The notes under the pieces: generated by a model
What the model was told of the DNA's origin: nothing
The model's input: only the letters and a program-made list of their open reading frames with translations
The model's database searches: none
Program-made: the position numbers and the translations under genes
From: Streptomyces sp. NBC_00510
GTDB lineage: Bacteria; Actinomycetota; Actinomycetes; Streptomycetales; Streptomycetaceae
Length of the DNA stretch: 64,000 nucleotides
Direction of reading: 5' to 3'
Assembly (NCBI GenBank): GCA_036013505.1
Contig: CP107851.1
Location: forward strand, 9,410,001-9,474,000
Part shown: positions 1 through 64,000 of the stretch, one piece after another
Layout of the letters: each line of letters starts with the position of its first letter
Numbering within the stretch: the first letter of the stretch is position 1

Positions 1-336
1 ACCGGCGAGTGGTTCACCCGCGACAGCGGCGACGGCAAGGCCTCCGGCGACGAGCGGACCACACCCCCGCAGAACGCGCCGACCGGCAGCCCGTCCGGCA
101 GCCCGTCCGGGTCGCCGCAGGGCGGCTCACCGGCCGCCCCGGACGAGGGCGGCGGTTCGACGGGCCCCTCCACACCGACGGGGGAACAGGGCAGGACCGC
201 CCCGCAGTCCCCGCCGCCCGGCACGGGCCCCGTTCCGCAGAGCCCGGCCCCCGGCACCCCCGGTCCGCCGGGAGGGGAGAGCCCCCCGCCCGGCGGCACC
301 GCCCCCGGACAGCCGTCCGGCCCGGCCGCGTCCTAG
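1..336 (+). CDS. C-terminal end of an unidentified protein with Gly/Pro/Ser-rich tail (5' truncated)
   Basis: The frame is open from the first base and ends with TAG at 334-336. About 111 residues are visible. They begin TGEWFTRDSGDGKAS and turn into a long low-complexity tail rich in Gly, Pro, Ser and Thr with short SPSG repeats (around residues 29-36). Such disordered tails are common at the C-termini of actinobacterial membrane or secreted proteins such as kinases and penicillin-binding proteins, but no catalytic domain lies inside the window, so no function is assigned. The stop codon sits inside a strong palindrome that also faces the convergent oxidase gene. Confidence 0.6.
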   Translation, partial: TGEWFTRDSGDGKASGDERTTPPQNAPTGSPSGSPSGSPQGGSPAAPDEGGGSTGPSTPTGEQGRTAPQSPPPGTGPVPQSPAPGTPGPPGGESPPPGGTAPGQPSGPAAS

Positions 337-348
337 GACGCGGCCGGG
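321..348. terminator. Bidirectional hairpin overlapping the stop codon
   Basis: The 28 bases form a perfect palindrome: CCCGGCCGCGTCC at 321-333 pairs with GGACGCGGCCGGG at 336-348. The TAG stop (334-336) is at the centre. It lies 17 bases from the stop of the convergent oxidase gene and could terminate transcripts from both sides. There is no T-run, as is usual in Streptomyces. Confidence 0.7.
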
Positions 349-364
349 CCGGGGTCGCCGTGCC

Positions 365-1945
365 TCAATGCGTGGTGAAGTCGGCCATCATCGCCATGTC
401 CTCGTGCTCGAGGTTGTGGCAGTGGATCATGAACTTGCCGGCGTAGTCGGTGAAGCGGACCGCCACCTCGACGGTCTCGCCCGGGCCCGTCGCCACCGTG
501 TCCTTCCAGCCCGCGTCGAACGCGCCCGGCTTCTTGCCGTTGCGGGACAGCACGCGGAAGGCGTCCAGGTGCACGTGCACCGAATGGAAGAACACCGAGG
601 TGAACTTCCAGATCTCGATCGTGCCGAGCTTCACCTGGGCCAGCGCGCGCCCGGGCTTGTACGGCAGGCCGTTGATCGTCCAGCCGTCCCGCGAGTGCCG
701 GAAGGCGAAGGTCCGGTGCGCCACGGCCTTGCGGGGGTCGAGGACGGTGGCCGGGTAGCGCGACAGCCGCTTGGGGATGTGGGTGTCGTCGTGCGGCTTC
801 CGGGACGACGGCGAGACGTCGAAGCGCATGACCTGCGCGGTGCTGCCGCTGCCGTACCGGTTGACCAGGCGCACCTTGGTGCCGGGCCGGTAGCGGGCGA
901 AGTCCACGATGACGTCGAAACGTTCGGCGGGGGCCATGCGCAGGCTGTCGTGCGCCAGCGGGCTGCCCAGCAGTCCGCCGTCGCTGCCGATCTGCAGCAG
1001 GCCCTTGCCGCCCGGCGGCGGGGGGTCCAGCTCCAGGCGGAAGTCCCGGACGTTGCAGCCGTTGAGGAACCGCAGCCGGTAGCGCTGCCGCTTGACCCGG
1101 TGCACGGGCCACGGGGCGCCGTTGACCAGGATGACGTCGCCCATCATGCCGAAGTGGTGCGCGTGCACGACGCCGGGCTTGTGCATGCCGGAGTCGGCCG
1201 CGGGGTACATCAGCGCCCCGTTCTCGGCGAACGCCCGGTCCGCGAGCAGCAGCGGGATGTCGCGGGAGCCGCGCGGCAGGTCGAGCTGGTCCTCCTCGTC
1301 GTCGGTCAGGAGGTGGAACCCGGCCAGTCCGCGGTACACCGACGGGCCGGTGTAGCCCATGCGGTGGTCGTGGTACCAGAGCGTCGCCGCGCGCTGCAGC
1401 ATCGGATACGTGTAGCTGCGCTGGCCGTGGCTGAGCTGGCCGGAGGAACCGTGCATCTCCGGCATGCCCTCCATCGCGTCGGCGTACGACATGCTGCTGC
1501 CGACGGGCATCGTCAGGTCGATCGGGTAACCGTCGCTGTCGGAGGGCGTGTGGCCGCCGTGCAGGTGGACCACGGTCGGCTGGGGCAGCTCGTTGCGGTG
1601 CGTGACGATCGCGCGGCGCCCCGAGCGGGAGACGAGCGTGGGGCCGGGGAAGAGGCCGTCATACGTCCAGCAGCTGGTGCGCAGTCCCGGGAGGATCTCC
1701 AGTTTCGCCACGCGCTGGGTCATCTGGTAGTAGTCGGTCGTCGCGGTCCGCAACATGGGCTCGAGGACCGGCGGGACCGGCAGGGGTACCTGGTACGGGC
1801 GCGGGAGCCGAACCTTGCTCCGCAGGATCCCGCCCGGTGGTACATCGGCGAGCGGTGTGCCCGCCCAGGCCCTGCTCGTCGCGCCCGCCCCGACGACGGC
1901 CGCCCCCGCGGCGAGAAAGCGGCGCCTGCCGATGCCTTCGATCAC
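365..1945 (-). CDS. Tat-exported three-domain multicopper oxidase (CotA/bilirubin-oxidase-like)
   Basis: A 526-residue multicopper oxidase, expected to oxidise phenols, metals or bilirubin-type substrates while reducing O2 to water outside the cell. An N-terminal twin-arginine signal (RRRFLAAGAA, then AWA) precedes the cupredoxin domains. All four copper motifs are present: HLHGGH (H127/H129), WYHDH (H192/H194), HSVHVH (H454/H457/H459), and HCH at 508-510 followed by H514 and axial M519. I chose the GTG at 1945 because GGAG (1952-1955) sits 6 bases upstream; the frame also has a TTG at 1957 which would overlap that GGAG. Full length for the family. The natural substrate cannot be read from sequence. 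Confidence 0.9.
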   Translation of the reverse strand: MIEGIGRRRFLAAGAAVVGAGATSRAWAGTPLADVPPGGILRSKVRLPRPYQVPLPVPPVLEPMLRTATTDYYQMTQRVAKLEILPGLRTSCWTYDGLFPGPTLVSRSGRRAIVTHRNELPQPTVVHLHGGHTPSDSDGYPIDLTMPVGSSMSYADAMEGMPEMHGSSGQLSHGQRSYTYPMLQRAATLWYHDHRMGYTGPSVYRGLAGFHLLTDDEEDQLDLPRGSRDIPLLLADRAFAENGALMYPAADSGMHKPGVVHAHHFGMMGDVILVNGAPWPVHRVKRQRYRLRFLNGCNVRDFRLELDPPPPGGKGLLQIGSDGGLLGSPLAHDSLRMAPAERFDVIVDFARYRPGTKVRLVNRYGSGSTAQVMRFDVSPSSRKPHDDTHIPKRLSRYPATVLDPRKAVAHRTFAFRHSRDGWTINGLPYKPGRALAQVKLGTIEIWKFTSVFFHSVHVHLDAFRVLSRNGKKPGAFDAGWKDTVATGPGETVEVAVRFTDYAGKFMIHCHNLEHEDMAMMADFTTH

Positions 1946-1959
1946 GTAGGGCTCCAAAA

Positions 1960-1995
1960 TGTGACGATTTGCGCAATTTATTGGTCGGCGTCACA
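1960..1995 (-). promoter_or_regulatory. AT-rich promoter region of the oxidase gene with inverted TGTGACG arms
   Basis: TGTGACG (1960-1966) and CGTCACA (1989-1995) form a perfect 7-bp inverted repeat with a 22-base AT-rich spacer, just upstream of the oxidase Shine-Dalgarno. The AT content is unusual for this genome, consistent with a promoter and an operator for an unidentified regulator. Confidence 0.4.
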
Positions 1996-2104
1996 ATAGC
2001 CCGCCGGAGCCGCACGCGACGGCGCCACACGCGGGCCCCGCGAACAACCTTCGGAGCGGCCCGCCACCCGTCCGGCCCCCGATCCGGTCCGCCACGCGCC
2101 TGGG

Positions 2105-2386
2105 TCACGCCCGCCTGCGGCCCCCTCCCACGGTGTCGTGGCGGGGGTCCAGGACACCCGCGGCGATTCCGGCCAGGACCAGTCCGGCCGCCATCAGCAG
2201 CCCCTGCGGGAGCACGATGCCGACGAGGATCCAGGCGAGCGCCACCGCCAGCAGGAACCAGCCCAGCCGCCGCCGGTACTCGCGCGGCGCGCACGGGCGC
2301 CCGGTGCGCAACCCCTCGGCGAAGCGGGGGTCGGTGCGCCGGGTCTCGGCCTCGATGTCCTCGATGGCCTTGTGTCGGTACGGCAT
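2105..2386 (-). CDS. DUF3040-type small membrane protein
   Basis: A 93-residue protein starting MPYRHKAIEDIEAE. The hydrophilic N-terminal half (residues 1-40) contains the acidic 'DPRFAEGL' stretch typical of actinobacterial DUF3040 proteins, followed by two closely spaced membrane segments (about 42-58 and 62-80). The start is fixed by GGGAGGAGGA ending 4 bases before the ATG. It is transcribed divergently from the kinase/regulator pair. Function unknown; the family is membrane-anchored and common near stress genes. Confidence 0.75.
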   Translation of the reverse strand: MPYRHKAIEDIEAETRRTDPRFAEGLRTGRPCAPREYRRRLGWFLLAVALAWILVGIVLPQGLLMAAGLVLAGIAAGVLDPRHDTVGGGRRRA

Positions 2387-2452
2387 GGTGTCCTCCTCCC
2401 GGAGCCGGGTGGGCCCTGTCCCCTCCACCGTCGCCCGCGCACACGCACGGAA

Positions 2453-2507
2453 CCATCGGGGCCGGCACCCAATCCCGGGGCGCGGAAATGGGTGCCGGCC
2501 CCGATGG
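2453..2507. repeat. 19-bp perfect inverted repeat between divergent genes
   Basis: The arm CCATCGGGGCCGGCACCCA (2453-2471) is exactly repeated in inverted orientation at 2489-2507, with a 17-base spacer. It lies in the 266-base divergent intergenic region, 67 bases upstream of the DUF3040 start and 146 upstream of the kinase start. It could be a large operator, a transcript-forming hairpin, or an insulator between the two transcription units. Confidence 0.7.
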
Positions 2508-2652
2508 CGGCGGCCCCCCGGCCCGGCGCAGGCTGGAAGCGGGACCCGGGTACCCACCACCCACGGCGGGAGCAGCGCGGCAGGGCACGCGCAGGACGTC
2601 ACGGCGATGGCGGCGGGGACAGTGGAGGAAAGCCCCCGAGGAAGGCGGGACC

Positions 2653-3609
2653 ATGTCGCTGTACTGGCGGATCTTCCTGCTGAACGGCGCGGTGCTGGTC
2701 GTCGCCACGGTTCTCCTGCTCGGCCCCGTCACGGTCTCCACCCCCGTGCTGCTGGGCGAAGCGCTGGTGCTGGGCGTGGGACTGGTCGCGATGCTCGTCG
2801 CCAACGCCCTGCTGCTCCGGGTCGGGCTCGCACCGCTGCAGCGGCTGAGTCGGGCGATGAACTCCGCCGACCTGCTCCGCCCTGGGGGCCGCCCCGCCGT
2901 CACCGGATCGGGGGAGATGGCCGCATTGATCACGACCTTCAACACCATGCTCGACCGCCTGGAGTCCGAGCGCGCCACCACCAGTGCCCGCGTGCTGTCC
3001 GCCCAGGAGGACGAACGGCAGCGCATCGCCCAGGAGCTCCACGACGAGGTCGGCCAGACCCTCACCGCCGTCGTCCTGCAACTGGGACGCAGCGCCGACC
3101 TGGCCCCCGATCCCCTCAAGGACGACCTGCGGCAGGTGCAGGAGACCACCCGCGCCGGACTCGACGAGATCCGCCGCATCGCGCGCCGCCTGCGCCCCGG
3201 CGTCCTGGAGGAACTCGGCCTGCACAGTGCCCTGCGCGCCCTGGCCGGCGAGTTCACCGCCCCCGGACTCACGGTCGTGGACCGCTTCGGCCCCGCGCTC
3301 CCCGCGTTCGACCACGAGACCGAGCTGGTGCTCTACCGGGTCGCCCAGGAGGCGGTCACCAACGCGGCCCGCCACTCCTGCGCGGACCGGGTGGAGATCC
3401 ACCTGGGCGCCGTTCCCGGCGGCGGGGCCGAACTCCTGATCAGGGACAACGGCAAAGGCATCGGCGAGGTCCCCGAGGGCGCCGGGATGCGCGGCATGCG
3501 CGAACGCGCCCTGCTCATCGGCGCCCGCCTGGCGGTCGGTGCCGCCCCCGGCGGCGGCACCGACGTCCGCCTCGGCGTACCCGCTCCGGCGTCGGACGGC
3601 CCGCGATGA
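2653..3609 (+). CDS. NarL-type sensor histidine kinase with HAMP domain
   Basis: A 318-residue kinase, expected to autophosphorylate and pass phosphate to the downstream regulator. Two membrane helices (about residues 6-28 and 33-57) have almost no extracellular loop, so sensing is probably intramembrane or cytoplasmic. A HAMP-like linker follows to about residue 115. The HisKA_3 motif LHDEVGQTL places the phospho-acceptor at H130. The HATPase_c domain shows the N box (EAVTNAARH), DNGKG and the GMRGMRERA segment. I chose ATG 2653 because the two-helix N-terminus starts there; the frame upstream is non-protein-like. The stop overlaps the regulator start by ATGA. Confidence 0.9.
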   Translation: MSLYWRIFLLNGAVLVVATVLLLGPVTVSTPVLLGEALVLGVGLVAMLVANALLLRVGLAPLQRLSRAMNSADLLRPGGRPAVTGSGEMAALITTFNTMLDRLESERATTSARVLSAQEDERQRIAQELHDEVGQTLTAVVLQLGRSADLAPDPLKDDLRQVQETTRAGLDEIRRIARRLRPGVLEELGLHSALRALAGEFTAPGLTVVDRFGPALPAFDHETELVLYRVAQEAVTNAARHSCADRVEIHLGAVPGGGAELLIRDNGKGIGEVPEGAGMRGMRERALLIGARLAVGAAPGGGTDVRLGVPAPASDGPR

Positions 3610-4265
3610 CCGCCCCGCCGCCCACCCGGATCCTCCTCGCCGACGACCACGCGCTGGTGCGGCGGGGCGTCCGGCTGATCCTCGACGGCGAACCCGACCT
3701 GACCGTCGTCGCCGAGGCCGGTGACGGCGCCGAGGCCGTCGCCAAGGCCCGCGGGGAGCAGGTCGACCTGGCCGTCCTGGACATCGCGATGCCCCGGATG
3801 ACCGGCCTGCAGGCCGCGCGGGAACTGAGCAGGCTCCGCCCCGACCTGCGCATCCTCATCCTGACCATGTACGACAACGAGCAGTACTTCTTCGAGGCCC
3901 TCAAAGCCGGGGCCAGCGGGTACGTCCTGAAGTCCGTCGCCGACCGCGACCTGGTCGAGGCCTGCAGGGCCGCCGTGCGCGACGAGCCCTTCATCTACCC
4001 CGGCGCCGTCACCACCCTGATCCGCACCTACCTCGAACGTGCCCGCCAGGGCGAGCCCCTGCCCGCCCGGGCCATCACCGAACGCGAGGAGGAGATCCTC
4101 AAGCTCGTCGCCGAGGGCCACACGTCCCAGGAGATCGCCGGCCTGCTGTTCATCAGCGTCAAGACGGTCGAGCGTCACCGCGCCAACCTCCTGCAGAAGC
4201 TCGGCCTGCGCGACCGACTGGAACTCACGCGCTACGCGATCCGGGCCGGGCTCATCGAGCCCTGA
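3606..4265 (+). CDS. NarL/FixJ-family response regulator
   Basis: A 219-residue cytoplasmic regulator, partner of the upstream kinase (4-base ATGA overlap, so probably translationally coupled). The receiver domain has the acidic pair in LLADDHALVRRG, phospho-acceptor D59 in VLDIAMP, the Thr of LILTMYD and K in YVLKS. A LuxR-type helix-turn-helix follows at about 150-215 (TEREEEILKLVAEGHTSQEIA and KTVERHRANLLQKL). Its targets are not visible, though the large inverted repeat upstream of the operon is a candidate to test. Confidence 0.92.
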   Translation: MTAPPPTRILLADDHALVRRGVRLILDGEPDLTVVAEAGDGAEAVAKARGEQVDLAVLDIAMPRMTGLQAARELSRLRPDLRILILTMYDNEQYFFEALKAGASGYVLKSVADRDLVEACRAAVRDEPFIYPGAVTTLIRTYLERARQGEPLPARAITEREEEILKLVAEGHTSQEIAGLLFISVKTVERHRANLLQKLGLRDRLELTRYAIRAGLIEP

Positions 4266-4277
4266 CCACGACGGCGC

Positions 4278-4862
4278 TCAGGAGCCGACGGACCCGGCGG
4301 ACCCGACGAGGAGCTTGTCGACCTCGCCCAGGAAGGCGTCCAGGTCTTCCGGCGTGCGCGAGGTGACCAACGGGTACCCCGCGGAGGCGTCGCTCACCAC
4401 GGGTTCGTCGACCCAGGACACGGCACCCGCGTTGAGCAGGTCGGTCCGCACCGAGGCGTACGAGGTCAGCGTCTTCCCCTTCGCGACGCCCGCCTCCACG
4501 AGCGCCCACGGACCGTGGCAGATCGCCGCGATCGGACGCCCCGACGAGGCGAACGCCCGCACGACGTCCATCGCCTTCCCCTGGAGGCGTAGGTTGTCGG
4601 CGTTGATCGTGCCGCCGGGGATGAGCAGCAGGTCGAAACCGGCGGGATCCACCTCGTCGAGGGTGACGTCCGGCTCCACGACCTTGCCGGGATCCTTGTC
4701 CCCGACCAGGGTGCGTACGGCGTCGCGGCGCGTCGCGGCGACGGTGACCTCGGCGCCCTTGTCACGGAGGTGCTCGACGGGGACGACCAGCTCGTCCTGC
4801 TCGACCCCGTAGTTGGAGACGACCGCCAGGACGCGGCGGCCGCCCGCGAAATCTGCAGCCAT
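4278..4862 (-). CDS. PfpI/DJ-1 superfamily protein (type 1 glutamine amidotransferase-like)
   Basis: A 194-residue cytoplasmic protein of the PfpI/YhbO type. The family covers stress-related deglycases, chaperones and putative intracellular proteases. The nucleophile elbow AICHGPWA places the conserved cysteine at C115, followed by the family motif around YASVRTDLLNAGA. A Gly-rich LLIPGG stretch at about 75 and an early acidic region match the fold. ATG 4862 is preceded by GAAGAGGGA. Convergent with the response-regulator gene (12 bases between stops). Confidence 0.88.
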   Translation of the reverse strand: MAADFAGGRRVLAVVSNYGVEQDELVVPVEHLRDKGAEVTVAATRRDAVRTLVGDKDPGKVVEPDVTLDEVDPAGFDLLLIPGGTINADNLRLQGKAMDVVRAFASSGRPIAAICHGPWALVEAGVAKGKTLTSYASVRTDLLNAGAVSWVDEPVVSDASAGYPLVTSRTPEDLDAFLGEVDKLLVGSAGSVGS

Positions 4863-5051
4863 GGGTTTTTTCCCTCTTCTGTGTGCTTCTCGTGCGATAA
4901 GGGCGCCTGCCCGGGAGCGGGCCCGGGAAACCCGGTCACCGGGGGCCGCCGGAGGCATCCACGAGCAGGACTCACTCGCCGGAGTCGGGGTAGGCGGACG
5001 GACGGAAAGCGGAAGGGATCGGCCAGGGGGCGGGCGAAGAGGGAGCCTGCG

Positions 5052-7121
5052 ATGAGCGAAGCGCGGCCACCGCTCGGGGCCGATCAGCTCGAGGCCAGGG
5101 CACTCGGCCCCAGCGGACTCATGGACCTCCTGGGAGTCGCCGCGGTGCTGCTCGAGTCGGACGGGCGCATCGACATGTGGAGCCCGCAGGCGGAACAACT
5201 GTTCGGCTACACCGCGGGCGAGGCCGTCGGCCGGTACGCCGCGCCGCTGCTCGTCCGCCCCGAGCACCGCGGCGACGCCATGAGGCTGTTCGCGGAGGTG
5301 CTGGAGACCGGCCGCAGCTGGTCGGGAGCGTTCCCCGTGCGCCACAAGGACGGCAGCACCCGGCTGGCGGAGTTCCGCAACGTCCGCCTCACGGACAGCC
5401 GCGGCCGCGTCTACGCCCTGGGGATCGCCACCGACCGGCCCGTACTGCAGCGCCTGGAACGCGGCTTGGCCCTCTCCCTCCAGCTGGTCTCCCAGTCCCC
5501 GATCGGGCTCGCCGTGCTCGACACCGACCTGCGCTACCTCTCCGTCAACCCCGCCCTCGCCGAGATGCACGGCCTCGCCGAGGGCGACCACATCGGGCGC
5601 CCCTTCCGCGAGGTGCTCCCCGGGGCCAGGTTCCGCATGGCGGAGGACGCGATCCGGCAGGTCCTGCGGACGGGCACCCCGATCGTCGACCGGTACGTCG
5701 TCGGCCGCACGCCAGCGGACCCCGCCACCGACCGCGCCTGGTCGGTGTCCTACTTCCGGCTGGAGGACGGGAACGGGCACGTCCTGGGCATCGCCACCTC
5801 CGTGGTGGACGTCACCGACCGGCACCGTTCCGCCCAGGAGGCCGACCGCGCCCGGGCGCGCCTCGCCGTGATCGCCGACAGCTCCGCCCGCATCGGCACG
5901 TCCCTGGACGTGGAGGACACCGCCCGGGAACTCGCCGACGTCGTCGTCCCCGAACTCGCCGACTTCGCCGCCGTCGACGTCCTCGACTCCGCGCTGCGCG
6001 ACGACGGCGGCGAGCCCGGCCACGACCGCCCCCGCTTCCGCGCGCTCTCCTCCAAGTGCACCGAGGCCAGTGAGGCGGCCGAGGCCTTCGGCCGGCCCGG
6101 CCGCCTCGTCTCCTACGGCCCCGACCACCTGGCCGCCCGATGCCTGGACACCGGCCGCCCCGGCCTGATCACCCACGCCGACGAGCGGAGCCTGGTGCGC
6201 ATCGCCCGCGACCCCGACGCCGCCACGCTGCTGGCCCGGGCGGGCGTCCACACGGCCATGGCGGTACCGCTCATCGCCCGCGGCCGGATCCTCGGCGTCC
6301 TGGGCCTGGCCCGCGCCCGCACCCCGCAACCCTTCGACGAGGACGACCAGACCCTCGCCTGCGAACTGGCCTCCCGCGCCGCCGTGTCCATCGACAACGC
6401 CCGCCTCCACCAGCAGCTGCGCAGCACCGCCGAGACCCTGCAGCGCAGCCTCCTCCCGCGACTTCCGTCGGCCCACCCCCGCCTTGAACTCGCCGCCCGC
6501 TACTGCGCGGCGCAGGCCAGCAACGAGGTCGGCGGCGACTGGTACGACGTGATCCCCTTCGACGACGGCAGGGTCGCCCTCGTCATCGGCGACGTCATGG
6601 GCAGCGGCGTCCCCGCGGCCACCACCATGGGACGCCTGCGCACCGCCACCTCCACCCTCGCGGGCCTCGACCTCGACCCCGCCCAAGTCCTCGGCCACCT
6701 CGACCGGATCACCCACGGGCTGGACCCCTACATCGCGACCTGCGTCTACGCGGTCCACGACCCCGGTCGCGGAGTCTGCCACCTCTCCAACGCCGGCCAC
6801 CTGCCCCCGGTCGTCGTCCGCGCGGGCAAGCGCCCGGAACTGCTCGAACTGCCCACCGGCACCCCCCTGGGGGTCGGCGGCGTGCCCTTCGAGAGCACCA
6901 CCGTCGACCTCGTCCCGGGGGACCGCCTCGTCCTCTACACCGACGGCCTGGTCGAGACCCGCGACCGCGCCATCGACGAGCGCCTCGACGACCTCCTCCG
7001 CCTCCTGGACGCCCCCGACGAACCGGTCGAGCAAACCTGCGACCGCCTCCTCGCCGCCCTGCGCCACCCCGCCGACCGCGACGACGTGGCCCTCCTCATC
7101 GCGCGCCCGAAGGATGCGTGA
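5052..7121 (+). CDS. PAS-PAS-GAF-SpoIIE (PP2C) phosphatase
   Basis: A 689-residue soluble sensor phosphatase that probably dephosphorylates an anti-sigma-factor antagonist. Order: PAS at about 20-130 (DMWSPQAEQLFGYTAGEAVGR), second PAS at 145-260 (LRYLSVNPALAEMHGL), GAF at about 280-455, SpoIIE-type PP2C at about 470-685. The PP2C core has EVGGDWYDVIPF, LVIGDVMGSG, SNAGHLPP, LYTDGLVETR and DDVALL. ATG 5052 follows GAGGGA. No kinase (anti-sigma) gene is adjacent, so its target is probably encoded elsewhere. Confidence 0.9.
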   Translation: MSEARPPLGADQLEARALGPSGLMDLLGVAAVLLESDGRIDMWSPQAEQLFGYTAGEAVGRYAAPLLVRPEHRGDAMRLFAEVLETGRSWSGAFPVRHKDGSTRLAEFRNVRLTDSRGRVYALGIATDRPVLQRLERGLALSLQLVSQSPIGLAVLDTDLRYLSVNPALAEMHGLAEGDHIGRPFREVLPGARFRMAEDAIRQVLRTGTPIVDRYVVGRTPADPATDRAWSVSYFRLEDGNGHVLGIATSVVDVTDRHRSAQEADRARARLAVIADSSARIGTSLDVEDTARELADVVVPELADFAAVDVLDSALRDDGGEPGHDRPRFRALSSKCTEASEAAEAFGRPGRLVSYGPDHLAARCLDTGRPGLITHADERSLVRIARDPDAATLLARAGVHTAMAVPLIARGRILGVLGLARARTPQPFDEDDQTLACELASRAAVSIDNARLHQQLRSTAETLQRSLLPRLPSAHPRLELAARYCAAQASNEVGGDWYDVIPFDDGRVALVIGDVMGSGVPAATTMGRLRTATSTLAGLDLDPAQVLGHLDRITHGLDPYIATCVYAVHDPGRGVCHLSNAGHLPPVVVRAGKRPELLELPTGTPLGVGGVPFESTTVDLVPGDRLVLYTDGLVETRDRAIDERLDDLLRLLDAPDEPVEQTCDRLLAALRHPADRDDVALLIARPKDA

Positions 7122-7140
7122 CCGACGTCGCGGTCAGCAC

Positions 7141-7365
7141 CTATGCCGCGGCATGAACCAGACGGACCGCGCCGATCGTCGTCCCGATCAGGCCCAGGAC
7201 CGCACCCACGGCCCTCAGCACCGGGGGAGCGAGGACGGCGCCGGCCCTCGGATGACGCGCCACACAGCGGTGAAGCCGCCCCGCCGCATCGCCCACGTTG
7301 AGCGCCACCAGCAGCAGGGCCACACCCAACCCGAGGTCGTAGGCCGCCCTCAGCCCAGCATTCAT
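7141..7365 (-). CDS. Small two-helix membrane protein
   Basis: 74 residues (MNAGLRAAYDLGL...). Helix 1 spans about residues 9-27, a basic loop (RLHRCVARHPR) about 30-40, helix 2 about 45-70. A strong GGAGGAGGGG sequence lies upstream of ATG 7365, supporting a real small gene. Convergent with the phosphatase gene. No family recognised. Confidence 0.6.
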   Translation of the reverse strand: MNAGLRAAYDLGLGVALLLVALNVGDAAGRLHRCVARHPRAGAVLAPPVLRAVGAVLGLIGTTIGAVRLVHAAA

Positions 7366-7480
7366 CGCAGGTCCCCTCCTCCGGTACCGCGGACGATCGG
7401 TCGGTCGCCGTGGAGCCGCCCACCCTAGCCATGACGGTGGTGACCCCCGTTTCCGGGAGACCGGTCGTAGGAGAGATGCT

Positions 7481-7813
7481 GTGCCCGTGACCGAGCACTG
7501 TTGTGAAGCCATGACCACCCACGTGAACTGGCACTGCGACCAGCACGCCGACGCCTTCGACTGTCCCGACGCGCTCGTCGGCTTCACCGCGAAGTTCCAG
7601 GAGTACGGCCTGATCATCCACGACGGCGGCAGCGCCGTCATCACGATCGAATTCTGCCCGTGGTGCGGTCAGCGCCTGCCCGAGTGCCAGCGCGACCGGT
7701 GGTTCGAGGAGTTGGAGGGCCGCGGGATCGACCCGTCCATGGACGACGTGCCGGTGGAATTCCAGGACGGGCGCTGGCTCCGGGCGTCGAGGAGTGACGT
7801 GCCGGGTCTGTGA
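7481..7813 (+). CDS. Small Cys-rich putative metal-binding protein (DUF6980-like)
   Basis: 110 residues with paired cysteines and histidines in the first half (HCCEAM, HCDQHADAFDC) and a knuckle FCPWCGQRLPECQ at about 61-73, suggesting a zinc-ribbon-like fold. The pattern resembles DUF6980 proteins of actinobacteria, which have no known function. GTG 7481 is preceded by GGAGAG at 8 bases; GTG 7487 is an alternative. Confidence 0.7.
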   Translation: MPVTEHCCEAMTTHVNWHCDQHADAFDCPDALVGFTAKFQEYGLIIHDGGSAVITIEFCPWCGQRLPECQRDRWFEELEGRGIDPSMDDVPVEFQDGRWLRASRSDVPGL

Positions 7814-7864
7814 CCGGCGGTGCGCCGAACAAGCTTGCACGAGTCCATGGTCGGTCCGAGGCAG

Positions 7865-8055
7865 ATGTACATCGTGGGCATGGAGCTTGTCGCTCGTCCA
7901 CCGAGCCGGTGGCATGTGGAACTCGTCGCGGGTGCGATCACCGAGTTGTGGGCTGATGGAGGATCAGCGCAGCGCACCCTCCGAACTGGGCGATGACCGC
8001 ATGTCGCTGACCTCGTTCCTCGGCGCAGGCGCTCGAGTGGACGGCGGGCCGGCCG
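7865..8055 (+). pseudogene. Possible decayed small gene
   Basis: ATG 7865 opens a 43-residue frame (MYIVGMELVARPPSRWHVEL...) ending at 7996. The +1 frame then continues with a plausible SELGDDRMSLTSFLGAG stretch up to the stop of the MFS gene. Codon use looks coding in both pieces and the two join as one small alpha/beta protein of a type I have seen in streptomycetes, so a frameshifted remnant is likely. It is otherwise the only content of the 242-base gap. A chance reading frame cannot be excluded. Confidence 0.3.
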
Positions 8056-9333
8056 TCAGATGCTGCCGGGTCGTACGTCACCGATAGGCACGTCCAGCAC
8101 GCGCAGTCCGCGGGCGACTTGAGTACCCACGGCCACAAGGGCGACCACTGCCGTCAGGAGCAGCATTGCGGTGGTCGGGCCGAACGCGGATGACAGGATT
8201 CCCGCGGAGAGGGGGCCGAGCCATCGCAGTGAGGAGGCGCCGAAGTCGATCGCGCTGCTGACCCGGCCCATGAGTTCGTCCGGGATCATCCGGGTCTCGT
8301 ACGTGGCGAAGATGACGTTGATCGGCGACACCAGGAACAGCAGTACGGCCACCAGCACACCTATCAGCCACGGCAGGGGGACGACCCCGATCGCCGCGAA
8401 GACCACGACACTGACCCACGAGAGCAGGATCACGATGGCACGGCCGTGAAAGCGCCTGGTGACACGGCCTGCGAACACGGCTCCGGCGAGACCTCCGACA
8501 GCACCGATCGAATTCACCCAGCCCACAAGCATCGGGCCGCCACCGTGACCACGTACCAGCACGATCACCAGGAGGAACATGCCGGCCACCGCTGCGTTGA
8601 ACGTGGCGGTGTAGATGGTCAGGAACCGCAAATAGGCATCACGGAGTATGTATGCGAGTCCCATGCGGATGCTTGCCACGACGGACTCCCTCCGCGCTTC
8701 CCTGACGTCCGGCCCCAGCGGCTGACGGATCAACAGCACGCCCAGGGCACTCACAAGGAAGGAGACGGCGTCCCCGAGGAACGGCACCCAACGAGCAAGG
8801 GAGAACAGGAAGCCCCCAGTAGGAGGCGCAGCCAGTCTGACCGCCATGTCGCGACCCTGCATCTGCGAGAAGGCCGTCGGAAGCTGCTCTGGCGGCACGA
8901 TTCGCCGAAGGGCCGGACGAGACGCACCGGAGGTCAGTCCCCCGACAAAGCCCTGAAACAGTCCCATCGCAGCAACATACGCAACATTGACATGGTCGAA
9001 GGCCACGGCCCAGCAGACGGAGCCGACCGCGACAGCCTGGAGCAGCGAGCCCGCCAGCAGAAGCATCCGCCGTGAATGGCGGTCGGCGAGCGAGCCGCCG
9101 ACCAGCATCGTCGTGAGAGCGCCGATGCTCACGGTCGAGCCGACGATACCCGCACTCGCTGCGGATCCGGTCACGGTGAGAATCAGAAGCGGATACGCAA
9201 AGGCCGACAGAGCGGTACCGAAACCCGACACCGTCTCACCGACCCACCACCCCACGTAGTCCCGGTTGCGCCACAGCGCTTTCGATGGAGGTGCGGATTC
9301 CTGATTGACCAGGGAGTTTTGACGGGCCGTCAT
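8056..9333 (-). CDS. MFS transporter (MFS_3/macrolide-efflux-like)
   Basis: A 425-residue, about 12-helix major facilitator. It begins with the family pattern LWRNRDYVGWWVGETVSGFG and has the loop 2-3 signature GGSLADRHSRR near residue 85 and a related loop in the second half (VFAGRVTRRFHGR). Members usually export drugs or secondary metabolites by proton antiport. There is no clear Shine-Dalgarno before ATG 9333; a TAAGCT hexamer ends about 8 bases upstream, so the transcript may be leaderless (inference). GC is slightly lower than in neighbouring genes. Confidence 0.88.
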   Translation of the reverse strand: MTARQNSLVNQESAPPSKALWRNRDYVGWWVGETVSGFGTALSAFAYPLLILTVTGSAASAGIVGSTVSIGALTTMLVGGSLADRHSRRMLLLAGSLLQAVAVGSVCWAVAFDHVNVAYVAAMGLFQGFVGGLTSGASRPALRRIVPPEQLPTAFSQMQGRDMAVRLAAPPTGGFLFSLARWVPFLGDAVSFLVSALGVLLIRQPLGPDVREARRESVVASIRMGLAYILRDAYLRFLTIYTATFNAAVAGMFLLVIVLVRGHGGGPMLVGWVNSIGAVGGLAGAVFAGRVTRRFHGRAIVILLSWVSVVVFAAIGVVPLPWLIGVLVAVLLFLVSPINVIFATYETRMIPDELMGRVSSAIDFGASSLRWLGPLSAGILSSAFGPTTAMLLLTAVVALVAVGTQVARGLRVLDVPIGDVRPGSI

Positions 9334-9519
9334 GCGAGGAGCTTAGAGGAGCCCCTCATGCCGTCACTGAGGCCTTCCGTTCGCTCGACGACACGGTGGA
9401 GTTGCGGGGGAGACGATCGACCGAGCCGTCGGCGAGCAGGGCCGGCGTCGCGGGCTCGCCCTGCCGGCCGGGCGGAAACCAGATGCGAGCTGTCCGCGCG
9501 GTGGTGTGGGATCGGGGGC

Positions 9520-10386
9520 ATGGCGATCGTATTGGGCACGCCGGGAGTCGACGGGTTGGGCGAGGCCGTGGGCGTGCTGCGGGAGTGGCAGTACGACGGG
9601 GCGCCGATGCAGCTGCATCCGGGGGATCTGGGCTGGTACTGGCGGTTCGGTGCGGAGGCGACGGCCGCGGCGGTCCGGACCTGGAGCCGGGACGGAAGGA
9701 TTCTCGCCGTCGGGCTGCTGGACGGGCCCGAGCTGTTGCGGATGACGATCGCCCCGGACGCCCGGCGGGACGAGGAGCTGGCGCGGCAACTGGTCGCGGA
9801 CGTGACCGAGCCGGAGCGCGGCGTACTGGCGGAGGGGAAGGCGTACGTCGAGGCACCCAAGGGTGCACTGGTCCACGATCTGCTCTCCGAGGACGGCTGG
9901 AACCCCGACGAGCCGTGGACGCCGCTGCGCCGCGACCTCACGGAACCGGTGGAGGACCCGGGCGTGCGGATCGAAGTGGTCCGGCCGGAGCAGGCGCACG
10001 TGCGGGCCGCCGTGCAGCGGGCGTCGTTCGACCGGTCGACGTTCACGGAGGAGCGCTGGCATGCGATGGCCGCCGGACTGCCGTACGCCGACGCCCGGTG
10101 CCTGGTGGCGTACGACGACCAGGGCCACGCGGTGGCGGCGGTGACGGTGTGGTCGGCCGGTCCGGGCAAGCCCGGGCTGCTCGAGCCGATGGGCGTGGAC
10201 CGGGAACACCGCGGCCACGGCCAGGGCAAGGCGATCACCCTCGCCGCGGCCGCCGCACTCCAGGGGCTGGGTTCGTCGAGCGCGATCGTCTGCACCCCGA
10301 GCTCCAATGTCGCCGCCGTCGCCACCTACACGTCAGCCGGCTTCCGGCGACTCCCCGAGGTGCGGGACCGACGCCGCGACGCCTAG
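9520..10386 (+). CDS. GNAT-family N-acetyltransferase (two-lobe)
   Basis: 288 residues. The N-terminal lobe (1-140) looks like a degenerate GNAT fold, and the C-terminal lobe (about 150-285) carries the acetyl-CoA-binding pattern VDREHRGHGQGKAITLAAAAAL and the late CTPSSNVAAVATYTSAGF segment. It would acetylate an unknown amine using acetyl-CoA. ATG 9520 is preceded by a G-rich stretch (GGGATCGGGGGC). Confidence 0.85.
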   Translation: MAIVLGTPGVDGLGEAVGVLREWQYDGAPMQLHPGDLGWYWRFGAEATAAAVRTWSRDGRILAVGLLDGPELLRMTIAPDARRDEELARQLVADVTEPERGVLAEGKAYVEAPKGALVHDLLSEDGWNPDEPWTPLRRDLTEPVEDPGVRIEVVRPEQAHVRAAVQRASFDRSTFTEERWHAMAAGLPYADARCLVAYDDQGHAVAAVTVWSAGPGKPGLLEPMGVDREHRGHGQGKAITLAAAAALQGLGSSSAIVCTPSSNVAAVATYTSAGFRRLPEVRDRRRDA

Positions 10387-10474
10387 ATGATCAATTCCGA
10401 GGGGATCCCCGAAGGGCAGGTCCGCCGCCGACTCGATGCTGCCTGCAAACTTTCGCGGCGCTAATCTGGCCGCC

Positions 10475-11002
10475 ATGTCGAATCCCGTGCGTCTGCGTCC
10501 CATAGTCGAGCGCGACCTGGACCTGCTGGAACGTCTCTTCGAGGACCCGGACGAGGCGGCGGAGTCGGCCTTCTTCGGTCACCGCAACCCGAGGGCCCTC
10601 CGTCGGCAGTGGTCGGAGAAGGGCTTCCTCTCCCAGGAGGGGGGCAGGCTCGCCGTCGTCGGGAAGGACGACTGCTTCGTGGGTGAGGTGCAGTGGCACC
10701 AAGTCATGCTCGGCCCGGCTTCACCGTGCTGGAACATCGGCATCGCGCTGCTGGCGGCGGAGCGCGGCAAGGGATACGGCAAGCATGCCCAGCGTCAGCT
10801 GGCCGAGTACCTCTTCTCGCACACCAGGGTCAACCGGGTCGAGGCGAGTACCGACGTCGCCAACGTCGCGGAGCAGCGGGCCTTGGAGTCGGCCGGTTTC
10901 ACGCGCGAGGGTGTGCAGCGCGGGGCCTGTTTCCGTGCCGGGAAGTGGCGCGACATGGTCGTGTACTCGGTCCTGCGATCCGAGGTCGTGCTTGCGGATT
11001 GA
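10475..11002 (+). CDS. RimJ/RimL-type GNAT acetyltransferase
   Basis: 175 residues, single GNAT domain. Seen: the RLRPIVERDLDLLERLF start, the acetyl-CoA loop (ERGKGYGKHAQRQLAEYLF, about 90-110) and the terminal ASTDVANVAEQRALESAGFTR segment typical of RimJ/RimL and aminoglycoside/ribosomal-protein acetyltransferases. The ATG at 10475 is preferred to 10436 because family similarity begins at MSNPVRLRP. It lies 88 bases downstream of another acetyltransferase on the same strand. Confidence 0.85.
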   Translation: MSNPVRLRPIVERDLDLLERLFEDPDEAAESAFFGHRNPRALRRQWSEKGFLSQEGGRLAVVGKDDCFVGEVQWHQVMLGPASPCWNIGIALLAAERGKGYGKHAQRQLAEYLFSHTRVNRVEASTDVANVAEQRALESAGFTREGVQRGACFRAGKWRDMVVYSVLRSEVVLAD

Positions 11003-11079
11003 GCGGCCGCCCTGGTGGTGGCGTTCACCTGGCTGCCGGCAGGCCGGCCGGCTCGCAGCGGCAGCCGGCGCCACCGTGC

Positions 11080-11406
11080 TTACGCCTTGAGGAGATCGAG
11101 GATGGCCCGGGCGGTCGTGGTGGCATCGTTCGCCTGAATCCACGAGTACTCGTCGGAGACGATGAACACAGGCTGACCGCCCGCCTGGCAGTCGACGTCA
11201 ACCGCTTCGAGGCTCCCTTCGATGTGGAGCCGGAAGGCGGTCTCGCCCTCCACTACGCGTTCGGCGACGAGTTCCGGCACCTGTGCGTGAACGAGGCGGA
11301 GAGCGTCGTCCAGGATACGGTCGGCCTCACCCGGTCCGAGGTCTGGGTTCACGGTCAGGATCCTGCCATCCTGTGCGCTCAGTGTGTTGTCCGCGCATCG
11401 GCACAT
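11080..11406 (-). CDS. Hypothetical protein, 108 residues
   Basis: Acidic protein (MCRCADNTLSAQDG...) with no membrane segment or recognisable motif. The regular hydrophobic pattern in residues 20-105 suggests a compact alpha/beta fold. Start supported by GGAGGAA seven bases before ATG 11406. Convergent with the acetyltransferase upstream. No function assigned. Confidence 0.6.
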   Translation of the reverse strand: MCRCADNTLSAQDGRILTVNPDLGPGEADRILDDALRLVHAQVPELVAERVVEGETAFRLHIEGSLEAVDVDCQAGGQPVFIVSDEYSWIQANDATTTARAILDLLKA

Positions 11407-11555
11407 CCCGCTTTCCTCCGGCGGCAGTCGAGCCGCCGTCGATCCGCAGGCTCCAGGCTGTCACATCCCGGTGGCCCATCTCGACTACCTGCGACCTCGC
11501 TTGACGCAACTCGATGGGAAGTGCCGCTTTGTCCGTACTTGAGTCCCCGGCGCAG

Positions 11556-11916
11556 ATGACCGTCCGCCGCTCAACCGGCCTCCGTGCGTGGCCGGTGGCC
11601 GCGCTCGCTTCGTCGGTCGGTCTGATCGGGGGAGCGTTGACGTCCTTCGGTCAGGGTGTCGCACCGGGCGGCTGGCACGCGTTGGTCAACTCGGGCTCCT
11701 CATGGGTCATGGCCGCCTTCCTCATGGGTCTGTGTGCCCGTGGCCACTGGCCGAGAGCGTCCATGGCGGGGCTGTTGCCTGTGCGTGGGTGTCCTGCTCC
11801 CCGTCGCGCTCGCCCGTTCGGTGCGGGACAGGGCGTACGCCGTGCTCGCCCTGCTCGTGGGTGCCGGAGCCGCCGGTGGGGCCATGGTCCTCGTTTCCGC
11901 GGCGTTCCTGGCCTGA
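11556..11916 (+). pseudogene. Frameshifted small membrane protein gene
   Basis: From ATG 11556 the frame encodes MTVRRSTG and two hydrophobic segments (about residues 11-28 and 40-58), then turns into Arg/Pro-rich shadow sequence after about 11777. The next frame takes over with LCVGVLLPVALARS and a further long hydrophobic segment ending FLA and TGA at 11914-11916. One base more or less near CTGTTGCCTG (about 11771-11780) would give a single ~120-residue, 3-4 helix protein. The first half resembles DUF6518-like membrane proteins. Either a real decayed gene or a sequence error. Confidence 0.5.
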
Positions 11917-11977
11917 GGCTCAGGCCCGCGGCCTGCGGCCCGCCCGGAAGGCGCGGACGCGCGGCTGGGGCCGCGGG

Positions 11978-12187
11978 TCAGGAACGCCTCTTCATCCACG
12001 AGATGTCCTCGCCGCTGTGTCCCAGGGACCCCGCTTTCCAGGCGTGCATGTCGCGGCGGGCGTCCCGTACGTCCCGTGACATGGCTGCGCCGTCGCGATA
12101 GGGATGCTCGCCGTGCCGGCGGGATTTCCAGCCGACCCAGGAAGCGAGCGCCACGACCAGGACGAGGGGCACCAGGAACATCCACAT
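11978..12187 (-). CDS. Small single-helix membrane protein
   Basis: 69 residues: MWMFLVPLVLVVALASWVGW is an N-terminal membrane helix, followed by a basic, polar cytoplasmic tail with RDVRDARRDMHAWKAG. No clear Shine-Dalgarno precedes ATG 12187, so the start is less certain. Lies downstream of the GH16 terminator on the same strand. Function unknown. Confidence 0.55.
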   Translation of the reverse strand: MWMFLVPLVLVVALASWVGWKSRRHGEHPYRDGAAMSRDVRDARRDMHAWKAGSLGHSGEDISWMKRRS

Positions 12188-12324
12188 GGGAACAGCATGT
12201 CGGCACTCCGGGGCGCCGCACAGGTGCCGTTTGCCACCACCCGGCGAAGCTTGGTTGCCGTGGCCGGGGCTTGACACGGCCGTCGGCACGCCCTGCCGCC
12301 CTGTGCGTGCCGTGGCGCAGGGTG

Positions 12325-12379
12325 CCGCCCGCGCGGTGTCCCCGGCCGGGCCGGAGCCGGCCGGGGACACCGCGGGCGG
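12325..12379 (-). terminator. Strong terminator of the GH16 gene
   Basis: GGTGTCCCCGGCCGG (12335-12349) pairs perfectly with 12357-12371 across a 7-base loop. The stem is extended by CCGCCCGC (12325-12332) with GCGGGCGG (12372-12379), leaving a two-base bulge. It begins 8 bases past the GH16 stop. Confidence 0.85.
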
Positions 12380-12386
12380 CGTAGGG

Positions 12387-13802
12387 TCAGGTGGTGCTGA
12401 AGGTGAACCAGTTGACGTTCACGAAGTCGGCCGGCTGGCCGCTGGTGAACGTCAGGTACACGTCGTGCTTGCCGGTGATGCCCGAGATGTTCGCCGGGAT
12501 CGTCGTCCAGCTCTGCCAGCCGCCCGTGTTGGCGACGGAGAAGCTGCCGATCGGGGCGTTGCTCCGGCTGTCCAGCCGGACCTCGACCAGGCCGCTGACG
12601 CCGCCCGCGGCCCCGGAGGCGACCCGGGCCTTGAACTGCCGGGCCGTGGTCGTCCCGAAGTCGACGCCGGAGTAGAGCGCCCAGTCGCCGTTCGCGAGCG
12701 ACGCCAGGTTCTGGCCGCCGCCGCTGTCCGTCGTCGTCTCGACGGTCGTGCCGGACTGCTGCGTGTACGACTCGGCCTGGAGGGTGCCGTAGGCGCTGCC
12801 CGTGCCCCCGGTCGGCGGGGGAGAGGTCGGGGGTTGCGTGCTGCCGCCGCCGGAGCTGTAGACGGCGACGTAGTCGACCAGCATGGGTACGCCCGAGACC
12901 GTGGAGGCCGTCGGCGTCTTGTACCCCGCCACCGGGTCGGGGAATGCCCCGCCCATCGCGACGTTCAGCAGGATGAAGTGGCCGTGGCCCGTGGCCGCGT
13001 TCCAGGTGGACGCGTCCATCTGGCTCGCGTTCACCGAGTGGAACTGGACCCCGTCGACGTACCAGCGCAGTTGCTGGGGGCTGACGCTGCGGTCCCACTC
13101 GAAGGCGAAGGTGTGGAAGTTGCCCTGGCAGGCGCTGCCGGGGCAGGCCCGGGTGGTGCCGAGGCCGCTGGTCTCGTTGCAGGGGCCGCCCGGGTTGGTG
13201 CCGCAGTGGAGCGTGCCCCAGACCTGGTTGACGCCGTTCACGTTCTCCATCAGGTCGAACTCGCCGATGGACGGCCAGTTCCAGTAGTTGCCCCGGTACG
13301 GCGCGCCCAGCGTCCAGAAGGCCGGCCAGTAGCCCGCCGCGGCCGCGCCGGTGACGTTCGGCATCTGGATGCGGGACTCGATGCGGAGCTTGCCGCCCGA
13401 CGGGGGCTCGAAGTCGCTGCGGCGGGTCTCGACGCGCCCGGAGGTCCAGTTCCCCGCGGAGTCCCGGATCGGGGTGATGCGCAGGTTGCCCGAGCCGTCC
13501 TGGCGGAGGTTGGCGGTGCTGGAGGTGTAGGTCTGCACCTCGCCGGTTCCCCAGTTCGCGGCGCCGCCGGGGTAGCTGGTGCCGGTGTCGATGATCCAGT
13601 TGTCATTCGACGGGAGGGTGTTGGCGGCCCCGCTGAAGTCGTCGCTCCAGACGGTGGTCCAGCCGGACGGTGCCGGCGGGACGGAGGCCCTGGCCGAGCC
13701 GAGCAGGCCCAGGCAGAGCGCGGCGACGGTGGCTGCAGCGGCCACCATCAGGGTGAGCGGTCTGGCGGCGTACCGCCTGCCGGTGGTCGTACGCGCGGTC
13801 AC
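12387..13802 (-). CDS. Secreted GH16 endo-beta-glucanase with C-terminal CBM6
   Basis: 471 residues. A Sec-type signal (basic start, hydrophobic 16-35, ARA-S cleavage near 40) exports the protein. The GH16 domain (about 45-300) contains the catalytic GEFDLMENVNG motif (ExDxxE) and the aromatic-rich YWPAFWTLG and FHTFAFEWD stretches, typical of beta-1,3- or beta-1,3-1,4-glucanases. A Gly/Ser/Pro/Thr linker leads to a CBM6-type sugar-binding domain (about 340-471: LQAESYTQQSG, GDWALYSGVDFG, FVNVNWFTFS). GTG 13802 is chosen for GGAGG 8 bases upstream. It probably degrades fungal, algal or cereal glucans; two LacI-type palindromes upstream suggest sugar-controlled expression. Confidence 0.93.
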   Translation of the reverse strand: MTARTTTGRRYAARPLTLMVAAAATVAALCLGLLGSARASVPPAPSGWTTVWSDDFSGAANTLPSNDNWIIDTGTSYPGGAANWGTGEVQTYTSSTANLRQDGSGNLRITPIRDSAGNWTSGRVETRRSDFEPPSGGKLRIESRIQMPNVTGAAAAGYWPAFWTLGAPYRGNYWNWPSIGEFDLMENVNGVNQVWGTLHCGTNPGGPCNETSGLGTTRACPGSACQGNFHTFAFEWDRSVSPQQLRWYVDGVQFHSVNASQMDASTWNAATGHGHFILLNVAMGGAFPDPVAGYKTPTASTVSGVPMLVDYVAVYSSGGGSTQPPTSPPPTGGTGSAYGTLQAESYTQQSGTTVETTTDSGGGQNLASLANGDWALYSGVDFGTTTARQFKARVASGAAGGVSGLVEVRLDSRSNAPIGSFSVANTGGWQSWTTIPANISGITGKHDVYLTFTSGQPADFVNVNWFTFSTT

Positions 13803-13861
13803 GGGTGATGCCTCCTCGGGATCGGTGCCGGGGAAGGGTGCGGTTCCGGGTGGAGAGCGTC

Positions 13862-13875
13862 TGAGAGCGCTCTCA
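13862..13875. promoter_or_regulatory. LacI-type operator TGAGAGCGCTCTCA (proximal)
   Basis: A perfect 14-bp palindrome 60 bases upstream of the GH16 start. The shape (central CGCG-type core, TGnGAGCGCTCnCA) is close to the CebR box TGGGAGCGCTCCCA that controls cellulose and cello-oligosaccharide genes in Streptomyces. An identical copy lies at 14090-14103. Confidence 0.7.
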
Positions 13876-13878
13876 TGT

Positions 13879-13898
13879 GGCGGGAACACCTTCCCGCC
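13879..13898. repeat. 20-bp inverted repeat in the GH16 leader
   Basis: GGCGGGAA (13879-13886) and TTCCCGCC (13891-13898) form a perfect 8-bp stem with a CACC loop, right beside the proximal operator. On the gene strand a TTGACC hexamer (-35-like) lies about 15 bases further upstream (13912-13917). It could be a second operator or a leader hairpin. Confidence 0.5.
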
Positions 13899-14088
13899 AG
13901 GGGGAACCGCGGTCAATACATGGAACAAAAGAAGTCGCGCGCGGTTTCCTGCCTTCACTGCTTGGAGTCAGTGGCGCCGACCGAGGGTGGGCCGGGTCGT
14001 GCCGCGGGCGGGAAAAGACAGCCGGAGGGCGGGTGTTGGGGGCGGCTGATGGCGTGGCCAGGATGTCCTGTCGACCGCGTTCGCGCTG

Positions 14089-14104
14089 CTGAGAGCGCTC
14101 TCAG
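14089..14104. promoter_or_regulatory. LacI-type operator CTGAGAGCGCTCTCAG (distal)
   Basis: A 16-bp perfect palindrome containing the same 14 bases as the site at 13862. Centre-to-centre spacing is 228 bp, a distance that allows DNA looping by a tetrameric or paired LacI-family repressor. Nothing else is recognised in the gap between the GH16 start and the next small gene. Confidence 0.65.
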
Positions 14105-14282
14105 AGCCAGGGCGACGGCCCCGGCGGACACCACCCCGGCCGAATGCGGCGGTCATGAAACGCGGAGACCTGGGTAGCCGATCCGTGTACGAATGGGGGT
14201 GAATGCGATGCCGGCAGGTTCACGTCGGAGGCGTGGACGGCAGGCGACGCCGACGGCCGGTCCCGGCTGAGCGAGGCCCGGC

Positions 14283-14305
14283 GTGACCGCGCACCGTGCG
14301 GTCAC
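14283..14305. promoter_or_regulatory. Candidate inverted repeat upstream of the DUF6131 gene
   Basis: GTGACCGC (14283-14290) and GCGGTCAC (14298-14305) form an 8-bp inverted repeat with a 7-base spacer about 80 bases upstream of the small membrane protein gene. Could be an operator, but GC-rich repeats of this length also occur by chance. Confidence 0.3.
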
Positions 14306-14383
14306 CGCCCCGGGGCTCGCACCCCCGGTGCCACCGGCCCGGCACAGGGCAACGGCGACCAGGGCCGCGCAAGGGAGTACAAC

Positions 14384-14539
14384 ATGATCATCCTCGGTAT
14401 CATCCTGCTCATCATCGGATTCCTCGCCGGAATCTCCATCCTGTGGACCCTGGGAGCCATCCTCGTGGTCATCGGCCTCGTGCTCTGGGTCCTGGGTGCC
14501 ATGGGACACGCCGTCGCGGGGCGCCGCCACTACTACTGA
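14384..14539 (+). CDS. Small DUF6131-type membrane protein
   Basis: 51 residues with two tightly spaced hydrophobic helices (about 1-21 and 22-42) and a short polar end GRRHYY. The pattern MIILGIILLIIGFL matches tiny actinobacterial DUF6131 membrane proteins. AAGGGAG ends 6 bases before ATG 14384. Function unknown. Confidence 0.75.
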   Translation: MIILGIILLIIGFLAGISILWTLGAILVVIGLVLWVLGAMGHAVAGRRHYY

Positions 14540-14701
14540 CGGCCGGTGAGCCCGAGCACGTGCCGCGCCCTGTGTCCCCGAGGGCGCGGCACCCTCATGG
14601 GCACGGGTCGCCCGGATGGGCTGCCTGCAGTGGTCACCTGCGCGCGCGGGGGATTGGTTGTGATATGTCCCCCCGACGCCCAGGTGCACTGGAGTATTCG
14701 C

Positions 14702-15907
14702 ATGGAATCCGGTTCCTCCGCGCACAACTGCCCCTTCGACTTCGCCGAAGCCCTCGAGTTCGACCCGCAGCTGAAGCACTTCCTGGAGAACGAGCAGATC
14801 TCCCGCATCAAGCTGCCGCACGGTGAGGGTGAGGCCTGGCTCGTCACGCGGTACGAGGACGTGCGGACCGTGACGACCGACCGGCGTTTCAGCCGCGCCG
14901 CCGTCGTCGGCAAGGACTTCCCCCGCATGACGCCGGAGCCGATCGTCCAGGACGAGGCCATCAACGTGATGGACCCGCCGGACAGCAGCCGGCTGCGCTC
15001 GCTGGTCTCCAAGGGTTTCACGCCCCGGAACGTCGAGCACATGCGCACCAGCATCGAGCGCGTCGTCGCCGAACTGCTCGACGGCATGGAGGAGAGCGGC
15101 TCCCCGGCCGACCTCGTGGAGCACCTGGCGGCGCCGCTCCCGCTGGCCGCCATCTGCGAGGTGCTCGACATCCCCGACGAGGACAGCTGGGAGCTGCGGG
15201 GCCACGCCCGCACCATGATGGACTTCAGCCCCGACAACCGGGACAACGCCGTCCACTCCAAGGCCTACCTGCGGGAGTACTTCACCAAGCTCACCGCCGA
15301 ACGGCGCGCCCGCCCGGGCGACGACCTGGTCAGTGTGCTGGCCACCGCCCGTGACGGGGACGAGATCCTCAACGACAAGGAACTCGCCGTCATGGCCATG
15401 GTCCTGCTCATCACGGGCCAGGACACCACGTCGAACGAGATCGGCAACATCGCCTACACCCTGCTCACCCGCCCGCGCGAGCTGGCCATGCTGCGCGAGC
15501 AGCCGGACCGCATCCCGCAGGCCATCGAGGAGATGCTGAGGTACATCCCGTTCCGCAAGGGCGTCGGCATCCCGCGGATCGCCGTCGAGGACGTGGAGAT
15601 GGGCGGCGTGCTGATCCGGGCCGGCGACGTCGTCCACGTCTCGTACCTGACCGCGAACCGTGACCCGGAGAAGTTCGACCGCCCCGACGAGCTGGACCTG
15701 GACCGCACCGGCACGCCCCACATGACCTTCGGCTGGGGCGGTCACCACTGCCTCGGCGCGCCGCTGGCGACCATGGAGCTCCAGGTGGCCTTCAGGGAGC
15801 TGCTGCGCCGCTTCCCGGACCTGAGGCTGGCCAAGCCCGCCGACGAGGTGCGCTGGAGCGCCACGTCGATCTGGCGCTACCCGGTGGCCCTGCACGTCGC
15901 CTGGTGA
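14702..15907 (+). CDS. Cytochrome P450 (CYP158/CYP107-like) paired with the type III PKS
   Basis: A soluble 401-residue heme monooxygenase. The I-helix ITGQDTTS keeps both threonines (T242/T243), the ExxR pair is E277/R280, and the heme loop FGWGGHHCLG gives the thiolate C350. The stretch IPRIAVEDVEMGGVLIRAGD with VSYLTANRDPE is close to what I remember of S. coelicolor CYP158A2, which couples flaviolin made from the RppA product. Proximity to rppA supports oxidative coupling or hydroxylation of tetrahydroxynaphthalene or flaviolin. ATG 14702 has GGAG 7 bases upstream. A strong hairpin follows the gene, so rppA likely has its own promoter. Confidence 0.9.
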   Translation: MESGSSAHNCPFDFAEALEFDPQLKHFLENEQISRIKLPHGEGEAWLVTRYEDVRTVTTDRRFSRAAVVGKDFPRMTPEPIVQDEAINVMDPPDSSRLRSLVSKGFTPRNVEHMRTSIERVVAELLDGMEESGSPADLVEHLAAPLPLAAICEVLDIPDEDSWELRGHARTMMDFSPDNRDNAVHSKAYLREYFTKLTAERRARPGDDLVSVLATARDGDEILNDKELAVMAMVLLITGQDTTSNEIGNIAYTLLTRPRELAMLREQPDRIPQAIEEMLRYIPFRKGVGIPRIAVEDVEMGGVLIRAGDVVHVSYLTANRDPEKFDRPDELDLDRTGTPHMTFGWGGHHCLGAPLATMELQVAFRELLRRFPDLRLAKPADEVRWSATSIWRYPVALHVAW

Positions 15908-15942
15908 GCTGTCCGCTGCGACCCCCCGCTCCGTCCTCCGTT

Positions 15943-15974
15943 CCGGCCCCGCACCCGCACGGGTGCGGGGCCGG
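15943..15974 (+). terminator. Terminator after the P450 gene
   Basis: CCGGCCCCGCACCC (15943-15956) and its exact complement (15961-15974) form a 14-bp stem with a GCAC loop, 35 bases beyond the P450 stop. It separates the P450 from rppA transcriptionally. Confidence 0.85.
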
Positions 15975-16287
15975 TTCCGTCCCGTTCTCCCTCGTGACGG
16001 CGGGTGCAGGCCGCTCCGACATGCGGAATCCGCCCAAGTGACGTACGTTTTCCTGGTGGACGCAAATCTGAACAGGCCATGAATCCCACTTCGACAGCAG
16101 CCGGTCCCCCTTTGTGAACCGTCTTTTGCCGGGACCTCGTGAACGTCAGGCCTTCTGTGGGCGCGCACATGAATGCGCTCGTACCCCCTACCGCATTTTC
16201 GTGACAGGTACGGGCCTGCTCCGGAAATCCCGGAGCAGCGCGCCACATGGACCATAGCCCGCCGAGGGGCAGGAAATGGAGCCACGC
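15975..16287 (+). promoter_or_regulatory. Upstream region of rppA
   Basis: This 313-base non-coding stretch has lower GC than the flanking genes, as expected of a promoter region. Seen in it: the 8-bp palindrome ACGTACGT (about 16041-16048) and two direct GTGAAC copies (16114-16119, 16139-16144) 25 bases apart. No confident -10/-35 pair was identified. Confidence 0.4.
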
Positions 16288-17394
16288 ATGGCTGTTCTGT
16301 GCAAGCCGGTGATCTCGGTTCCCGACAACGTTATCACCTGCGAACAAACGCTTGAGCTGGCACGACGGCTGCACAAGGACCACCCGCAACTCGGCCTGAC
16401 CCTCAGGCTCATTGAGAACACGGGCGTTCAGAAGCGGCACCTGATCCAGCCGATCGAAGAGGTGCTCAAACATCCGGGCTTCGACGTACGCAGCCAGATC
16501 TACGAGGCGGAGTCGAAGGCACGGGTACCGGCCGTCATACGACAGGCGCTGGACCAGGCCGAGTTGGAGCCCGACGAGATCGACATCATCGTGTACGTCT
16601 CGTGCACGGGCTTCATGATGCCGTCGCTGACGGCGTGGCTCATCAACAAGATGGGATTCCGCCACGACACCCGTCAACTGCCCATCGCGCAGCTCGGTTG
16701 TGCGGCAGGAGGCGCGGCCATCAACCGCGCCCATGACTTCTGCACCGCGTACCCGGAGGCCAACGCCCTCATCGTGGCATGCGAGTTCTGCTCGCTGTGC
16801 TACCAGCCCACGGACCTCAGCGTCGGAACGCTGCTGTCCAACGGGCTGTTCGGCGACGGCATCGCCGCCGCCGTCGTCCGGGGCAGCGGTGGCACCGGGA
16901 TGCGGCTGGAGCGCAACGCCTCCTACCTCATCCCGAACACCGAGGAGTGGATCTCCTACGCGGTGCGCCAGACGGGCTTCCACTTCCAGCTCGACAAGCG
17001 CGTACCCGGCACCATGGAGCCCCTGGCACCGGTGCTGCGCCAGGTCGCGGAGGACCACACGTGGAACGCCGCCAAGCTGGACTACTACATCATCCACGCC
17101 GGCGGTCCCCGGATCCTGGACGACCTCTGCCGCTTCCTCGGTGTCCCGCCGGAGTCGTTCCGCTTCAGCCGGGCCACGCTGACCGAGTACGGCAACATCG
17201 CGAGCGCCGTCGTCCTCGACGCCCTGTACCGGATGTTCGAGGAGGGCTCCGCCCTCGACGGGCACCGCGGACTGCTGGCGGGCTTCGGCCCGGGCATCAC
17301 CGCGGAGATGGTCCTGGGGACCTGGGTCACCAACGGGCTCGACGCCACGATGACGCCCCAGCACTCCTACGGGGAGTACGACGTCATCACCTGA
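16288..17394 (+). CDS. rppA: 1,3,6,8-tetrahydroxynaphthalene synthase, RppA-type type III polyketide synthase
   Basis: A 368-residue chalcone-synthase-fold enzyme that condenses five malonyl-CoA into tetrahydroxynaphthalene, the precursor of flaviolin and melanin-type pigments. From ATG 16288 the catalytic triad falls at C138 (QLGCAAGG), H270 (IIHAGG) and N303 (EYGNIAS), and the second cysteine (VSCTGFMM) at C106. These match the numbering of S. coelicolor THN synthase exactly, which decides the start over ATG 16276; GGAG also lies 6 bases upstream. The RppA hallmark EFCSLCYQPTD is present. The neighbouring P450 is the likely tailoring partner. Confidence 0.96.
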   Translation: MAVLCKPVISVPDNVITCEQTLELARRLHKDHPQLGLTLRLIENTGVQKRHLIQPIEEVLKHPGFDVRSQIYEAESKARVPAVIRQALDQAELEPDEIDIIVYVSCTGFMMPSLTAWLINKMGFRHDTRQLPIAQLGCAAGGAAINRAHDFCTAYPEANALIVACEFCSLCYQPTDLSVGTLLSNGLFGDGIAAAVVRGSGGTGMRLERNASYLIPNTEEWISYAVRQTGFHFQLDKRVPGTMEPLAPVLRQVAEDHTWNAAKLDYYIIHAGGPRILDDLCRFLGVPPESFRFSRATLTEYGNIASAVVLDALYRMFEEGSALDGHRGLLAGFGPGITAEMVLGTWVTNGLDATMTPQHSYGEYDVIT

Positions 17395-17499
17395 GGCTGC
17401 GGCCCCGGTGACGGTCCGGGCCGGCGGTGGCCGGGACGCCACGGCGTCCCCCCATCCGCCGGCCCGGCCCCACCGGCCGGGTGAGGCCCGTTCAGCCTT

Positions 17500-17531
17500 G
17501 CGACGCGACGGCCGCGCGGCCGTCGCGTCGC
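17500..17531. terminator. Bidirectional terminator between rppA and the hydrolase gene
   Basis: A 32-base perfect palindrome: GCGACGCGACGGCC (17500-17513) pairs with 17518-17531 around GCGC. It lies between two convergent genes, 105 bases after the rppA stop. Confidence 0.8.
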
Positions 17532-17546
17532 GCCCGTTTCTCCGGG

Positions 17547-17602
17547 CCCGTCACGCGGGGCCCGTCACGCGGGGCCCGTCACGCGGGGCCCGTCACGCGG
17601 GG
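17547..17602. repeat. Four exact tandem copies of a 14-bp unit
   Basis: CCCGTCACGCGGGG is repeated four times without interruption (17547, 17561, 17575, 17589). Each unit is itself a near-palindrome (CCCGT/CGGGG). The last copy contains the TGA stop of the alpha/beta hydrolase gene, so the repeat seems to have grown by duplication of that gene's 3' end and each copy carries a TGA in the same frame spacing (14 bp, so the frame shifts between copies). Confidence 0.9.
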
Positions 17603-18501
17603 ACCGCGCGCTCGCGGGCGGTCACGAAGCCCACCACGGCCTCCGCGAAGCGACCGGGCTCCTCGATGTGGCCGAAGTGCCCGCTGTCCTCCAGGACCAG
17701 CAGCTCCGATTGGGGGATCAGCTCGTGCAGTTCACCGGCCCAGCGCATCCCGCAGACCACGTCGTACCGGCCCACCACGACCAGCGCCGGCACGCTGAGG
17801 GACCCCAACCGCCCGCGGTCGTCGACGGCATCGGGGACGAGGTCCTCGCCCAGCCCCGAGATGTGGGTGCCCGACACCGCGGCGCTCAAGGGCGCGAACT
17901 CCTCCTCCCGGCCCCAGTAGTCCGCGAAGTAGGCGGGCAGCAGCCCCTTGAGGACCGCCGTCATACCCGCGTCGTCGGAGATGGCGGACACCTTCTGGAA
18001 GGCTTCCAGGACCTCCGCCAGACCGGGGTGACCGGCGTGCCGGGCGGCGAACTCCTCCACCATGCGCATCGCCTCGGCGCCGTGCTCGGGGCCGGTGACC
18101 GGCGCGCTGTCGTACAGGACGATCCCGGCGACACGCGCGGGCCGGTGCAGCGCGTGGTACTGGACGACGAAGCCGCCGTGCGAATGCCCCAGCAGGTGCA
18201 CGCGCGGGGTGCCCAGGTGGTCGACGAGCGCGTCCAGGAACCGGCTGTAGCGCTCACGGGTGTAGCCGTGCGGGTGCGAGGGGAGACGGCCCGAGCCGCC
18301 GGTGCCGACCGGCTCCGGGTAGACGACCGTCAGGTGGCGTTCGACCTCGGGCATGCGCAGGTACTCCCAGAACACGCCCGGCCCGCCGGAGTGCGCGATG
18401 CACACCGGTCCGGTGCCGTGGACGTGGTAACGCTGGGCCACCCCGTCCACCTCGAAGGTGTGGGTGCCGGGGGACAGGGGGTCGGTCAGGGGGGTGGGCA
18501 T
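17593..18501 (-). CDS. Alpha/beta hydrolase, proline-iminopeptidase-like
   Basis: 302 residues. Oxyanion region HSGGPG near residue 35, nucleophile elbow GHSHGG (about 110), acid in VVVGRYDVV (about 245) and final GHFGH. The HGGPG-type motif (here HSGGPG) and the overall order match proline iminopeptidases and related esterases; substrate unknown. ATG 18501 has GGAG 5 bases upstream. The last codons lie in the 14-bp tandem repeat. Confidence 0.85.
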   Translation of the reverse strand: MPTPLTDPLSPGTHTFEVDGVAQRYHVHGTGPVCIAHSGGPGVFWEYLRMPEVERHLTVVYPEPVGTGGSGRLPSHPHGYTRERYSRFLDALVDHLGTPRVHLLGHSHGGFVVQYHALHRPARVAGIVLYDSAPVTGPEHGAEAMRMVEEFAARHAGHPGLAEVLEAFQKVSAISDDAGMTAVLKGLLPAYFADYWGREEEFAPLSAAVSGTHISGLGEDLVPDAVDDRGRLGSLSVPALVVVGRYDVVCGMRWAGELHELIPQSELLVLEDSGHFGHIEEPGRFAEAVVGFVTARERAVPA

Positions 18502-18623
18502 CGCTGCTCCGTATCCGGAAGGTGTCGAGGACACCGACAGGACGCGGGGCGGCGCGGCAAGTTCGATCGCCGGCGAGTGACGGTCGTCACAACCCGGCGG
18601 CGGGCCGGCCGCGTACGCGCACA

Positions 18624-18639
18624 GGGGCCGGTCGGCCCC
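18624..18639. promoter_or_regulatory. Palindromic box GGGGCCGGTCGGCCCC
   Basis: Seven-base arms around GT, about 88 bases upstream of the Rv1733c-like gene. The inner 14 bases recur exactly at 21390-21403, upstream of a universal stress protein gene. Candidate site for a DevR/OsdR-like dormancy regulator. Confidence 0.5.
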
Positions 18640-18726
18640 CTCCTGCGGCGGAAATGATCCGTGTGGCCCCTGCTGCGGCAGTGCCGGCGCGTGCGACGGT
18701 CGTCGGACAGGGAAGGGAGCACGGCC

Positions 18727-19299
18727 ATGAGCGGCAGGGCGGTGTTCTGGCGCTGGCGCCGCAATCCGCTGCGGCGACGGTCCGATGTCCTGGAGGCCTG
18801 GACGGGCGTGGCGGCGGCCCTGCTGATCGCCGCCGGGGCCCCGGCGGCCGGGGCGGCCACGGCGGCCGCGGTGGAGCAGTCCGAACTGCGGCGGAGCCAG
18901 GGCACCCACCTGGCGACGGCCGTCCTGACCGAGGACGCCGCGAAGGCCGTGGAGAACCCGTACACCGGCTCCATCGGAAAGGTCCTCACCACCGTCCGGT
19001 GGACCGCGTCCGACGGCTCCGCCCGAACCGGTCAGGCCCGCGTCGAACCGGGCAGTCCCGCGGGATCCACCACGTCCGTCTGGCTGGACGCGAACGGCCG
19101 GCTGCAGCAGAACCGGCTCACCCCCGCGCAGGCCGAGGCCCAGGGCGTCGTCTTCGGCTCGGTCGCCGCCGCGGGCGCCTGCGCGCTGGTCCTCGCCGGG
19201 CGCTGGGTCGTCCGCCTGCGGATCGACCGCCGGCGCGCCGCGGCCTGGGGCCGCGAGTGGGAGGAAAGCGGCCCCTCATGGGGTCACCGCAGGGCCTGA
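18727..19299 (+). CDS. Rv1733c-like two-helix membrane protein
   Basis: 190 residues: basic N-terminus (RWRRNPLRRRSDVLEAW), a membrane helix at about 25-48, an extracytoplasmic domain of about 90 residues (including TGQARVEPGSPAG), a second helix at about 138-160 and a basic C-terminus. This is the architecture of the mycobacterial Rv1733c family, whose namesake belongs to the hypoxia/dormancy regulon. ATG 18727 follows GGAAGGGAGCACGGCC. Followed on the same strand by a universal stress protein gene. Confidence 0.85.
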   Translation: MSGRAVFWRWRRNPLRRRSDVLEAWTGVAAALLIAAGAPAAGAATAAAVEQSELRRSQGTHLATAVLTEDAAKAVENPYTGSIGKVLTTVRWTASDGSARTGQARVEPGSPAGSTTSVWLDANGRLQQNRLTPAQAEAQGVVFGSVAAAGACALVLAGRWVVRLRIDRRRAAAWGREWEESGPSWGHRRA

Positions 19300-19399
19300 T
19301 CCCCGACAGCCCCCTTGACCGGCGCGCGGGGCCCGGACGTCGGCCGGCGCCGCGGGGAAACCGGCGGCGGACGACGGGCAGGGCGGACGAGGAGGCGCG

Positions 19400-20287
19400 G
19401 TGAGCGGTCTGGTGGTCGTAGGAGCGGACGGCTCGGCCTCGAGCCTTGCCGCGGTGGAGACGGCGGCCCGGGAGGCCGCATGGCGCGGCGCCGGACTGCG
19501 GGTGGTGCACGCCTTTCTGTGGCCGGCCATGCACGTGCCGCTGGGACCCCCGGCCCTGGGCCCGTCCGAGGGCGGCCTGCGGAACGCCGCGCAGCGGGTG
19601 GTGGCGGAGGCCGTGGAACGCGCCGGGCGCGCGGCACCGGAGGTGGACGTGACCCACGCCGTGGTGACCGGGGAACCCCTCACCGTGCTGGAGGCCCAGT
19701 CGCGCGCCGCGGAACTGGTCGTCGTGGGATCCCGCGGCATGGGCGGCTTCGTCGGCCTGATGCTGGGCTCTACGGCGGTGCACCTCGCCGCGCACGGCCA
19801 GTGCCCGGTCCTGGTGGTCCGGGAGCAGCCGGCCGCAGGCGGTCCGGTCCTGCTGGGCGTCGACGGTTCCCCGGCCGGCGCGGACGCCGTCGACTTCGCC
19901 TTCGCCGAGGCCGCGTTGCGCGGCGCCGAACTCCTCGCCCTGCACGCGTGGACCCCGTGGCACACGCCCGTACCGCCGCCCCAGGACCCCGCGATGCCGT
20001 ACGCGAGCGAGCCGGGCGAACTCGCCCGCACCGAGGAACGCCTGGTGGCCGAGACGATCGCGGGACGGCGGGAGCGCTACCCCGGAGTCGCGGTCCGCAC
20101 GAAAACGGTGCGTGGCGCGACCCGCGAGACCCTCATCGAGGAGAGCCGGACCGCGCAGCTGCTCGTCGTCGGCGCACGCGGACGCGGCGGTTTCTCCGGG
20201 CTGGTGCTCGGCTCCGTCAGCCAGGCGGTCCTGCACCACGCGCACTGCCCGGTCGCCGTGGTGCGCGGCTCCGCCGCCGCACGGTGA
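19400..20287 (+). CDS. Double-domain universal stress protein
   Basis: 295 residues, two tandem UspA domains (about 1-145 and 150-295). Each ends in an ATP-binding loop: GSRGMGGFVGLMLGS and GARGRGGFSGLVLGS. Predicted cytosolic nucleotide-binding stress protein. GTG 19400 has GAGGAGG four bases upstream. Its position 100 bases after the Rv1733c-like gene suggests co-expression. Confidence 0.92.
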   Translation: MSGLVVVGADGSASSLAAVETAAREAAWRGAGLRVVHAFLWPAMHVPLGPPALGPSEGGLRNAAQRVVAEAVERAGRAAPEVDVTHAVVTGEPLTVLEAQSRAAELVVVGSRGMGGFVGLMLGSTAVHLAAHGQCPVLVVREQPAAGGPVLLGVDGSPAGADAVDFAFAEAALRGAELLALHAWTPWHTPVPPPQDPAMPYASEPGELARTEERLVAETIAGRRERYPGVAVRTKTVRGATRETLIEESRTAQLLVVGARGRGGFSGLVLGSVSQAVLHHAHCPVAVVRGSAAAR

Positions 20288-20298
20288 GGGCGGTGCGC

Positions 20299-20319
20299 GG
20301 CGCTCCATGATGGGGCGCC
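20299..20319 (+). terminator. Short terminator after the stress protein gene
   Basis: GGCGCTCC (20299-20306) pairs with GGGGCGCC (20312-20319), one T-G wobble, 5-base loop, 11 bases after the stop. No gene is seen in the 230 bases between here and the convergent gene. Confidence 0.55.
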
Positions 20320-20517
20320 CGGGGTGCCTTCGCCGGGACGTCCGGGTCCGGCAGGTCGTGGTGGTGGCCCGCGCGGGGCCCGCTGCACTCGCAGCCCGCA
20401 GGGCGGGCTGGCCGTCCGCACCGGGCGCGCCGCCCCGCGCCCGGCCGCGCGGCGCTGCACATGCGTTCCGCGGAGCGGTGGCCGGGGTGCTCGGGCGGTC
20501 GGCGGTGAGGAACGTGC

Positions 20518-21180
20518 TCAGCCGACCAGGATGCGGCGTCCGGTCACGCTCGCCGGGACGACGCGGATCCACAGGTCGCGGTCGCCGCCCGCCCAGGGGC
20601 CGGCGTACTCGCGCTCCGCCAGCCGGCGCACGGCCCCCGGGTCGGTGACGGCGGAGGCGACACCGCGGACGAGCACGCTCCAGCCCTGGCTGAGGGCCTC
20701 GTCGACCTGGTCGACCTCGAAGGCGCACCTGGTGTCCGCGGCCGCCGCGGGCGTGGCCCCGGGATGGGTGCGGAAGGCGATCACGCCGTCGGCGACCGTG
20801 TAGTTGACCGGCAGGATCGCCAGCCCGTCGGGCGTGTCCAGCCCGATCCTGCCGACCCCGTGCGTGGACAGCAGCGCCCAGCACTCGCCGGGGCCGAGTT
20901 CCACCAGTGACGCCCGGCCCGCCGCGCGTCCCCGGCCGGGCGGCAGCTCCGCCTCGCCGCCGCTCAGCGCGGACACGCTCGTCCCCAGCGCCGTGGCCAG
21001 CCCGTGCAGGGTGGAGCTGCCCGGCGCCGCGGTCGGCTCCTGCTCCACGTACCGCAGATAGCCCGGGGCGATGCCGGCGCGTTCCGCCGTCTCCTCCAGG
21101 GACAGGCCCAGTTCCTCCCGGCGGCTCGCGATCCGGCGCCCGATGTCCCCGGCCGCGGCGGCCGCGTCCTGCTGCGTCAT
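20518..21180 (-). CDS. XRE helix-turn-helix fused to a PNPOx-like flavin domain
   Basis: 220 residues. Residues 10-75 are an XRE-type DNA-binding domain (SRREELGLSLEETAERAGIAPGYLRYVE). Residues 88-215 are a pyridoxamine-5'-phosphate-oxidase-like split barrel (LLSTHGVGRIGLDTPDG, ILPVNYTVADG, FRTHPGA, FEVDQVDEALSQGWSVLVRG), which in related actinobacterial proteins binds flavin or F420. This suggests a transcription factor that reads redox or flavin state, or a flavoprotein with regulatory role. Divergent from the next stress protein gene. Confidence 0.85.
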   Translation of the reverse strand: MTQQDAAAAAGDIGRRIASRREELGLSLEETAERAGIAPGYLRYVEQEPTAAPGSSTLHGLATALGTSVSALSGGEAELPPGRGRAAGRASLVELGPGECWALLSTHGVGRIGLDTPDGLAILPVNYTVADGVIAFRTHPGATPAAAADTRCAFEVDQVDEALSQGWSVLVRGVASAVTDPGAVRRLAEREYAGPWAGGDRDLWIRVVPASVTGRRILVG

Positions 21181-21389
21181 GACCGGTCACGTCCTTCCGT
21201 ACGTCGCGGATGCGTCCCCTCCAGGGTCCCGCGGCCGGCGCGGCGGCGCCGCTGGGACGGCGTCCGGGCCGGACCGACGGGCACAGGTACGGCCGCCACC
21301 CCCCGCCACCGCGCCGGTACACGCCCCGTACGCTTGATCACAGCGGTGACCTGCTCCCACTGTCCCGGGCGGCGCATGCCCTCGCCCAT

Positions 21390-21403
21390 GGGCCGGTCGG
21401 CCC
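21390..21403. promoter_or_regulatory. Palindromic box GGGCCGGTCGGCCC
   Basis: Exact 14-base copy of the core at 18625-18638. It lies in the 322-base divergent region between the XRE-flavin gene and the second stress protein gene, 100 bases upstream of the latter. Apart from this box the region shows only GC-rich sequence with no clear gene. Confidence 0.5.
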
Positions 21404-21502
21404 CCGGACGGGCCCGGCGGGCCCCTGCCGGAGGCCCGTCGCCGGCGGGAAGCTGGGGGCGAACAGCCCACGCCCTTCGTCCCGTTCGCCAGGAGGCACG
21501 TC

Positions 21503-22429
21503 ATGTCCCGTACGGTCACCGCCGGTCTCGACGGATCACCCGAGAGCCTGGCCGCCGCGGACTGGGCCGCCCGCGAGGCACTGCGCCGCGGACTGCCCCT
21601 GAGGCTCGTGCACGTCCACGACTGGCAGCCGTACACGTCCGCCTACGCCCCGCTGGCCGGGGCGGTGGCCGCGGTGGATCCCGACGCCCAGCGGCAGTGG
21701 GCCGAGTCCGTGCCGCGCGACGCCGCGGACGAGCTCGCCGGGCGTCACCCGGATCTGGAGATCTCCGCCGGGCTCGTGAGCGGGCAGCCCGCGGCGGCCC
21801 TCGCGGCCGCCGCCGAGGAGTCGGAGCTGCTGGTGCTCGGCTCCCGGGGCCTCGGCGCGCTCGCCGGTTTCCTCGTCGGCTCCGTGGCCTCCGCGACCGT
21901 CGCGCAGGCCGTCCGCCCGGTCGTCCTCGTACGGGCCGGTGAGACGGGCAAGGACGAGCACCGGCCGGACCTCGACGGGCTGGTCTCGGAGTACACGCCC
22001 TTCCGTGACGTGGTGCTGGGCATCGACCTGGCCCGTCCCCACGACGATCTGCTGGCCTTCGCCTTCGAGGCCGCCGTGCTGCGCGGGACGGGCCTGCGCG
22101 TCGTCCACGGCTGGAACCTGCCGGGCTCCTACGGTTTCAACCCCGCGGCGATCGCCCTGGACCTGGAGCACGAGCTGACCGACGCCCAGGCGAAGGCGCT
22201 CACGCAGGCGCTGGCGCCGTGGCGGGCCAAGTACCCCGCCGTCGAGGTCGTGGAGCACTCCCTGGTCGGCGGGGCGGCGCACCATCTGGTCGAGGCGGCG
22301 GCCGACGCCTCACTGGTCGTCGTCGGCCGCCGTGTCCGGCACGCGGTTGCCGGCCTGCACATCGGCCCGGTGACCCATGCGGTGCTGCACCATGCCAAGG
22401 CGCCCGTGGCGGTCGTCCCGCACGACTGA
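21503..22429 (+). CDS. Double-domain universal stress protein
   Basis: 308 residues with two UspA domains. The first ends in GSRGLGALAGFLVGSVAS, a good ATP loop. The second has GRRVRHAVAGLHIGPVTHAVL, where the canonical Gly-2x-Gly is altered, so nucleotide binding there may be weakened. ATG 21503 follows CAGGAGGCACGTC. Likely stress or dormancy related. Confidence 0.92.
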   Translation: MSRTVTAGLDGSPESLAAADWAAREALRRGLPLRLVHVHDWQPYTSAYAPLAGAVAAVDPDAQRQWAESVPRDAADELAGRHPDLEISAGLVSGQPAAALAAAAEESELLVLGSRGLGALAGFLVGSVASATVAQAVRPVVLVRAGETGKDEHRPDLDGLVSEYTPFRDVVLGIDLARPHDDLLAFAFEAAVLRGTGLRVVHGWNLPGSYGFNPAAIALDLEHELTDAQAKALTQALAPWRAKYPAVEVVEHSLVGGAAHHLVEAAADASLVVVGRRVRHAVAGLHIGPVTHAVLHHAKAPVAVVPHD

Positions 22430-22457
22430 CGGTCGTCACGCCCGAGGCCGTCCCGGG

Positions 22458-23363
22458 TCAGCGGGTGGGGCGGCCCACCGCGTCGATGAGCGCCGTCTCC
22501 TCGTCCGCCAGCCGCAGCGCGCCCGCCGCCAGGTTGTCGGCCAGGTGCTCCGGATCGCCGGTCCCCGGGATGGCGAGCACGTGGTCGCCCTGCGCGAGCG
22601 TCCACGCCAGCCGCACCTGCGCGGGCGAGACACCGTGGGCGGCCGCGACGGCGAGCACCGCGTCGCTCTCGGCACCGCCGGCGCCGGGCCCCTGCTCGCG
22701 GCCCCCGCCGGCGATGGAGAAGAAGGGCACGAATGCGATGCCCTGGGCACCGCATTCCCGCAGCAGGTCGTCGCTCTCGCGCGCGTCGACGCCGTAGCGG
22801 TTCTGGACGCACACCACGGGGGCGATGGCCCGTGCCGCGGCCAGGTGCTCGGGACGGACGTTGGACAGCCCCAGGTGGCGGACGAGCCCGGCCTCGCGCA
22901 GCTCGGCCAGGGCGCCGAAGTGCTCGGCGACGGAAGTGCCGCCCATGAAGCGGAGGTTGACCAGGTCGAGGTGGTCGCGGCCGAGCTGCCGCAGGTTCTC
23001 CTCGACCTGGCCGCGCAGCTGGTCGGGACGGGCGGCGGTGGCCCACTCCCCGGAGGCGTCCCGTGCGGGCCCCACCTTGGTGGCGATGACCAGGTCCTCC
23101 GGGTACGGCGCCAGGGCCGAGTTGATGAGCTCGTTGGCCGAACGCAGCCGTGAGAAGTAGAAGGCGGCGGTGTCGATGTGGTCGACGCCGAGCTCGACGG
23201 CGCGGCGCAGCACGCCGATCGCGCGGTCACGGTCGCTGGGCGTGCCGAGGTGGAAGGCGGCGCTGCCGGTCAGCCGCATCGCGCCGAAGCCGATCCGGTT
23301 CACCTTCATGTCGCCGAGGAGCCAGGTGCCGGCGGCGGCCGCGGAGATCCTGCCAGTGGTCAT
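22458..23363 (-). CDS. Aldo/keto reductase
   Basis: 301 residues, (beta/alpha)8 NADPH-dependent oxidoreductase. Seen: IGFGAMRLTG start, the catalytic Asp/Tyr region DHIDTAAFYFSRLRSANELI (Asp at about 62, Tyr at about 67), K in VIATKVGP, and the late cofactor loop IPGTGDPEHLADN. Substrate unknown. Its upstream region contains a palindrome sharing AACGATTCA with the glycosidase operon operator, so it may be co-regulated with sugar catabolism. Confidence 0.9.
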   Translation of the reverse strand: MTTGRISAAAAGTWLLGDMKVNRIGFGAMRLTGSAAFHLGTPSDRDRAIGVLRRAVELGVDHIDTAAFYFSRLRSANELINSALAPYPEDLVIATKVGPARDASGEWATAARPDQLRGQVEENLRQLGRDHLDLVNLRFMGGTSVAEHFGALAELREAGLVRHLGLSNVRPEHLAAARAIAPVVCVQNRYGVDARESDDLLRECGAQGIAFVPFFSIAGGGREQGPGAGGAESDAVLAVAAAHGVSPAQVRLAWTLAQGDHVLAIPGTGDPEHLADNLAAGALRLADEETALIDAVGRPTR

Positions 23364-23495
23364 GGGTGACTGTTTCCTTTCGCCGGCCTGGAGTATCCCC
23401 CGACGTCTTCCGTCGCCGGTGAGCGGGCCGGGACGGCCACCGCCACCCGCGAACCCCCGGTGCGGCGCACTGACCGCGCTTGCCGTTCCGCCTCC

Positions 23496-23515
23496 GTACT
23501 TGAACGATTCAGTAC
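23496..23515. promoter_or_regulatory. Near-palindromic operator upstream of the aldo/keto reductase
   Basis: GTACTTGAACGATTCAGTAC: GTACT(T)GAA and TTCAGTAC are inverted around CGA, with one extra T. It contains AACGATTCA, repeated at 23735-23743. The rest of the 498-base gap (23364-23861) holds the glycosidase promoter and no gene. Confidence 0.5.
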
Positions 23516-23689
23516 ATGACGGGGAGGAACATACGCGGCGGCGGCCACCGCGACAAGACGCCCGGCACCTGAAGCCGCCGTCCCGCCCTCGCGAGGCGGC
23601 TTGCCGTCACCCTGTCACCCCTTCTGCAAGGCTTTGTGACGGTCCGTCGGCAGCCTGGTCCCCACAGGCAGTGGTTTGACCTGTCACTC

Positions 23690-23719
23690 TTGACGGTCTC
23701 CGCGGAGTCACCCTAGGTT
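23690..23719 (+). promoter_or_regulatory. Sigma-70-type promoter of the glycosidase operon
   Basis: TTGACG (23690-23695) and TAGGTT (23714-23719) are separated by 18 bases, a good HrdB-type match. The spacer contains the palindrome CTCCGCGGAG. Confidence 0.65.
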
Positions 23720-23734
23720 GCCGCTGGCTCTAAA

Positions 23735-23743
23735 AACGATTCA
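23735..23743. promoter_or_regulatory. Candidate operator half AACGATTCA downstream of the -10 element
   Basis: Within CTAAAAACGATTCATT, roughly 16 bases after the -10 hexamer, where a bound repressor would block transcription. The same nine bases occur in the operator at 23496-23515. The CG-centred form resembles LacI-family sites. Confidence 0.45.
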
Positions 23744-23861
23744 TTCGCTCTCAGGCCAGTGGCCGGGCATCGGGCTGCCCGGCAACCGCGTTCCACGGCC
23801 GCATGCCGCCGGACAACCGCCGACCGGTGGTACTCCTCCGCGCCCGGAAGGAGTTCCGAGA

Positions 23862-26459
23862 ATGTCCGCACCACCCCCGTCCCAGCCGTCCCGCCGCAAC
23901 GTGCTGACTGCCGGCGTCGCCGCGGCCGCGACCCTCACGGCTGCCACGCAGGCGGTCCAGGCGACCCCGGCCGCCGCTGCGCCGAGCGCCCCCGAGCGGG
24001 CGGGCGCTCTCCGGAGCGGGCCGGTGCCCGCGGCGCGTCCGAAGCTCGACCCGCTGCCGCTGTCCGCCGTGCGCCTGCTGGACAGCCCGTTCCTCGACAA
24101 CATGCTGCGCACCTGCGCCTACCTGCGCTTCGTCGACGTCGACCGGCTCCTGCACACCTTCCGCCGCAACGTCGGACTGCCCTCGTCCGCCGAGCCCTGC
24201 GGCGGCTGGGAGGCCCCGGACGTCCAACTGCGCGGCCACACCACCGGGCACCTGCTGTCCGCGCTCGCCCAGGCCCACGCCCAGACCGACGACCAGGTCT
24301 ACGCCGACAAGGCCCGCGTCCTCGTCGCCGCGCTCGCCGAGTGCCAGGCGGCCGCGCCCGCCGCCGGGTTCCACGACGGCTACCTGTCGGCCTTCCCCGA
24401 GTCGGTCTTCGACAGCTTGGAGGCGGGCGGCAAGCCCTGGGCGCCGTACTACACCCTGCACAAGATCATGGCCGGGCTGCTCGACCAGTACACCCTCAGC
24501 GGCAACCGGCAGGCCATGACCGTGCTGCTGGGGATGGCCGCCTGGGCGGACGCGCGGACCGCGCCGCTGCCGTACGAGCGCATGCAGTCCGTGCTCAAGG
24601 TGGAGTTCGGCGGGATGAACGACGTCCTGACCCGCCTCCACCTCGTCAGCGGCGACCCCGCGCACCTGCGCACCGCCCGCCGCTTCGACCACGAGGAGCT
24701 CTACGCGCCGCTCGCCGCCGGACGCGACGAACTCGCCGGCCGCCACGCCAACACCGAGATCGCCAAGGTCGTCGGTGCGCCGTTCGGCTACGAGGCCACC
24801 GGGGAGCGCCGCTACCTCGACATCGCGCGCGCCTTCTGGCACACCGTCGTGGAGCACCACACGTACGCCATCGGCGGCAACTCCAACCTGGAGTTCTTCG
24901 GGCCCCCGGACGAGATCGTCAGCCGTCTGTCGGAGAACACCTGCGAGAACTGCAACAGCTACAACATGCTCAAGCTCGGCCGGCAGCTGTTCCTGCACGA
25001 GCCGTCCCGCACCGCCTACATGGACCACTACGAGTGGACCCTGTACAACCAGATGCTGGGCGAGCAGGACCCCGACTCCGAGCACGGCTTCGTCACGTAC
25101 TACACCGGGCTGTGGGCCGGTTCCCACCGGCAGCCCAAGGGTGGGCTCGGCGCGGCGCCCGGCAGCTACAGCGGCGACTACGACAACTTCTCCTGCGACC
25201 ACGGCACCGGTCTGGAGACCCACACCAAGTTCGCGGACAGCATCTACTTCCAGTCCCGCGACGCGCTCTACGTCAACCTCTTCATCCCCTCCGAGGCGGA
25301 CTGGCGGCCCCACGGGGCGACGGACGGGGTGACGATCCGTCAGCACGCCGTCTCCGAGGACACCGTGCGCATCACCGTCGCCGAGGGCGGCGGCCGTTTC
25401 GCGCTCAAGGTCCGGATACCGGGCTGGCTGGCGGACGGCCGGGGGCGGGCCCGGGTACGCGTGGCCGGACGCCCCTACACGGGCCGCGTCGAGCCCGGCA
25501 GCCACCTCACCCTCGACCGGCGCTGGCGGGCCGGGGACACGGTCGAACTCACCCTGCCCCGCGAACCCGTGTGGCGCCCCGCGCCCGACAACCCGCAGGT
25601 GCGCTCGGTGTCGTACGGTCCGCTCGTGCTGGCCGGCGCCTACGGCCCGACGGAACTGAACACCATCCCCGAGATCCGGCCGGAGTCCCTGCGGCCCGTG
25701 CGCGGCGGCGACGGCGCGTTCACCGCCGAGGCGGCCGGCGGCGCGGTCACCCTGAAGCCGTTCCACCAGGTCCACCATGAGAACTACACGGTCTACTGGG
25801 CGGTCGCCCCCCGCGCCGGCCGCGAGCGGGACGTCGCCCGCTACCCCCTCGACGAGGGCACCGGCACCAGCGCCGCCGACGCCACCCGGACCTTCGCCCC
25901 TGCGACGCTCACCGCGGGCGCCTCCTGGACCGCGGACGGGCCGGGCGGCCGGACCGCCGTCGCCCTCGACGGCGCCGGGGGCCACGTCGCGCTGGCCCCC
26001 GCCCTGCCCGCCGGGCTGTCCGAGCTGACCGTCAGCATGTGGGTACGGGTGGACGTCCTGGTCAACTCCGCCCGCGTCTTCGACCTGGGCTACCACAAGG
26101 ACACCTATCTGTTCCTCACCCCGCGCACCGGCGCGGGACGCGCCCGGGCCGCCCTGAAGATCGCCGGCATGGAGGCCGAGGACGTCATCGACGCCGCCGC
26201 ACCCCTGCCCACCGGCCGCTGGACCCACGTCGCGCTCACCCTCGGCGACGGCACCGGCATCCTCTACGTCGACGGCGCCGAAGCCGGCCGCAACGCGGCG
26301 ATGGCCGCGAGTCCGCTGCTGCTCGGCACGACCACGCACAACTACCTCGGCCGCTCGCAGAACCCCACGCACCCCTACCTCACCGGTGCGGTCGCCGGCT
26401 TCAGGCTGCACAACCGCGCCCTGGCGCCCGCCGACGTCGCCGCCCTCGCGGCCCCCTGA
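23862..26459 (+). CDS. Secreted GH127-family glycosidase (beta-L-arabinofuranosidase-like) with LamG domain
   Basis: 865 residues. Tat signal (SRRNVLTAGVAAAATLTA, cleavage after about 45). The GH127/DUF1680 (alpha/alpha)6 domain (about 60-600) contains WEAPDVQLRGHTTGHLLSALA, YYTLHKIMAGLLDQY and CENCNSYNMLKL (E362, C364 as zinc-site residues). The second cysteine motif reads NFSCDHGTGLETH with a single C445, where many members have a CC pair. Residues about 640-860 form a laminin-G/concanavalin-like beta-sandwich. Expected to remove L-arabinofuranose from plant pectin or hydroxyproline glycans. ATG 23862 follows GGAAGGAG. First gene of a three-glycosidase operon. Confidence 0.88.
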   Translation: MSAPPPSQPSRRNVLTAGVAAAATLTAATQAVQATPAAAAPSAPERAGALRSGPVPAARPKLDPLPLSAVRLLDSPFLDNMLRTCAYLRFVDVDRLLHTFRRNVGLPSSAEPCGGWEAPDVQLRGHTTGHLLSALAQAHAQTDDQVYADKARVLVAALAECQAAAPAAGFHDGYLSAFPESVFDSLEAGGKPWAPYYTLHKIMAGLLDQYTLSGNRQAMTVLLGMAAWADARTAPLPYERMQSVLKVEFGGMNDVLTRLHLVSGDPAHLRTARRFDHEELYAPLAAGRDELAGRHANTEIAKVVGAPFGYEATGERRYLDIARAFWHTVVEHHTYAIGGNSNLEFFGPPDEIVSRLSENTCENCNSYNMLKLGRQLFLHEPSRTAYMDHYEWTLYNQMLGEQDPDSEHGFVTYYTGLWAGSHRQPKGGLGAAPGSYSGDYDNFSCDHGTGLETHTKFADSIYFQSRDALYVNLFIPSEADWRPHGATDGVTIRQHAVSEDTVRITVAEGGGRFALKVRIPGWLADGRGRARVRVAGRPYTGRVEPGSHLTLDRRWRAGDTVELTLPREPVWRPAPDNPQVRSVSYGPLVLAGAYGPTELNTIPEIRPESLRPVRGGDGAFTAEAAGGAVTLKPFHQVHHENYTVYWAVAPRAGRERDVARYPLDEGTGTSAADATRTFAPATLTAGASWTADGPGGRTAVALDGAGGHVALAPALPAGLSELTVSMWVRVDVLVNSARVFDLGYHKDTYLFLTPRTGAGRARAALKIAGMEAEDVIDAAAPLPTGRWTHVALTLGDGTGILYVDGAEAGRNAAMAASPLLLGTTTHNYLGRSQNPTHPYLTGAVAGFRLHNRALAPADVAALAAP

Positions 26460-26527
26460 CACGGCCGGCGCGAGCGCCACGGCCCGCCCATCCGCCTGCA
26501 CCCGCCCTCACCTCACGGAGTACCGCC

Positions 26528-29500
26528 ATGCCTGAACTTCCCCTGTCCAGACGCCGTTTCGTGGTCGCCGCAGGGGTGACCGGAGCCGCGCTGGCGTCCG
26601 GCCTGCCCCTCCCGGCGTACGCCGCGCAGCAGCACCACGGCGCGACGGGGACGACCTGGTCGCCCGCCCGCTTCGCCGACCCCGCCAAGGACAGCCGCCC
26701 GACGGTCTACTGGTACTGGAACGGCCCCGTCACCCCGGAGCTCGTCGACGCCCAGATGGCGGACCTGCGGGACAAGGGGATGTACGAGGTCGTCCTCTTC
26801 CCGTTCGACAACGCGGAGATGCAACCGGTCTTCTTCACCGAGGAATGGTTCGCGATCGTCGGCCACGTCCTGCAGACCGCCGAGAAGACCGGCATGCGGG
26901 TGTGGATCTTCAACGACGACCACTTTCCCAGCGGCCGATCCGGCGAGTACATCGTCAAGGGCGGCCAGGTCGGCTCGCGCACCTACAAGCCCCGACCCGA
27001 CCTGCGGCTCAAGGCCCTGTGGCGGTCGAGCACCGTCGTCTCCGGACCTGCCACCGTCGACCTGCGCACCACCACCGGCGTCGGCGTGGACACCACCTCG
27101 CTGGTCGCCGACGCCGCGGTCCTGGGCGGCGCGGCCGTGCTGCGCGGGGGAGAGGAGTGGCGCGACTACACCGTCACCGGCAGCGGCCGGGCCGACCAGG
27201 TGTCCGCCGGAGTCGTCGTACGCGCCATCGCCGACGGCACCGCGGGCTACGCCGTCGAGTTCGACCAGACCGGCGTGGTCACCGTGTCGCTCCTCGCGAA
27301 GGACCGGGACCCCGTCGAACTCGCCCGCTCCACCCGCACCGACGGCTTCAACAAGACCAAGTTCCACACCCTCGCCGTGACCGTCAGCGGCCCCACCCTG
27401 ACCGTGACCCTCGACGGCAAGGCCAAGGGCACCGTCACCGACACCACGCACCCCGCCGGCGGTGCCGGCGTCCGTGCCACCGGGACGCAGCGCGCCCTGT
27501 GGGCGAGCCTGGTCGTGACCGCGGCCGACGGCGCCGCCCTCTACACCCGGACCGCCTTCGGCGACCCCGCCGCCGCGGGCGACTTCCCTGCCCGGATCCC
27601 GCCCGCCGGCGCCGCGACCCCCGCCGCGGCCGCCGCCCGCCCGGTCGGCGCCACCTCCAGCGACCAGGTCGTCGAACTCACCGGGGAACTCGGCGAAGGC
27701 CGCACCTGGCGCGTCCCCGAGGGCGACTGGCTGATCGACGTGTTCGGCGGCACCCCGCTGGTCGACGACTCCCAGGGCTACAGCCGCAGCTACGTCGACC
27801 TCCTCGACGACGAGCCGGTGGAGCTGTTCCTCGACATCGTGCCCGGCGAGTACCACCGCAGGTTCGCCCGCTACTTCGGCAACGTCATCCCCGGCTTCTG
27901 GGACGACGAGCCGTTCTTCGCCTCCGCCGAGGCGCACTTCAAGCGCCTCCCGTGGTCGCCCACCCTGGCCGCGGCCCTGCGGAAGACCGGAACCGAGCCC
28001 GGCACCGCCTACGCGACGGCCTTCGACGACCTCGGCCGCACCGGCCGCATCACCCGGGGCCGCTACTGGCAGGCCGTCTCGGACCGCTTCGCCGGCTACT
28101 TCCGCAAGCAGTCCCAGTGGTACGCCGAGCGCGGCGTCGCACTCATCACCAACCCGCTGTACGACGAGACCTCGCCCTCCAAGCGGATCGTCTCCACCGG
28201 CGACCTGCACAAGGTCCACCAGTGGGCGCAGGTGCCCGGCGGCGACATCATCACCGCCGAGTACGTGGCCGGACAGCCCACCATGATCCCGCGCAACCCG
28301 GTCAGCGTCGCCCACCAGATGGGCCGCGACCGGGCCCTGCTGGAATGCTTCGGCAACATGGGCTGGCAGGTCGCGCCCGACTTCGTGCGGGCGCTGGTCG
28401 GGGCGAACGCCGCCCGCGGCGTCAACCTCACCGTGCTGCACGCACTGTGGACCGACGAGCAACGTGTCTTCTTCCCGCCGCCGTTCGGGCCGCGCGCGCC
28501 CTGGTGGTGGGCGATGGAGCCGATCGCCGACTGGATCGGCCGCGTCATGGAGGTCGCCCGCGGCACCTCCGGCGCCCGCACCGCCCTGATCCAGCCGCAG
28601 CGGGCCGCCGAGCAGTGGCGCGGCACCACCCGCCAGGGCGAGGTCGACGGCGCCTTCACCGACGCGGCGTACGCACTGGAGAGCGCCCAGGTCGACTTCG
28701 ACCTCGTCCATGAGGGCGCCCTCTCCGGGGACCCGGAGCTGCTCGCCCACGCCCGCGTCCACCAGGGACGGCTCGTCGTCGGCGAGGCGGGCTACGACCT
28801 GGCCGTCCTCCCCGTCACCCCGACCCTCGACGCCGCCGCCGTCACCCGCCTCGAAGCCTTCGCCCGGCAGGGCGGCACCGTCGTCGCCGTCGGCACCCTG
28901 CCCCAGGAAGACGCCGGCGGACGCGACCGCACCCTGGAGCGCGCGCTGAACGGCCTCTTCGGCGACGCCGTCCCCGGCAGCCACCGTGTCGGCGCGGGAA
29001 CCGCCGTCCGCGTCGCGGACACCGCCGCCCTCGGGGACGCGGCGCGGGACGCGGGAGTCGCGGCGGCCGTCCTCGAACCGCGGGCGCCGGCCGTACGGGT
29101 GCTGCGCACCACCCGCGGCAAGGACGTCGCCTTCCTCCTCAACAACGAGAGCGCCGTGCAGGTCGACACCGTCGCCGTGCTCCCCGCCACCGGCGCCCCC
29201 GAACTCTGGGACCCCGTCACCGGCACCGTGCGGCCCGCGCCCGTCCACCGGGAGCAGAAGCACGGTGGCATCCGCCTGCCGCTGCGGCTCGCCCCGTACG
29301 AGACCCTCGCCGTCGTCGTGCGCGCCGGCGCGAAGGAAGGTCCGCACCTCACGGACAGCACCCTGCCCGCCGCGTCCATCACCTCCGTCAAGGCCGCGGG
29401 TCAGACCCTGCGCGTCACCGCCGTCCTCGACGCACCCGGCGACCACGTCCTCACCGGCACCGACGGCGGACGCACCTACCGGGGCACGGTAAGCGTCACC

Positions 29501-29929
29501 GACCCGCTCGCCCCGCTCCCCGTGGACGGCGACTGGACGCTCACCCTGCAGCGCGCCGGAGCCACGCCGGTCACGGGCCCGCTCGGCAGCTGGACGACCG
29601 TGGAACCGCTGTTCTCCGGCAGCGGCACCTACACCACCGAACTCGTCCTCGACGCCGGAACCCTCGACGGCCGGGGCTTCCGCCTCGACCTCGGCCAGGT
29701 CAGGGAGGTCGCCTCGGTCACCGTCAACGGGACCGAACTGCCCCCGCTGCCGTGGGCCCCGTACACCACCGACGTGACGGAGCTGCTGCGCGCGGGCCGG
29801 AACACCCTCACGGTGCGGGTGTCCAACACCCTCTCGAACGAGCGCAACAAGCCCCTGCCGTCCGGACTCCTCGGCCCGGTGACCCTGCGGCCGTACCGCG
29901 AGGTCACCACCACCCTGCGCCGGATCTGA
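26528..29929 (+). CDS. Secreted GH106-like alpha-L-rhamnosidase
   Basis: 1133 residues. Tat signal LSRRRFVVAAGVTGAALASG. The start of the catalytic part (VYWYWNGPVTPELVDAQM, about 60-78) is characteristic of the GH106-like family. An inserted jelly-roll module (about 160-335) precedes the main domain; WDDEPFF (about 458) is a conserved acidic stretch. The C-terminal 120 residues form a GH2-type sugar-binding beta-sandwich (FSGSGTYTTELVLDAG, VNGTELPPLPWAPY). Expected to cleave alpha-L-rhamnose from rhamnogalacturonan or plant glycosides. ATG 26528 has CACGGAG 7 bases upstream; 68 bases from the preceding gene. Confidence 0.85.
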   Translation: MPELPLSRRRFVVAAGVTGAALASGLPLPAYAAQQHHGATGTTWSPARFADPAKDSRPTVYWYWNGPVTPELVDAQMADLRDKGMYEVVLFPFDNAEMQPVFFTEEWFAIVGHVLQTAEKTGMRVWIFNDDHFPSGRSGEYIVKGGQVGSRTYKPRPDLRLKALWRSSTVVSGPATVDLRTTTGVGVDTTSLVADAAVLGGAAVLRGGEEWRDYTVTGSGRADQVSAGVVVRAIADGTAGYAVEFDQTGVVTVSLLAKDRDPVELARSTRTDGFNKTKFHTLAVTVSGPTLTVTLDGKAKGTVTDTTHPAGGAGVRATGTQRALWASLVVTAADGAALYTRTAFGDPAAAGDFPARIPPAGAATPAAAAARPVGATSSDQVVELTGELGEGRTWRVPEGDWLIDVFGGTPLVDDSQGYSRSYVDLLDDEPVELFLDIVPGEYHRRFARYFGNVIPGFWDDEPFFASAEAHFKRLPWSPTLAAALRKTGTEPGTAYATAFDDLGRTGRITRGRYWQAVSDRFAGYFRKQSQWYAERGVALITNPLYDETSPSKRIVSTGDLHKVHQWAQVPGGDIITAEYVAGQPTMIPRNPVSVAHQMGRDRALLECFGNMGWQVAPDFVRALVGANAARGVNLTVLHALWTDEQRVFFPPPFGPRAPWWWAMEPIADWIGRVMEVARGTSGARTALIQPQRAAEQWRGTTRQGEVDGAFTDAAYALESAQVDFDLVHEGALSGDPELLAHARVHQGRLVVGEAGYDLAVLPVTPTLDAAAVTRLEAFARQGGTVVAVGTLPQEDAGGRDRTLERALNGLFGDAVPGSHRVGAGTAVRVADTAALGDAARDAGVAAAVLEPRAPAVRVLRTTRGKDVAFLLNNESAVQVDTVAVLPATGAPELWDPVTGTVRPAPVHREQKHGGIRLPLRLAPYETLAVVVRAGAKEGPHLTDSTLPAASITSVKAAGQTLRVTAVLDAPGDHVLTGTDGGRTYRGTVSVTDPLAPLPVDGDWTLTLQRAGATPVTGPLGSWTTVEPLFSGSGTYTTELVLDAGTLDGRGFRLDLGQVREVASVTVNGTELPPLPWAPYTTDVTELLRAGRNTLTVRVSNTLSNERNKPLPSGLLGPVTLRPYREVTTTLRRI

Positions 29930-29996
29930 CGTGCCGTCCCCCGCAGCGGCGAACCCGCAGCACCCGCCCACCGCACCGCCGTCAAGGAGCACCCGC

Positions 29997-32900
29997 ATGC
30001 CCCGACCCCCGCGCGCAGGCACCCGGCGTACCCCGGCCCTCGCCGTCGCGACCGGTCTCACCGCGCTCGTCACGATCCTGCCCACCGCCGTCACCGCGGA
30101 GGCCGGCGCGCCCGCCTCGCTGACCGCGACCACCCTGCGCACCCAGAAGCTCACCCAGGCCCTCGGCATCGACGACACCACCCCCGAACTGAGCTGGGCC
30201 CTCACCGGCCGCTCACCGGGGCTCGTCCAGACCGCCTACCGGGTCCAGGCCGCCACCTCGCCCACCAGGCTCCGGCGGGGCCGCCCCGACCTGTGGGACT
30301 CCGGCAAGGTCGCCTCCGCCGTCCCGCAGACCGTCTACGCCGGCAAGCAGCTCGGCTCCCGCACCCGGGTCTACTGGCGCGTCATGCTCTGGTCCGCCGC
30401 GGGCTCCCACGGCGCGGACCACGCCGCCGACTGGAGCACGCCCGCGTCCTTCGAGACGGGCCTGACCAAGAGCAGCGACTGGCAGGCCGACTGGATCACC
30501 AACGCCGACTGGCAGCTGGGCAAGCGCGACGTCACCCCCGTGGTCGTCAAACTGCCCCGCACCACGGCCCGCTACCTCCGCCTCGACGTCACCCGCCTCG
30601 GCCTGCCCCTGCAGGAGGACTTCCCGGACCGCACTTGGCGCCTCCAGCTCGGCGAGATCGACGTCCGCGACGCCGCCGCCGGCACCGCGGGCCTCGCCAA
30701 GGGCGCCGCCGTCACCGCATCCGAGTCCAACACCCTCCGCAAGACTTGGGAACCGGCCCTCGCCGTGGACGGCCTGCCCAACAGCGCCCTCCAGACCGCC
30801 GCCGGCTACTCCAGCGCCGCGCACACCGGACCGGACGTCTCCCAGCAGCCCGTGACGCTCACCCTCGACCTGAAGTCCGTGAAGACCTTCGACGAGGTCG
30901 CCCTCTACCCCCGCGCCGACGTCCTCACCGACGACGGCCGCGTCCCCGGCTTCCCCACCGACTACACCCTCGCCACCGCCGACACCTCCACCGGGCCCTT
31001 CACCCAGGCCGCGGCCGTCACCGGCCAGCAGCCGCCGAAGCCCTGGCTGCCGTCCGGACTACCGCTGTTCACCAAGGACTTCGCCCTGCCGAAGCACGTG
31101 CGCAGCGCCCGCCTGTACGTTTCGGGCCTCGGCATCTACGACGCCACCATCAACGGCAGACAGGTCGGCGACGCCGTCCTCGAACCCGCCAACACCACCT
31201 TCACCAAGCGCGTCCAGTACGCCACCTACGACGTCACCGACCTGCTGCGCACCGGCGGCAACACCGTCGGAGTCTCCCTCGGCAACGGCATCTCCAACGT
31301 CGTCAGCACCGCGGACCGCTACCGCAAGCTCTACGGGAACATCAGCGACCCCAAGCTGATCGCCCAGCTGGAGGTCACCCTCGCCGACGGCACCGTGCGC
31401 CGCATCAGCAGCGGCGACGACTGGCGGACCACGCTCGGCCCCACCACCTCCTCCAACTGGTACGGCGGCGAGGACTACGACGCGCGCCGCGCCGTCCCGC
31501 ACTGGGACGAACCCCGCGGCAGCCGCGCCGGCTGGGACAAGGCCGTGACCGTCGCCGGTCCCGGCACCGCCGACGCGCCCGCCCGGCTCAGCGCCCGCGA
31601 GACCGAACCGATCCGGGTCGTCGAGACCCTCACCGGCACGGAGGTGCCCGGCGCCGAGGGCAGCCGGGTCTTCGACCTGGGCAGGAACATCGCCGGCTGG
31701 CCCGAGGTCACGGTGCGGGCACCCGCCGGCACCACCGTCCGCATCGTGCCCGCCGAGAGCCTTAAGGACGGTCACGCCTTCCAGTCCATCAGCAACGTCG
31801 GCGGGCCCCTGTGGGACAGCTACACCACCAGCGGCTCCGGCGCCGAGACCTGGCACCCCGAGTACGGCTACCACGGCTTCCGCTACCTGGAGCTGAAGGG
31901 CCTGCCCGCCGGGGCCACGGTGACCGTCCGCGGCAAGGTCCTGCACACCGACAACACCTCGGCCGGTGACTTCACCAGCTCCAACGACCTGGTCAACGGC
32001 ATCCACTCCATCATCCGCCGCTCCATCGAGGGCAACATGATGAGCGTCCTCACCGACTGCCCGAGCCGCGAGAAGCTCGGCTGGCTGGAGCAGGACCAGC
32101 TCGTCTTCCCCACCCTCGCCGCCAACTACGACATGGAGTCCCAGCTCCGCAAGATCGTCCGTGACATGGCCGACGGCCAGACGCCCGAGGGCCTGATCAC
32201 CTCCACCACCCCGGAGTACACGGCCCTGCCCGGCGGCTACCGCAACGACTCCAACTGGGGCGGCGCCTTCGTCCTCGTGCCGTGGCAGCTCTACACCACC
32301 TACGGCGACCAGGAGACCCTCGCCACGTACTACCCGCAGATGCGGAAGTACGTGACCTTCCTGGAGGAGAAGGTCTCCGGCGGCATCCTCGACTACGGCC
32401 TCGGCGACTGGTTCACCCCGGACACCACCTTCCCCCGCGCGGTGGCCGGCACCTACGGCTACTGGCGCGTCGTCGACGCCATGAGCCGCATCGCCGCGCT
32501 CCTCGGTGACCAGGACGCCGCGGCCGGGTACCGGGCCAAGGCCGACGCCAGCGCCAAGGCCCTCGCGGACAAGTACTACGACCCCGCGAAGGGCACCTTC
32601 GGCGGCGGCGGGCACGGCGCCGAGGCGCTCGCCCTCGACATGGGAGCCGTCCCGGCCGACCAGCGCGACCGGCTGCTCGGCCACTTCGTCGCGAGCGTCG
32701 AGGCGGCGGACTTCCACCTGAACCTGGGGGAGATCTCGCTGCCCGCCGCCTTCCGGGTGCTCTCGGAGTCCGGGCACGACGACGTCGTCGGCCGGATCGC
32801 CACCCAGACCACCAGCCCCAGCTACGGCTACCAGGTGCTGCACGGCAACACCACGCTCGGCGAGAGCTGGGACGGCGGCCCCGGCCAGTCGCAGAACCAC

Positions 32901-33269
32901 TTCATGCTGGGCGCGATCGACGCCTGGTTCACCGGCAGGCTCGCGGGCATCCAGCAGGCGCCCGGCTCCATCGGCTACCGCGAACTCCTCGTCGACCCGG
33001 CCCTCGTCGCCGGCCTCACCTCCGCCTCCGGGTCGTACCGCACCCCGTACGGCACCGTCAGCACCTCCTGGCGCCTGAACGGGGACGCGTACCGGCTGCG
33101 GCTCACCGTGCCCGCGGGCACCACGGCCGAGGTGCACGTGCCGGTGACCTCAGGTGACGTGGCCGCGCCCAAGGGCGCCCGCTTCGTCCGCTCCGCCGAC
33201 GGGGAGCGGATCTACGAAGTCGGCTCCGGCGACTGGACGTTCACCTCGACCTACCGCGAAGGCGCCTGA
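29997..33269 (+). CDS. Secreted GH78 alpha-L-rhamnosidase
   Basis: 1090 residues with a Sec-type signal (RRTPALAVATGLTALVTILPTAV, cut near 37). Order: N-terminal fibronectin-like domain (TPELSWAL...), an inserted F5/8-type carbohydrate-binding module (about 185-340), the Bac_rhamnosid_N domain (ARLYVSGLGIYDATINGRQVG), then the (alpha/alpha)6 catalytic domain with DCPSREKLGWLEQDQ and the second acid in NTTLGESWDGG, and a C-terminal beta-sandwich. The acids fit the DxxxxE and late Glu pattern of GH78. ATG 29997 has AAGGAG 7 bases upstream. Last gene of the operon; together with GH127 and GH106 it would strip Rha and Ara residues from pectic side chains. Confidence 0.93.
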   Translation: MPRPPRAGTRRTPALAVATGLTALVTILPTAVTAEAGAPASLTATTLRTQKLTQALGIDDTTPELSWALTGRSPGLVQTAYRVQAATSPTRLRRGRPDLWDSGKVASAVPQTVYAGKQLGSRTRVYWRVMLWSAAGSHGADHAADWSTPASFETGLTKSSDWQADWITNADWQLGKRDVTPVVVKLPRTTARYLRLDVTRLGLPLQEDFPDRTWRLQLGEIDVRDAAAGTAGLAKGAAVTASESNTLRKTWEPALAVDGLPNSALQTAAGYSSAAHTGPDVSQQPVTLTLDLKSVKTFDEVALYPRADVLTDDGRVPGFPTDYTLATADTSTGPFTQAAAVTGQQPPKPWLPSGLPLFTKDFALPKHVRSARLYVSGLGIYDATINGRQVGDAVLEPANTTFTKRVQYATYDVTDLLRTGGNTVGVSLGNGISNVVSTADRYRKLYGNISDPKLIAQLEVTLADGTVRRISSGDDWRTTLGPTTSSNWYGGEDYDARRAVPHWDEPRGSRAGWDKAVTVAGPGTADAPARLSARETEPIRVVETLTGTEVPGAEGSRVFDLGRNIAGWPEVTVRAPAGTTVRIVPAESLKDGHAFQSISNVGGPLWDSYTTSGSGAETWHPEYGYHGFRYLELKGLPAGATVTVRGKVLHTDNTSAGDFTSSNDLVNGIHSIIRRSIEGNMMSVLTDCPSREKLGWLEQDQLVFPTLAANYDMESQLRKIVRDMADGQTPEGLITSTTPEYTALPGGYRNDSNWGGAFVLVPWQLYTTYGDQETLATYYPQMRKYVTFLEEKVSGGILDYGLGDWFTPDTTFPRAVAGTYGYWRVVDAMSRIAALLGDQDAAAGYRAKADASAKALADKYYDPAKGTFGGGGHGAEALALDMGAVPADQRDRLLGHFVASVEAADFHLNLGEISLPAAFRVLSESGHDDVVGRIATQTTSPSYGYQVLHGNTTLGESWDGGPGQSQNHFMLGAIDAWFTGRLAGIQQAPGSIGYRELLVDPALVAGLTSASGSYRTPYGTVSTSWRLNGDAYRLRLTVPAGTTAEVHVPVTSGDVAAPKGARFVRSADGERIYEVGSGDWTFTSTYREGA

Positions 33270-33288
33270 CCCCGGCCCGTACGACGCG

Positions 33289-33328
33289 CCCCGGCCGGCC
33301 GCACCTCCCCGTGCGGCCGGCCGGGGCG
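33289..33328. terminator. Strong bidirectional terminator
   Basis: A 17-bp perfect stem (33289-33305 with 33312-33328) and 6-base loop CTCCCC. It sits between the convergent glycosidase operon and the MFS gene. Confidence 0.9.
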
Positions 33329-33384
33329 GCGGCGTTCAGCAATGGTCCTCGACGTCTCCCAGGCGGTGGGGCGGTCGGCGAGGC

Positions 33385-34746
33385 CTATGCCCTCGCGGGC
33401 CGGGGCAGCAGCGACGCCGGGAGCAGGCCGAGGGCGGCGAGCCCGGCGAGGAGGACGAGGGTGGTGCTCATCGTCGCGCCCGGCATCCCGGCCGTGCCCG
33501 TCGTGCCGGCCGCGACCGCGATGCCGAGGGTCGGGCCGACGTTCATCGCCGTCTGCTTCAGGCCCCCGACGACCCCGGCGTACCCGGGCGGTGCGTCGCC
33601 GACCACGGAGGCGGTGGCGGTCACCATGACGGTGGCGAAGCCCGCGCCGAGCACGGCGAACGCGGCGGCCATGGCGGCCCACGTGCTGCCCGGCCCGGAC
33701 CGCGAGAGCAGCGAGATGCCCAGGACGACCAGGAGCGTGCCGCACAGGGCGGTGCGGCGCGGGCCGTAGCGGCGCAGCGCGGCGCTCGCGACGGGTGTGC
33801 CGAGCACCATGAGTGCCGTCAGCGGGAGCACCCTCAGGCCCGTGGCCAGCGGGTCGAGACGCAGCACGTCCTGAAGGTAGAACGTGGCCCGGAACAACGT
33901 GCCGAACAGCCCCGCGGTCGTCACCAGCAGGATGGCGACGGAAGCCGTCACGGGTACCGAACGAGCCACCGCGCGGGGTACGTTGGGATGCCGTGCGCGC
34001 CGCTCGTACACGGTGAGCACCGCGACGGCGCCCGCCACGGCGAGGAGTTCGAGCACCGTACCGGCACCCGTCCACCCCCGCTCGGGTATGCCCGCCAGCG
34101 CGTGGACGAGGGCCGCGAGCGCCAGCGCGAGCAGGGCCGCCCCGGCCGTGCCGACCCTCCCTCCGCCCTCGTCCGGCCGCCGCGGCACGGGCACCCGGAC
34201 GGCGAGCGTGAGCACGGCGATCGCGAGCGCGAGGGGGACGTTGATCCAGAACACCGCGCGCCATCCCAGGTGCGCCACGACGAGCCCGCCGAGGACGGGA
34301 CCGGCACCCGCGGCCACCGCGAGCGCGCTCGTCCGGACGGCGATCGGCCGTCCCAGCCGGTCCTCGGGGTAGGCCAGCCGCAGCAGTGCCAGCGTCGCGG
34401 GTTGCAGGAGCGCGCCGAACACGCCCTGGGCGACGCGCAGGGCGATGACCCACCCGACGCCGCCCGCGACGGCGATCCCGGCCGACGCCGCCCCGAAACC
34501 CAGCACCCCGGCGCAGAGCAGGCGCCGGTGCCCGTAGCGGTCCCCGAGCCGGCCCGCGAGCACGAGCAGCGCCGCCACCGCCACCAGGTAGCCCGTGCTG
34601 GTCCACTGGACCTCGGCCACGCTCGCGCCGAGATCCCGCTGCAGGCTGGGCTGTGCCACCAACAGGACACCACCGTCGAGGGCGACGATCGCGGCCCCTG
34701 CGGCGCTGGCCGCCAGCGCGAGCCGCTGCCGCGCGGGGGAGATCAC
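33385..34746 (-). CDS. DHA2-type MFS drug exporter (EmrB/QacA-like)
   Basis: 453 residues, about 14 helices. Motif A LAGRLGDRYGHRR at about 65, motif C-like GPVLGGLVVAHLGWRAVFWINVP at about 150-170, typical of EmrB/QacA proton-coupled exporters. GTG 34746 overlaps the TetR stop as GTGA, so translation is probably coupled; an upstream start would lie inside the TetR gene. The partner regulator likely responds to the exported compound. Confidence 0.9.
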   Translation of the reverse strand: MISPARQRLALAASAAGAAIVALDGGVLLVAQPSLQRDLGASVAEVQWTSTGYLVAVAALLVLAGRLGDRYGHRRLLCAGVLGFGAASAGIAVAGGVGWVIALRVAQGVFGALLQPATLALLRLAYPEDRLGRPIAVRTSALAVAAGAGPVLGGLVVAHLGWRAVFWINVPLALAIAVLTLAVRVPVPRRPDEGGGRVGTAGAALLALALAALVHALAGIPERGWTGAGTVLELLAVAGAVAVLTVYERRARHPNVPRAVARSVPVTASVAILLVTTAGLFGTLFRATFYLQDVLRLDPLATGLRVLPLTALMVLGTPVASAALRRYGPRRTALCGTLLVVLGISLLSRSGPGSTWAAMAAAFAVLGAGFATVMVTATASVVGDAPPGYAGVVGGLKQTAMNVGPTLGIAVAAGTTGTAGMPGATMSTTLVLLAGLAALGLLPASLLPRPARA

Positions 34747-35375
34747 GCGGGCACCGGCCCGAGGTGGGCGTCGAGGACGGCTACGAGGAGTTGCTCGTGG
34801 CGCAGCGACTCCTCGCCCGGGTCGTCGGCGCCCAGGACGACCTGGAGGCTGCCCCAGGTCCACAGTTGGACGAGCCCGTGCAGGTTCGACCAAAGGGCGG
34901 CGGCCGTCACCGGGGCGGGCGGCGCGGTGGCGGCCGCAGCGGGGTCCTGCGCCCGGCACCGGGTGACGAGCTCGACGAGGGCCCCGAACAGGGGCAGTGA
35001 CGTCTCCCGCAGCCGCGGACCGCTGTCCCCCTGCGGCGCGCCGTCCAGCAGGTCGTGACGGAACATCAGCTCGAACATGCCGCGGTGGTCCAGCGCGTAC
35101 CCGACGTACGCCCGTGCGGCGGCCGCCAGCCGGGCGCGCGGTGTGGTCGCGTCAGCGGTCGCGCTCGCGAAGCGGGCGTGCAGCTCCTCGAAGCCGCGCC
35201 GGGCGATCGCGGACAGCAGGGAATCGTGCGTGGGGAAGTAGCGGCGCGGCGCGCCGTGCGAGACCCCCGCCCGGCGGGCGATCTCGCGCAGCCCCACCGA
35301 CGCGGTGCCCCCGGCCAGTACGAGGTCCACGCCGGCATCGACAAGTCGCTCCCGCAGGGAGCCGCCATCGGTCAT
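34743..35375 (-). CDS. TetR-family repressor of the MFS exporter
   Basis: 210 residues. N-terminal helix-turn-helix (TASVGLREIARRAGVSHGAPRRYFPTH) and a C-terminal ligand domain ending in the WHG-type pattern LWSNLHGLVQLWTWG. A palindromic operator just upstream of its ATG implies autoregulation and joint control of the exporter gene, which overlaps it by four bases. Confidence 0.9.
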   Translation of the reverse strand: MTDGGSLRERLVDAGVDLVLAGGTASVGLREIARRAGVSHGAPRRYFPTHDSLLSAIARRGFEELHARFASATADATTPRARLAAAARAYVGYALDHRGMFELMFRHDLLDGAPQGDSGPRLRETSLPLFGALVELVTRCRAQDPAAAATAPPAPVTAAALWSNLHGLVQLWTWGSLQVVLGADDPGEESLRHEQLLVAVLDAHLGPVPA

Positions 35376-35380
35376 GGGGC

Positions 35381-35415
35381 AGTGTCTACCAGCAGCCCGT
35401 AGACACTGTCTACGG
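35381..35415. promoter_or_regulatory. TetR operator: CCGTAGACACTGTCTACGG plus an extra half-site
   Basis: CCGTAGACA-C-TGTCTACGG (35397-35415) is a perfect 9+1+9 palindrome. AGTGTCTACC (35381-35390) adds a third TGTCTAC half-site beside it. It lies between the CitE-like gene stop (35433) and the TetR start (35375), so it should also carry the tetR promoter. Confidence 0.8.
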
Positions 35416-35432
35416 CCCGGGCTCGCGGGGGC

Positions 35433-36302
35433 TCAGCCCGCCGAGCGCTCCAGCACCGCCACCGCCCGCAGGTACACCGGCCGGTCGACCATCGAGCCGT
35501 CCAGGCCCACGGCCCCCAGCCCCTGCCGTTCGCCCTCCTCGTAGGCGGCCACCACCCGGCGGGCCCAGGCGACCTCCTCGCGCGACGGCAGGAACACCCG
35601 GTTGGCGACGGCCACTTGGTCCGGGTGGATGCAGTACTTCCCCCGGAATCCCAGCGAGCGGGCGTGGCGGGCCTGCCGTTCGAAGTGCTCCGTGTCGCGG
35701 TAGTCGGACTCGGGGCCGTCCATCGCGCCGATGCCGGCGGCCGCCGCGGCGACGGCCAGCCGTGCCCGTGGGTGCTCCAGTTCGCGCGCCTCACGGGTGC
35801 GCTGCACCCCGAGCGAGGCCGTGAAGTCCTCGGCGCCGAGGGAGAGGGCCGCCAGCCGCGGGGTCGCCCGGCTGACCTCCTCGACCCGCGTCAGCCCGAG
35901 CGCCGACTCGATCCACGCGATGATGCGGATCCGTCCCGGCTCCAGCCCGCGCACCCGCTCCAGCAGCGTGAGGTAGTGGTCGGCGGTGCGCAGCGTCTCC
36001 GCGGACTCCACCTTGGGCAGGTGGACGCCGTCCAGACCCGGCCCGGTCACCGCGTCCAGGTCGAGTTCCAGCAGGCCGGTGTCCAGCGCGTTCGGGCGTA
36101 CGTACAGCAGCCGCCCCCGCTTGGGGAACGCCGGCAACCGGGCCGCGACCAGGGCACGCGCCGCGGCCTTGTCGGCGGCGGCGACCGAGTCCTCCAGGTC
36201 GAACAGGACCGCGTCGGCCCGGACCTGTTCGGCCTTGTCGATGAATCGCTCCCTGATGCCCGGCACCGACAGCATCGAGCGGATCGCCGCGTGGTCGCTC
36301 AC
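35433..36302 (-). CDS. HpcH/HpaI-CitE family lyase (beta-hydroxyacyl-CoA lyase-like)
   Basis: 289-residue TIM-barrel enzyme. Seen: RSMLSVPGIRERFIDKA, VLFDLEDSV (metal and CoA region), LYVRPNALDTG, LPKVESAETL and IIAWIESALGL with the metal-binding Glu, and FTASLGVQRT near GRKYCIHP-type CGKYCIHPDQ (here RGKYCIHPDQ). Family members cleave malyl-, citramalyl- or hydroxymethylglutaryl-type CoA thioesters. GTG 36302 overlaps the CoA-transferase stop (GTGA), which points to a CoA ester made by that enzyme as substrate. Confidence 0.88.
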   Translation of the reverse strand: MSDHAAIRSMLSVPGIRERFIDKAEQVRADAVLFDLEDSVAAADKAAARALVAARLPAFPKRGRLLYVRPNALDTGLLELDLDAVTGPGLDGVHLPKVESAETLRTADHYLTLLERVRGLEPGRIRIIAWIESALGLTRVEEVSRATPRLAALSLGAEDFTASLGVQRTREARELEHPRARLAVAAAAAGIGAMDGPESDYRDTEHFERQARHARSLGFRGKYCIHPDQVAVANRVFLPSREEVAWARRVVAAYEEGERQGLGAVGLDGSMVDRPVYLRAVAVLERSAG

Positions 36303-37537
36303 CGGCCGCCCTCCGTCCCTTCCCGCGCGCCGGAGAACTCGGCGCGAACGGCGTCCGTCTGCTCGCCCAGCGCCGGCACCGCCCCCATCACGGCCTCCCG
36401 TCCGCGTACCGTCACCGGCGGCAGCAGCCCGCGCAGCGGGCCGGACGGCGTACCGAACTCCCGCCAGCGGTCGCGGGCTTCGAGCTGCGGGTGAGCCGCG
36501 AACTCCGCGACCGACCGCAACCGGGCGTTCGCGATCCCGGCGCCGTCCAGGCGCTCCAGGACCTCGTCGGCGGTGAAGGCGGCGAAGTCCTCCTCGAGGA
36601 TCGCGGTGAGCTCGTCGTCGTGGGCGTGGCGCAGCGGATTGTCCGCGAACCGCGGATCACGGACCAGCCCGGGCCGCTCCAGCACCTTCTCGCACAGAGC
36701 GACCCAGTCGCGGTCGCTCTGCACGCTGACGAACACCTCCCCGCCGTCGCCCGCCCGGTAGTGGCCGTACGGCGAGATCGACGGGTGCCGGGCGCCGCTG
36801 CGGGTCAGCGGCGCGCTCCCGTACAGGCCGTGGAAGAGGGGCTGCCCCAGCCACTCGCCGAGCGCGTCGAGCATCGCCACGTCGAAGGCGCTGCCCTCGC
36901 CGGTGCGTTCACGCTCGTACAGTGCGGTCAGGACGCCGGTGTACGCGTACATCCCGGCCGCGATGTCGGCGATGGAGATCCCGGCCCGCGCGGGGCTCCC
37001 CGGCGTGCCCGTCAGCGACACCAGCCCCGACTCGCACTGCACCAGCAGGTCGAACGCCTTCTTCGCCGCGTAGGGCCCGTCGTCGCCGTAGCCCGACACA
37101 CCGCACCAGATCAGCCGCGGATGCCGCGCGCGCAGCGCCTCCGCGCCCAGGCCCAGCCGCTCGGCGGCACCGGGGGCGAGGTTCTGCACGAAGACGTCGG
37201 CCGCCGCCAGGATCCGGTCGAGCAGCGCGCGGTCGCCCTCCTCCTTGAGGTCCAGGACCACGCTCTCCTTGCCGCGGTTGCACCAGACGAAGTACGCGGA
37301 CTCACCCTTGGCGGCCTTGTCGTACTCCCGCGCGAAGTCGCCGCCCGGCCGCTCGACCTTGATCACCCGTGCGCCGAGGTCCGCCAGCTGACGGGTCGCG
37401 AACGGCGCGGCGACGGCCTGCTCCAGGGAGACGACGGTCACGCCGTCCAGTGGCTGCCGCTGTGCCCGGTGCTGTGACGGCTGCTGTGACTGCTGCAAGG
37501 CTCGCGCTCCTGGTCTCTTGCGGTAGGAATCGTGCAC
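36299..37537 (-). CDS. CaiB/BaiF family III CoA-transferase
   Basis: 412 residues. Typical start LDGVTVVSLEQAVAAPFATRQLADLGARVIKVERPGGD (about 30-67, described by position) and the catalytic Asp in ISIADIAAGMYAYTGVL (about 190). It moves CoA from one carboxylate to another, activating the substrate for the overlapping lyase gene. GTG 37537 has GGGAG 7 bases upstream. The transposon's left end lies immediately upstream, so part of the ribosome-binding region may belong to the element. Confidence 0.92.
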   Translation of the reverse strand: MHDSYRKRPGARALQQSQQPSQHRAQRQPLDGVTVVSLEQAVAAPFATRQLADLGARVIKVERPGGDFAREYDKAAKGESAYFVWCNRGKESVVLDLKEEGDRALLDRILAAADVFVQNLAPGAAERLGLGAEALRARHPRLIWCGVSGYGDDGPYAAKKAFDLLVQCESGLVSLTGTPGSPARAGISIADIAAGMYAYTGVLTALYERERTGEGSAFDVAMLDALGEWLGQPLFHGLYGSAPLTRSGARHPSISPYGHYRAGDGGEVFVSVQSDRDWVALCEKVLERPGLVRDPRFADNPLRHAHDDELTAILEEDFAAFTADEVLERLDGAGIANARLRSVAEFAAHPQLEARDRWREFGTPSGPLRGLLPPVTVRGREAVMGAVPALGEQTDAVRAEFSGAREGTEGGR

Positions 37538-37555
37538 ATGGTGTCTCCCAGGGTG

Positions 37556-37574
37556 CCCGGGCTTTCAGGCCGGG
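37556..37574. repeat. Left-end subterminal hairpin of the IS
   Basis: CCCGGGC (37556-37562) pairs with GGCCGGG (37568-37574), one mismatch, TTTCA loop. Small imperfect hairpins of this kind mark IS200/IS605 left ends. Confidence 0.5.
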
Positions 37575-37681
37575 GAGGTGTTGGTGCTTGGGTGGGAGCC
37601 GTGAAGCGGCGGAGTTCTCTGCGTGTCGGTTCTGAGCTGCGTTCTCTTTCGTTGTCAGTGGGGGCTGTTAGGTTCCCGGGC

Positions 37682-38926
37682 ATGACGACGGCGGTGGTGG
37701 CCGCGCAGGGGTCGGGGTATGCCCGGTTCACCTATCGGCTGCGGGTGTCGTCGTCGGCGGGTGCCGGTCTGGAGGCGGAGTGGGCGCGTTGCCGGTGGGT
37801 GTGGAACGAGTGCGTGGCTGTGTCCCGCAAGGTCCACGGCCTGAACAAGACCTCCGAGCAGAAGGCCACGTGCGGTCCCGCGCAGCTCGACAGGATGCTG
37901 ACCGAGGCGCGGCGGTCGATGGCGTGGCTGCGGGAGGGCAGCTCGGTGCCGCAGCAGCAGGTCATCCGGGACTTCGCCATATCCCGCACCAAAGCGTTGA
38001 AGGACATCGCGGCGAGGCTGCCGATGAGGCAGCGGGCCGGGATGCCCCGCATCAAGCGCAAGCGCGAGGCCGCCCCGTCGCTGAACTACACCACCCGCGG
38101 TTTTAGGCTCAAGGACGGACGCCTGCACCTGGCCGGCGGCCTCGTCGTGTCGGTGGTGTGGTCCCGCGACCTGCCCGCAGTCCCCACGTCGGTGCGGGTG
38201 TACCGGGACAGCCTCGGCCACTGGTATGCCTCGTTCGTCGTGGCCACTGCCCCTGAGCCGCTGCCTGCCACCGGCGCTGTGATCGGCGTGGACTGGGGCG
38301 TGCGTGAGACCGCGACCACCACCAGCGACGCCCACGACCTGCCGCACGCTCAGCACGGGAAGACCGCCGTGCAGCGTCTCGCGCGGTACCAGAAGATGAT
38401 GGCTCGCCGTAAGCCTGCTCGTGGGCAGGGCGCGTCCAGGGGCTACCGCAAGGCCAGGCATCAGGCGGCGAAGCTGCACAAGAAGGTGGCGCGGCAGCGG
38501 CAGGACACCGCCCGCAAGTGGGCCAAGCACGTCGTGCGCGACCACGACGCGATCGCGGTCGAGGACTTCCGGCCGAAGTTCCTCAGCCGGACCACCATGG
38601 CCCGCAAGGCGGCGGACGCCGCGATCGGCGCCACGAAGACGGCGCTGATCGAGATGGGCCGCAAGCACGGGCGGGACGTCCGCCTGGTGCATCCCGCGCA
38701 CACCACCATGGACTGCGCGTCGTGCGGAGCGAGAACCAAGCACGCACTGCCACTCTCGGAACGTACCTACACCTGCACCGCGTGCGGAGCCGTGTCCCCC
38801 AGGGACAAGAACTCCGCACGCGTGATGCTGGTCCGGGCTGGTCTCAACCCGGCTGGTGCCGATCGTGTAAGCGCTGGAGGACCGCTGGTCCCCAGCCCAC
38901 GTGAGCCAGGAATCCCCGTCCCTTAG
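37682..38926 (+). CDS. tnpB: TnpB RNA-guided nuclease (IS605 OrfB family)
   Basis: 414 residues, apparently intact. The RuvC triad is present: D204 in VIGVDWG, E294 in AVEDF, D375 in PRDKNSA. A four-Cys zinc ribbon lies between the last two (CASCG 345-349, CTACG 365-369). The N-terminal WED/REC-like part has WARCRWVWNECVAVSRK. TnpB proteins are guided by an RNA from the element's right end and cut DNA next to a short target motif, which favours retention of the element. Stop TAG falls inside the right-end hairpin. ATG 37682 has weak Shine-Dalgarno support. Confidence 0.93.
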   Translation: MTTAVVAAQGSGYARFTYRLRVSSSAGAGLEAEWARCRWVWNECVAVSRKVHGLNKTSEQKATCGPAQLDRMLTEARRSMAWLREGSSVPQQQVIRDFAISRTKALKDIAARLPMRQRAGMPRIKRKREAAPSLNYTTRGFRLKDGRLHLAGGLVVSVVWSRDLPAVPTSVRVYRDSLGHWYASFVVATAPEPLPATGAVIGVDWGVRETATTTSDAHDLPHAQHGKTAVQRLARYQKMMARRKPARGQGASRGYRKARHQAAKLHKKVARQRQDTARKWAKHVVRDHDAIAVEDFRPKFLSRTTMARKAADAAIGATKTALIEMGRKHGRDVRLVHPAHTTMDCASCGARTKHALPLSERTYTCTACGAVSPRDKNSARVMLVRAGLNPAGADRVSAGGPLVPSPREPGIPVP

Positions 38927-38943
38927 GACGGGGAGGATGTCAA
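38790..38943 (+). ncRNA. Predicted right-end guide (omega) RNA of TnpB
   Basis: In this family the guide RNA scaffold covers the 3' end of tnpB and the right end; the guide is the flanking sequence directly after it. Here the scaffold would end at TCAA (38943) and the first guide bases would be ATGTCCACGGTCGTGCCC (38944-38961), inside the cyclodeaminase gene. The 5' boundary is a guess; only the hairpin and end sequence are directly seen. Confidence 0.4.
38914..38933. repeat. Right-end hairpin of the IS
   Basis: CCCCGTCC (38914-38921), CTTA loop, GGACGGGG (38926-38933): perfect 8-bp stem, ten bases from the element end. Confidence 0.8.
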
Positions 38944-39890
38944 ATGTCCACGGTCGTGCCCAGTCCCTCCGCACGCGCGACGGCGTGGACGACATGGGCG
39001 GCGGCCACGTCCAGCGCCGCGTGCCCCGTGGACTTGAAGACGGTCAGCCCGCCGGCCTCGCCGCGTCCGGGGTGGTCACCGGCGAGCACGGAGCCGAGAA
39101 GGACGACCTCGCGGCCGGGGGAGAGTCCCTGCAGTTCGTGGGCCCCGGCCGGGGGAGGGGAGCCGGCGGCGCCGGGCCACTCGGCGAACAGCGCGGCGTC
39201 CCGTACGGTCTCCGCGTCGAGTTCGGGGCCGTGGGAACCGCCGACGGAGCTCACGAGCGTGCCCGGCGCGAGCCACGAGCGGCGTACGACCGGACGCGTC
39301 GCCCCGGTGCAGCAGAAGACGACGTCTGCCCCGCGCACCGCCTCCTCGATGCCCTCCGCCACGCGCGCCCCGGGATGGCGGGCCGCGGCCTCCCGGGCGC
39401 CCCGCGGATCACGGCCGGCGACCACGACCTCCGCGGCCGGATGGAGTTCCGCCAGCAGGTCGATCTGGGCGCGGGCCTGGGCCCCGGTGCCGACCACCGT
39501 GTGGCGCAGCGCCCCGGGGCGGGCCAGCGCCCGCGCCCCGATCGTGGCCGCCGCGGCGGTGCGCACCGCCGTCAGCGACTCGGCGTCCATCAGGGCCAAC
39601 GGGCGCCCGTCGTGATCGTCGAACAACGCGACCATGCCCCGGTGCGCACTGCGCCCGGGCAGCGCCGGATCGCCGAAGACCGACACCAGCTTCGCCGCCA
39701 GGCCCAGCCCCGGAACATGGCCCGGCATCGCGCCCAGCAACCCGGCCGGGGTGCGCGCCGCGATCCGCGGCGGCGCCGACACCTCGCCGCGGCTGATCGC
39801 GACGAGGGCCGTGGCCACGGCGTCGACGACGCGGCGGGCGTCGAGCGCGGCCCGGGTCTGCGCCCGGTCGAGGACGAGGAGACCGCTCAT
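38940..39890 (-). CDS. Ornithine cyclodeaminase/mu-crystallin-family reductase
   Basis: 316 residues, NAD(P)-dependent Rossmann enzyme. Seen: ARTPAGLLGAMPGHVPGLGLAAKLVSVF (substrate region, about 45-72), TAVRTAAAATIGARALARPGA, dinucleotide loop VVGTGAQARAQIDLLAE (about 130), and VVFCCTGATRP. Members include ornithine cyclodeaminase, ketimine reductase and pyrroline-2-carboxylate reductase. ATG 39890 overlaps the IclR stop (ATGA). Its own TGA stop (38942-38940) is contributed by the IS right end (TCAA), so the last residues were fixed by the insertion; the ending GLGTTVDI still looks near full length. Confidence 0.88.
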   Translation of the reverse strand: MSGLLVLDRAQTRAALDARRVVDAVATALVAISRGEVSAPPRIAARTPAGLLGAMPGHVPGLGLAAKLVSVFGDPALPGRSAHRGMVALFDDHDGRPLALMDAESLTAVRTAAAATIGARALARPGALRHTVVGTGAQARAQIDLLAELHPAAEVVVAGRDPRGAREAAARHPGARVAEGIEEAVRGADVVFCCTGATRPVVRRSWLAPGTLVSSVGGSHGPELDAETVRDAALFAEWPGAAGSPPPAGAHELQGLSPGREVVLLGSVLAGDHPGRGEAGGLTVFKSTGHAALDVAAAHVVHAVARAEGLGTTVDI

Positions 39891-40645
39891 GACGTGGCTC
39901 CCTGAGGATCGGTCAGAATGCGCCGGAGCTCGTCGGTGGCGTCACGCAGCGCCTGCTCCAGGGCGGGCAGCCGGGCCCGACCGAACTCCGCGTCCGGCCC
40001 GACGACGGTGAGCGCGCAGACGGGGGCGCCCGGGCCGGGCGTCACGGCGCGGCTGATCGAGGCGACCAGCTTCTCGTTGCGTCCGCGCTCCACGGCCACC
40101 CCCGTCCGCGCCGTCCGTGCGATGTCGGCCAGCAGTCCGTCGTCCCCGTCGAGCGGGTGCCCTTCGGCCTCGGCGGGACGCAAGTAGGGCGCGCGTGCCG
40201 CCGGGTCGAGTGCCGCGACCAGCGCCAGCGGCCCGGCGAAGCGGTGCACCGGCAGCGCCTCGCCCAGCAAGTGGCTGATCATGGCCAGGCGCCCCGGCCG
40301 GACGACGTCGATCACCCGGGCCCGGTCGGCCTCCAGCACCTGCAGGTTGACCATCATCCCCGTGAGGTCGGACAGCTCCTGCAGCACCGGGCGGGCCAGG
40401 GCGTTCAGTGAGTTCCCCGCCGCGGCCGCCGACATCCGCAGCACCGCGGTGCCGGGCAGATAACGGTCACCCGCCCGCAGCACCCAGCCCCTGCGCACCA
40501 GGTCCAGCAGGATCCGGTAGGCCGTCGCGCGGTGCAGGCCGACCTCGCCGGCCAGGTCCGTCAGGCGGACGGGGCGCGGCGCACGGGTGACGGCCTCGAC
40601 GAGGTCGAGCGCCTTGTCCACCGCGGTACGCGGGGCCTCGGGCAT
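39887..40645 (-). CDS. IclR-family transcriptional regulator
   Basis: 252 residues. Winged helix at about 5-65 (TAVDKALDLVEAVTRA, LTDLAGEVGLHRATAYRILLDLVRRGWV), then the IclR ligand domain with LARPVLQELSDLTGMMVNLQVLE, VIDVVRPG and a late VCALTVVGP. ATG 40645 has AAGGAG 8 bases upstream. Being first in the leftward operon and divergent from the amidohydrolase, it most likely controls both arms in response to the pathway substrate. Confidence 0.9.
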   Translation of the reverse strand: MPEAPRTAVDKALDLVEAVTRAPRPVRLTDLAGEVGLHRATAYRILLDLVRRGWVLRAGDRYLPGTAVLRMSAAAAGNSLNALARPVLQELSDLTGMMVNLQVLEADRARVIDVVRPGRLAMISHLLGEALPVHRFAGPLALVAALDPAARAPYLRPAEAEGHPLDGDDGLLADIARTARTGVAVERGRNEKLVASISRAVTPGPGAPVCALTVVGPDAEFGRARLPALEQALRDATDELRRILTDPQGATS

Positions 40646-40713
40646 CGCGGCCACTCCTTCTCGATCTCCGGCGGCTGCAGTACAGTACCGAGCGTTTCCC
40701 CAGACGATACAGA

Positions 40714-40732
40714 TGTTACGCAGGTTGCAACA
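40714..40732. promoter_or_regulatory. Candidate operator between the divergent catabolic operons
   Basis: TGTTACGCAGGTTGCAACA has 6-base outer arms with one mismatch (TGTTAC/GCAACA) and an inner GTTGCAAC palindrome. It lies in the 99-base gap shared by the IclR and amidohydrolase genes, 12 bases from the amidohydrolase start. Confidence 0.35.
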
Positions 40733-40744
40733 GTCGAGGTGAGC

Positions 40745-42052
40745 ATGGCCGACCAGTCCCAGGGCGCCCCCACCCCCTACGCGGCGCCCGCCGCGGGCAC
40801 GACCGCGGTCTACCGCGGCGCGACCCTCTTCGACGGCACCGGCCGGCCGCCCCGGCCCGCGACCATCGTCACCGACGGGCAGAAGGTCACCGCGGTCGCG
40901 CCCGACGCCGACCTCGCCTCCCGGCTCCCCGAGGGCGCCCGGGTTTTCGACCTCGACGGACGCTTCGTCATCCCCGGGCTGATCGACACCCACCAGCACC
41001 TCGCCACCCCGCCCGACCGTCCCGCGGCCGAGGCGGCGTTGCGCCGTCACGTCCACAGCGGCATCACCGCCGTCCGGGACATGGCCGACGACCTGCGGCA
41101 GATCGGCGACCTCGCCCGTGCCACCCTCGTCGGCGAGATCCCCGGCCCCGACATCCGCTACGCCGCCCTGATGGCGGGCCCCGGGTTCTTCGACGACCCG
41201 CGCACCCACCAGGTCTCCCAGGGCGCCGTGCCCGGCGAGGTGCCCTGGATGCAGGCCGTCACCGCCGCCACCGACCTGCCCCTCGCGGTCGCCATGGCCC
41301 GCGGTACGTACGCCGCGGCCATCAAGGTCTACGCGGACCTCGACGCGGACCTGGTCGCCGCCGTCACCGCCGAGGCCCACCGCCAGGGCATCCCCGTCTG
41401 GGCGCACGCCACCGTGTTCCCGGCGACGCCCGGCCAGGTCGTCGCCGCCGGTGTCGACACGGTCTCCCACGTCACCCTGCTCGCCTTCGAGGGCACCCCC
41501 GACGGGCTCACCAGCTACAAGAGCAAACCCCCCGTCGACCACGCCCGGTTCACCGCCGGGGACGACCCGCACCTGGACCGGCTCTTCGCCCTCATGCGCC
41601 GGCGCGGCACCGTCCTGGACGCCACCGCCTGCATGTGGGAGAGCGACGAACTGGCCGGCGGGGGACCCGAGGACGCCGCCCGGGCCCGCGCGAACACCGC
41701 GCTCGCCGCCGCCGTCACCGCCCAGGCCCACCGGGCGGGCGTGGCCATCTCCACCGGCACCGACCACGAGACCGCCCCCGGGGCCGCCTTCCCGGCCCTC
41801 CACGACGAACTGGCCTTCCTCGTCGAACGCTGCGGCATCCCCAGCGCGGACGTCCTGCGCTCGGCCACGCTCATCGGCGCCCGTGCCGCCGGCACCGAGG
41901 ACTCCATGGGCAGCGTCGAACCCGGAAAGCTGGCCAACTTCGTCGTCCTGGACGAGGATCCGCTGCGCGACATCGCCAACCTGCGCAGCGTCACCCTGAC
42001 CGTCAAGCGCGGACACCGCTTCGACCGCGCCGAGTTCGAGGAGCGCCGGTGA
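40745..42052 (+). CDS. Metal-dependent amidohydrolase (imidazolonepropionase-like)
   Basis: 435-residue TIM-barrel hydrolase. Residues 20-75 form the beta-sandwich (YRGATLFDGTGRPPRPATIVTDGQKV), followed by the metal motif VIPGLIDTHQHL (HxH with Gln between, about 80-90), K in AAIKVYADLD (about 200), WAHATVF, VDTVSHVTLL and the late Asp in AISTGTDHET. The final SVEPGKLANFVVLDEDPL is family-typical. It should open a cyclic amide or remove an amide or amidine group. GAGG is 5 bases before ATG 40745. The stop overlaps the next gene (GTGA). Confidence 0.9.
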   Translation: MADQSQGAPTPYAAPAAGTTAVYRGATLFDGTGRPPRPATIVTDGQKVTAVAPDADLASRLPEGARVFDLDGRFVIPGLIDTHQHLATPPDRPAAEAALRRHVHSGITAVRDMADDLRQIGDLARATLVGEIPGPDIRYAALMAGPGFFDDPRTHQVSQGAVPGEVPWMQAVTAATDLPLAVAMARGTYAAAIKVYADLDADLVAAVTAEAHRQGIPVWAHATVFPATPGQVVAAGVDTVSHVTLLAFEGTPDGLTSYKSKPPVDHARFTAGDDPHLDRLFALMRRRGTVLDATACMWESDELAGGGPEDAARARANTALAAAVTAQAHRAGVAISTGTDHETAPGAAFPALHDELAFLVERCGIPSADVLRSATLIGARAAGTEDSMGSVEPGKLANFVVLDEDPLRDIANLRSVTLTVKRGHRFDRAEFEERR

Positions 42053-43113
42053 ACCCCACCCCCGTGATCGTCAACGCGCTGGGTCAGCTCGACAACCCCA
42101 ACGCCCCCGCGTCCGCCGAAGCCGCGGCCCACCTCAACCCCTCCAGCGACCAGCTCACCATCGACGCCCGCGCCCTCGCCGACGCCCACGCCTGCGGCCT
42201 CACCGCCGTCAACATCACCCTCGGCTACACGATGGGCGACCTGCCCCCGTACGAGCACACCCTGCGCGAGATCGACGTCTGGGACGCCATCATCGGCGAC
42301 CACCCGGCCGACCTCACCAAGGTCCGCACCGTCGCCGACGTCCACCGCGCCCACGCCGACGGCAGGATCGGCGTCATCTACGGCTTCCAGAACGCCGTGG
42401 CCGTCGGCGAGGACCCCGGACGCGTCGCCACCTTCGCCGAGGCGGGCGTCCGCGTCATCCAGCTGACGTACAACCAGGCCAACCACATCGGCGACGGATC
42501 GATGGCCCCCGCCAACCGGGGCCTGACCCCCTTCGGCCACGAGGTCGTCGAGGCGCTCAACGAGCAGCACGTGATGGTCGACCTCTCCCACAGCGGCGAA
42601 CGCACCTGCTTGGAGGCCGCCAAGACCTCCCGGCAGCCCGTCTCCATCAACCACACCGGCTGCCGGGCCCTCACCGACCTGCCCCGCAACAAGACCGACG
42701 AGGAACTCCGCCTCGTGGCCTCCCGCGGCGGCTTCGTGGGCATCTACTTCATGCCCTTCCTCAACCCTTCCGGCCACGCCCGTGCCGCCGACGTCGTGGA
42801 GCACATCGACCACGCGGTCAACGTCTGCGGCGAGGACCACGTCGGCATCGGCACCGACGGCACCATCACCCCCGTCGATGACCTCGACGCCTACCGCACC
42901 GCCCTCGCCGAACACGTCGGCCGGCGCCGCGAGGCGGGCGTCGGTGCCGCGGGCGAGCGCGCCGACACCTACCCGTTCGTCGTCGACCTCCGTGGCGTCG
43001 ACCAGTTCCGGGAACTCGTCCGTCTCCTGGAACGCCGCGGCTACCGCTCCGAGCGCATCGAGAAGATCCTCGGCCGCAACTTCCTGGACTACGCGTCCCG
43101 CGTCTGGGCGTAG
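42049..43113 (+). CDS. Peptidase M19-like protein lacking the N-terminal zinc motif
   Basis: 354 residues, membrane-dipeptidase fold. Conserved late motifs are clear: MVDLSHSGERT (about 180), SINHTGCRALTDLPRNKTDEEL and GIGTDGTITP. However the N-terminal HxD zinc motif of true dipeptidases is absent (the position reads VIVNALGQLDNP), and the bridging Glu position reads YGFQNA. It may therefore bind one metal or act on a different amide. GTG 42049 overlaps the amidohydrolase stop, so the two act in the same pathway. Cytosolic; no signal peptide. Confidence 0.85.
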   Translation: MNPTPVIVNALGQLDNPNAPASAEAAAHLNPSSDQLTIDARALADAHACGLTAVNITLGYTMGDLPPYEHTLREIDVWDAIIGDHPADLTKVRTVADVHRAHADGRIGVIYGFQNAVAVGEDPGRVATFAEAGVRVIQLTYNQANHIGDGSMAPANRGLTPFGHEVVEALNEQHVMVDLSHSGERTCLEAAKTSRQPVSINHTGCRALTDLPRNKTDEELRLVASRGGFVGIYFMPFLNPSGHARAADVVEHIDHAVNVCGEDHVGIGTDGTITPVDDLDAYRTALAEHVGRRREAGVGAAGERADTYPFVVDLRGVDQFRELVRLLERRGYRSERIEKILGRNFLDYASRVWA

Positions 43114-43210
43114 CCGGCCCGGGCCCGGTGGACGGAAACGAAAGTCCGGCCGGAGTGGGACGGAGGGTGTGCGATGAGGGACCAGGCCCGACCGTGAAGG
43201 AGTCCTGCGC

Positions 43211-43597
43211 GTGCGACTGACTGTCGATCCGGTGTACGGAGAAGTGGATCTCACTGCGTCCGCGGAAGAACTGGCAGCCCTGGCGGACGCGGTGGCCGGT
43301 GCCCGTGGCTTCATCGGGGCCACGTCACCAGCGGGCCGCGACGCCCTGGTGGGGGCCGACGTCAGGGCGGCGGCCGGTCCAGGGGTGCGGATCGAGGTGG
43401 ACGCCGCGCGGCGGATCCTCGTGATCAGCGGTGACCCCGCTGCCAGGGAAATCCTCGCGGACAATCTCCACGCCATGGGCACCGCCACCGACGGCGGTCA
43501 CCTCCACGTCGACTACTTCCCGGGGCACCCTTACCTCGTCGAGGGATCGGTGTCCCTGGTGGTCAACAGTCCTCACGGCGGCATGCCCACCCAGTGA
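43211..43597 (+). CDS. Imm32-like immunity-family protein
   Basis: 128 residues. MRLTVDPVYGEVDLTASAEE, RRILVISGDPAAREILADNL and GGHLHVDYFPGHPYLV with the closing VVNSPHGGMPT match what I know of Streptomyces proteins annotated as Imm32 immunity proteins. No toxin gene is adjacent, so it is an orphan and may have another role. GTG 43211 has AAGGAG 8 bases upstream. Confidence 0.7.
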   Translation: MRLTVDPVYGEVDLTASAEELAALADAVAGARGFIGATSPAGRDALVGADVRAAAGPGVRIEVDAARRILVISGDPAAREILADNLHAMGTATDGGHLHVDYFPGHPYLVEGSVSLVVNSPHGGMPTQ

Positions 43598-43636
43598 CCA
43601 CTACTCCACGGCGGGGCCGGGACGGTCGGGGCCGGG

Positions 43637-43680
43637 TTGACATGCGCGGCGGGCCGGTTATGTACTTGATGAAGCAAGTA
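43637..43680 (+). promoter_or_regulatory. Promoter with MarR-type operator upstream of the hemerythrin gene
   Basis: TTGACA (43637-43642) is a consensus -35; the -10 should fall in TTATGTAC (about 43658-43665). Overlapping it, TACTTG (43663-43668) and CAAGTA (43675-43680) form a 6-bp inverted repeat with a 6-base spacer, the pattern of MarR-family sites. No marR gene is in the window. Confidence 0.6.
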
Positions 43681-43753
43681 TCTGGCTTCCGGGTGATGCG
43701 GGCCTTCGCCGTGCCCGGGGCCGCCGTGCAACGTGTTCGACCGGGAAGAGCAG

Positions 43754-44464
43754 ATGAGCACCGGCAACGCCGTGCCGATGGCCAACGTCCAGGAGATGCA
43801 CGTCGTGCACACAATGTTCCGCCGGGAGTTCGGGCTGACGCCCGCGCTGGTGCGGGGCGTCGCCGACGGCGACCTGGCGCGGGCCCGCGTCGTGGCCGAG
43901 CACCTCGACATCATGCTCTCCGCGCTCATCGGGCACCACGAAGGCGAGGACATCGGGCTGTGGCCCCGGCTCCTGGAGCGCGTCAGCGACGAACTCGTCC
44001 CGCTGGTGCACGTGATGGAGGCGCAGCACGAGCAGCTGCACGCCGTCTGCGGCGAACTGGCCGGGGCGGTCCGGGCCTGGCGCGTCGGCGGTTCCTCCGC
44101 GCAGGGAGCGGCGGTCGCCGGGATCACCGACCGGCTGAACCGCATCGCGTTCGAGCACATGCGGCTGGAGGAGGAGACGATCCTGCCGCCGGCCGAGCGG
44201 CACATCACGGCCGCGGAGTGGGCCGAACTCGGGGGCCACGGCACGTCCATGACGCCCCGTGACCGGCTGGACCCGCGGTTCGGGATGACCCTCTACGAGG
44301 GCGACCCGGTCGTCATGAAGGGGCTCCTGAAGGGCGCCCCGCTGCGCGTCCGTGTGCTCATGCCGATGCGCTGCCGCAGGCGGTACCGCGCCTATGCCAA
44401 GAAGCTGAACGGAACGGCCAGGCCGCCCCGTGTCGGACGGCGCGTCGAGCGCCCGCGCGGCTGA
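43754..44464 (+). CDS. Hemerythrin HHE-domain protein
   Basis: 236 residues. A four-helix HHE domain at about 10-150 carries iron-ligand motifs: HTMFRREF, HHEGEDIGLWPRL, HEQLHAVCGEL and EHMRLEEETILPP. The C-terminal 60 residues are basic (RCRRRYRAYAKKLNG). Such proteins bind O2 or NO, or act in iron or redox sensing. ATG 43754 has GGGAAGAG close upstream; GTG 43733 is an alternative. The upstream MarR-type operator suggests oxidant- or phenolic-inducible expression. Confidence 0.85.
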   Translation: MSTGNAVPMANVQEMHVVHTMFRREFGLTPALVRGVADGDLARARVVAEHLDIMLSALIGHHEGEDIGLWPRLLERVSDELVPLVHVMEAQHEQLHAVCGELAGAVRAWRVGGSSAQGAAVAGITDRLNRIAFEHMRLEEETILPPAERHITAAEWAELGGHGTSMTPRDRLDPRFGMTLYEGDPVVMKGLLKGAPLRVRVLMPMRCRRRYRAYAKKLNGTARPPRVGRRVERPRG

Positions 44465-44491
44465 CCGGATCGCTCCGGCGACACCCGGGGA

Positions 44492-44946
44492 TCAACCGCC
44501 GCACACGGCGGCGGGCTCGCGCACCATGAACACGTCGACCGGATCCTCGGTGTCGACGGTGAACCCGTGCCGCTCGTACAGCCGCCGGGCCGCGCTGCCC
44601 GCAGCACGTTCAGCCTGACCGGGACGCCGTCCCGGTCGCACCGCTCCAGCAGCTCCCGCAGTACGGCCGTGCCGATGCCGCCGCCCTGCAGACGCGGGTC
44701 CAGGTAGAAGTGCTCCAGCCAGTGGGCGTCCCCGGCGGGCCGCAGGGCGACGCAGCCGGCGACAGCGCCGCCCACGTCGATGACCCAGGTGTGCTCCGGC
44801 GCGAAGGCGTCCCGCAGGCGCTGCCGCACGCGGTGCTCGTCGTACCGCCCGAGTCGCTCCAGGTCGGCCCGCATCACCACGGCGCGCAGCTCCGCCACCG
44901 CCTCGACGTCCGTGGCCGCAGCCGGCCGTATGTCCCAGTCCGCCAT
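44492..44946 (-). pseudogene. GNAT acetyltransferase with a one-base frameshift
   Basis: From ATG 44946 the frame gives a normal GNAT start (MADWDIRPAAATDVEAVAEL), acetyl-CoA loop region FYLDPRLQGGGIGTAVLREL and VPVRLNVLRA. It then leaves frame. The neighbouring frame supplies the missing end, SAARRLYERHGFTVDTEDPV...REPAAVCGG and TGA at 44492-44494. Adding one C to the CCC run at 44598-44600 restores a full ~150-residue enzyme. Either a recent inactivation or a homopolymer sequencing error. Confidence 0.75.
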
Positions 44947-44992
44947 GATCGAAAGGCTATCGCGTCACGCGCGGGGGCCCTACGCTGCGGTG

Positions 44993-45853
44993 ATGTCCGA
45001 TCACGTGCCCGAGGAACTGCTGAGCGTCGCCGCGGCCCTGCTGCCGGGACGCGACCTGCGCGGCGCGACCCTCGCGGTCGGTGGCTCGCACCATGTGGTG
45101 CTGCTTCCGGGCGTCGCGGTCGTGCGCGTCGCCAGGAACGCCACCGCGGTCGCGGCGCTGTCCCGGCGCATGGAGCTGCTGCGCCGCCTGGGCGCCCTGG
45201 ACCTGCCCTTCGCCGTGCCGCGCCCGCTGTCCGACGTGGTCCGGGTGGCGGGGCACACCGCTGTCGCGCTGTCCTGGGTGGGAGGAACGCCCGCACCACG
45301 GGGCGGGGGTGGGGAGCCGGAACACCTCGCGGGGCTGCTGCGGGCACTGAAGGGCGTGGACTGCCGCGACCTCCAGGGCCTGCTGGGCGCCGCGCACGAA
45401 TACGCGGGCGGTGACCGGTGGGCCGAGATGATGGAGCGCGACGTCGTTCCCCGGCTGCCGCGCACGTGGCGGTCCGAGGCGCGCCGCCGAGTGGGCGCCG
45501 CCCTGGACCTTCCCCCGGTCGAACCGTCCCTGGTCCACGGCGACCTGGCCGGCGGCAACCTGCACTGGAGCGACGACGGCCGCGTGGTCGGCGTGCTGGA
45601 CTGGGACCTCGCCCAGCCGTTCGACCCGGCCGTCGACGCCGCCTGCCTGGCCTGGCACGGCTGGGACAAGGTGGCGGCGGCCGTCGACCGGCCGACCCTG
45701 CACCGCGCGTGGACGTGGTACCTCACCTTCGGCCTGGAGCAGGTGGCCTTCGCCCTCCTCAACGGGGAACCGGAGGAGGTCGTCGAGCGACACAGCTCGG
45801 TCACGGCCGCCTGGCTGGAGCGCACGGCACGGATGACGCGACCCGGCGCCTGA
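44993..45853 (+). CDS. Aminoglycoside-phosphotransferase-fold kinase
   Basis: 286 residues. Catalytic loop SLVHGDLAGGNLHW (HGDxxxxN) and the metal-binding D of GVLDWDLAQPFDPAVD at about 185-210. The N-lobe has VGGSHHVVLLPGVAVVRVARN. The family phosphorylates antibiotics or small metabolites; this protein is likely chromosomal housekeeping or a resistance homologue. Divergent from the frameshifted acetyltransferase (46 bases between starts), an arrangement that might have paired two modifying enzymes. Confidence 0.85.
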   Translation: MSDHVPEELLSVAAALLPGRDLRGATLAVGGSHHVVLLPGVAVVRVARNATAVAALSRRMELLRRLGALDLPFAVPRPLSDVVRVAGHTAVALSWVGGTPAPRGGGGEPEHLAGLLRALKGVDCRDLQGLLGAAHEYAGGDRWAEMMERDVVPRLPRTWRSEARRRVGAALDLPPVEPSLVHGDLAGGNLHWSDDGRVVGVLDWDLAQPFDPAVDAACLAWHGWDKVAAAVDRPTLHRAWTWYLTFGLEQVAFALLNGEPEEVVERHSSVTAAWLERTARMTRPGA

Positions 45854-45860
45854 CGCCGCC

Positions 45861-46655
45861 TCAGGGGATGATGGCGTCCACGCAGCCCCCGTCGACGCGC
45901 ACGGCGCCGCCGGTGGTGGCCGAGGCGAGGTCGGAGCTGAGGTAGACCACCATGTTGGCGATCTCCGCCGGCTCGATGAGGCGTTGCAGCAGCGACTGCG
46001 GGCGGTGCTCGCGCATGAAGGCGCGCTGCGCCTCCTCCCAGGGCAACTCGCTGCCGACGAGCCCCCGGACGAACTCCTCCACCCCCGCGGTACGGGTCGG
46101 CCCGACCAGGACCGAGTTCACCGTGACGCCCGAACCCGCGGCCTTCTTGGCGAAGCCGCGCCCGAGGGCGAGCATCGCCGTCTTCGTCATGCCGTACTGG
46201 ATCATCTCGACGGGGATCGCAATGCCGGACTCGCTGGAGATGTACTGGATGCGGCCCCAATCCCGCTCCAGCATCCGCGGCATGTACATCCGGGTCAGGC
46301 GGACGGCGGACAGGACGTTGACCTCGAAGTACCGGCGCCACTCGGCGTCGTCGATCTCGAGTGCGTCCCTGGCGCCGTAGACGCCGAGGTTGTTGATGAG
46401 GATGTCGACGTCCGGCACGGCCTCGCGGGCCCGTTCGGCGCCCTCGTCGGTGGCCACGTCGGCTCCGACGGCGACGAACTCGCCGTCCGGTACCTCGTCG
46501 CGCAGCTGCTTGAGGGCCTGGTCCACCCGGTCCGGGTCGCGGCCGTTGACGCCCACGCGGGCTCCGGCCCGTGCGAGCCCGGCCGCGATGGCCGCTCCGA
46601 TGCCCTGCGTCGATGCCGTCACCAAGGCGGTCCGTCCGGTGAGGTCGATGCGCAT
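45861..46655 (-). CDS. Short-chain dehydrogenase/reductase
   Basis: 264 residues, Rossmann fold. TASTQGIGAAIA cofactor loop (about 13-24), NNLGVYG, catalytic Ser in ISSESG, YGMTK (Tyr-x-x-x-Lys, about 155-159) and the C-terminal GGAVRVDGGCVD. NAD(P)-dependent; substrate not determined. Convergent with the kinase gene (7 bases between). Confidence 0.92.
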   Translation of the reverse strand: MRIDLTGRTALVTASTQGIGAAIAAGLARAGARVGVNGRDPDRVDQALKQLRDEVPDGEFVAVGADVATDEGAERAREAVPDVDILINNLGVYGARDALEIDDAEWRRYFEVNVLSAVRLTRMYMPRMLERDWGRIQYISSESGIAIPVEMIQYGMTKTAMLALGRGFAKKAAGSGVTVNSVLVGPTRTAGVEEFVRGLVGSELPWEEAQRAFMREHRPQSLLQRLIEPAEIANMVVYLSSDLASATTGGAVRVDGGCVDAIIP

Positions 46656-46756
46656 GTCCGCTCCCTGGGGCGACCCGTTCGACGATCACGGCGGCACGAC
46701 CGTGCTCTCCCCAGTCTCCGCCAGGCGGCCTCCCCCCGCTCGGTGAGCAGGGGCCG

Positions 46757-47335
46757 TCACCCGGTCCTGACGGCACGCCGCTCGGCGAGGAAGCGGTGGA
46801 CGGCCCACGCCGCGCCTGCCGCCGCGGCCGTCCAGACCAGGGCCTCGGCCACGGCGATCGCCGGGGTCACCGTCATATGCGGCCGGGGCGGCAGTACGAC
46901 CATCTGGACGGCGGCACCGACCGGCACCGTCAACGCGGCCAGGAGGCCGGTCAGGCCGGGCCGCCGGATGGCCGCGCCCGTCATGCCGAGGAACGGTCCG
47001 AAGAACACCGCGACCACCGCCCAGATGAGGACGTCACTGCCCGCGTTCACGAGGAGGTGGTCCATCGCGGAGTACGTCGCTGTGGCGGCGACCAGCGCCA
47101 GCGGTCCGGCCGGCATGCCGCGGGCGGGGGTCCCGGCGAGCAGGCCCGCGGCCACCGCGAGGGCGGCCCAGGACCAGCCCGCGTCCAGCAGCAGGCTCAG
47201 CACCTTGGCCGCGCCGCCCCAGAGGGTGCCGGTGACCGGGGCCCCGAGTTCGGTGTACGGCGACGACAGCGCGTTGACGAGCGAGGTGACCGTCCCGAAG
47301 ACGGCTCCCACCGCCACACCCCCCATGATCTTCAT
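46757..47335 (-). CDS. DUF6518-like six-helix membrane protein
   Basis: 192 residues with about six hydrophobic helices and an early SLVNALSSPYTELGAPVTGTLWGG loop typical of DUF6518 membrane proteins. LVAATATYSAMDHLL in the middle is also conserved in that group as I remember it. No function known. It ends with a short basic tail. Confidence 0.7.
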   Translation of the reverse strand: MKIMGGVAVGAVFGTVTSLVNALSSPYTELGAPVTGTLWGGAAKVLSLLLDAGWSWAALAVAAGLLAGTPARGMPAGPLALVAATATYSAMDHLLVNAGSDVLIWAVVAVFFGPFLGMTGAAIRRPGLTGLLAALTVPVGAAVQMVVLPPRPHMTVTPAIAVAEALVWTAAAAGAAWAVHRFLAERRAVRTG

Positions 47336-47410
47336 GGCGGGAGATTACCGAAAGCGCCCTGCGCGCACGGCAGTTCGGCGATCGGCGCCGTGGCTCAGTC
47401 GCCCCGCCGC

Positions 47411-48076
47411 TCAGCCGGCGGCGGCCTTCCTGAGGGCGGCGAAGACCGCTCGGGCCTCGGTGCCGTCCGGCTGCTGCCAGCGGGCGTCGACGTGACCGAG
47501 CGCGCCGCCCGCGGTGCCGTCGACAGCGCCGGGGCGCAGCGCCCGCGTCACGCGGAGGACCAGGCGCCCGGCCGGGCCCGCGTCGAGGGTGACGTCGGTC
47601 GTGGCCTCCGGGCCGTCGGTCACGGATCCGGCGCCGGACACGGCGGCGTCCACCGGGCCGGCGTAGTGGCGGGCGACAGTCGGGTCGGGCGTGTCGCTGA
47701 GGCTCTGGGCCTGCGCCTCGGCCTCACCTCGTACCAGGGCGGTCAACTGGGCCACCACGACCGGGTCGTGCGCGCCGTCGTAGATCCAGCGCTTGCCCAG
47801 TACCCCGTGCTCCGTGGTGCCGATGAGCGCGTTCTCGGCGCCGGCCAGCGGCGCGCCGCGGTAGGCCATGGGCACGTGGTACGCGGCGCCGTCCTGGTCG
47901 GTGACCACCATGAACTCCACCCCGACCTCGCCCAGGGGGTCGTCCAGGCGGAAACCGCCCGCCTTCACGAGCTCCGGCGCCCGTCCCGTGCCCGCGTACC
48001 AGGGCTGCCGGGGGAGCCACTGCGTGAGCAGCTCCAGCTTGGTCGGCGTCAGCGTCGTGTGGTGGATGAGCGACAT
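47411..48076 (-). CDS. Stand-alone maltokinase N-terminal cap-like protein
   Basis: 221 residues. MSLIHHTTLTPTKLELLTQWLPRQPWY, GEVGVEFMVVTD, YHVPMAYRGAPLAGAENALIGTTEHGVLGKRW-type strands match the cap domain (Mak_N_cap) that normally precedes the kinase domain of actinobacterial maltokinase. No kinase domain follows, and no glucan gene is adjacent. The C-terminal ~70 residues are a separate beta-rich part. Role unknown, possibly binding a sugar or protein partner. Confidence 0.75.
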   Translation of the reverse strand: MSLIHHTTLTPTKLELLTQWLPRQPWYAGTGRAPELVKAGGFRLDDPLGEVGVEFMVVTDQDGAAYHVPMAYRGAPLAGAENALIGTTEHGVLGKRWIYDGAHDPVVVAQLTALVRGEAEAQAQSLSDTPDPTVARHYAGPVDAAVSGAGSVTDGPEATTDVTLDAGPAGRLVLRVTRALRPGAVDGTAGGALGHVDARWQQPDGTEARAVFAALRKAAAG

Positions 48077-48178
48077 GGCCGGTGCAGCCTTCCCCTGAGT
48101 CCGTTACTGCGGGGACATCGTCCCATCCGGGTCCGACACGTGGTTCGTCCGGTCGGGTGACGATCGTCCCCCGTGCGG

Positions 48179-48205
48179 CCATACATCGGTATGGTGACCG
48201 TATGG
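48179..48205. promoter_or_regulatory. Toxin-antitoxin operator with three GTATGG half-sites
   Basis: CCATAC-ATCG-GTATGG (48179-48194) is a perfect inverted repeat, and a third GTATGG (48200-48205) follows 11 bases on and overlaps the antitoxin ATG. RHH repressors usually bind such regularly spaced half-sites, so the antitoxin probably represses its own operon. Confidence 0.65.
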
Positions 48206-48486
48206 CGAAGCAGAAGGTCACCATCACCCTCGACGAGGACACCGTCGCCGCGGTCGACAAGCTGGCCGGTGGCCCCGGCGGCAACCGGTCCGCGTTCATC
48301 GAGGCGGCCGTCACCGAACGGCTCCAGCGCACCGAACGCGCCCTGCGCGCCGTCGACTGGCTCGCCGCACGGGCCCGCCAGGACCACCCCGGCGAGTGGG
48401 AGGCCGCCCTCGAGGCCGTCGCCTCCGCCGACGCGCGGCGCGGCTTCGAGACCGCTCCTCCCGCGGACCCGGGTCAGGCGGCGTGA
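48202..48486 (+). CDS. Ribbon-helix-helix antitoxin (CopG/VapB-like)
   Basis: 94 residues. KVTITLDEDTVAAVDKLAG followed by NRSAFIEAAVTERL is a clear RHH fold (residues 4-45), DNA-binding as a dimer; the C-terminal half (WLAARARQDHPGEWEAALEA) should bind the toxin. The stop overlaps the toxin start (GTGA). Confidence 0.88.
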   Translation: MAKQKVTITLDEDTVAAVDKLAGGPGGNRSAFIEAAVTERLQRTERALRAVDWLAARARQDHPGEWEAALEAVASADARRGFETAPPADPGQAA

Positions 48487-48872
48487 GCGGCGGGTACATC
48501 CTCGACCACACCGCCGTCCGGGCCCTCGCCCTGGGACGGCCGTACATGGTCGCCCGGGTCATCCGCTCGGCGCAGACCGCGGTGCCGCTGTACGTCCCGG
48601 CGGTGCCCTTCGCGCAGGGCCTGACCGAGTCGGTCCTCGGCGAGGTGTACGAACGCCTCCAGGACGCCCTGGCGGCGCCGTGCTTCGTCTTCCGGGCGCT
48701 CGGCGAGGCCACCTGCTGGTCCGTCGCGCAGATCGCCCACGAGCGCGCGACGGACATCGCCACCGCCCACGCCGCGCACCTGGCGCTGTCCACCGGTCTT
48801 CCGGTGCTCACCCAGCAGCCCGACGCCTACAAGCGCGTGGACGCCCGGATCGACACCGAGCAGATCGTCTGA
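48483..48872 (+). CDS. PIN-domain-like putative toxin (VapC-like)
   Basis: 129 residues. YILDHTAVRAL near the start supplies the first acidic residue (D8), ERATDIATAHAAHLALSTG (about 95-113) the second, and a late PDAYKRVD the third, as in PIN ribonucleases. The usual second acidic position is less clear, so it is a divergent member. GTG 48483 overlaps the antitoxin stop by four bases, the standard TA arrangement. Confidence 0.75.
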   Translation: MSGGYILDHTAVRALALGRPYMVARVIRSAQTAVPLYVPAVPFAQGLTESVLGEVYERLQDALAAPCFVFRALGEATCWSVAQIAHERATDIATAHAAHLALSTGLPVLTQQPDAYKRVDARIDTEQIV

Positions 48873-49014
48873 CCCGCCCCGTCGCACGCTCCTGGACCGC
48901 GTGACCAGGGCGTTCCGGGCCGCTCGTACCGTCCCGCGTGAATCTCCACGTCTCGACCGCCGCATCGTGGGTAAGTGTGGGGTGAAACGTCCGAAATGAG
49001 TGGGGATGGTTTAG

Positions 49015-49485
49015 ATGGCCTCTACGCGACCGAGTATCGAGCAGCACCCCGACCTGCTGGCGCTGCGCGCGGAGTACGAACGGACGACCGCCACCAACCG
49101 GGGCCAGGCGATCGAGGCCATGGGCCTGGTGACCGGCACCTACCTGGCGGCGTCCCCCTGGATCGTGGGCTTCAACGGCCTGTCGACGATAGCCGTCGGC
49201 AACCTGATAGCCGGCATCGCGTACGCCATGCTCATGGGCGGCGTGGGCAGGGCGTTCGAGCGCACGCACTCCATGGCGTGGGCCGCCGCCATCATCGGCC
49301 TGTGGACGATCATCTCGCCGTGGTGCATCGCGGGGAACGTCAGCACGACGCGCACGATCGTCAACAACGTGGTGGTCGGCGTCATCGCTCTGGCGCTCGC
49401 GCTGGCGGCGTCCTCGATGCGGCCGGGCACGGGCCGGGGGAAGTCCTCGGACATGAGGGGCCCCACCGGAGGCTCACGCATCTGA
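49015..49485 (+). CDS. SPW-repeat membrane protein
   Basis: 156 residues, four membrane helices. The two SPW motifs, AASPWIVGF (about 43-51) and IISPWCIAG (about 101-109), define the family. N-terminal 30 residues are polar, the end is basic. Function unknown. ATG 49015 is preceded by GGGGATGG. Confidence 0.85.
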   Translation: MASTRPSIEQHPDLLALRAEYERTTATNRGQAIEAMGLVTGTYLAASPWIVGFNGLSTIAVGNLIAGIAYAMLMGGVGRAFERTHSMAWAAAIIGLWTIISPWCIAGNVSTTRTIVNNVVVGVIALALALAASSMRPGTGRGKSSDMRGPTGGSRI

Positions 49486-49506
49486 CCGGCTCCCGCCGAA
49501 TCCGCC

Positions 49507-49542
49507 CCGCCGGGCGAGCCTCCTGTACGGCTCGCCCGGCGG
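49507..49542. terminator. Bidirectional terminator after the SPW gene
   Basis: CCGCCGGGCGAGCC (49507-49520) pairs exactly with 49529-49542, loop TCCTGTAC; convergent genes on both sides. Confidence 0.9.
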
Positions 49543-49586
49543 TACGCGTGCGGACACGGCCGGCGCCCGGTCCGGGCGCCCCGGCC

Positions 49587-50810
49587 TCAGCTGTCGGTGG
49601 AACCGAAGGTGACGGGCAACCGCGAGGGGCCGCGCAGCACCCGCGGCCGCCAGCGCAGCTCCCCGGGCGGAACGGCCAGCGCGAGTCCGGGCAGCCGGCG
49701 CAGGGCGGTGCCGATGGCGATCCTGCCCTCCAGCCGGGCCAGCGGCGCCCCCAGGCAGTAGTGGATGCCGTGCCCGAAGGCGAGGTGGGCGTTGTCCTCC
49801 CGGGTGATGTCCAGGCGGTCCGGGTCGCCGAACCGCGCCGGGTCGCGGTCGGCGATGGCGGAGGCGACCACCACCGTCGCGCCCCGCGGGATCGCCACCC
49901 CCGCGATGGTCAGGTCCTCGCGGGCGAAGCGCGCGATGCCGGGGTTGACCGGCCCGTCGTACCGCAGGAACTCCTCGATCGCGCCGGGCAGCAGCCCAGG
50001 GTCCTCGCGCAGCATGCGCAGCTGGTCCGGGTGGGTGAGCAGCGCCGCGATGCCGTTGCCGATGAGGTTGACGGTGGTGATGTACCCGGCGACCAGGAGC
50101 AGGAAGGCCATCGCGATCAGTTCGTGCCGGTCCAGCCGCTGCTCGTCGTCGTGGGTGGCGATCAGCGCGCTCAGCAGGTCGTCCCCGGGGTGCGCCCGCT
50201 TGGCGTCCAGCAGGGCCGTGAGGTAGCCGTGCATCTGCTTCCAGGCCGCCTCGATCTTGGCCGGGTCCGGCGGCCGGGGGCCCTGGAGGACCATGTCGTC
50301 GGTCCACCGCTGGAAGTCGTAGCGGTCGGAGACGGGCACGCCGAGCAGTTCGCTGATGACCGTGACCGGCAGCGGCAGCGCGAAGTCCTCGACCAGGTCG
50401 GCGCGCCCGGCCGGGACGATCGCGTCGAGGAGCTCGTCGGTGACGGCCTGGACCCGCGGCTCCAGCTCGGCCACCCGGCGGGCGGTGAACGCCTTGGAGA
50501 CCAGCCGGCGCAGCCGGGTGTGGTCGGGCGGGTCGGCGCGCAGCATCGTGCGGATCATCGACTCGCGCTCGGTGGTGGGCAGCCGCGCCATGAGCCGCGG
50601 GTCCGCGGCGTCGCGGACGTCGCTGCTCAGCCGTGGATCGGTCAGGGCCGCCAGGCCGTCCTCGTACCGGGTGACCAGCCAGGCCTCCAGCTCGCCCTGG
50701 ATGACCGCGCGGCGCACCGGGCCCTCCTGGCGTAGCTCCTGGTAGAGGGGGAAGGGATCGGCGACGAAGGCCGGATCGGTGAAGGGCAGGGTGACCGGCT
50801 GCTGGCTCAT
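49587..50810 (-). CDS. Cytochrome P450 (CYP107-like)
   Basis: 407 residues, soluble. I-helix AGYITTVNLIGN lacks the usual acidic residue before the threonines (AGxxTT), ExxR is in EEFLRY, heme loop FGHGIHYCLGAPLARLE with C352. Such P450s usually hydroxylate secondary metabolites or xenobiotics using a ferredoxin supplied elsewhere. ATG 50810 has GGAGG 5 bases upstream. Divergent from a FAD monooxygenase across a 114-base gap with an inverted repeat. Confidence 0.92.
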   Translation of the reverse strand: MSQQPVTLPFTDPAFVADPFPLYQELRQEGPVRRAVIQGELEAWLVTRYEDGLAALTDPRLSSDVRDAADPRLMARLPTTERESMIRTMLRADPPDHTRLRRLVSKAFTARRVAELEPRVQAVTDELLDAIVPAGRADLVEDFALPLPVTVISELLGVPVSDRYDFQRWTDDMVLQGPRPPDPAKIEAAWKQMHGYLTALLDAKRAHPGDDLLSALIATHDDEQRLDRHELIAMAFLLLVAGYITTVNLIGNGIAALLTHPDQLRMLREDPGLLPGAIEEFLRYDGPVNPGIARFAREDLTIAGVAIPRGATVVVASAIADRDPARFGDPDRLDITREDNAHLAFGHGIHYCLGAPLARLEGRIAIGTALRRLPGLALAVPPGELRWRPRVLRGPSRLPVTFGSTDS

Positions 50811-50865
50811 CAGGCCTCCGGGAGTGCGTGGCACCTCATGACGGCATCAATGTGCACCGTTCAAG

Positions 50866-50886
50866 GATAATATGTCCCGTTATATC
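50866..50886. promoter_or_regulatory. AT-rich inverted repeat between P450 and FAD monooxygenase genes
   Basis: GATAATA (50866-50872) and TTATATC (50880-50886) are inverted with a 7-base spacer and two mismatched pairs. Strikingly AT-rich for this genome, so it probably contains the -10 region and an operator serving both divergent genes. Confidence 0.45.
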
Positions 50887-50924
50887 GGGGCCGGGATGAG
50901 GATGACGGCGGAGGGCGGGCTGCG

Positions 50925-52157
50925 ATGGAACGGACCACCTGCTGCGTGGTGGGCGGCGGCCCGGCGGGCATGGTGCTCGCCCTGCTGCTGGCCAGGGCGG
51001 GGGTGGAGGTCACCGTCCTGGAGAAGCACGGCGACTTCCTGCGCGACTTCCGCGGCGACACCGTGCACCCCTCGACCCTCGCCCTGCTGGACGAACTCGG
51101 CCTCGCCGAGCGCTTCGCCGCCCTGCCGCAACGCCGCGTCACCACCGTCCAGTTGCCGATCGGCCCCGGGCGGTCCCTGGTCACCGTCTCGGACGTCGGC
51201 ACGCTGCGGGGCCCGTACAACTACGTGGCGATGGTGCCGCAGTGGGACCTGCTCGCCCTCCTCGCGGACGAGGCCCGCCGCGAGCCGACGTTCACCCTGC
51301 GCATGGGCACCGAGGCGACCTCCTTCCTCGAGGAGCGCGGCCGGATCACCGGCGTGCGGTACCGCACCGCGGACGGCGGCGGCGGCGAACTGCGGGCCAC
51401 CCTGACCGTGGCCTGCGACGGCCGCGGGTCACTGGCAAGGTCGCGGCCGGAACTGGGCCTGCGGGAATTCGGCTGTCCGATGGACGCGTGGTGGTTCCGG
51501 GTGCCGCGGCACCCGGGCGACCCGCAGGGGCTGGTGGCGGGAGTCGGCGACCGCTTCCTCACCGCGATGATCGACCGGGGGGAGTACTGGCAGTGCGCCG
51601 CGCTGATCCCCAAGGGCAGCGACGCCGACCGCCGTGCCGCGGGCCTCGACCGTTTCCTCGCCGCGTACTCGGCCGCGGTGCCGTGGCTGGGCGACCGCGT
51701 GCGCGCGGTGCGCTCCTGGGACGAGGTGAAGCTCCTCGACGTGCGCTGCGACCGGCTGGAGCGCTGGCACCGCCCGGGGCTGCTGTGCATCGGCGACGCC
51801 GCCCACGCGATGTCGCCGGTCTTCGGGATCGGCATCAACCTCGCCGTCGAGGACGCCGTCGCCACCGCGCGCCATCTCGTGGAGCCGCTGCGCCGCGGCA
51901 GCGTCGGGCTGCGGGACGTCCGCGGCGTACAGCTCCGCCGGTGGCCGACCACGGCCGCCACGCAGGCCCTGCAGCGCCTGGCCCACCGCCGCTTCGTCGC
52001 CCCGGTGCTGGCCGGACGCTCACCGCTCGGCGACGCCGACCGCGCGGGGCGGCTCGCCGGCCTGCTCAACTCCACACCCTGGCTCAAGCGGGTGCCGGCG
52101 TACTTCATCGGCTACGGCGCCCTGCGCGAGCGCCCGCCGGCGGCGTCGGTGCGGTAG
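50925..52157 (+). CDS. FAD-dependent aromatic-ring monooxygenase (PHBH fold)
   Basis: 410 residues. FAD loop VVGGGPAGMVLALLLARAGV (residues 6-25), DG motif VACDGRGSLAR (about 165) and GD motif CIGDAAHAMSPVFGIGIN (about 285-303). Class A flavin monooxygenase, expected to hydroxylate an activated aromatic ring with NAD(P)H and O2. ATG 50925 has GGAGGGCGGGC upstream. With the P450, alpha/beta hydrolase and nitroreductase nearby it could take part in breakdown of an aromatic compound, but this link is inference. Confidence 0.9.
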   Translation: MERTTCCVVGGGPAGMVLALLLARAGVEVTVLEKHGDFLRDFRGDTVHPSTLALLDELGLAERFAALPQRRVTTVQLPIGPGRSLVTVSDVGTLRGPYNYVAMVPQWDLLALLADEARREPTFTLRMGTEATSFLEERGRITGVRYRTADGGGGELRATLTVACDGRGSLARSRPELGLREFGCPMDAWWFRVPRHPGDPQGLVAGVGDRFLTAMIDRGEYWQCAALIPKGSDADRRAAGLDRFLAAYSAAVPWLGDRVRAVRSWDEVKLLDVRCDRLERWHRPGLLCIGDAAHAMSPVFGIGINLAVEDAVATARHLVEPLRRGSVGLRDVRGVQLRRWPTTAATQALQRLAHRRFVAPVLAGRSPLGDADRAGRLAGLLNSTPWLKRVPAYFIGYGALRERPPAASVR

Positions 52158-52168
52158 GTGCGGTGTCC

Positions 52169-52192
52169 CGGCCGGCTCCGACGGGCCGGCCG
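52169..52192. terminator. Hairpin between convergent monooxygenase and hydrolase genes
   Basis: CGGCCGGC (52169-52176) and GCCGGCCG (52185-52192) form an 8-bp stem with an 8-base loop. Confidence 0.5.
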
Positions 52193-52243
52193 CAGACGGC
52201 AGGCCGACCCGGCGCCAGGCGCGACCGCTCCGGGTGTCCGGGT

Positions 52244-53125
52244 TCAGGCGGTGGCCCTGGCGGCGTTGCGGGCGATCGCGTCGACGACCGCCGGCCACAC
52301 CTGCTCCGGCAGGTCGTGGCCCATGCCCGGGATCAGCAGCAGTTCGCTGCCGGGGACCGCGGCCGCCGTCGCCCGCCCGCCGCTGTGGTCGATCAGGGGG
52401 TCCTGCTCGCCGTGCACGACCACCGTCGGTACCGCCACCGACCGCAGGCCCGGCGTGCGGTCCGGAGAGGCGAGGATCGCGGCGTACTGGCGCACGTAGC
52501 CCTCCGGGCGGTACGCGCGGTCGTAGGCGGCGGTCATGCGCTCGCGCAGCTCCCGCGGAGCCGGCGGGTAGGCGGGGGAGCCGATCACGGCCGACCTGTG
52601 CACCCCCTCGTCGATGACGGCCTCGCGCGTCAGGGGGACGCCGTTCGAGCCGGGCATCGCGGCGATGGCCTCCGCCGAGGCGCGGCCGACCGACCGGTCA
52701 CCGGTGGTGGACATGATCGAGCACAGCGACAGCACCCGGTCGGGGTGGTCGATCGTCAGCTGCTGGGCGATCATGCCGCCCATCGAGGCGCCGACGACGT
52801 GCGCGGCCGGGATGTCCAGCGCGTCCAGCAGCCCCACGGCGTCGTCCGCCATGTCGCCCAGCAGATAGGGGACGCTGGAGGGGTCGCCCGACAGTACGGC
52901 GCCGATGTCCGGGACGGGGTGCTCGTCGAGACCGGTCGACAGGCCCGCGTCGCGGTTGTCGTAGCGCACGACGAAGAAGCCGCGGTCCGCGAGCGCGGAG
53001 CAGAACTCCGGCCGCCACAGGGTCATTTGCGCACCGAGGCCCATGACGAGCAGCAGCGCCGGATCGCCGGCGCCGCCGAATGTGTCGTACTCGAGCTCTA
53101 TACCGTTGGACTTCGCGCGCGGCAT
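52244..53125 (-). CDS. Alpha/beta hydrolase
   Basis: 293 residues. LLLVMGLGAQMTLW oxyanion loop, YDNRDAGLS, nucleophile elbow VGASMGGMIAQQL (about 104), acid in VVHGEQDPLI (about 240), His in GMGHDLPEQ. Close in style to actinobacterial esterases and polyketide-type hydrolases. ATG 53125 has AAGGAG 7 bases upstream; the longer frame to 53212 is not needed. An inverted repeat TACCG/CGGTA lies upstream. Confidence 0.88.
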   Translation of the reverse strand: MPRAKSNGIELEYDTFGGAGDPALLLVMGLGAQMTLWRPEFCSALADRGFFVVRYDNRDAGLSTGLDEHPVPDIGAVLSGDPSSVPYLLGDMADDAVGLLDALDIPAAHVVGASMGGMIAQQLTIDHPDRVLSLCSIMSTTGDRSVGRASAEAIAAMPGSNGVPLTREAVIDEGVHRSAVIGSPAYPPAPRELRERMTAAYDRAYRPEGYVRQYAAILASPDRTPGLRSVAVPTVVVHGEQDPLIDHSGGRATAAAVPGSELLLIPGMGHDLPEQVWPAVVDAIARNAARATA

Positions 53126-53162
53126 GCGGGGGCTCCTTGGGGGCTCGCGGGGGATCGGCTCA

Positions 53163-53178
53163 TACCGTCCAGTCGGTA
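53163..53178. promoter_or_regulatory. Inverted repeat upstream of the alpha/beta hydrolase
   Basis: TACCG-TCCAGT-CGGTA: perfect 5-bp arms, six-base spacer, TetR-like (ACCGACTGGACGGT on the gene strand). It differs from the TTACA-N9-TGTAA sites nearby, so another regulator is likely. Confidence 0.45.
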
Positions 53179-53267
53179 CGATAGCTGCGGCGCCCCCGCT
53201 CGGCACCCCCACCGGCGCGGCGCCCGCACCCTCGTGCGAGGGGCGTCCGCGTGGTGAAATGAGGGCC

Positions 53268-53295
53268 CATTACATTACACTTATGTAATGTAATG
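53268..53295. promoter_or_regulatory. TetR autoregulatory operator: CATTACATTACA-CTTA-TGTAATGTAATG
   Basis: A 28-bp perfect inverted repeat (12+4+12), 49 bases upstream of the TetR start. It holds two overlapping copies of TTACA-N9-TGTAA (53270-53288 and 53275-53293), the same spacing as the sites at 54075, 56092 and 56147. Confidence 0.8.
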
Positions 53296-53344
53296 CCCGC
53301 AATCGATGGCATGGGGCCGCGTCCGGGCACAGAGAGGACCGCGG

Positions 53345-54013
53345 ATGAGCGGCGACGACCGCACCGGAAGCGCCAAGGACGACAAGGGGGCCGACCGCGG
53401 CGCCGGCTCGCGGGTCGGTGGCCGGCCGCGGGACCCGGCGATCGAGGAGGCGATCATCCGGGCGACGCGCAAGCGGCTGGTCGCCGACGGGTACGCGCAG
53501 ATGACCATCGGGGACATCGTCGCCGACGCCGGGGTCACGCGGCCCACGCTGTACCGGCGTTGGGCGAACAAGTACGACCTGGTCGTCGACGCCCTCCGGT
53601 ACGGACTCCGCGCCCAGCGCGAGGCGTACCCGGACGTCGACATGGACGCGCTGACCGCGGTCGAGGCCTTCCGTGAGGCCGTGCGCCGCCTCGATCCGCG
53701 GTACCACAACAAGGGCGCGATGGCCCTGCACGGCAACTTCATGGCGGAGGTCGAACGCGCGCCCGGCCTGCTGGAGCAGCTGCGCGAGCACGGAGTGGGG
53801 CCCCGGTGCGACGAGTTGGTGCAGACCCTGCGGCGGCTCCGCGAGCGCGGCGAGGTCCGTGAGGACGTCGACCTCGACACCGTCGTGACCCTCTGCTTCG
53901 GCAGCTACTTCGCGGACTACCTGCGTACCGGTGGTTCCGGTGCGGACATCCCGGACCGCCTCGTCGCCACCGTCTGGCCCGCCATCGCGGTGCGCCCCGC
54001 CGGCTCCGCCTGA
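53345..54013 (+). CDS. TetR-family regulator of the nitroreductase/DUF4863 regulon
   Basis: 222 residues. HTH at about 35-75: MTIGDIVADAGVTRPTLYRRW. C-terminal ligand domain about 85-210 (EAFREAVRRLDPRYHNKGAM, LCFGSYFADYLRTG). ATG 53345 is preferred to 53306 because GAGAGGA precedes it and the first HTH region is unaffected. It lies directly beside the 28-bp operator and upstream of the nitroreductase on the same strand, so it likely represses itself and the genes carrying TTACA-N9-TGTAA. Confidence 0.9.
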   Translation: MSGDDRTGSAKDDKGADRGAGSRVGGRPRDPAIEEAIIRATRKRLVADGYAQMTIGDIVADAGVTRPTLYRRWANKYDLVVDALRYGLRAQREAYPDVDMDALTAVEAFREAVRRLDPRYHNKGAMALHGNFMAEVERAPGLLEQLREHGVGPRCDELVQTLRRLRERGEVREDVDLDTVVTLCFGSYFADYLRTGGSGADIPDRLVATVWPAIAVRPAGSA

Positions 54014-54074
54014 TCCGGCCGGGCGCGGTGCGGGCCGGGGCGGTCCGGGGCGCGGGCGGTCGGTATCCGTTCAT

Positions 54075-54095
54075 GTTACAGTGAATATCTGTAAC
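54075..54095. promoter_or_regulatory. Operator GTTACAG-N7-CTGTAAC upstream of the nitroreductase
   Basis: Perfect 7-bp arms with spacer TGAATAT, 32 bases before the start codon. Contains TTACA-N9-TGTAA. The AT-rich spacer probably overlaps the promoter -10. Confidence 0.8.
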
Positions 54096-54127
54096 GTAAC
54101 TGCCGCTCGCGCCCTGGGAGTTGACCG

Positions 54128-54829
54128 GTGGACGTCTACGAAGCGCTCTACACGACCCGGATCATGCGGCGCATGAAGCCGGATCCCATCCCGATGGAGA
54201 GCCAGTGCCGGATCCTGGACGCCGCGATCCGGGCGCCCAACGGCGGCAACACGCAACGCTGGCACTTCCTCGCCGTCGACGACCCCGGGCTCAAGGCGCG
54301 GCTCGCCGAGCTCTACGCGTCCTGCCGGCAGCGGGAGTACGCCGACATCGAGGCCGGCAGGCTCGGTACGGCACCGCACGAGGACCCCGCACGGCGGGCG
54401 CAGTCCCTGGGGCGCATCAAGAGCTCCGGGGACCACTTCGTCGAGCACTTCGCCGAGATCCCCCTGCTGGTCTTCGTCTTCGCGGTGGACGACCACGGCG
54501 GCGCGAACATCTACCCGGCCATCTGGAGTTCGCTGCTGGCCGCGCGGGCCGAGGGCATCGGCAGTGTGCTGACCACGGTCCTGCGCTACGAGGCCGACAC
54601 CGTCTGCGACCTGCTGGGCGTGCCCACCGCGGACGGCTGGCGGATGATCGCGATGCTGGCGTTCGGGTATCCACTGGGCCGCTGGGGGGTCGCCGCCAAC
54701 CGGCGTCCGGTCCACGAGGTCTCGTCGCGCAACCGGTGGGGCGCGTCGTTCGGGGCCCGGGTGCCCGAGCCCCTGTGGCCGCCGGACGCTGACGGTGCCC
54801 GCATCGAGCCGGACGGTCCGGCTTCCTGA
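54128..54829 (+). CDS. Nitroreductase-family flavoenzyme (PnbA-like candidate)
   Basis: 233 residues, FMN-dependent NADPH/NADH nitroreductase fold. MDVYEALYTTRIMRRMKPDPIP, IRAPNGGNTQRWHFLAV (FMN-binding, about 30-48), ANIYPAIWSSLLAARAEGIGSVLTT (second FMN site, described by position ~125-150) and FGYPLGRWG. Members reduce nitroaromatics to hydroxylamines. The shared operator with the DUF4863 gene suggests 4-nitrobenzoate-type reduction followed by lyase action. GTG 54128 has GGGAG 7 bases upstream. Confidence 0.88.
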   Translation: MDVYEALYTTRIMRRMKPDPIPMESQCRILDAAIRAPNGGNTQRWHFLAVDDPGLKARLAELYASCRQREYADIEAGRLGTAPHEDPARRAQSLGRIKSSGDHFVEHFAEIPLLVFVFAVDDHGGANIYPAIWSSLLAARAEGIGSVLTTVLRYEADTVCDLLGVPTADGWRMIAMLAFGYPLGRWGVAANRRPVHEVSSRNRWGASFGARVPEPLWPPDADGARIEPDGPAS

Positions 54830-54850
54830 GCGGGACGGCGCAGCCATGCG

Positions 54851-56023
54851 TCAGCCCGCGGGCGGGCACTGCACGGCCACCAGCGCCACGTCGTCATTGA
54901 GCCGCCCATCCGTGTGGCGGAGCAGGTCCGCCAGGACTTCCTGGAGCAGGGATTCCGGGTCGCGCAAGGCCGTGTCCCGGGGGATCCCGAGGTCGGCCAC
55001 GGAGTAGAAGGCGCCCGAGCGGTCCCGGGCCTCGGCGAGGCCGTCGGTGTAGAGCAGGAGCAGGTCGCCCGGGGCGAGCGGGAAGCGGTCCACGCGGTAC
55101 GCGGCGGGGTCGAGGCCGGCCAGGCCGAGCGGCGGCGCGGGCGCCGGGCCCGCGAGGGCGGTGATGCGGCCGTCGCGCAGCAGCAGCGGCAACGGGTGCC
55201 CGCAGCTGACCGTGCGCACGAGGCCCCCGCCGGCCGGGAACTCCACCAGCAGTGCGGTGATGAACCGCTCCGGCGCGTCGGCGTCGGCCTCGGACGCCTC
55301 GGCCACGTGCCGGCGCACGCTGCCCTCCAGCGCCGCGGCCAGGCCGGGCAGGGTGGGGTGCTGGTGCACCGCCTCGCGGAAGGCGCCGAGCAGTGCCGCC
55401 GTGTCGTCGAGCGCCTGCAGGCCCTTGCCCTTGACGTCGCCGATGAGGAGCCGGGTGCCGTACGGCGTCCGAGCCGCGGCGTACAGGTCGCCTCCGACCT
55501 CGGCCATCGTCTCGGCCGCCCGGTACACCGAGGCGACCCGCAGGCCCTCGATCCGCCGGGGGAGGGGCCGCAGGACGACCTGCTGCGCCGCCTCGGAGAT
55601 CGCCCGCAGCTGGCTCGCCTCCCGGCGGTTGCGGTCGCGGGTGTTGCAGAACGCGATGAGGAAGACGGAGACCACCAGCAGGGCGGCGACATGCGTCGGC
55701 AGGACGGGGGAGCGGAGCAGGCCGTCGTGGACGTCGCAGGTCACCGCGGCCGCCAGTGACAGCGCGGCCACCCCGGTGGTGGCGCGCGCCGTCGAGATCG
55801 CCGCCATCAGGGCGGGCGCGGCGATGAGCAGGGAAGCCAGGTGCACGTCGGAGGGCGCGAGGAAACCGATCGTCGTGATGATCAGCACGAGTGCGACGGG
55901 GGTGCCGACCTCGGACAGCCGCCATGCCCGCCACGCCCGCCAGGACCTGGACCGCTTCCGCCCGCGGAGCGCCGTACGGCCATGGGTGTGATGGCTCCCC
56001 GCACGCTTGATGGGCTCGTGCAC
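54851..56023 (-). CDS. Membrane-anchored SpoIIE-type PP2C phosphatase
   Basis: 390 residues. Basic N-terminus, about four membrane helices (38-135), then a PP2C/SpoIIE domain at 150-385 with EVGGDLYAAART, LLIGDVKGKGLQALD, VSCGHPLPLLL, LLLYTDGLAEARD and NDDVALVAV. Likely acts on an anti-anti-sigma factor. GTG 56023 follows GAGGCGAGGCCC. It lies in opposite orientation inside the TetR-operator region, with an operator copy 69 bases upstream, so it may be co-regulated. Confidence 0.88.
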   Translation of the reverse strand: MHEPIKRAGSHHTHGRTALRGRKRSRSWRAWRAWRLSEVGTPVALVLIITTIGFLAPSDVHLASLLIAAPALMAAISTARATTGVAALSLAAAVTCDVHDGLLRSPVLPTHVAALLVVSVFLIAFCNTRDRNRREASQLRAISEAAQQVVLRPLPRRIEGLRVASVYRAAETMAEVGGDLYAAARTPYGTRLLIGDVKGKGLQALDDTAALLGAFREAVHQHPTLPGLAAALEGSVRRHVAEASEADADAPERFITALLVEFPAGGGLVRTVSCGHPLPLLLRDGRITALAGPAPAPPLGLAGLDPAAYRVDRFPLAPGDLLLLYTDGLAEARDRSGAFYSVADLGIPRDTALRDPESLLQEVLADLLRHTDGRLNDDVALVAVQCPPAG

Positions 56024-56091
56024 GGGCCTCGCCTCCTCGGCCGGCCCGCCGCCCCACGACGGGGGAGACGGGTCACAGGGGAAAATTCATT

Positions 56092-56110
56092 ACAGATAGG
56101 AACTGTAACG
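56092..56110. promoter_or_regulatory. Operator TTACAG-N7-CTGTAA between phosphatase and DUF4863 genes
   Basis: Perfect 6-bp arms, spacer ATAGGAA; again TTACA-N9-TGTAA. 69 bases from the phosphatase start and 127 from the DUF4863 start. Confidence 0.75.
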
Positions 56111-56146
56111 CTGATCGACGTGCGGGGATTCCGTCCGGATCGGCGT

Positions 56147-56177
56147 TTCGTTACAGCTATTGACTATAACGAAACTC
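56147..56177. promoter_or_regulatory. Extended operator GTTTCGTTACAG-N7-CTATAACGAAAC
   Basis: 12-base arms with a single mismatch (C/T) and spacer CTATTGA. The core is TTACA-N9-TATAA, one change from the other sites, and it lies 60 bases before the DUF4863 start, where it would overlap the promoter. Confidence 0.75.
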
Positions 56178-56237
56178 GCTGCCACGCTGGCATCGACGGG
56201 GTGCGACGGCCACCCCGGGCGCCGAGGAGGACGGACG

Positions 56238-56750
56238 ATGGATCACCAACGCGAGCTCGTCGAGCGCAGCATCCCGTTCCTGGACGCGGTCAGGAACCGC
56301 ACCGCGGGCAAGGAACTCGAGGGCTGGCTGAACGACACCCACGGTCCGCACAGCGGGCTGTACGGACACCTCTCGCGCCTGATCAAGCTCGGCGTCGAGG
56401 AGGGCTGGGCCGCGAACGCCGAGGTCGACGGCCCGAACTACCGGCGCAGCCTCATCGCACCGCCCTCGGCTGAGACGCAGTACTTCAGCATCACCGCGGT
56501 GTACATGAACAGCCAGGCCCCCTACCGGGGCCAGTACCACGCCCACCCCTACGGCGAGATCAACCTCGTGGCGCCCGTCGACCGGGACGCGCAGCTCGCC
56601 GGTCCCAGCGGCTGGCAGGGGCCGGGCTGGACCGCCCCCGCCCCCGGCAGCCACCACTACCCCGAGGTCCGCGGCGGCGCCCTCATCGCGCTGTTCTACC
56701 TGCCCGCCGGGCGCATCTCGTACGACATCACCGCGCCGCGCGGGCACTAG
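56238..56750 (+). CDS. DUF4863-family protein, 4-hydroxylaminobenzoate-lyase-like (PnbB-like)
   Basis: 170 residues. N-terminal helical part (1-70, LYGHLSRLIKLGVEEGWAAN), then a cupin-like barrel with HAHPYGEINLVAPVD, GWQGPGWTAPAPGSHHYPE and GGALIALFYLPAGRISYD. This matches my memory of DUF4863 proteins, whose characterised member PnbB converts 4-hydroxylaminobenzoate to protocatechuate and ammonia in nitrobenzoate degraders. The same operator motif as the nitroreductase gene upstream supports that role. GAGGAGG is 7 bases before ATG 56238. Confidence 0.75.
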   Translation: MDHQRELVERSIPFLDAVRNRTAGKELEGWLNDTHGPHSGLYGHLSRLIKLGVEEGWAANAEVDGPNYRRSLIAPPSAETQYFSITAVYMNSQAPYRGQYHAHPYGEINLVAPVDRDAQLAGPSGWQGPGWTAPAPGSHHYPEVRGGALIALFYLPAGRISYDITAPRGH

Positions 56751-56759
56751 GGTGCGGGT

Positions 56760-56987
56760 GTGGATCCCGGGGAACTCCGACGACGTCAGGCCACCGCCGG
56801 GCATGTGCGGCGGCACGCCGCGCCCGATGGTCCGGCGACCATCCCGGCGTGCCCGCTCGGCCCGGTCGCCTACCCGGACCAGGATCCGGACCAGGGCGAC
56901 CACCCCGTCGCGCTGGGCGACGGCACCTGGCTCACCCTGGCCGCGGACGGCACCACCCTCAACCGCTGGGCCCCGCACCGCCGGTGA
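56760..56987 (+). CDS. Small hypothetical protein
   Basis: 75 residues from GTG 56760 (MDPGELRRRQATAG...). The second half LGDGTWLTLAADGTTLNRW reads like a beta-hairpin and has sound coding bias; no family is recognised. It starts 9 bases after the DUF4863 stop and could be co-transcribed. Shine-Dalgarno support is weak. Confidence 0.45.
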   Translation: MDPGELRRRQATAGHVRRHAAPDGPATIPACPLGPVAYPDQDPDQGDHPVALGDGTWLTLAADGTTLNRWAPHRR

Positions 56988-57106
56988 CCGGTGAGGCCGG
57001 TCCGACCCCGCCGGGTCCGCGCAGGTCGGCGGCCCTACCATGTGCGTCATGCACAGAAGTGGGCGAGCGGTGAGCGCCCGGCCGTACGCACCCTGGCGGT
57101 GGACCC

Positions 57107-57970
57107 ATGCAGCAGAACGTCCCGGACCCCGCCGAGACGGCCACCTCGTTCACGGAACTGCTGACCCTGGAGCGGCTGGAGGAGAACCTCTACCGCGGCT
57201 TCTGCCACGCCGGGATGCCGCCCCGGGCCTTCGGCGGCCAGGTCGCGGCGCAGTCGCTGATCGCGGCGGGCTCGACCCTGCCCGCCCCTGACCTGCTCGT
57301 CCACTCCCTGCACGGTTACTTCATCCGCGCGGGCCGCACCGACCGGCCCATCGTCTACGAGGTCGACCGGACCCGGGACGGACGCTCCTTCGCCACCCGG
57401 CGGGTGGTCGCGATCCAGGACGGCGAGGCCATCTTCAGCCTCTCCGCCTCCTTCCACCGCCCGGAGGACAGCGACGAGCACCAGGCGGACGCGCCCGTGG
57501 CGCCCGGGCCCGAGGGACTGCCCGAACTGTGGGAGCTCCGGCGTGCGCGCCGGGGGGTGTCCGTCTTCGAGGCCGTCCTGGAGTCCCGCTGCGTGGGCGA
57601 CCCCGACAAGGGACTGCCCAGCATCGGGCAGGGACCGCGCCAGCAGTTGTGGGTCCGCACCCGCGACGCCCTGTCAGGAGGGCCGTTGCTGCACGCCTGC
57701 GCCCTGACCTACTTCTCCGACATCCGGCTGCTCGCGACGGCCGGCCTGCCCTACGCCGACCACCCCGGCGTGCGGCAGGCCGCGTCGCTCGACCACGCCG
57801 TGTGGTTCCACCGGCCGTTCCGCGCCGACGAGTGGCTGCTGTTCGCCATGGAGAGCCCGACGTACGCGTCGTCCCGGGGCCTGGCCCGGGGTCAGTTCTT
57901 CACCCGGGACGGCCGCCTGGTCGCCTCCGTCGTGCAGGAGGGGCTGTACCGGCGGCGCCCGCCCCGCTGA
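57107..57970 (+). CDS. Acyl-CoA thioesterase II (TesB-like)
   Basis: 287 residues, double hot-dog fold. LTLERLEENLYRG (about 18-30), AFGGQVAAQSLIAA, VHSLHGYFIRAG, TRRVVAIQDG and FSLSASFH in the first half; the second half ends LDHAVWFHRPFRADEWLLF and GRLVASVVQEGLYR with the catalytic Asp region at LTYFSDI. Hydrolyses acyl-CoA esters. It precedes a CoA-transferase-like gene by 30 bases, suggesting one operon. Confidence 0.9.
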   Translation: MQQNVPDPAETATSFTELLTLERLEENLYRGFCHAGMPPRAFGGQVAAQSLIAAGSTLPAPDLLVHSLHGYFIRAGRTDRPIVYEVDRTRDGRSFATRRVVAIQDGEAIFSLSASFHRPEDSDEHQADAPVAPGPEGLPELWELRRARRGVSVFEAVLESRCVGDPDKGLPSIGQGPRQQLWVRTRDALSGGPLLHACALTYFSDIRLLATAGLPYADHPGVRQAASLDHAVWFHRPFRADEWLLFAMESPTYASSRGLARGQFFTRDGRLVASVVQEGLYRRRPPR

Positions 57971-58000
57971 ACGGCCGCCCTCCGAGGAAGGAACGACACG

Positions 58001-59389
58001 ATGCAGCAGCAGCAGCAGCCGACCGACCGCCCGACCGCCGACGCCTGGGAGGCCCTCGGCGGCGCCCCCGAGCGGGCGGAACACGTGGCGTACCGGGAGG
58101 TGGCCGGGGTGCTGCCCGCCCGGTTGCCGGTACGCCGGATGGCCCGGGCCACGGTCGGGGTCTGCTCCCTCGCCGCCGCAGAGCTGCTCGCGTTGCGCTC
58201 CGGTGGGCCGCCGCCCCCGGTGCTGGTCGACGAGGGGGCGGTGGCCACCGCGTTCGTGAGCGAGCGGCATCTGCGGATCGACGGCCGGGCGGCCACGTCC
58301 TTCGCTCCGCTGTCCGGCTTCTGGCGCACCGCGGACGGGTGGGTGCGCACCCATGCCAACTACCCGCACCACCGCGCCCGGTTGACCGCCGCCCTCGGCC
58401 TTCCCGGCGGTGGCGACGGCGGCGACGAGGACGCCCTGGCCCGACGGCTGGCGGACGAGCTGGCCGGGCGCACGGCCGCGGAGGTCGAGGAGACCGTCTA
58501 CGCGGCGGGCGGACTGGCCGTCGCCGTACGGGACCCGGGCCCGGCGACGCAGCCGCTCGTGGAGACCGAGCGCACCGACGACGCTGCGGTGCGCCCCCTG
58601 CCTCCGGCGGGGCTGCCCGCGGCGGGCGTCCGCGTGCTCGACCTGACGCGGGTCATCGCCGGACCGGTCGCCACGCGCACGCTGGCACTGCTGGGCGCGG
58701 ACGTGCTGCGGGTGGACAGCCCCCGTCTGCCGGAGGACGAGTCGGCCCACGCCGACACCGGCTTCGGGAAGCGGTCGGCGCGGCTCGACCTCTCCGGTCC
58801 CGACCGGACGGTCCTCGAGGAACTCCTCGCCTCCGCCGACGTGGTCGTGACCGGCTACCGCCCCGGCGCACTGGACCGATTCGGCCTCTCGCCGGAGGCG
58901 CTGCGCGAGCGACGGCCGGGGCTGGTCGTCGCCCAGCTCCGCGCCTGGGAGCGGTCCGGTCCCTGGGCGGGGCGGCGCGGCTTCGACAGCCTGGTGCAGG
59001 CGCGCTGCGGCATCGCCTCGATCGAGGCCGGACCGGACGGCCGCCCGGGCGTCCTCCCCGCCCAGGCCCTCGACCACGGCACCGGCTACCTGCTGGCCGC
59101 GGCGGTCCTGCGCGCCCTGGCCGACGCCCGCCGCCACGGCGGCGGAAGGCTGCTGCGGCTGTCGCTGACGGCCACGGCCTCCTGGCTGACGCACGGCATC
59201 GGCCCCGGCGACGCGCGGACCGGAACCGGATCCGATGGGGACCACGACCCCACGCGCCGGCTCGCCGTCGCCGACTCCGCCTACGGACGCCTGGTCCACG
59301 CCCTCCCGCCCCTGGGCTACCACGGCGCCCCGGCGGACTGGACCCGCCCCCCGGGGCGCTGGGGCACGGATCTTCCGGTCTGGCGGTGA
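58001..59389 (+). CDS. CaiB-family CoA-transferase with an extra N-terminal half
   Basis: 462 residues. Starts with MQQQQQ encoded by a CAG run. Residues 30-200 look like a degenerate C-terminal CaiB half (TADGWVRTHANYPHHRARL) and 205-460 like the N-terminal half: VRVLDLTRVIAGPVATRTLALLGADVLRVD, GKRSARLDLS, LLASADVVVTGYRPGALDRFG, LVVAQLRAWERSGP. The order is therefore swapped compared with ordinary CaiB proteins. The usual catalytic Asp of the GxxxAD motif is replaced around LPAQALDHGTGYL, where an Asp remains. Substrate unknown. Confidence 0.82.
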   Translation: MQQQQQPTDRPTADAWEALGGAPERAEHVAYREVAGVLPARLPVRRMARATVGVCSLAAAELLALRSGGPPPPVLVDEGAVATAFVSERHLRIDGRAATSFAPLSGFWRTADGWVRTHANYPHHRARLTAALGLPGGGDGGDEDALARRLADELAGRTAAEVEETVYAAGGLAVAVRDPGPATQPLVETERTDDAAVRPLPPAGLPAAGVRVLDLTRVIAGPVATRTLALLGADVLRVDSPRLPEDESAHADTGFGKRSARLDLSGPDRTVLEELLASADVVVTGYRPGALDRFGLSPEALRERRPGLVVAQLRAWERSGPWAGRRGFDSLVQARCGIASIEAGPDGRPGVLPAQALDHGTGYLLAAAVLRALADARRHGGGRLLRLSLTATASWLTHGIGPGDARTGTGSDGDHDPTRRLAVADSAYGRLVHALPPLGYHGAPADWTRPPGRWGTDLPVWR

Positions 59390-59399
59390 ACCACACGGA

Positions 59400-59424
59400 C
59401 CCCGGGTGAACCCTTCGCCCGGGG
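59400..59424 (+). terminator. Hairpin after the CoA-transferase gene
   Basis: CCCCGGG (59400-59406) and CCCGGGG (59418-59424) form a 7-bp stem beginning 11 bases after the stop. Confidence 0.55.
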
Positions 59425-59510
59425 GCGGGCGGTGGCCTGCCCCACGCGCGCGGAGTGCCCGGACCGCCACTACGATGCCCCGGCTGGAGATGATCAAGGG
59501 GAGGGGCGGC

Positions 59511-60794
59511 ATGGAGACAGGCCGGGGAAGACCGTGCCCGCAGTGCGGGCAGCGGCTGACGGCGGACGACCGGTTCGTCGTCTGGTGCGCGGCGTGCGAC
59601 TGGAACGTGCGGGGCGGGAACGAGGACGACGAGGAGCACGACGGCCCCATCGACGCGTTGCGCCGGCGCCTGTCGCGGGCGTACGGCGAGGAACTGTTCG
59701 CCAGGATGACCTCGGAACGGCCGCCGAGGCCCGGCCGGGGCGCGGCATACGTCGGCGCCTACGCGATCGCCGGCCTCGTGCACCTGCTGACGCTGGCCGT
59801 GGCCGGCGCCGGTGTGTGCCTCCTGGCGACGGGCCGGCGGGCGATCATCCCCGCCGTGCTGGGCGTCCTGTTGCTGGGCCTGGCATGGCTGATGCGTCCG
59901 CGGCTGGGGCGGATGCCGCGGCACGGGGACCGGCTGCACCGGGCGGACGCGCCGGCGCTCTACGCGCTGCTGGACGAGGTGGCCGACGCCCTCGGAGCGC
60001 CACGGGCGGACGTGGTCGTGGTGGACGCCCAGGTCAACGCCTCTGTCCAGGCGGTCGGCCTGCGCCGTCGCAAGGTGCTGACGATCGGACTCGGGCTGTG
60101 GGAGGTGCTGACCCCGCAGCAGCGGGTCGGCCTGCTCGGCCACGAGTTCGGTCACTTCGTCAACGGCGACACCAGCCAGACGCTCGTCATAGGTTCCGCT
60201 CACCGCACGCTCGTCGAGTGGTACGTGCTGTTGCGTCCGCAGCAGGACACCAGCGGCCTGGGAATGATCGAGATCGCCGCACGGCTGCTCATGTTCGTAC
60301 CCGCTTCCGCCGTGCTGCTGCTCCTGCACGTCCTGGCACACCTGACCCTGCGCGCCAGTCAGCAGGCCGAGTACCTCGCGGACGATCTCGAAGCGCAGAT
60401 CGGCTCGACGGAGGCTGCCATCGGGGGGCTCGACGTCCTGCTGCTCGCCGATGCCGTCTCCTTCTGGCTCGACCAGCAGTACGTCACCGCCGGCACCGTG
60501 CACCGCGCCACACGCGGCGCCGACAGGGAACCCGACGAGGCGGTCTGGGAGCGGCTCAAGGAGTACGTGGCGTCGATTCCCGTGCACGAGCTGGAGCGGC
60601 GGCGCCGGCTGTCCGCGCTGACCGCCCACGCCGAGGACCAGACGCACCCGCCGACCCACCTGCGCCGCGCCGCCGTGGAGCGCCGGGAGCACCATCGGGC
60701 CGCCGTCGTGCTGGACGTCGCGCGGAACAAGGAGGTCGACGCCGCGCTGGACCCGGCCCGCCGCCGGCTCGGCCGGGAGGTCCTGCGCGGCTGA
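59511..60794 (+). CDS. M48-family membrane metalloprotease with N-terminal zinc ribbon
   Basis: 427 residues. An N-terminal zinc ribbon (CPQCG...CAAC, about residues 9-28) is followed by two membrane helices (about 85-130), then the protease core with zinc motif GHEFGHFVNGD (HExxH) and the third ligand Glu in AEYLADD. HtpX/Ste24-like intramembrane-anchored protease, likely in membrane protein quality control. Start: GGGGAGGGG precedes ATG 59511; an upstream ATG at 59490 is possible. Confidence 0.88.
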   Translation: METGRGRPCPQCGQRLTADDRFVVWCAACDWNVRGGNEDDEEHDGPIDALRRRLSRAYGEELFARMTSERPPRPGRGAAYVGAYAIAGLVHLLTLAVAGAGVCLLATGRRAIIPAVLGVLLLGLAWLMRPRLGRMPRHGDRLHRADAPALYALLDEVADALGAPRADVVVVDAQVNASVQAVGLRRRKVLTIGLGLWEVLTPQQRVGLLGHEFGHFVNGDTSQTLVIGSAHRTLVEWYVLLRPQQDTSGLGMIEIAARLLMFVPASAVLLLLHVLAHLTLRASQQAEYLADDLEAQIGSTEAAIGGLDVLLLADAVSFWLDQQYVTAGTVHRATRGADREPDEAVWERLKEYVASIPVHELERRRRLSALTAHAEDQTHPPTHLRRAAVERREHHRAAVVLDVARNKEVDAALDPARRRLGREVLRG

Positions 60795-60806
60795 GCGACC
60801 CCGGGT

Positions 60807-61628
60807 TCAGGCCCGGCCGCCCCGCTCCAGGGGGATCCTCTCGCCCGCCTCGACGGCGAACGGCAGCCGGTTGCCGGCGGGCGGGAGGGGGCAGGTGGCG
60901 AGGTCGGTGTACGCGCAGGGCAGGTTGGCCGCCCGGTTGAAGTCCAGGCTCACCCCGCCCCCGGCGTCCGGCGGGTCGATCTGCAGGGAGCGGTTCGCCG
61001 CGTAGGTGGTCACCCCGGACGTCGCGTCCGTGAACAGCGCCATGAGGGCGCCCGGCCGCGAGCCGTTGAAGACGGTGAGCCGGTACGTCGCGCCGTCCAC
61101 GTCGAACTCCACCTGGCCCGGAGAGTCGTAGACGTGCTCCAGGCCCTCCACCGTCGCTCCCACGGTCACCGGACGCGGGGCGTCGTAGGGCACGAACCGG
61201 CCCTCACGGACCCAGCGGGGATCGGGCGCGTAGGCGGGCGTCCCGGTGAAGCCGGTGCGCAGCGGGTTGTCCGGGTGGCGTGGGCGCAGGATGTCGTGCC
61301 CGCCGCGCTTGGCGACCTCGATGACGGCGTCGCCGAAGCCGGCGTGGACACCGTCGCGCTCGCCGATCACGCCGAAGTCGTACCGGCCGCGCACCGGCGC
61401 ACCGTCGACGGTCAACTCCTCGCCGTCGCCGAGCTCGACCACCACGTGGCCGTCGGCGACCGACCAGGTGCCGGGGGCGTCCTCGAAGCGTTCCGGTCGC
61501 GGTCCCAGCCAGCGCAGGCTCGTGATCGCCAGGAAGCCGTGCGGACCGGCGAGCACCTCCTCCTTGCCGCGGTGCCAGCGCTCCCACTGCTCGGTGAAGC
61601 CGGTGCGTTCGACGTCCTGAGCGGTCAT
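60807..61628 (-). CDS. DUF1684 family protein
   Basis: 273 residues, beta-rich. Typical features: FTEQWERWHRGKEEVLAGPHGFLAITSLRWL (described by position ~11-40), FVPYDAPRPV, FNGSRPGALMALFTDATSG, YAANRSLQ and the closing DFNRAANLPCAYTDLATCPLPPAGNRLPF with two cysteines. Family function unknown. ATG 61628 has GGAGCTGCGGAC upstream. The stop is 12 bases from the convergent protease gene. Confidence 0.85.
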   Translation of the reverse strand: MTAQDVERTGFTEQWERWHRGKEEVLAGPHGFLAITSLRWLGPRPERFEDAPGTWSVADGHVVVELGDGEELTVDGAPVRGRYDFGVIGERDGVHAGFGDAVIEVAKRGGHDILRPRHPDNPLRTGFTGTPAYAPDPRWVREGRFVPYDAPRPVTVGATVEGLEHVYDSPGQVEFDVDGATYRLTVFNGSRPGALMALFTDATSGVTTYAANRSLQIDPPDAGGGVSLDFNRAANLPCAYTDLATCPLPPAGNRLPFAVEAGERIPLERGGRA

Positions 61629-61942
61629 GTCCGCAGCTCCCTCGCGTGGCGGTGTACTTCTCCGCCCCGTACAACCGCCGCGGCCCGCGAGGTCATCCCG
61701 GCTGCCCCCGACGCGGCGGCCCGCCCGGTCGGCGTGCGAGGACGACCGGGCGGGCTCCGCTTCCCAGGCTGCCCCGTGGGCGATCGCCGCGCAGGCCGGA
61801 GGCCGTCGCGATTGCGCCGGACGGGGTGGGGGGCGCCGCGTGTCGTGAGCGCGGCGTCAGGACGGGCAGGGGTCAACCTCCGTGCCGTGTAGGGAGGGTG
61901 CGCGCGGGTGACTCGCGCCCCTCGACGCGTACGGACGTCGGA
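61629..61942. other. Intergenic stretch with no recognised gene
   Basis: 314 GC-rich bases between DUF1684 and TetR genes (both leftward). Reading frames here are Arg/Pro-rich and look like GC shadows. It should contain the DUF1684 promoter; none was confidently identified. Confidence 0.5.
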
Positions 61943-62503
61943 TCAGGGGGTGACGAGCTGCCGCACCGACTCCACGACGACCCTCCTGCGCTCCGGTGCC
62001 GGGACCAGGGAGCGGACGTCCTCCCCTTGGCGCTGCCACATGTTGGCGACGACGAGGACGAGGGCGAGGAGTTCGCCCGCGCCCATGCGGTCGGTGACGG
62101 TGCCGCGCCGCTGCGCGTCCTCGACCGCGGCGACCTTGTCGGCCATGGACGCGGCCACGACGGGCCGGACCTCGCGGCCGTCGCCGCGCTCGAGGGCGTA
62201 CCAGGCCACGAAGCGCATGACCTCGGGGTGGTCGAGGCCCGCGTCGTAGAGGCGGCCGGCGTAGCCGGGCAGGTCGTCGGCGTCGATGGGGATGCCGGCG
62301 ACGGCCTGTTCGACGACGGCGTCGTAGACGGCCTCGAACAGGCCCTCCTTCCCGTCGAAGAAGGAGTAGGTCAGGCCGGGGCTCACCCCGGCGCGTCCGG
62401 CGATCCGGTCGACCCGTGCCCCGGCGACGCCGTACTCGGCGAACTCGGTCAGCGCCGCCTCCAGCAGCAGCCGCCGCTTCAGCTCCGGATCACGTGTGCG
62501 CAT
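61943..62503 (-). CDS. TetR-family regulator of the SDR gene
   Basis: 186 residues. HTH at about 15-55 (LTEFAEYGVAGARVDRIAGRAGVSPGLTYSFFDGKE, by position), then a ligand domain with VMRFVAWYALERGDG. ATG 62503 is chosen over 62539 because CGAGGA lies 8 bases upstream and similarity begins at RTRDPELKR. Divergent from an SDR gene across a 99-base gap with two identical palindromes, so it most likely represses both. Confidence 0.9.
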   Translation of the reverse strand: MRTRDPELKRRLLLEAALTEFAEYGVAGARVDRIAGRAGVSPGLTYSFFDGKEGLFEAVYDAVVEQAVAGIPIDADDLPGYAGRLYDAGLDHPEVMRFVAWYALERGDGREVRPVVAASMADKVAAVEDAQRRGTVTDRMGAGELLALVLVVANMWQRQGEDVRSLVPAPERRRVVVESVRQLVTP

Positions 62504-62521
62504 GCACGCATCCTCGGCTAT

Positions 62522-62531
62522 TGAACGTTCA
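62522..62531. promoter_or_regulatory. Operator TGAACGTTCA (copy 1)
   Basis: Perfect 10-bp palindrome directly upstream of the TetR start and next to a TTGACA hexamer (62533-62538), a likely -35 for the SDR gene. Identical to copy 2, 53 bases away. Confidence 0.65.
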
Positions 62532-62574
62532 TTTGACAACTCGGCCAGGGGCGGGGCACTGTCGAGCTACTAAA

Positions 62575-62584
62575 TGAACGTTCA
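62575..62584. promoter_or_regulatory. Operator TGAACGTTCA (copy 2)
   Basis: Identical 10-bp palindrome 18 bases before the SDR start; flanking AAT/CTT bases also resemble copy 1. Positioned to block SDR transcription or early elongation. Confidence 0.65.
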
Positions 62585-62602
62585 CTTGATAGGAGTACGG
62601 GC

Positions 62603-63535
62603 ATGCCCGCCACCACCGCCGCCACCCCCCACTGGACCCCCGGCGCCATCGCCGACCAGCGCGGCCGCACCGCCCTCATCACGGGCGGGAACAGCGGCAT
62701 CGGCCTGGAGACCGCGCGCGTGCTCGCAGGCCACGGCGCCCGCGTGATCCTCGCCGGACGCAGCCAGGACACGCTCGAGGCGGCGGCGGCCGCCCTCGCC
62801 GCGGAGCAGCCCGGCGCCGACGTCGGCACGGTCGTCGTCGACCTCGGCAGCCTCGCCTCGATCCGGCGGGCGGGCGAGCGGCTGGCCGCGGGGCCGGGGG
62901 CGGTCGACCTGCTGATCAACAACGCGGGCGTCATGAACGTGTCCGAGCGCCGCACCACCACCGACGGCTTCGAGCTGACCTTCGGTACCAACCACCTCGG
63001 CCACTTCGCCCTCACCGCCGGGCTCATGCCGGCCCTGCTCCGGTCGCAGGCGGCCCGCGTCGTGACCGTCAGCGCCGTCGCCGCGCGATGGCGCAGCGGC
63101 CGGCTCGACGACCTCAACAGCGAGCGCCGGTACGGAGCGATGGGCGCCTACGCCAAGTCCAAGCGCGCCAACGTCGTGTTCACCCGGGAACTGGCGCGCC
63201 GCCTGGCGGGCACCTCCGTCGAGGCGGTCGTCGTCCATCCCGGTTCGGCGATGACGAACCTGCAGCGGCACAGCAGCGGCCCGCTCGCCCGGATGGCCGT
63301 CGCCGTCGCCTCGCGGGCGCTGATGGGGTCGCCCGAAGGCGCGGCCTGGCCGTCGCTGTACGCCGCCACCAGCCCCGACGTCCGCAGCGGGCAGTTCCTC
63401 GGCCCCGCCGGACGCGACCAGACCTCCGGAACCCCCGTTCCGGTACGGCTGCCGCGCGGCGCGGACGACCCGGCCGAGGGCGAGCGGCTGTGGACGGAGA
63501 GCGAGCGGCTCACGGGCGTACGGTTCCCCGCCTGA
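62603..63535 (+). CDS. SDR-family oxidoreductase (retinol-dehydrogenase-like)
   Basis: 310 residues. NADP loop ITGGNSGIGLETARVLA (about 27-43), LLINNAGVMN (about 100), TNHLGHFALT, Ser in VVTVSAVAARWR and Tyr/Lys in YAKSKRANVVF (about 175). Substrate unknown; such enzymes often detoxify aldehydes or ketones. AGGAG is 7 bases before ATG 62603. Controlled by the divergent TetR through two TGAACGTTCA sites. Confidence 0.92.
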   Translation: MPATTAATPHWTPGAIADQRGRTALITGGNSGIGLETARVLAGHGARVILAGRSQDTLEAAAAALAAEQPGADVGTVVVDLGSLASIRRAGERLAAGPGAVDLLINNAGVMNVSERRTTTDGFELTFGTNHLGHFALTAGLMPALLRSQAARVVTVSAVAARWRSGRLDDLNSERRYGAMGAYAKSKRANVVFTRELARRLAGTSVEAVVVHPGSAMTNLQRHSSGPLARMAVAVASRALMGSPEGAAWPSLYAATSPDVRSGQFLGPAGRDQTSGTPVPVRLPRGADDPAEGERLWTESERLTGVRFPA

Positions 63536-63587
63536 GCGCCGCCGCGTCGCATCGTCCGCCCGCCGCCGCGTCGCCCGCCGCGGTCCG

Positions 63588-64000
63588 TCAGCCCGGCGGG
63601 TCCTCGCCGACGAGCCCGTCGACGGACTCCCGGATGAGGTCGGCGTGCCCGACGTGCCGCGCGTACTCCTCGATGAGGTCGACGAGGATGCGCCGCAGGC
63701 TCGGTGACCGCCCGTCAGCGGTGGTGTATCGGCCCAACTGCCCGAGGTCGCCCACCGCCAGGGCCTCGCGGACCACGCGGCGGGAGCAGGCGACCGCGTC
63801 CTGCCAGAGCGCCATGAGCTGTTCGGGGCCGTCCTGCGCCGCGGAGTGCCAGTCCCACTCGGGGTCGGCGCGCCAGTCCACCGTGTCCCACGGCGCACCC
63901 GGCTCCCGCCCGAGGAACTTCCGGGAGAACGAGGCGTCCTCGCAGTGCGCCAGGTGCTTCAGCAGGCCGCCCAGCGTCACCGACGAAGCACCGACCGTCG
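63588..64000 (-). CDS. DinB-superfamily (DUF664) protein, 5' end outside the window
   Basis: At least 137 residues are visible and the frame stays open to the window edge (SVTLGGLLKHLAHCED at the start of the visible part). LLKHLAHCEDASFSRKFLG, DWHSAAQDGPEQLMALW and ILVDLIEEYARHVGHADLIRESVDG match DinB/DUF664 four-helix proteins, many of which are thiol (mycothiol)-dependent metalloenzymes with His ligands. It ends in VGEDPPG. A GTG inside the window at 63980 is unlikely to be the true start because family similarity extends upstream. Confidence 0.85.
   Translation of the reverse strand, partial: TVGASSVTLGGLLKHLAHCEDASFSRKFLGREPGAPWDTVDWRADPEWDWHSAAQDGPEQLMALWQDAVACSRRVVREALAVGDLGQLGRYTTADGRSPSLRRILVDLIEEYARHVGHADLIRESVDGLVGEDPPG

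Follow-up and report, generated by a model that had tools for sequence, protein, structure and literature searches.

A TetR-type gene, a nitroreductase gene, a phosphatase gene and a pnbB-type lyase gene in this streptomycete are each preceded by the same palindrome, and the evidence laid out below supports the prediction that these palindromes form one regulon tied to the TetR gene. In our view, the locus is probably an inducible regulon under TetR repression that deals with a nitroaromatic carboxylic acid. This acid is most likely 4-nitrobenzoate, which would be reduced and then converted to protocatechuate. The two-step chemistry and the presence of PnbAB in an actinomycete are known; the predicted TetR wiring, the different nitroreductase and the putatively co-regulated phosphatase are new.

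Operator sites in the window and the genome

Within the window, the whole 64-kb stretch of DNA analysed here, the pattern TTACA-N9-TGTAA has exactly five matches with up to two mismatches, four of them exact and the fifth with one mismatch (Table 1). The expected number is 0.70 ± 0.82, and five matches were attained by none of 100 shuffles, bearing out the earlier note's report of a palindrome with identical spacing. Each match falls at a locus named there, but the positions given there are shifted by a few bases (the third core, for instance, spans 56090–56108 and not 56092–56110). The 'two overlapping copies' described at the first site are both present and are better read as a single perfect palindrome that holds the two cores. 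The genes behind the sites are those originally assigned (TetR, nitroreductase, SpoIIE-type phosphatase on the minus strand and PF16155 protein), and each of the last three has its own site 33–68 bp upstream of its start.

Table 1. Predicted genes and operators of the locus (window positions)
Feature	Positions	Strand	Description
TetR-family regulator	53345..54013	+	222 aa; TetR_N + TetR_C_11; predicted autorepressor of the regulon
Nitroreductase-family enzyme	54128..54829	+	233 aa; PF00881; clade distinct from PnbA
SpoIIE/PP2C-type protein phosphatase	54851..56023	-	390 aa; PF07228, 135 bits; divergent from pnbB
PnbB-type lyase	56238..56750	+	170 aa; PF16155 (former DUF4863); predicted cupin fold
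Predicted TetR operator O1	53269..53296		perfect inverted repeat CATTACATTACA-CTTA-TGTAATGTAATG; 48 bp upstream of tetR start; exact cores 53270-53288 (21.4 bits) and 53275-53293 (26.7 bits)
Predicted operator O2	54076..54094		GTTACAGTGAATATCTGTAAC; exact core; 33 bp upstream of nitroreductase start; 36.3 bits
Predicted operator O3	56090..56108		exact core; 66 bp upstream of phosphatase start; 31.1 bits
Predicted operator O4	56151..56169		1 mismatch; 68 bp upstream of pnbB; 38.1 bits

The genome-wide motif scan that the earlier note had called for confined the exact matches to the locus: by pattern search, all four in the 10.15-Mb genome fall in this 2.8-kb stretch. One-mismatch matches occur at six further places, O4 (56151) among them, and the reversed pattern, taken as a control, gives six genome matches at up to one mismatch. 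Of 35 genus genomes scanned, four have exact matches (four here, five in the other pnbB-bearing genome and one each in two more), and the reversed pattern has one match each in four genomes. The bit scores in Table 1 come from a matrix built on 21 sites of other species, with Actinacidiphila glaucinigra excluded. Its maxima over ten genome-sized Markov sequences were 12.1–16.4 bits, a null that, as a first-order chain derived from the window, models real A+T-rich pockets incompletely and for which the genome-wide pattern counts are an independent check. Two of the one-mismatch sites, at genome positions 280,940 and 3,250,086, were set aside, as their scores of 16.5–16.7 bits lie near the 16.4-bit null maximum; that maximum stems from a second, similar matrix and the scores from the first. 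A mirrored one-mismatch pair lies at genome positions 159,973 and 9,987,563.

Conservation of regulator, operator and pnbB

This genome has a single PF16155 gene, and pnbB is scarce among its relatives. At the family level, 5 of 395 genomes carry any pnbB match, three of these at 46% identity or less. The view that such a system would be unusual in a streptomycete holds for its rarity, with pnbB in 2 of 35 genus genomes, but PnbAB under an IclR-family regulator has already been reported in an actinomycete (PMC13400229). Scanning species genomes yielded 12 actinobacterial pnbB loci (L008–L018 and L030), and one more lies on a plasmid of Arthrobacter sp. NicSoilB8. Genes in these relatives were delimited by a simple third-position G+C caller, which placed some in the wrong frame (L010 4105–5886); the conclusions use tblastn matches. 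The nearest relative found, A. glaucinigra, has retained the four genes of Table 1 and every site, with a sequence nearly identical to O1. Given this similarity, and a matching pnbB locus in a genome of the same-genus set, the present genome probably belongs to Actinacidiphila (Streptomycetaceae).

The operator precedes pnbB in all 13 aligned actinobacterial promoters, mostly as an exact match, with one mismatch in the window, L014 and L030; no operator was found before pnbB at the Bradyrhizobium pnbB loci. In 11 of the 13 promoters (in O4 at 56160–56165) the operator includes the −35-like hexamer TTGACT, and the best −10-like hexamer, itself a weak match, most often lies 17 bp away; the exceptions are L014, with TTGACC, and L030, with none. 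From this arrangement we infer that the repressor would occlude RNA polymerase at pnbB by covering the −35 box.

TetR orthologs occur in 12 of 12 other actinobacterial pnbB genomes or plasmids at 53–86% identity, the next near-full-length TetR paralogs there reaching at most 39%, and the putative recognition helix, V(T/S)RPT(L/I)YRRW, is conserved among them. Exact operator sites are present in 10 of the 12 genomes with an ortholog; the other two, G401 and G405, have one-mismatch sites only. This co-occurrence of TetR ortholog, operator and pnbB upholds both the proposed regulon and its proposed link to the TetR gene. The window TetR combines a TetR_N domain with a conserved operator before its own gene. 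In Kutzneria, too, an operator stands upstream of tetR itself, several kilobases from pnbB; at L129 there is no site within one mismatch directly upstream of the tetR ortholog.

Further predicted members of the regulon and the place of the phosphatase

The predicted regulon is bigger than first described. A one-mismatch site at genome position 1,398,536 (28.9 bits) lies 30 bp upstream of a gene for a DsbA/FrnE-like protein (PF01323) at 1,398,585, unlinked to the locus. In S. flaveolus, a 41% homolog has an exact site upstream and a window-type nitroreductase gene downstream; in Kutzneria sp. 744, two sites separate a homolog from the divergently oriented tetR. In other species, sites precede an isochorismatase-family gene (L010, L011 and L015; Pfam check for L010) and, in S. 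flaveolus, an ABC-transporter-like operon. Arthrobacter has two one-mismatch sites upstream of an aromatic-acid/H+ symporter-like (AAHS-like) gene, whose 342 bits fall below the TIGR00895 cut-off of 418.55.

The phosphatase is probably membrane-anchored, judging from its hydrophobic N-terminus. It could conceivably be a passenger in the divergent gap, with only tetR, the nitroreductase, pnbB and the DsbA-like gene as functional members of the TetR-bound set. SpoIIE/PP2C-type phosphatases are very common in streptomycetes, and a homolog is found in merely 3 of 13 actinobacterial pnbB loci, the window counted. We nevertheless doubt this, because in S. carpinensis, with its different gene order, an operator of its own lies about 50 bp upstream of the homolog's start, and the two divergent genes of the window each have a separate site, at comparable distances from their starts. 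A homolog also occupies the same place in A. glaucinigra. The passenger interpretation is compatible with the regulon that we favour save for this one gene, and the confidences placed in the two overlap.

The enzymes and their substrate

An HMM search with the predicted lyase matched PF16155 at 209.3 bits (cut-off 26.9) over profile positions 2–153 of 153, so that the suggested family assignment holds. The protein is nearest to the LysR–pnbB–nitroreductase clade: it shares 57% identity with the DUF4863 protein of a Cupriavidus LysR–DUF4863–nitroreductase locus, 41% with a member encoded in a 2-aminomuconate-type cluster and 33% with a box-operon member. H101, H103, E107 and H140 are invariant in 12 diverse PF16155 members, a cupin-like pattern of putative metal ligands. 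The best PDB matches of a structure model (pLDDT 85.4) are cupins, at low TM-scores (at most 0.54 by query length), and no sequence relative was found in the PDB. The family name alone cannot fix the reaction, because PF16155 also includes relatives of 2-hydroxylaminobenzoate mutase (PMC6449761) and box-operon members. PnbB shares the family with that mutase, NbaB, and with the box-operon proteins, and the H/H/E/H set is invariant in the plasmid members, the sequences on which the comparison was made; those from 2-aminomuconate-type and box clusters do not show the motif in its GWxGxGWTAPxPGSHHYPE form.

The nitroreductase matches PF00881 at 71.6 bits (gathering score 23.5) and falls in a clade, C4, that is split 100/100 from the PnbA-like clade C2, whose members are found next to pnbB in Bradyrhizobium, Kutzneria, Arthrobacter and Cupriavidus. 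This separation rules the enzyme out as a PnbA ortholog; it aligns with the Cupriavidus nitroreductase at 33% over 81 residues only. As a candidate PnbA-like enzyme elsewhere in the genome, the best match to C2 reaches only 43%. As the window nitroreductase lies outside the PnbA clade, 4-nitrobenzoate is a putative substrate of the reductive step, and it is the co-regulation of the enzyme that suggests it would carry out this first step. The PnbA/PnbB route put forward earlier thus keeps its PnbB family and a plausible path to protocatechuate and loses its PnbA.

That path is indicated by PcaH (TIGR02422), found in this genome at 352 bits (cut-off 296). The protein scores above the cut-off in 11 of 11 pnbB genomes; since it was counted in pnbB-bearing genomes only, its presence discriminates little, and it suggests that these genomes could complete the route but does not indicate selection for it.

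The same TetR regulon might instead serve another nitro- or hydroxylamino-aromatic substrate, such as 2-nitrobenzoate, converted by a mutase to 3-hydroxyanthranilate, or a fragment of a nitro-aromatic antibiotic, for example a chloramphenicol breakdown product. The mutase relatives in PF16155 and the departure of the nitroreductase from PnbA would fit such a substrate, as would chloramphenicol degraders that feed 4-nitrobenzoate into PnbAB (PMC9590159, PMC13400229). We think it unlikely, given that PnbB is closer to the LysR–pnbB–nitroreductase type than to the 2-aminomuconate-type member, that PcaH is present and that 3-hydroxyanthranilate dioxygenase (3-HAO) gave no match in this genome, in a search run without a positive control.

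Proposed mechanism and comparison with known systems

In the 4-nitrobenzoate regulon that we favour, a TetR dimer would, without inducer, occupy the TTAC-N11-GTAA palindromes before tetR, the nitroreductase, the phosphatase and pnbB, covering the −35 box at pnbB. An aromatic acid or an early metabolite would release TetR; the nitroreductase would then make the hydroxylamine, and cupin-type PnbB would turn 4-hydroxylaminobenzoate into protocatechuate, open to cleavage by the PcaGH of this genome. The unlinked DsbA/FrnE-like protein and the phosphatase would be co-induced, perhaps for stress handling and signalling.

We counted in favour of this mechanism the Arthrobacter one-mismatch operators at the AAHS-like transporter gene and the para selectivity of Nocardia testacea CS1, a chloramphenicol degrader that attacks selected para-substituted nitroaromatics and not ortho- or meta-nitrobenzoates (PMC13400229). 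Counted against it were the non-PnbA nitroreductase, the one-mismatch-only sites of G401 and G405, and the neighbourhood of the locus, beside which no aromatic-acid transporter or pca genes were identified within the window.

The pnbA/pnbB/pnbR genes have been described in Paraburkholderia (PMC9302171). Like the systems of Pseudomonas putida TW3, Ralstonia pickettii YH105 and Paraburkholderia terrae KU-15, the locus joins a nitroreductase and a PF16155 lyase with a regulator of its own, and a protocatechuate dioxygenase is available. Unlike them, it has a nitroreductase of another clade, a palindromic operator for each gene, and predicted phosphatase and DsbA-like members. Its regulator is a TetR, in contrast to the LysR gene beside the Cupriavidus homologs, the comparison having covered sequences other than those of TW3 and YH105. 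Another related system is the pnbAB cluster of N. testacea CS1, an actinobacterial PnbAB likewise proposed to lead to protocatechuate; there, control is ascribed to the IclR-type ChdR and TetR goes unmentioned (PMC13400229), whereas the window has a TetR. In the open-licence literature, our searches turned up no description of pnbB under a TetR and no hit for the name DUF4863; among the titles listed there, none was relevant to Streptomyces, TetR and nitrobenzoate or to TetR and carboxylic acid reductase.

TetR relatives outside pnbB loci

Four further family members carry the TetR (48–56% identity) without pnbB. One (L144) adjoins a carboxylic acid reductase (NF041592, 1810 bits), a second (L145) a long gene with a similar N-terminal sequence, and a third (L143) an acyl-reductase-like pair, judged by eye, that matched no NCBIfam model; the fourth (L146) is degenerate. 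By inspection, the first three keep TTAC-N11-GTAA upstream, and the recognition helix is almost identical, which supports the regulator–operator pairing independently of pnbB. Their neighbours hint that the ligands may be carboxylic acids.

Other regulators have half-sites of the same general form as TTAC/GTAA, yet it is very improbable that the palindromes are the target of an unrelated regulator, such as a global one for nitrogen or redox, with the TetR gene as a mere neighbour: a global regulator should have many sites, and the strong ones here are not spread over the genome but limited to the locus and one unlinked gene; TetR and operator occur together in every other pnbB-bearing actinobacterial genome or plasmid, in Kutzneria before tetR itself; and the TetR relatives elsewhere share the site spacing.

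Read in this way, the regulon is a compact regulator–operator–enzyme set with which actinomycetes would handle nitrobenzoate. It is predicted down to single bases and shared by several genera, and its TetR is a candidate for use as a biosensor of aromatic or nitroaromatic acids. More speculatively, and with more doubt than confidence on our part, a TetR subfamily with TTAC-N11-GTAA operators may sense aromatic carboxylic acids in Actinomycetota and control either nitroreductase and PnbB or a carboxylic acid reductase, which would give the subfamily a testable function. Here it might also induce the PP2C phosphatase, so that regulatory proteins would be dephosphorylated when a nitroaromatic acid arrives, with the nitroreductase replacing PnbA. 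The locus offers a test of whether a specific chemical signal switches on a streptomycete-type PP2C phosphatase.

Operator matches and TetR relatives at other loci

Sites with the TTAC-N11-GTAA spacing are present at both loci in which a relative of the TetR, here lacking pnbB, stands beside a carboxylic acid reductase gene (L144 and L145, table). The DsbA/FrnE-like gene of the window's own chromosome (C1) has homologs in S. flaveolus and Kutzneria that are also operator-bearing. A genome-wide search with the operator pattern additionally returned the same one-mismatch match at C1:159973 and C1:9987563, exactly mirrored at the two chromosome ends, as would be expected if the chromosome ended in inverted repeats 160 kb or more in length.

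Features at loci with TetR relatives or an unlinked operator
Feature	Coordinates	Evidence
TetR relative and adjoining carboxylic acid reductase	L144 5471-10089	NF041592 match confirms
TetR relative and adjoining carboxylic acid reductase	L145 5976-10433	N-terminal similarity only
Unlinked operator and DsbA/FrnE-like gene downstream	C1:1398536-1399208 (L153 4036-4708)	

Variation among related loci

One S. flaveolus genome carries two pnbB loci (L013 and L015); the tetR copy adjoining L013 matches in two fragments only and looks broken. Also in S. flaveolus (L127 8595-15142), an operator at 15142 lies upstream of an ABC-transporter-like gene set, which reads as genes for a substrate-binding protein, an ABC ATPase and two permeases together with a sugar-kinase-like gene. 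S. carpinensis has its tetR ortholog on a separate contig, flanked by two SpoIIE-type phosphatase homologs (31% and 47%), and no operator was found in this stretch (L129 6639-12729) at ≤1 mismatch. In Kutzneria (L016-L018), an AraC regulator and a gene set judged by eye to be molybdenum hydroxylase-like continue the pnbB operon.

Finally, a palindrome distinct from the TetR operators, ATACCG-TCCAG-TCGGTA (53162-53178), lies upstream of the minus-strand alpha/beta hydrolase gene. It is the sole match in the window (pattern search, ≤1 mismatch), is kept in A. glaucinigra and is probably the operator of another regulator.
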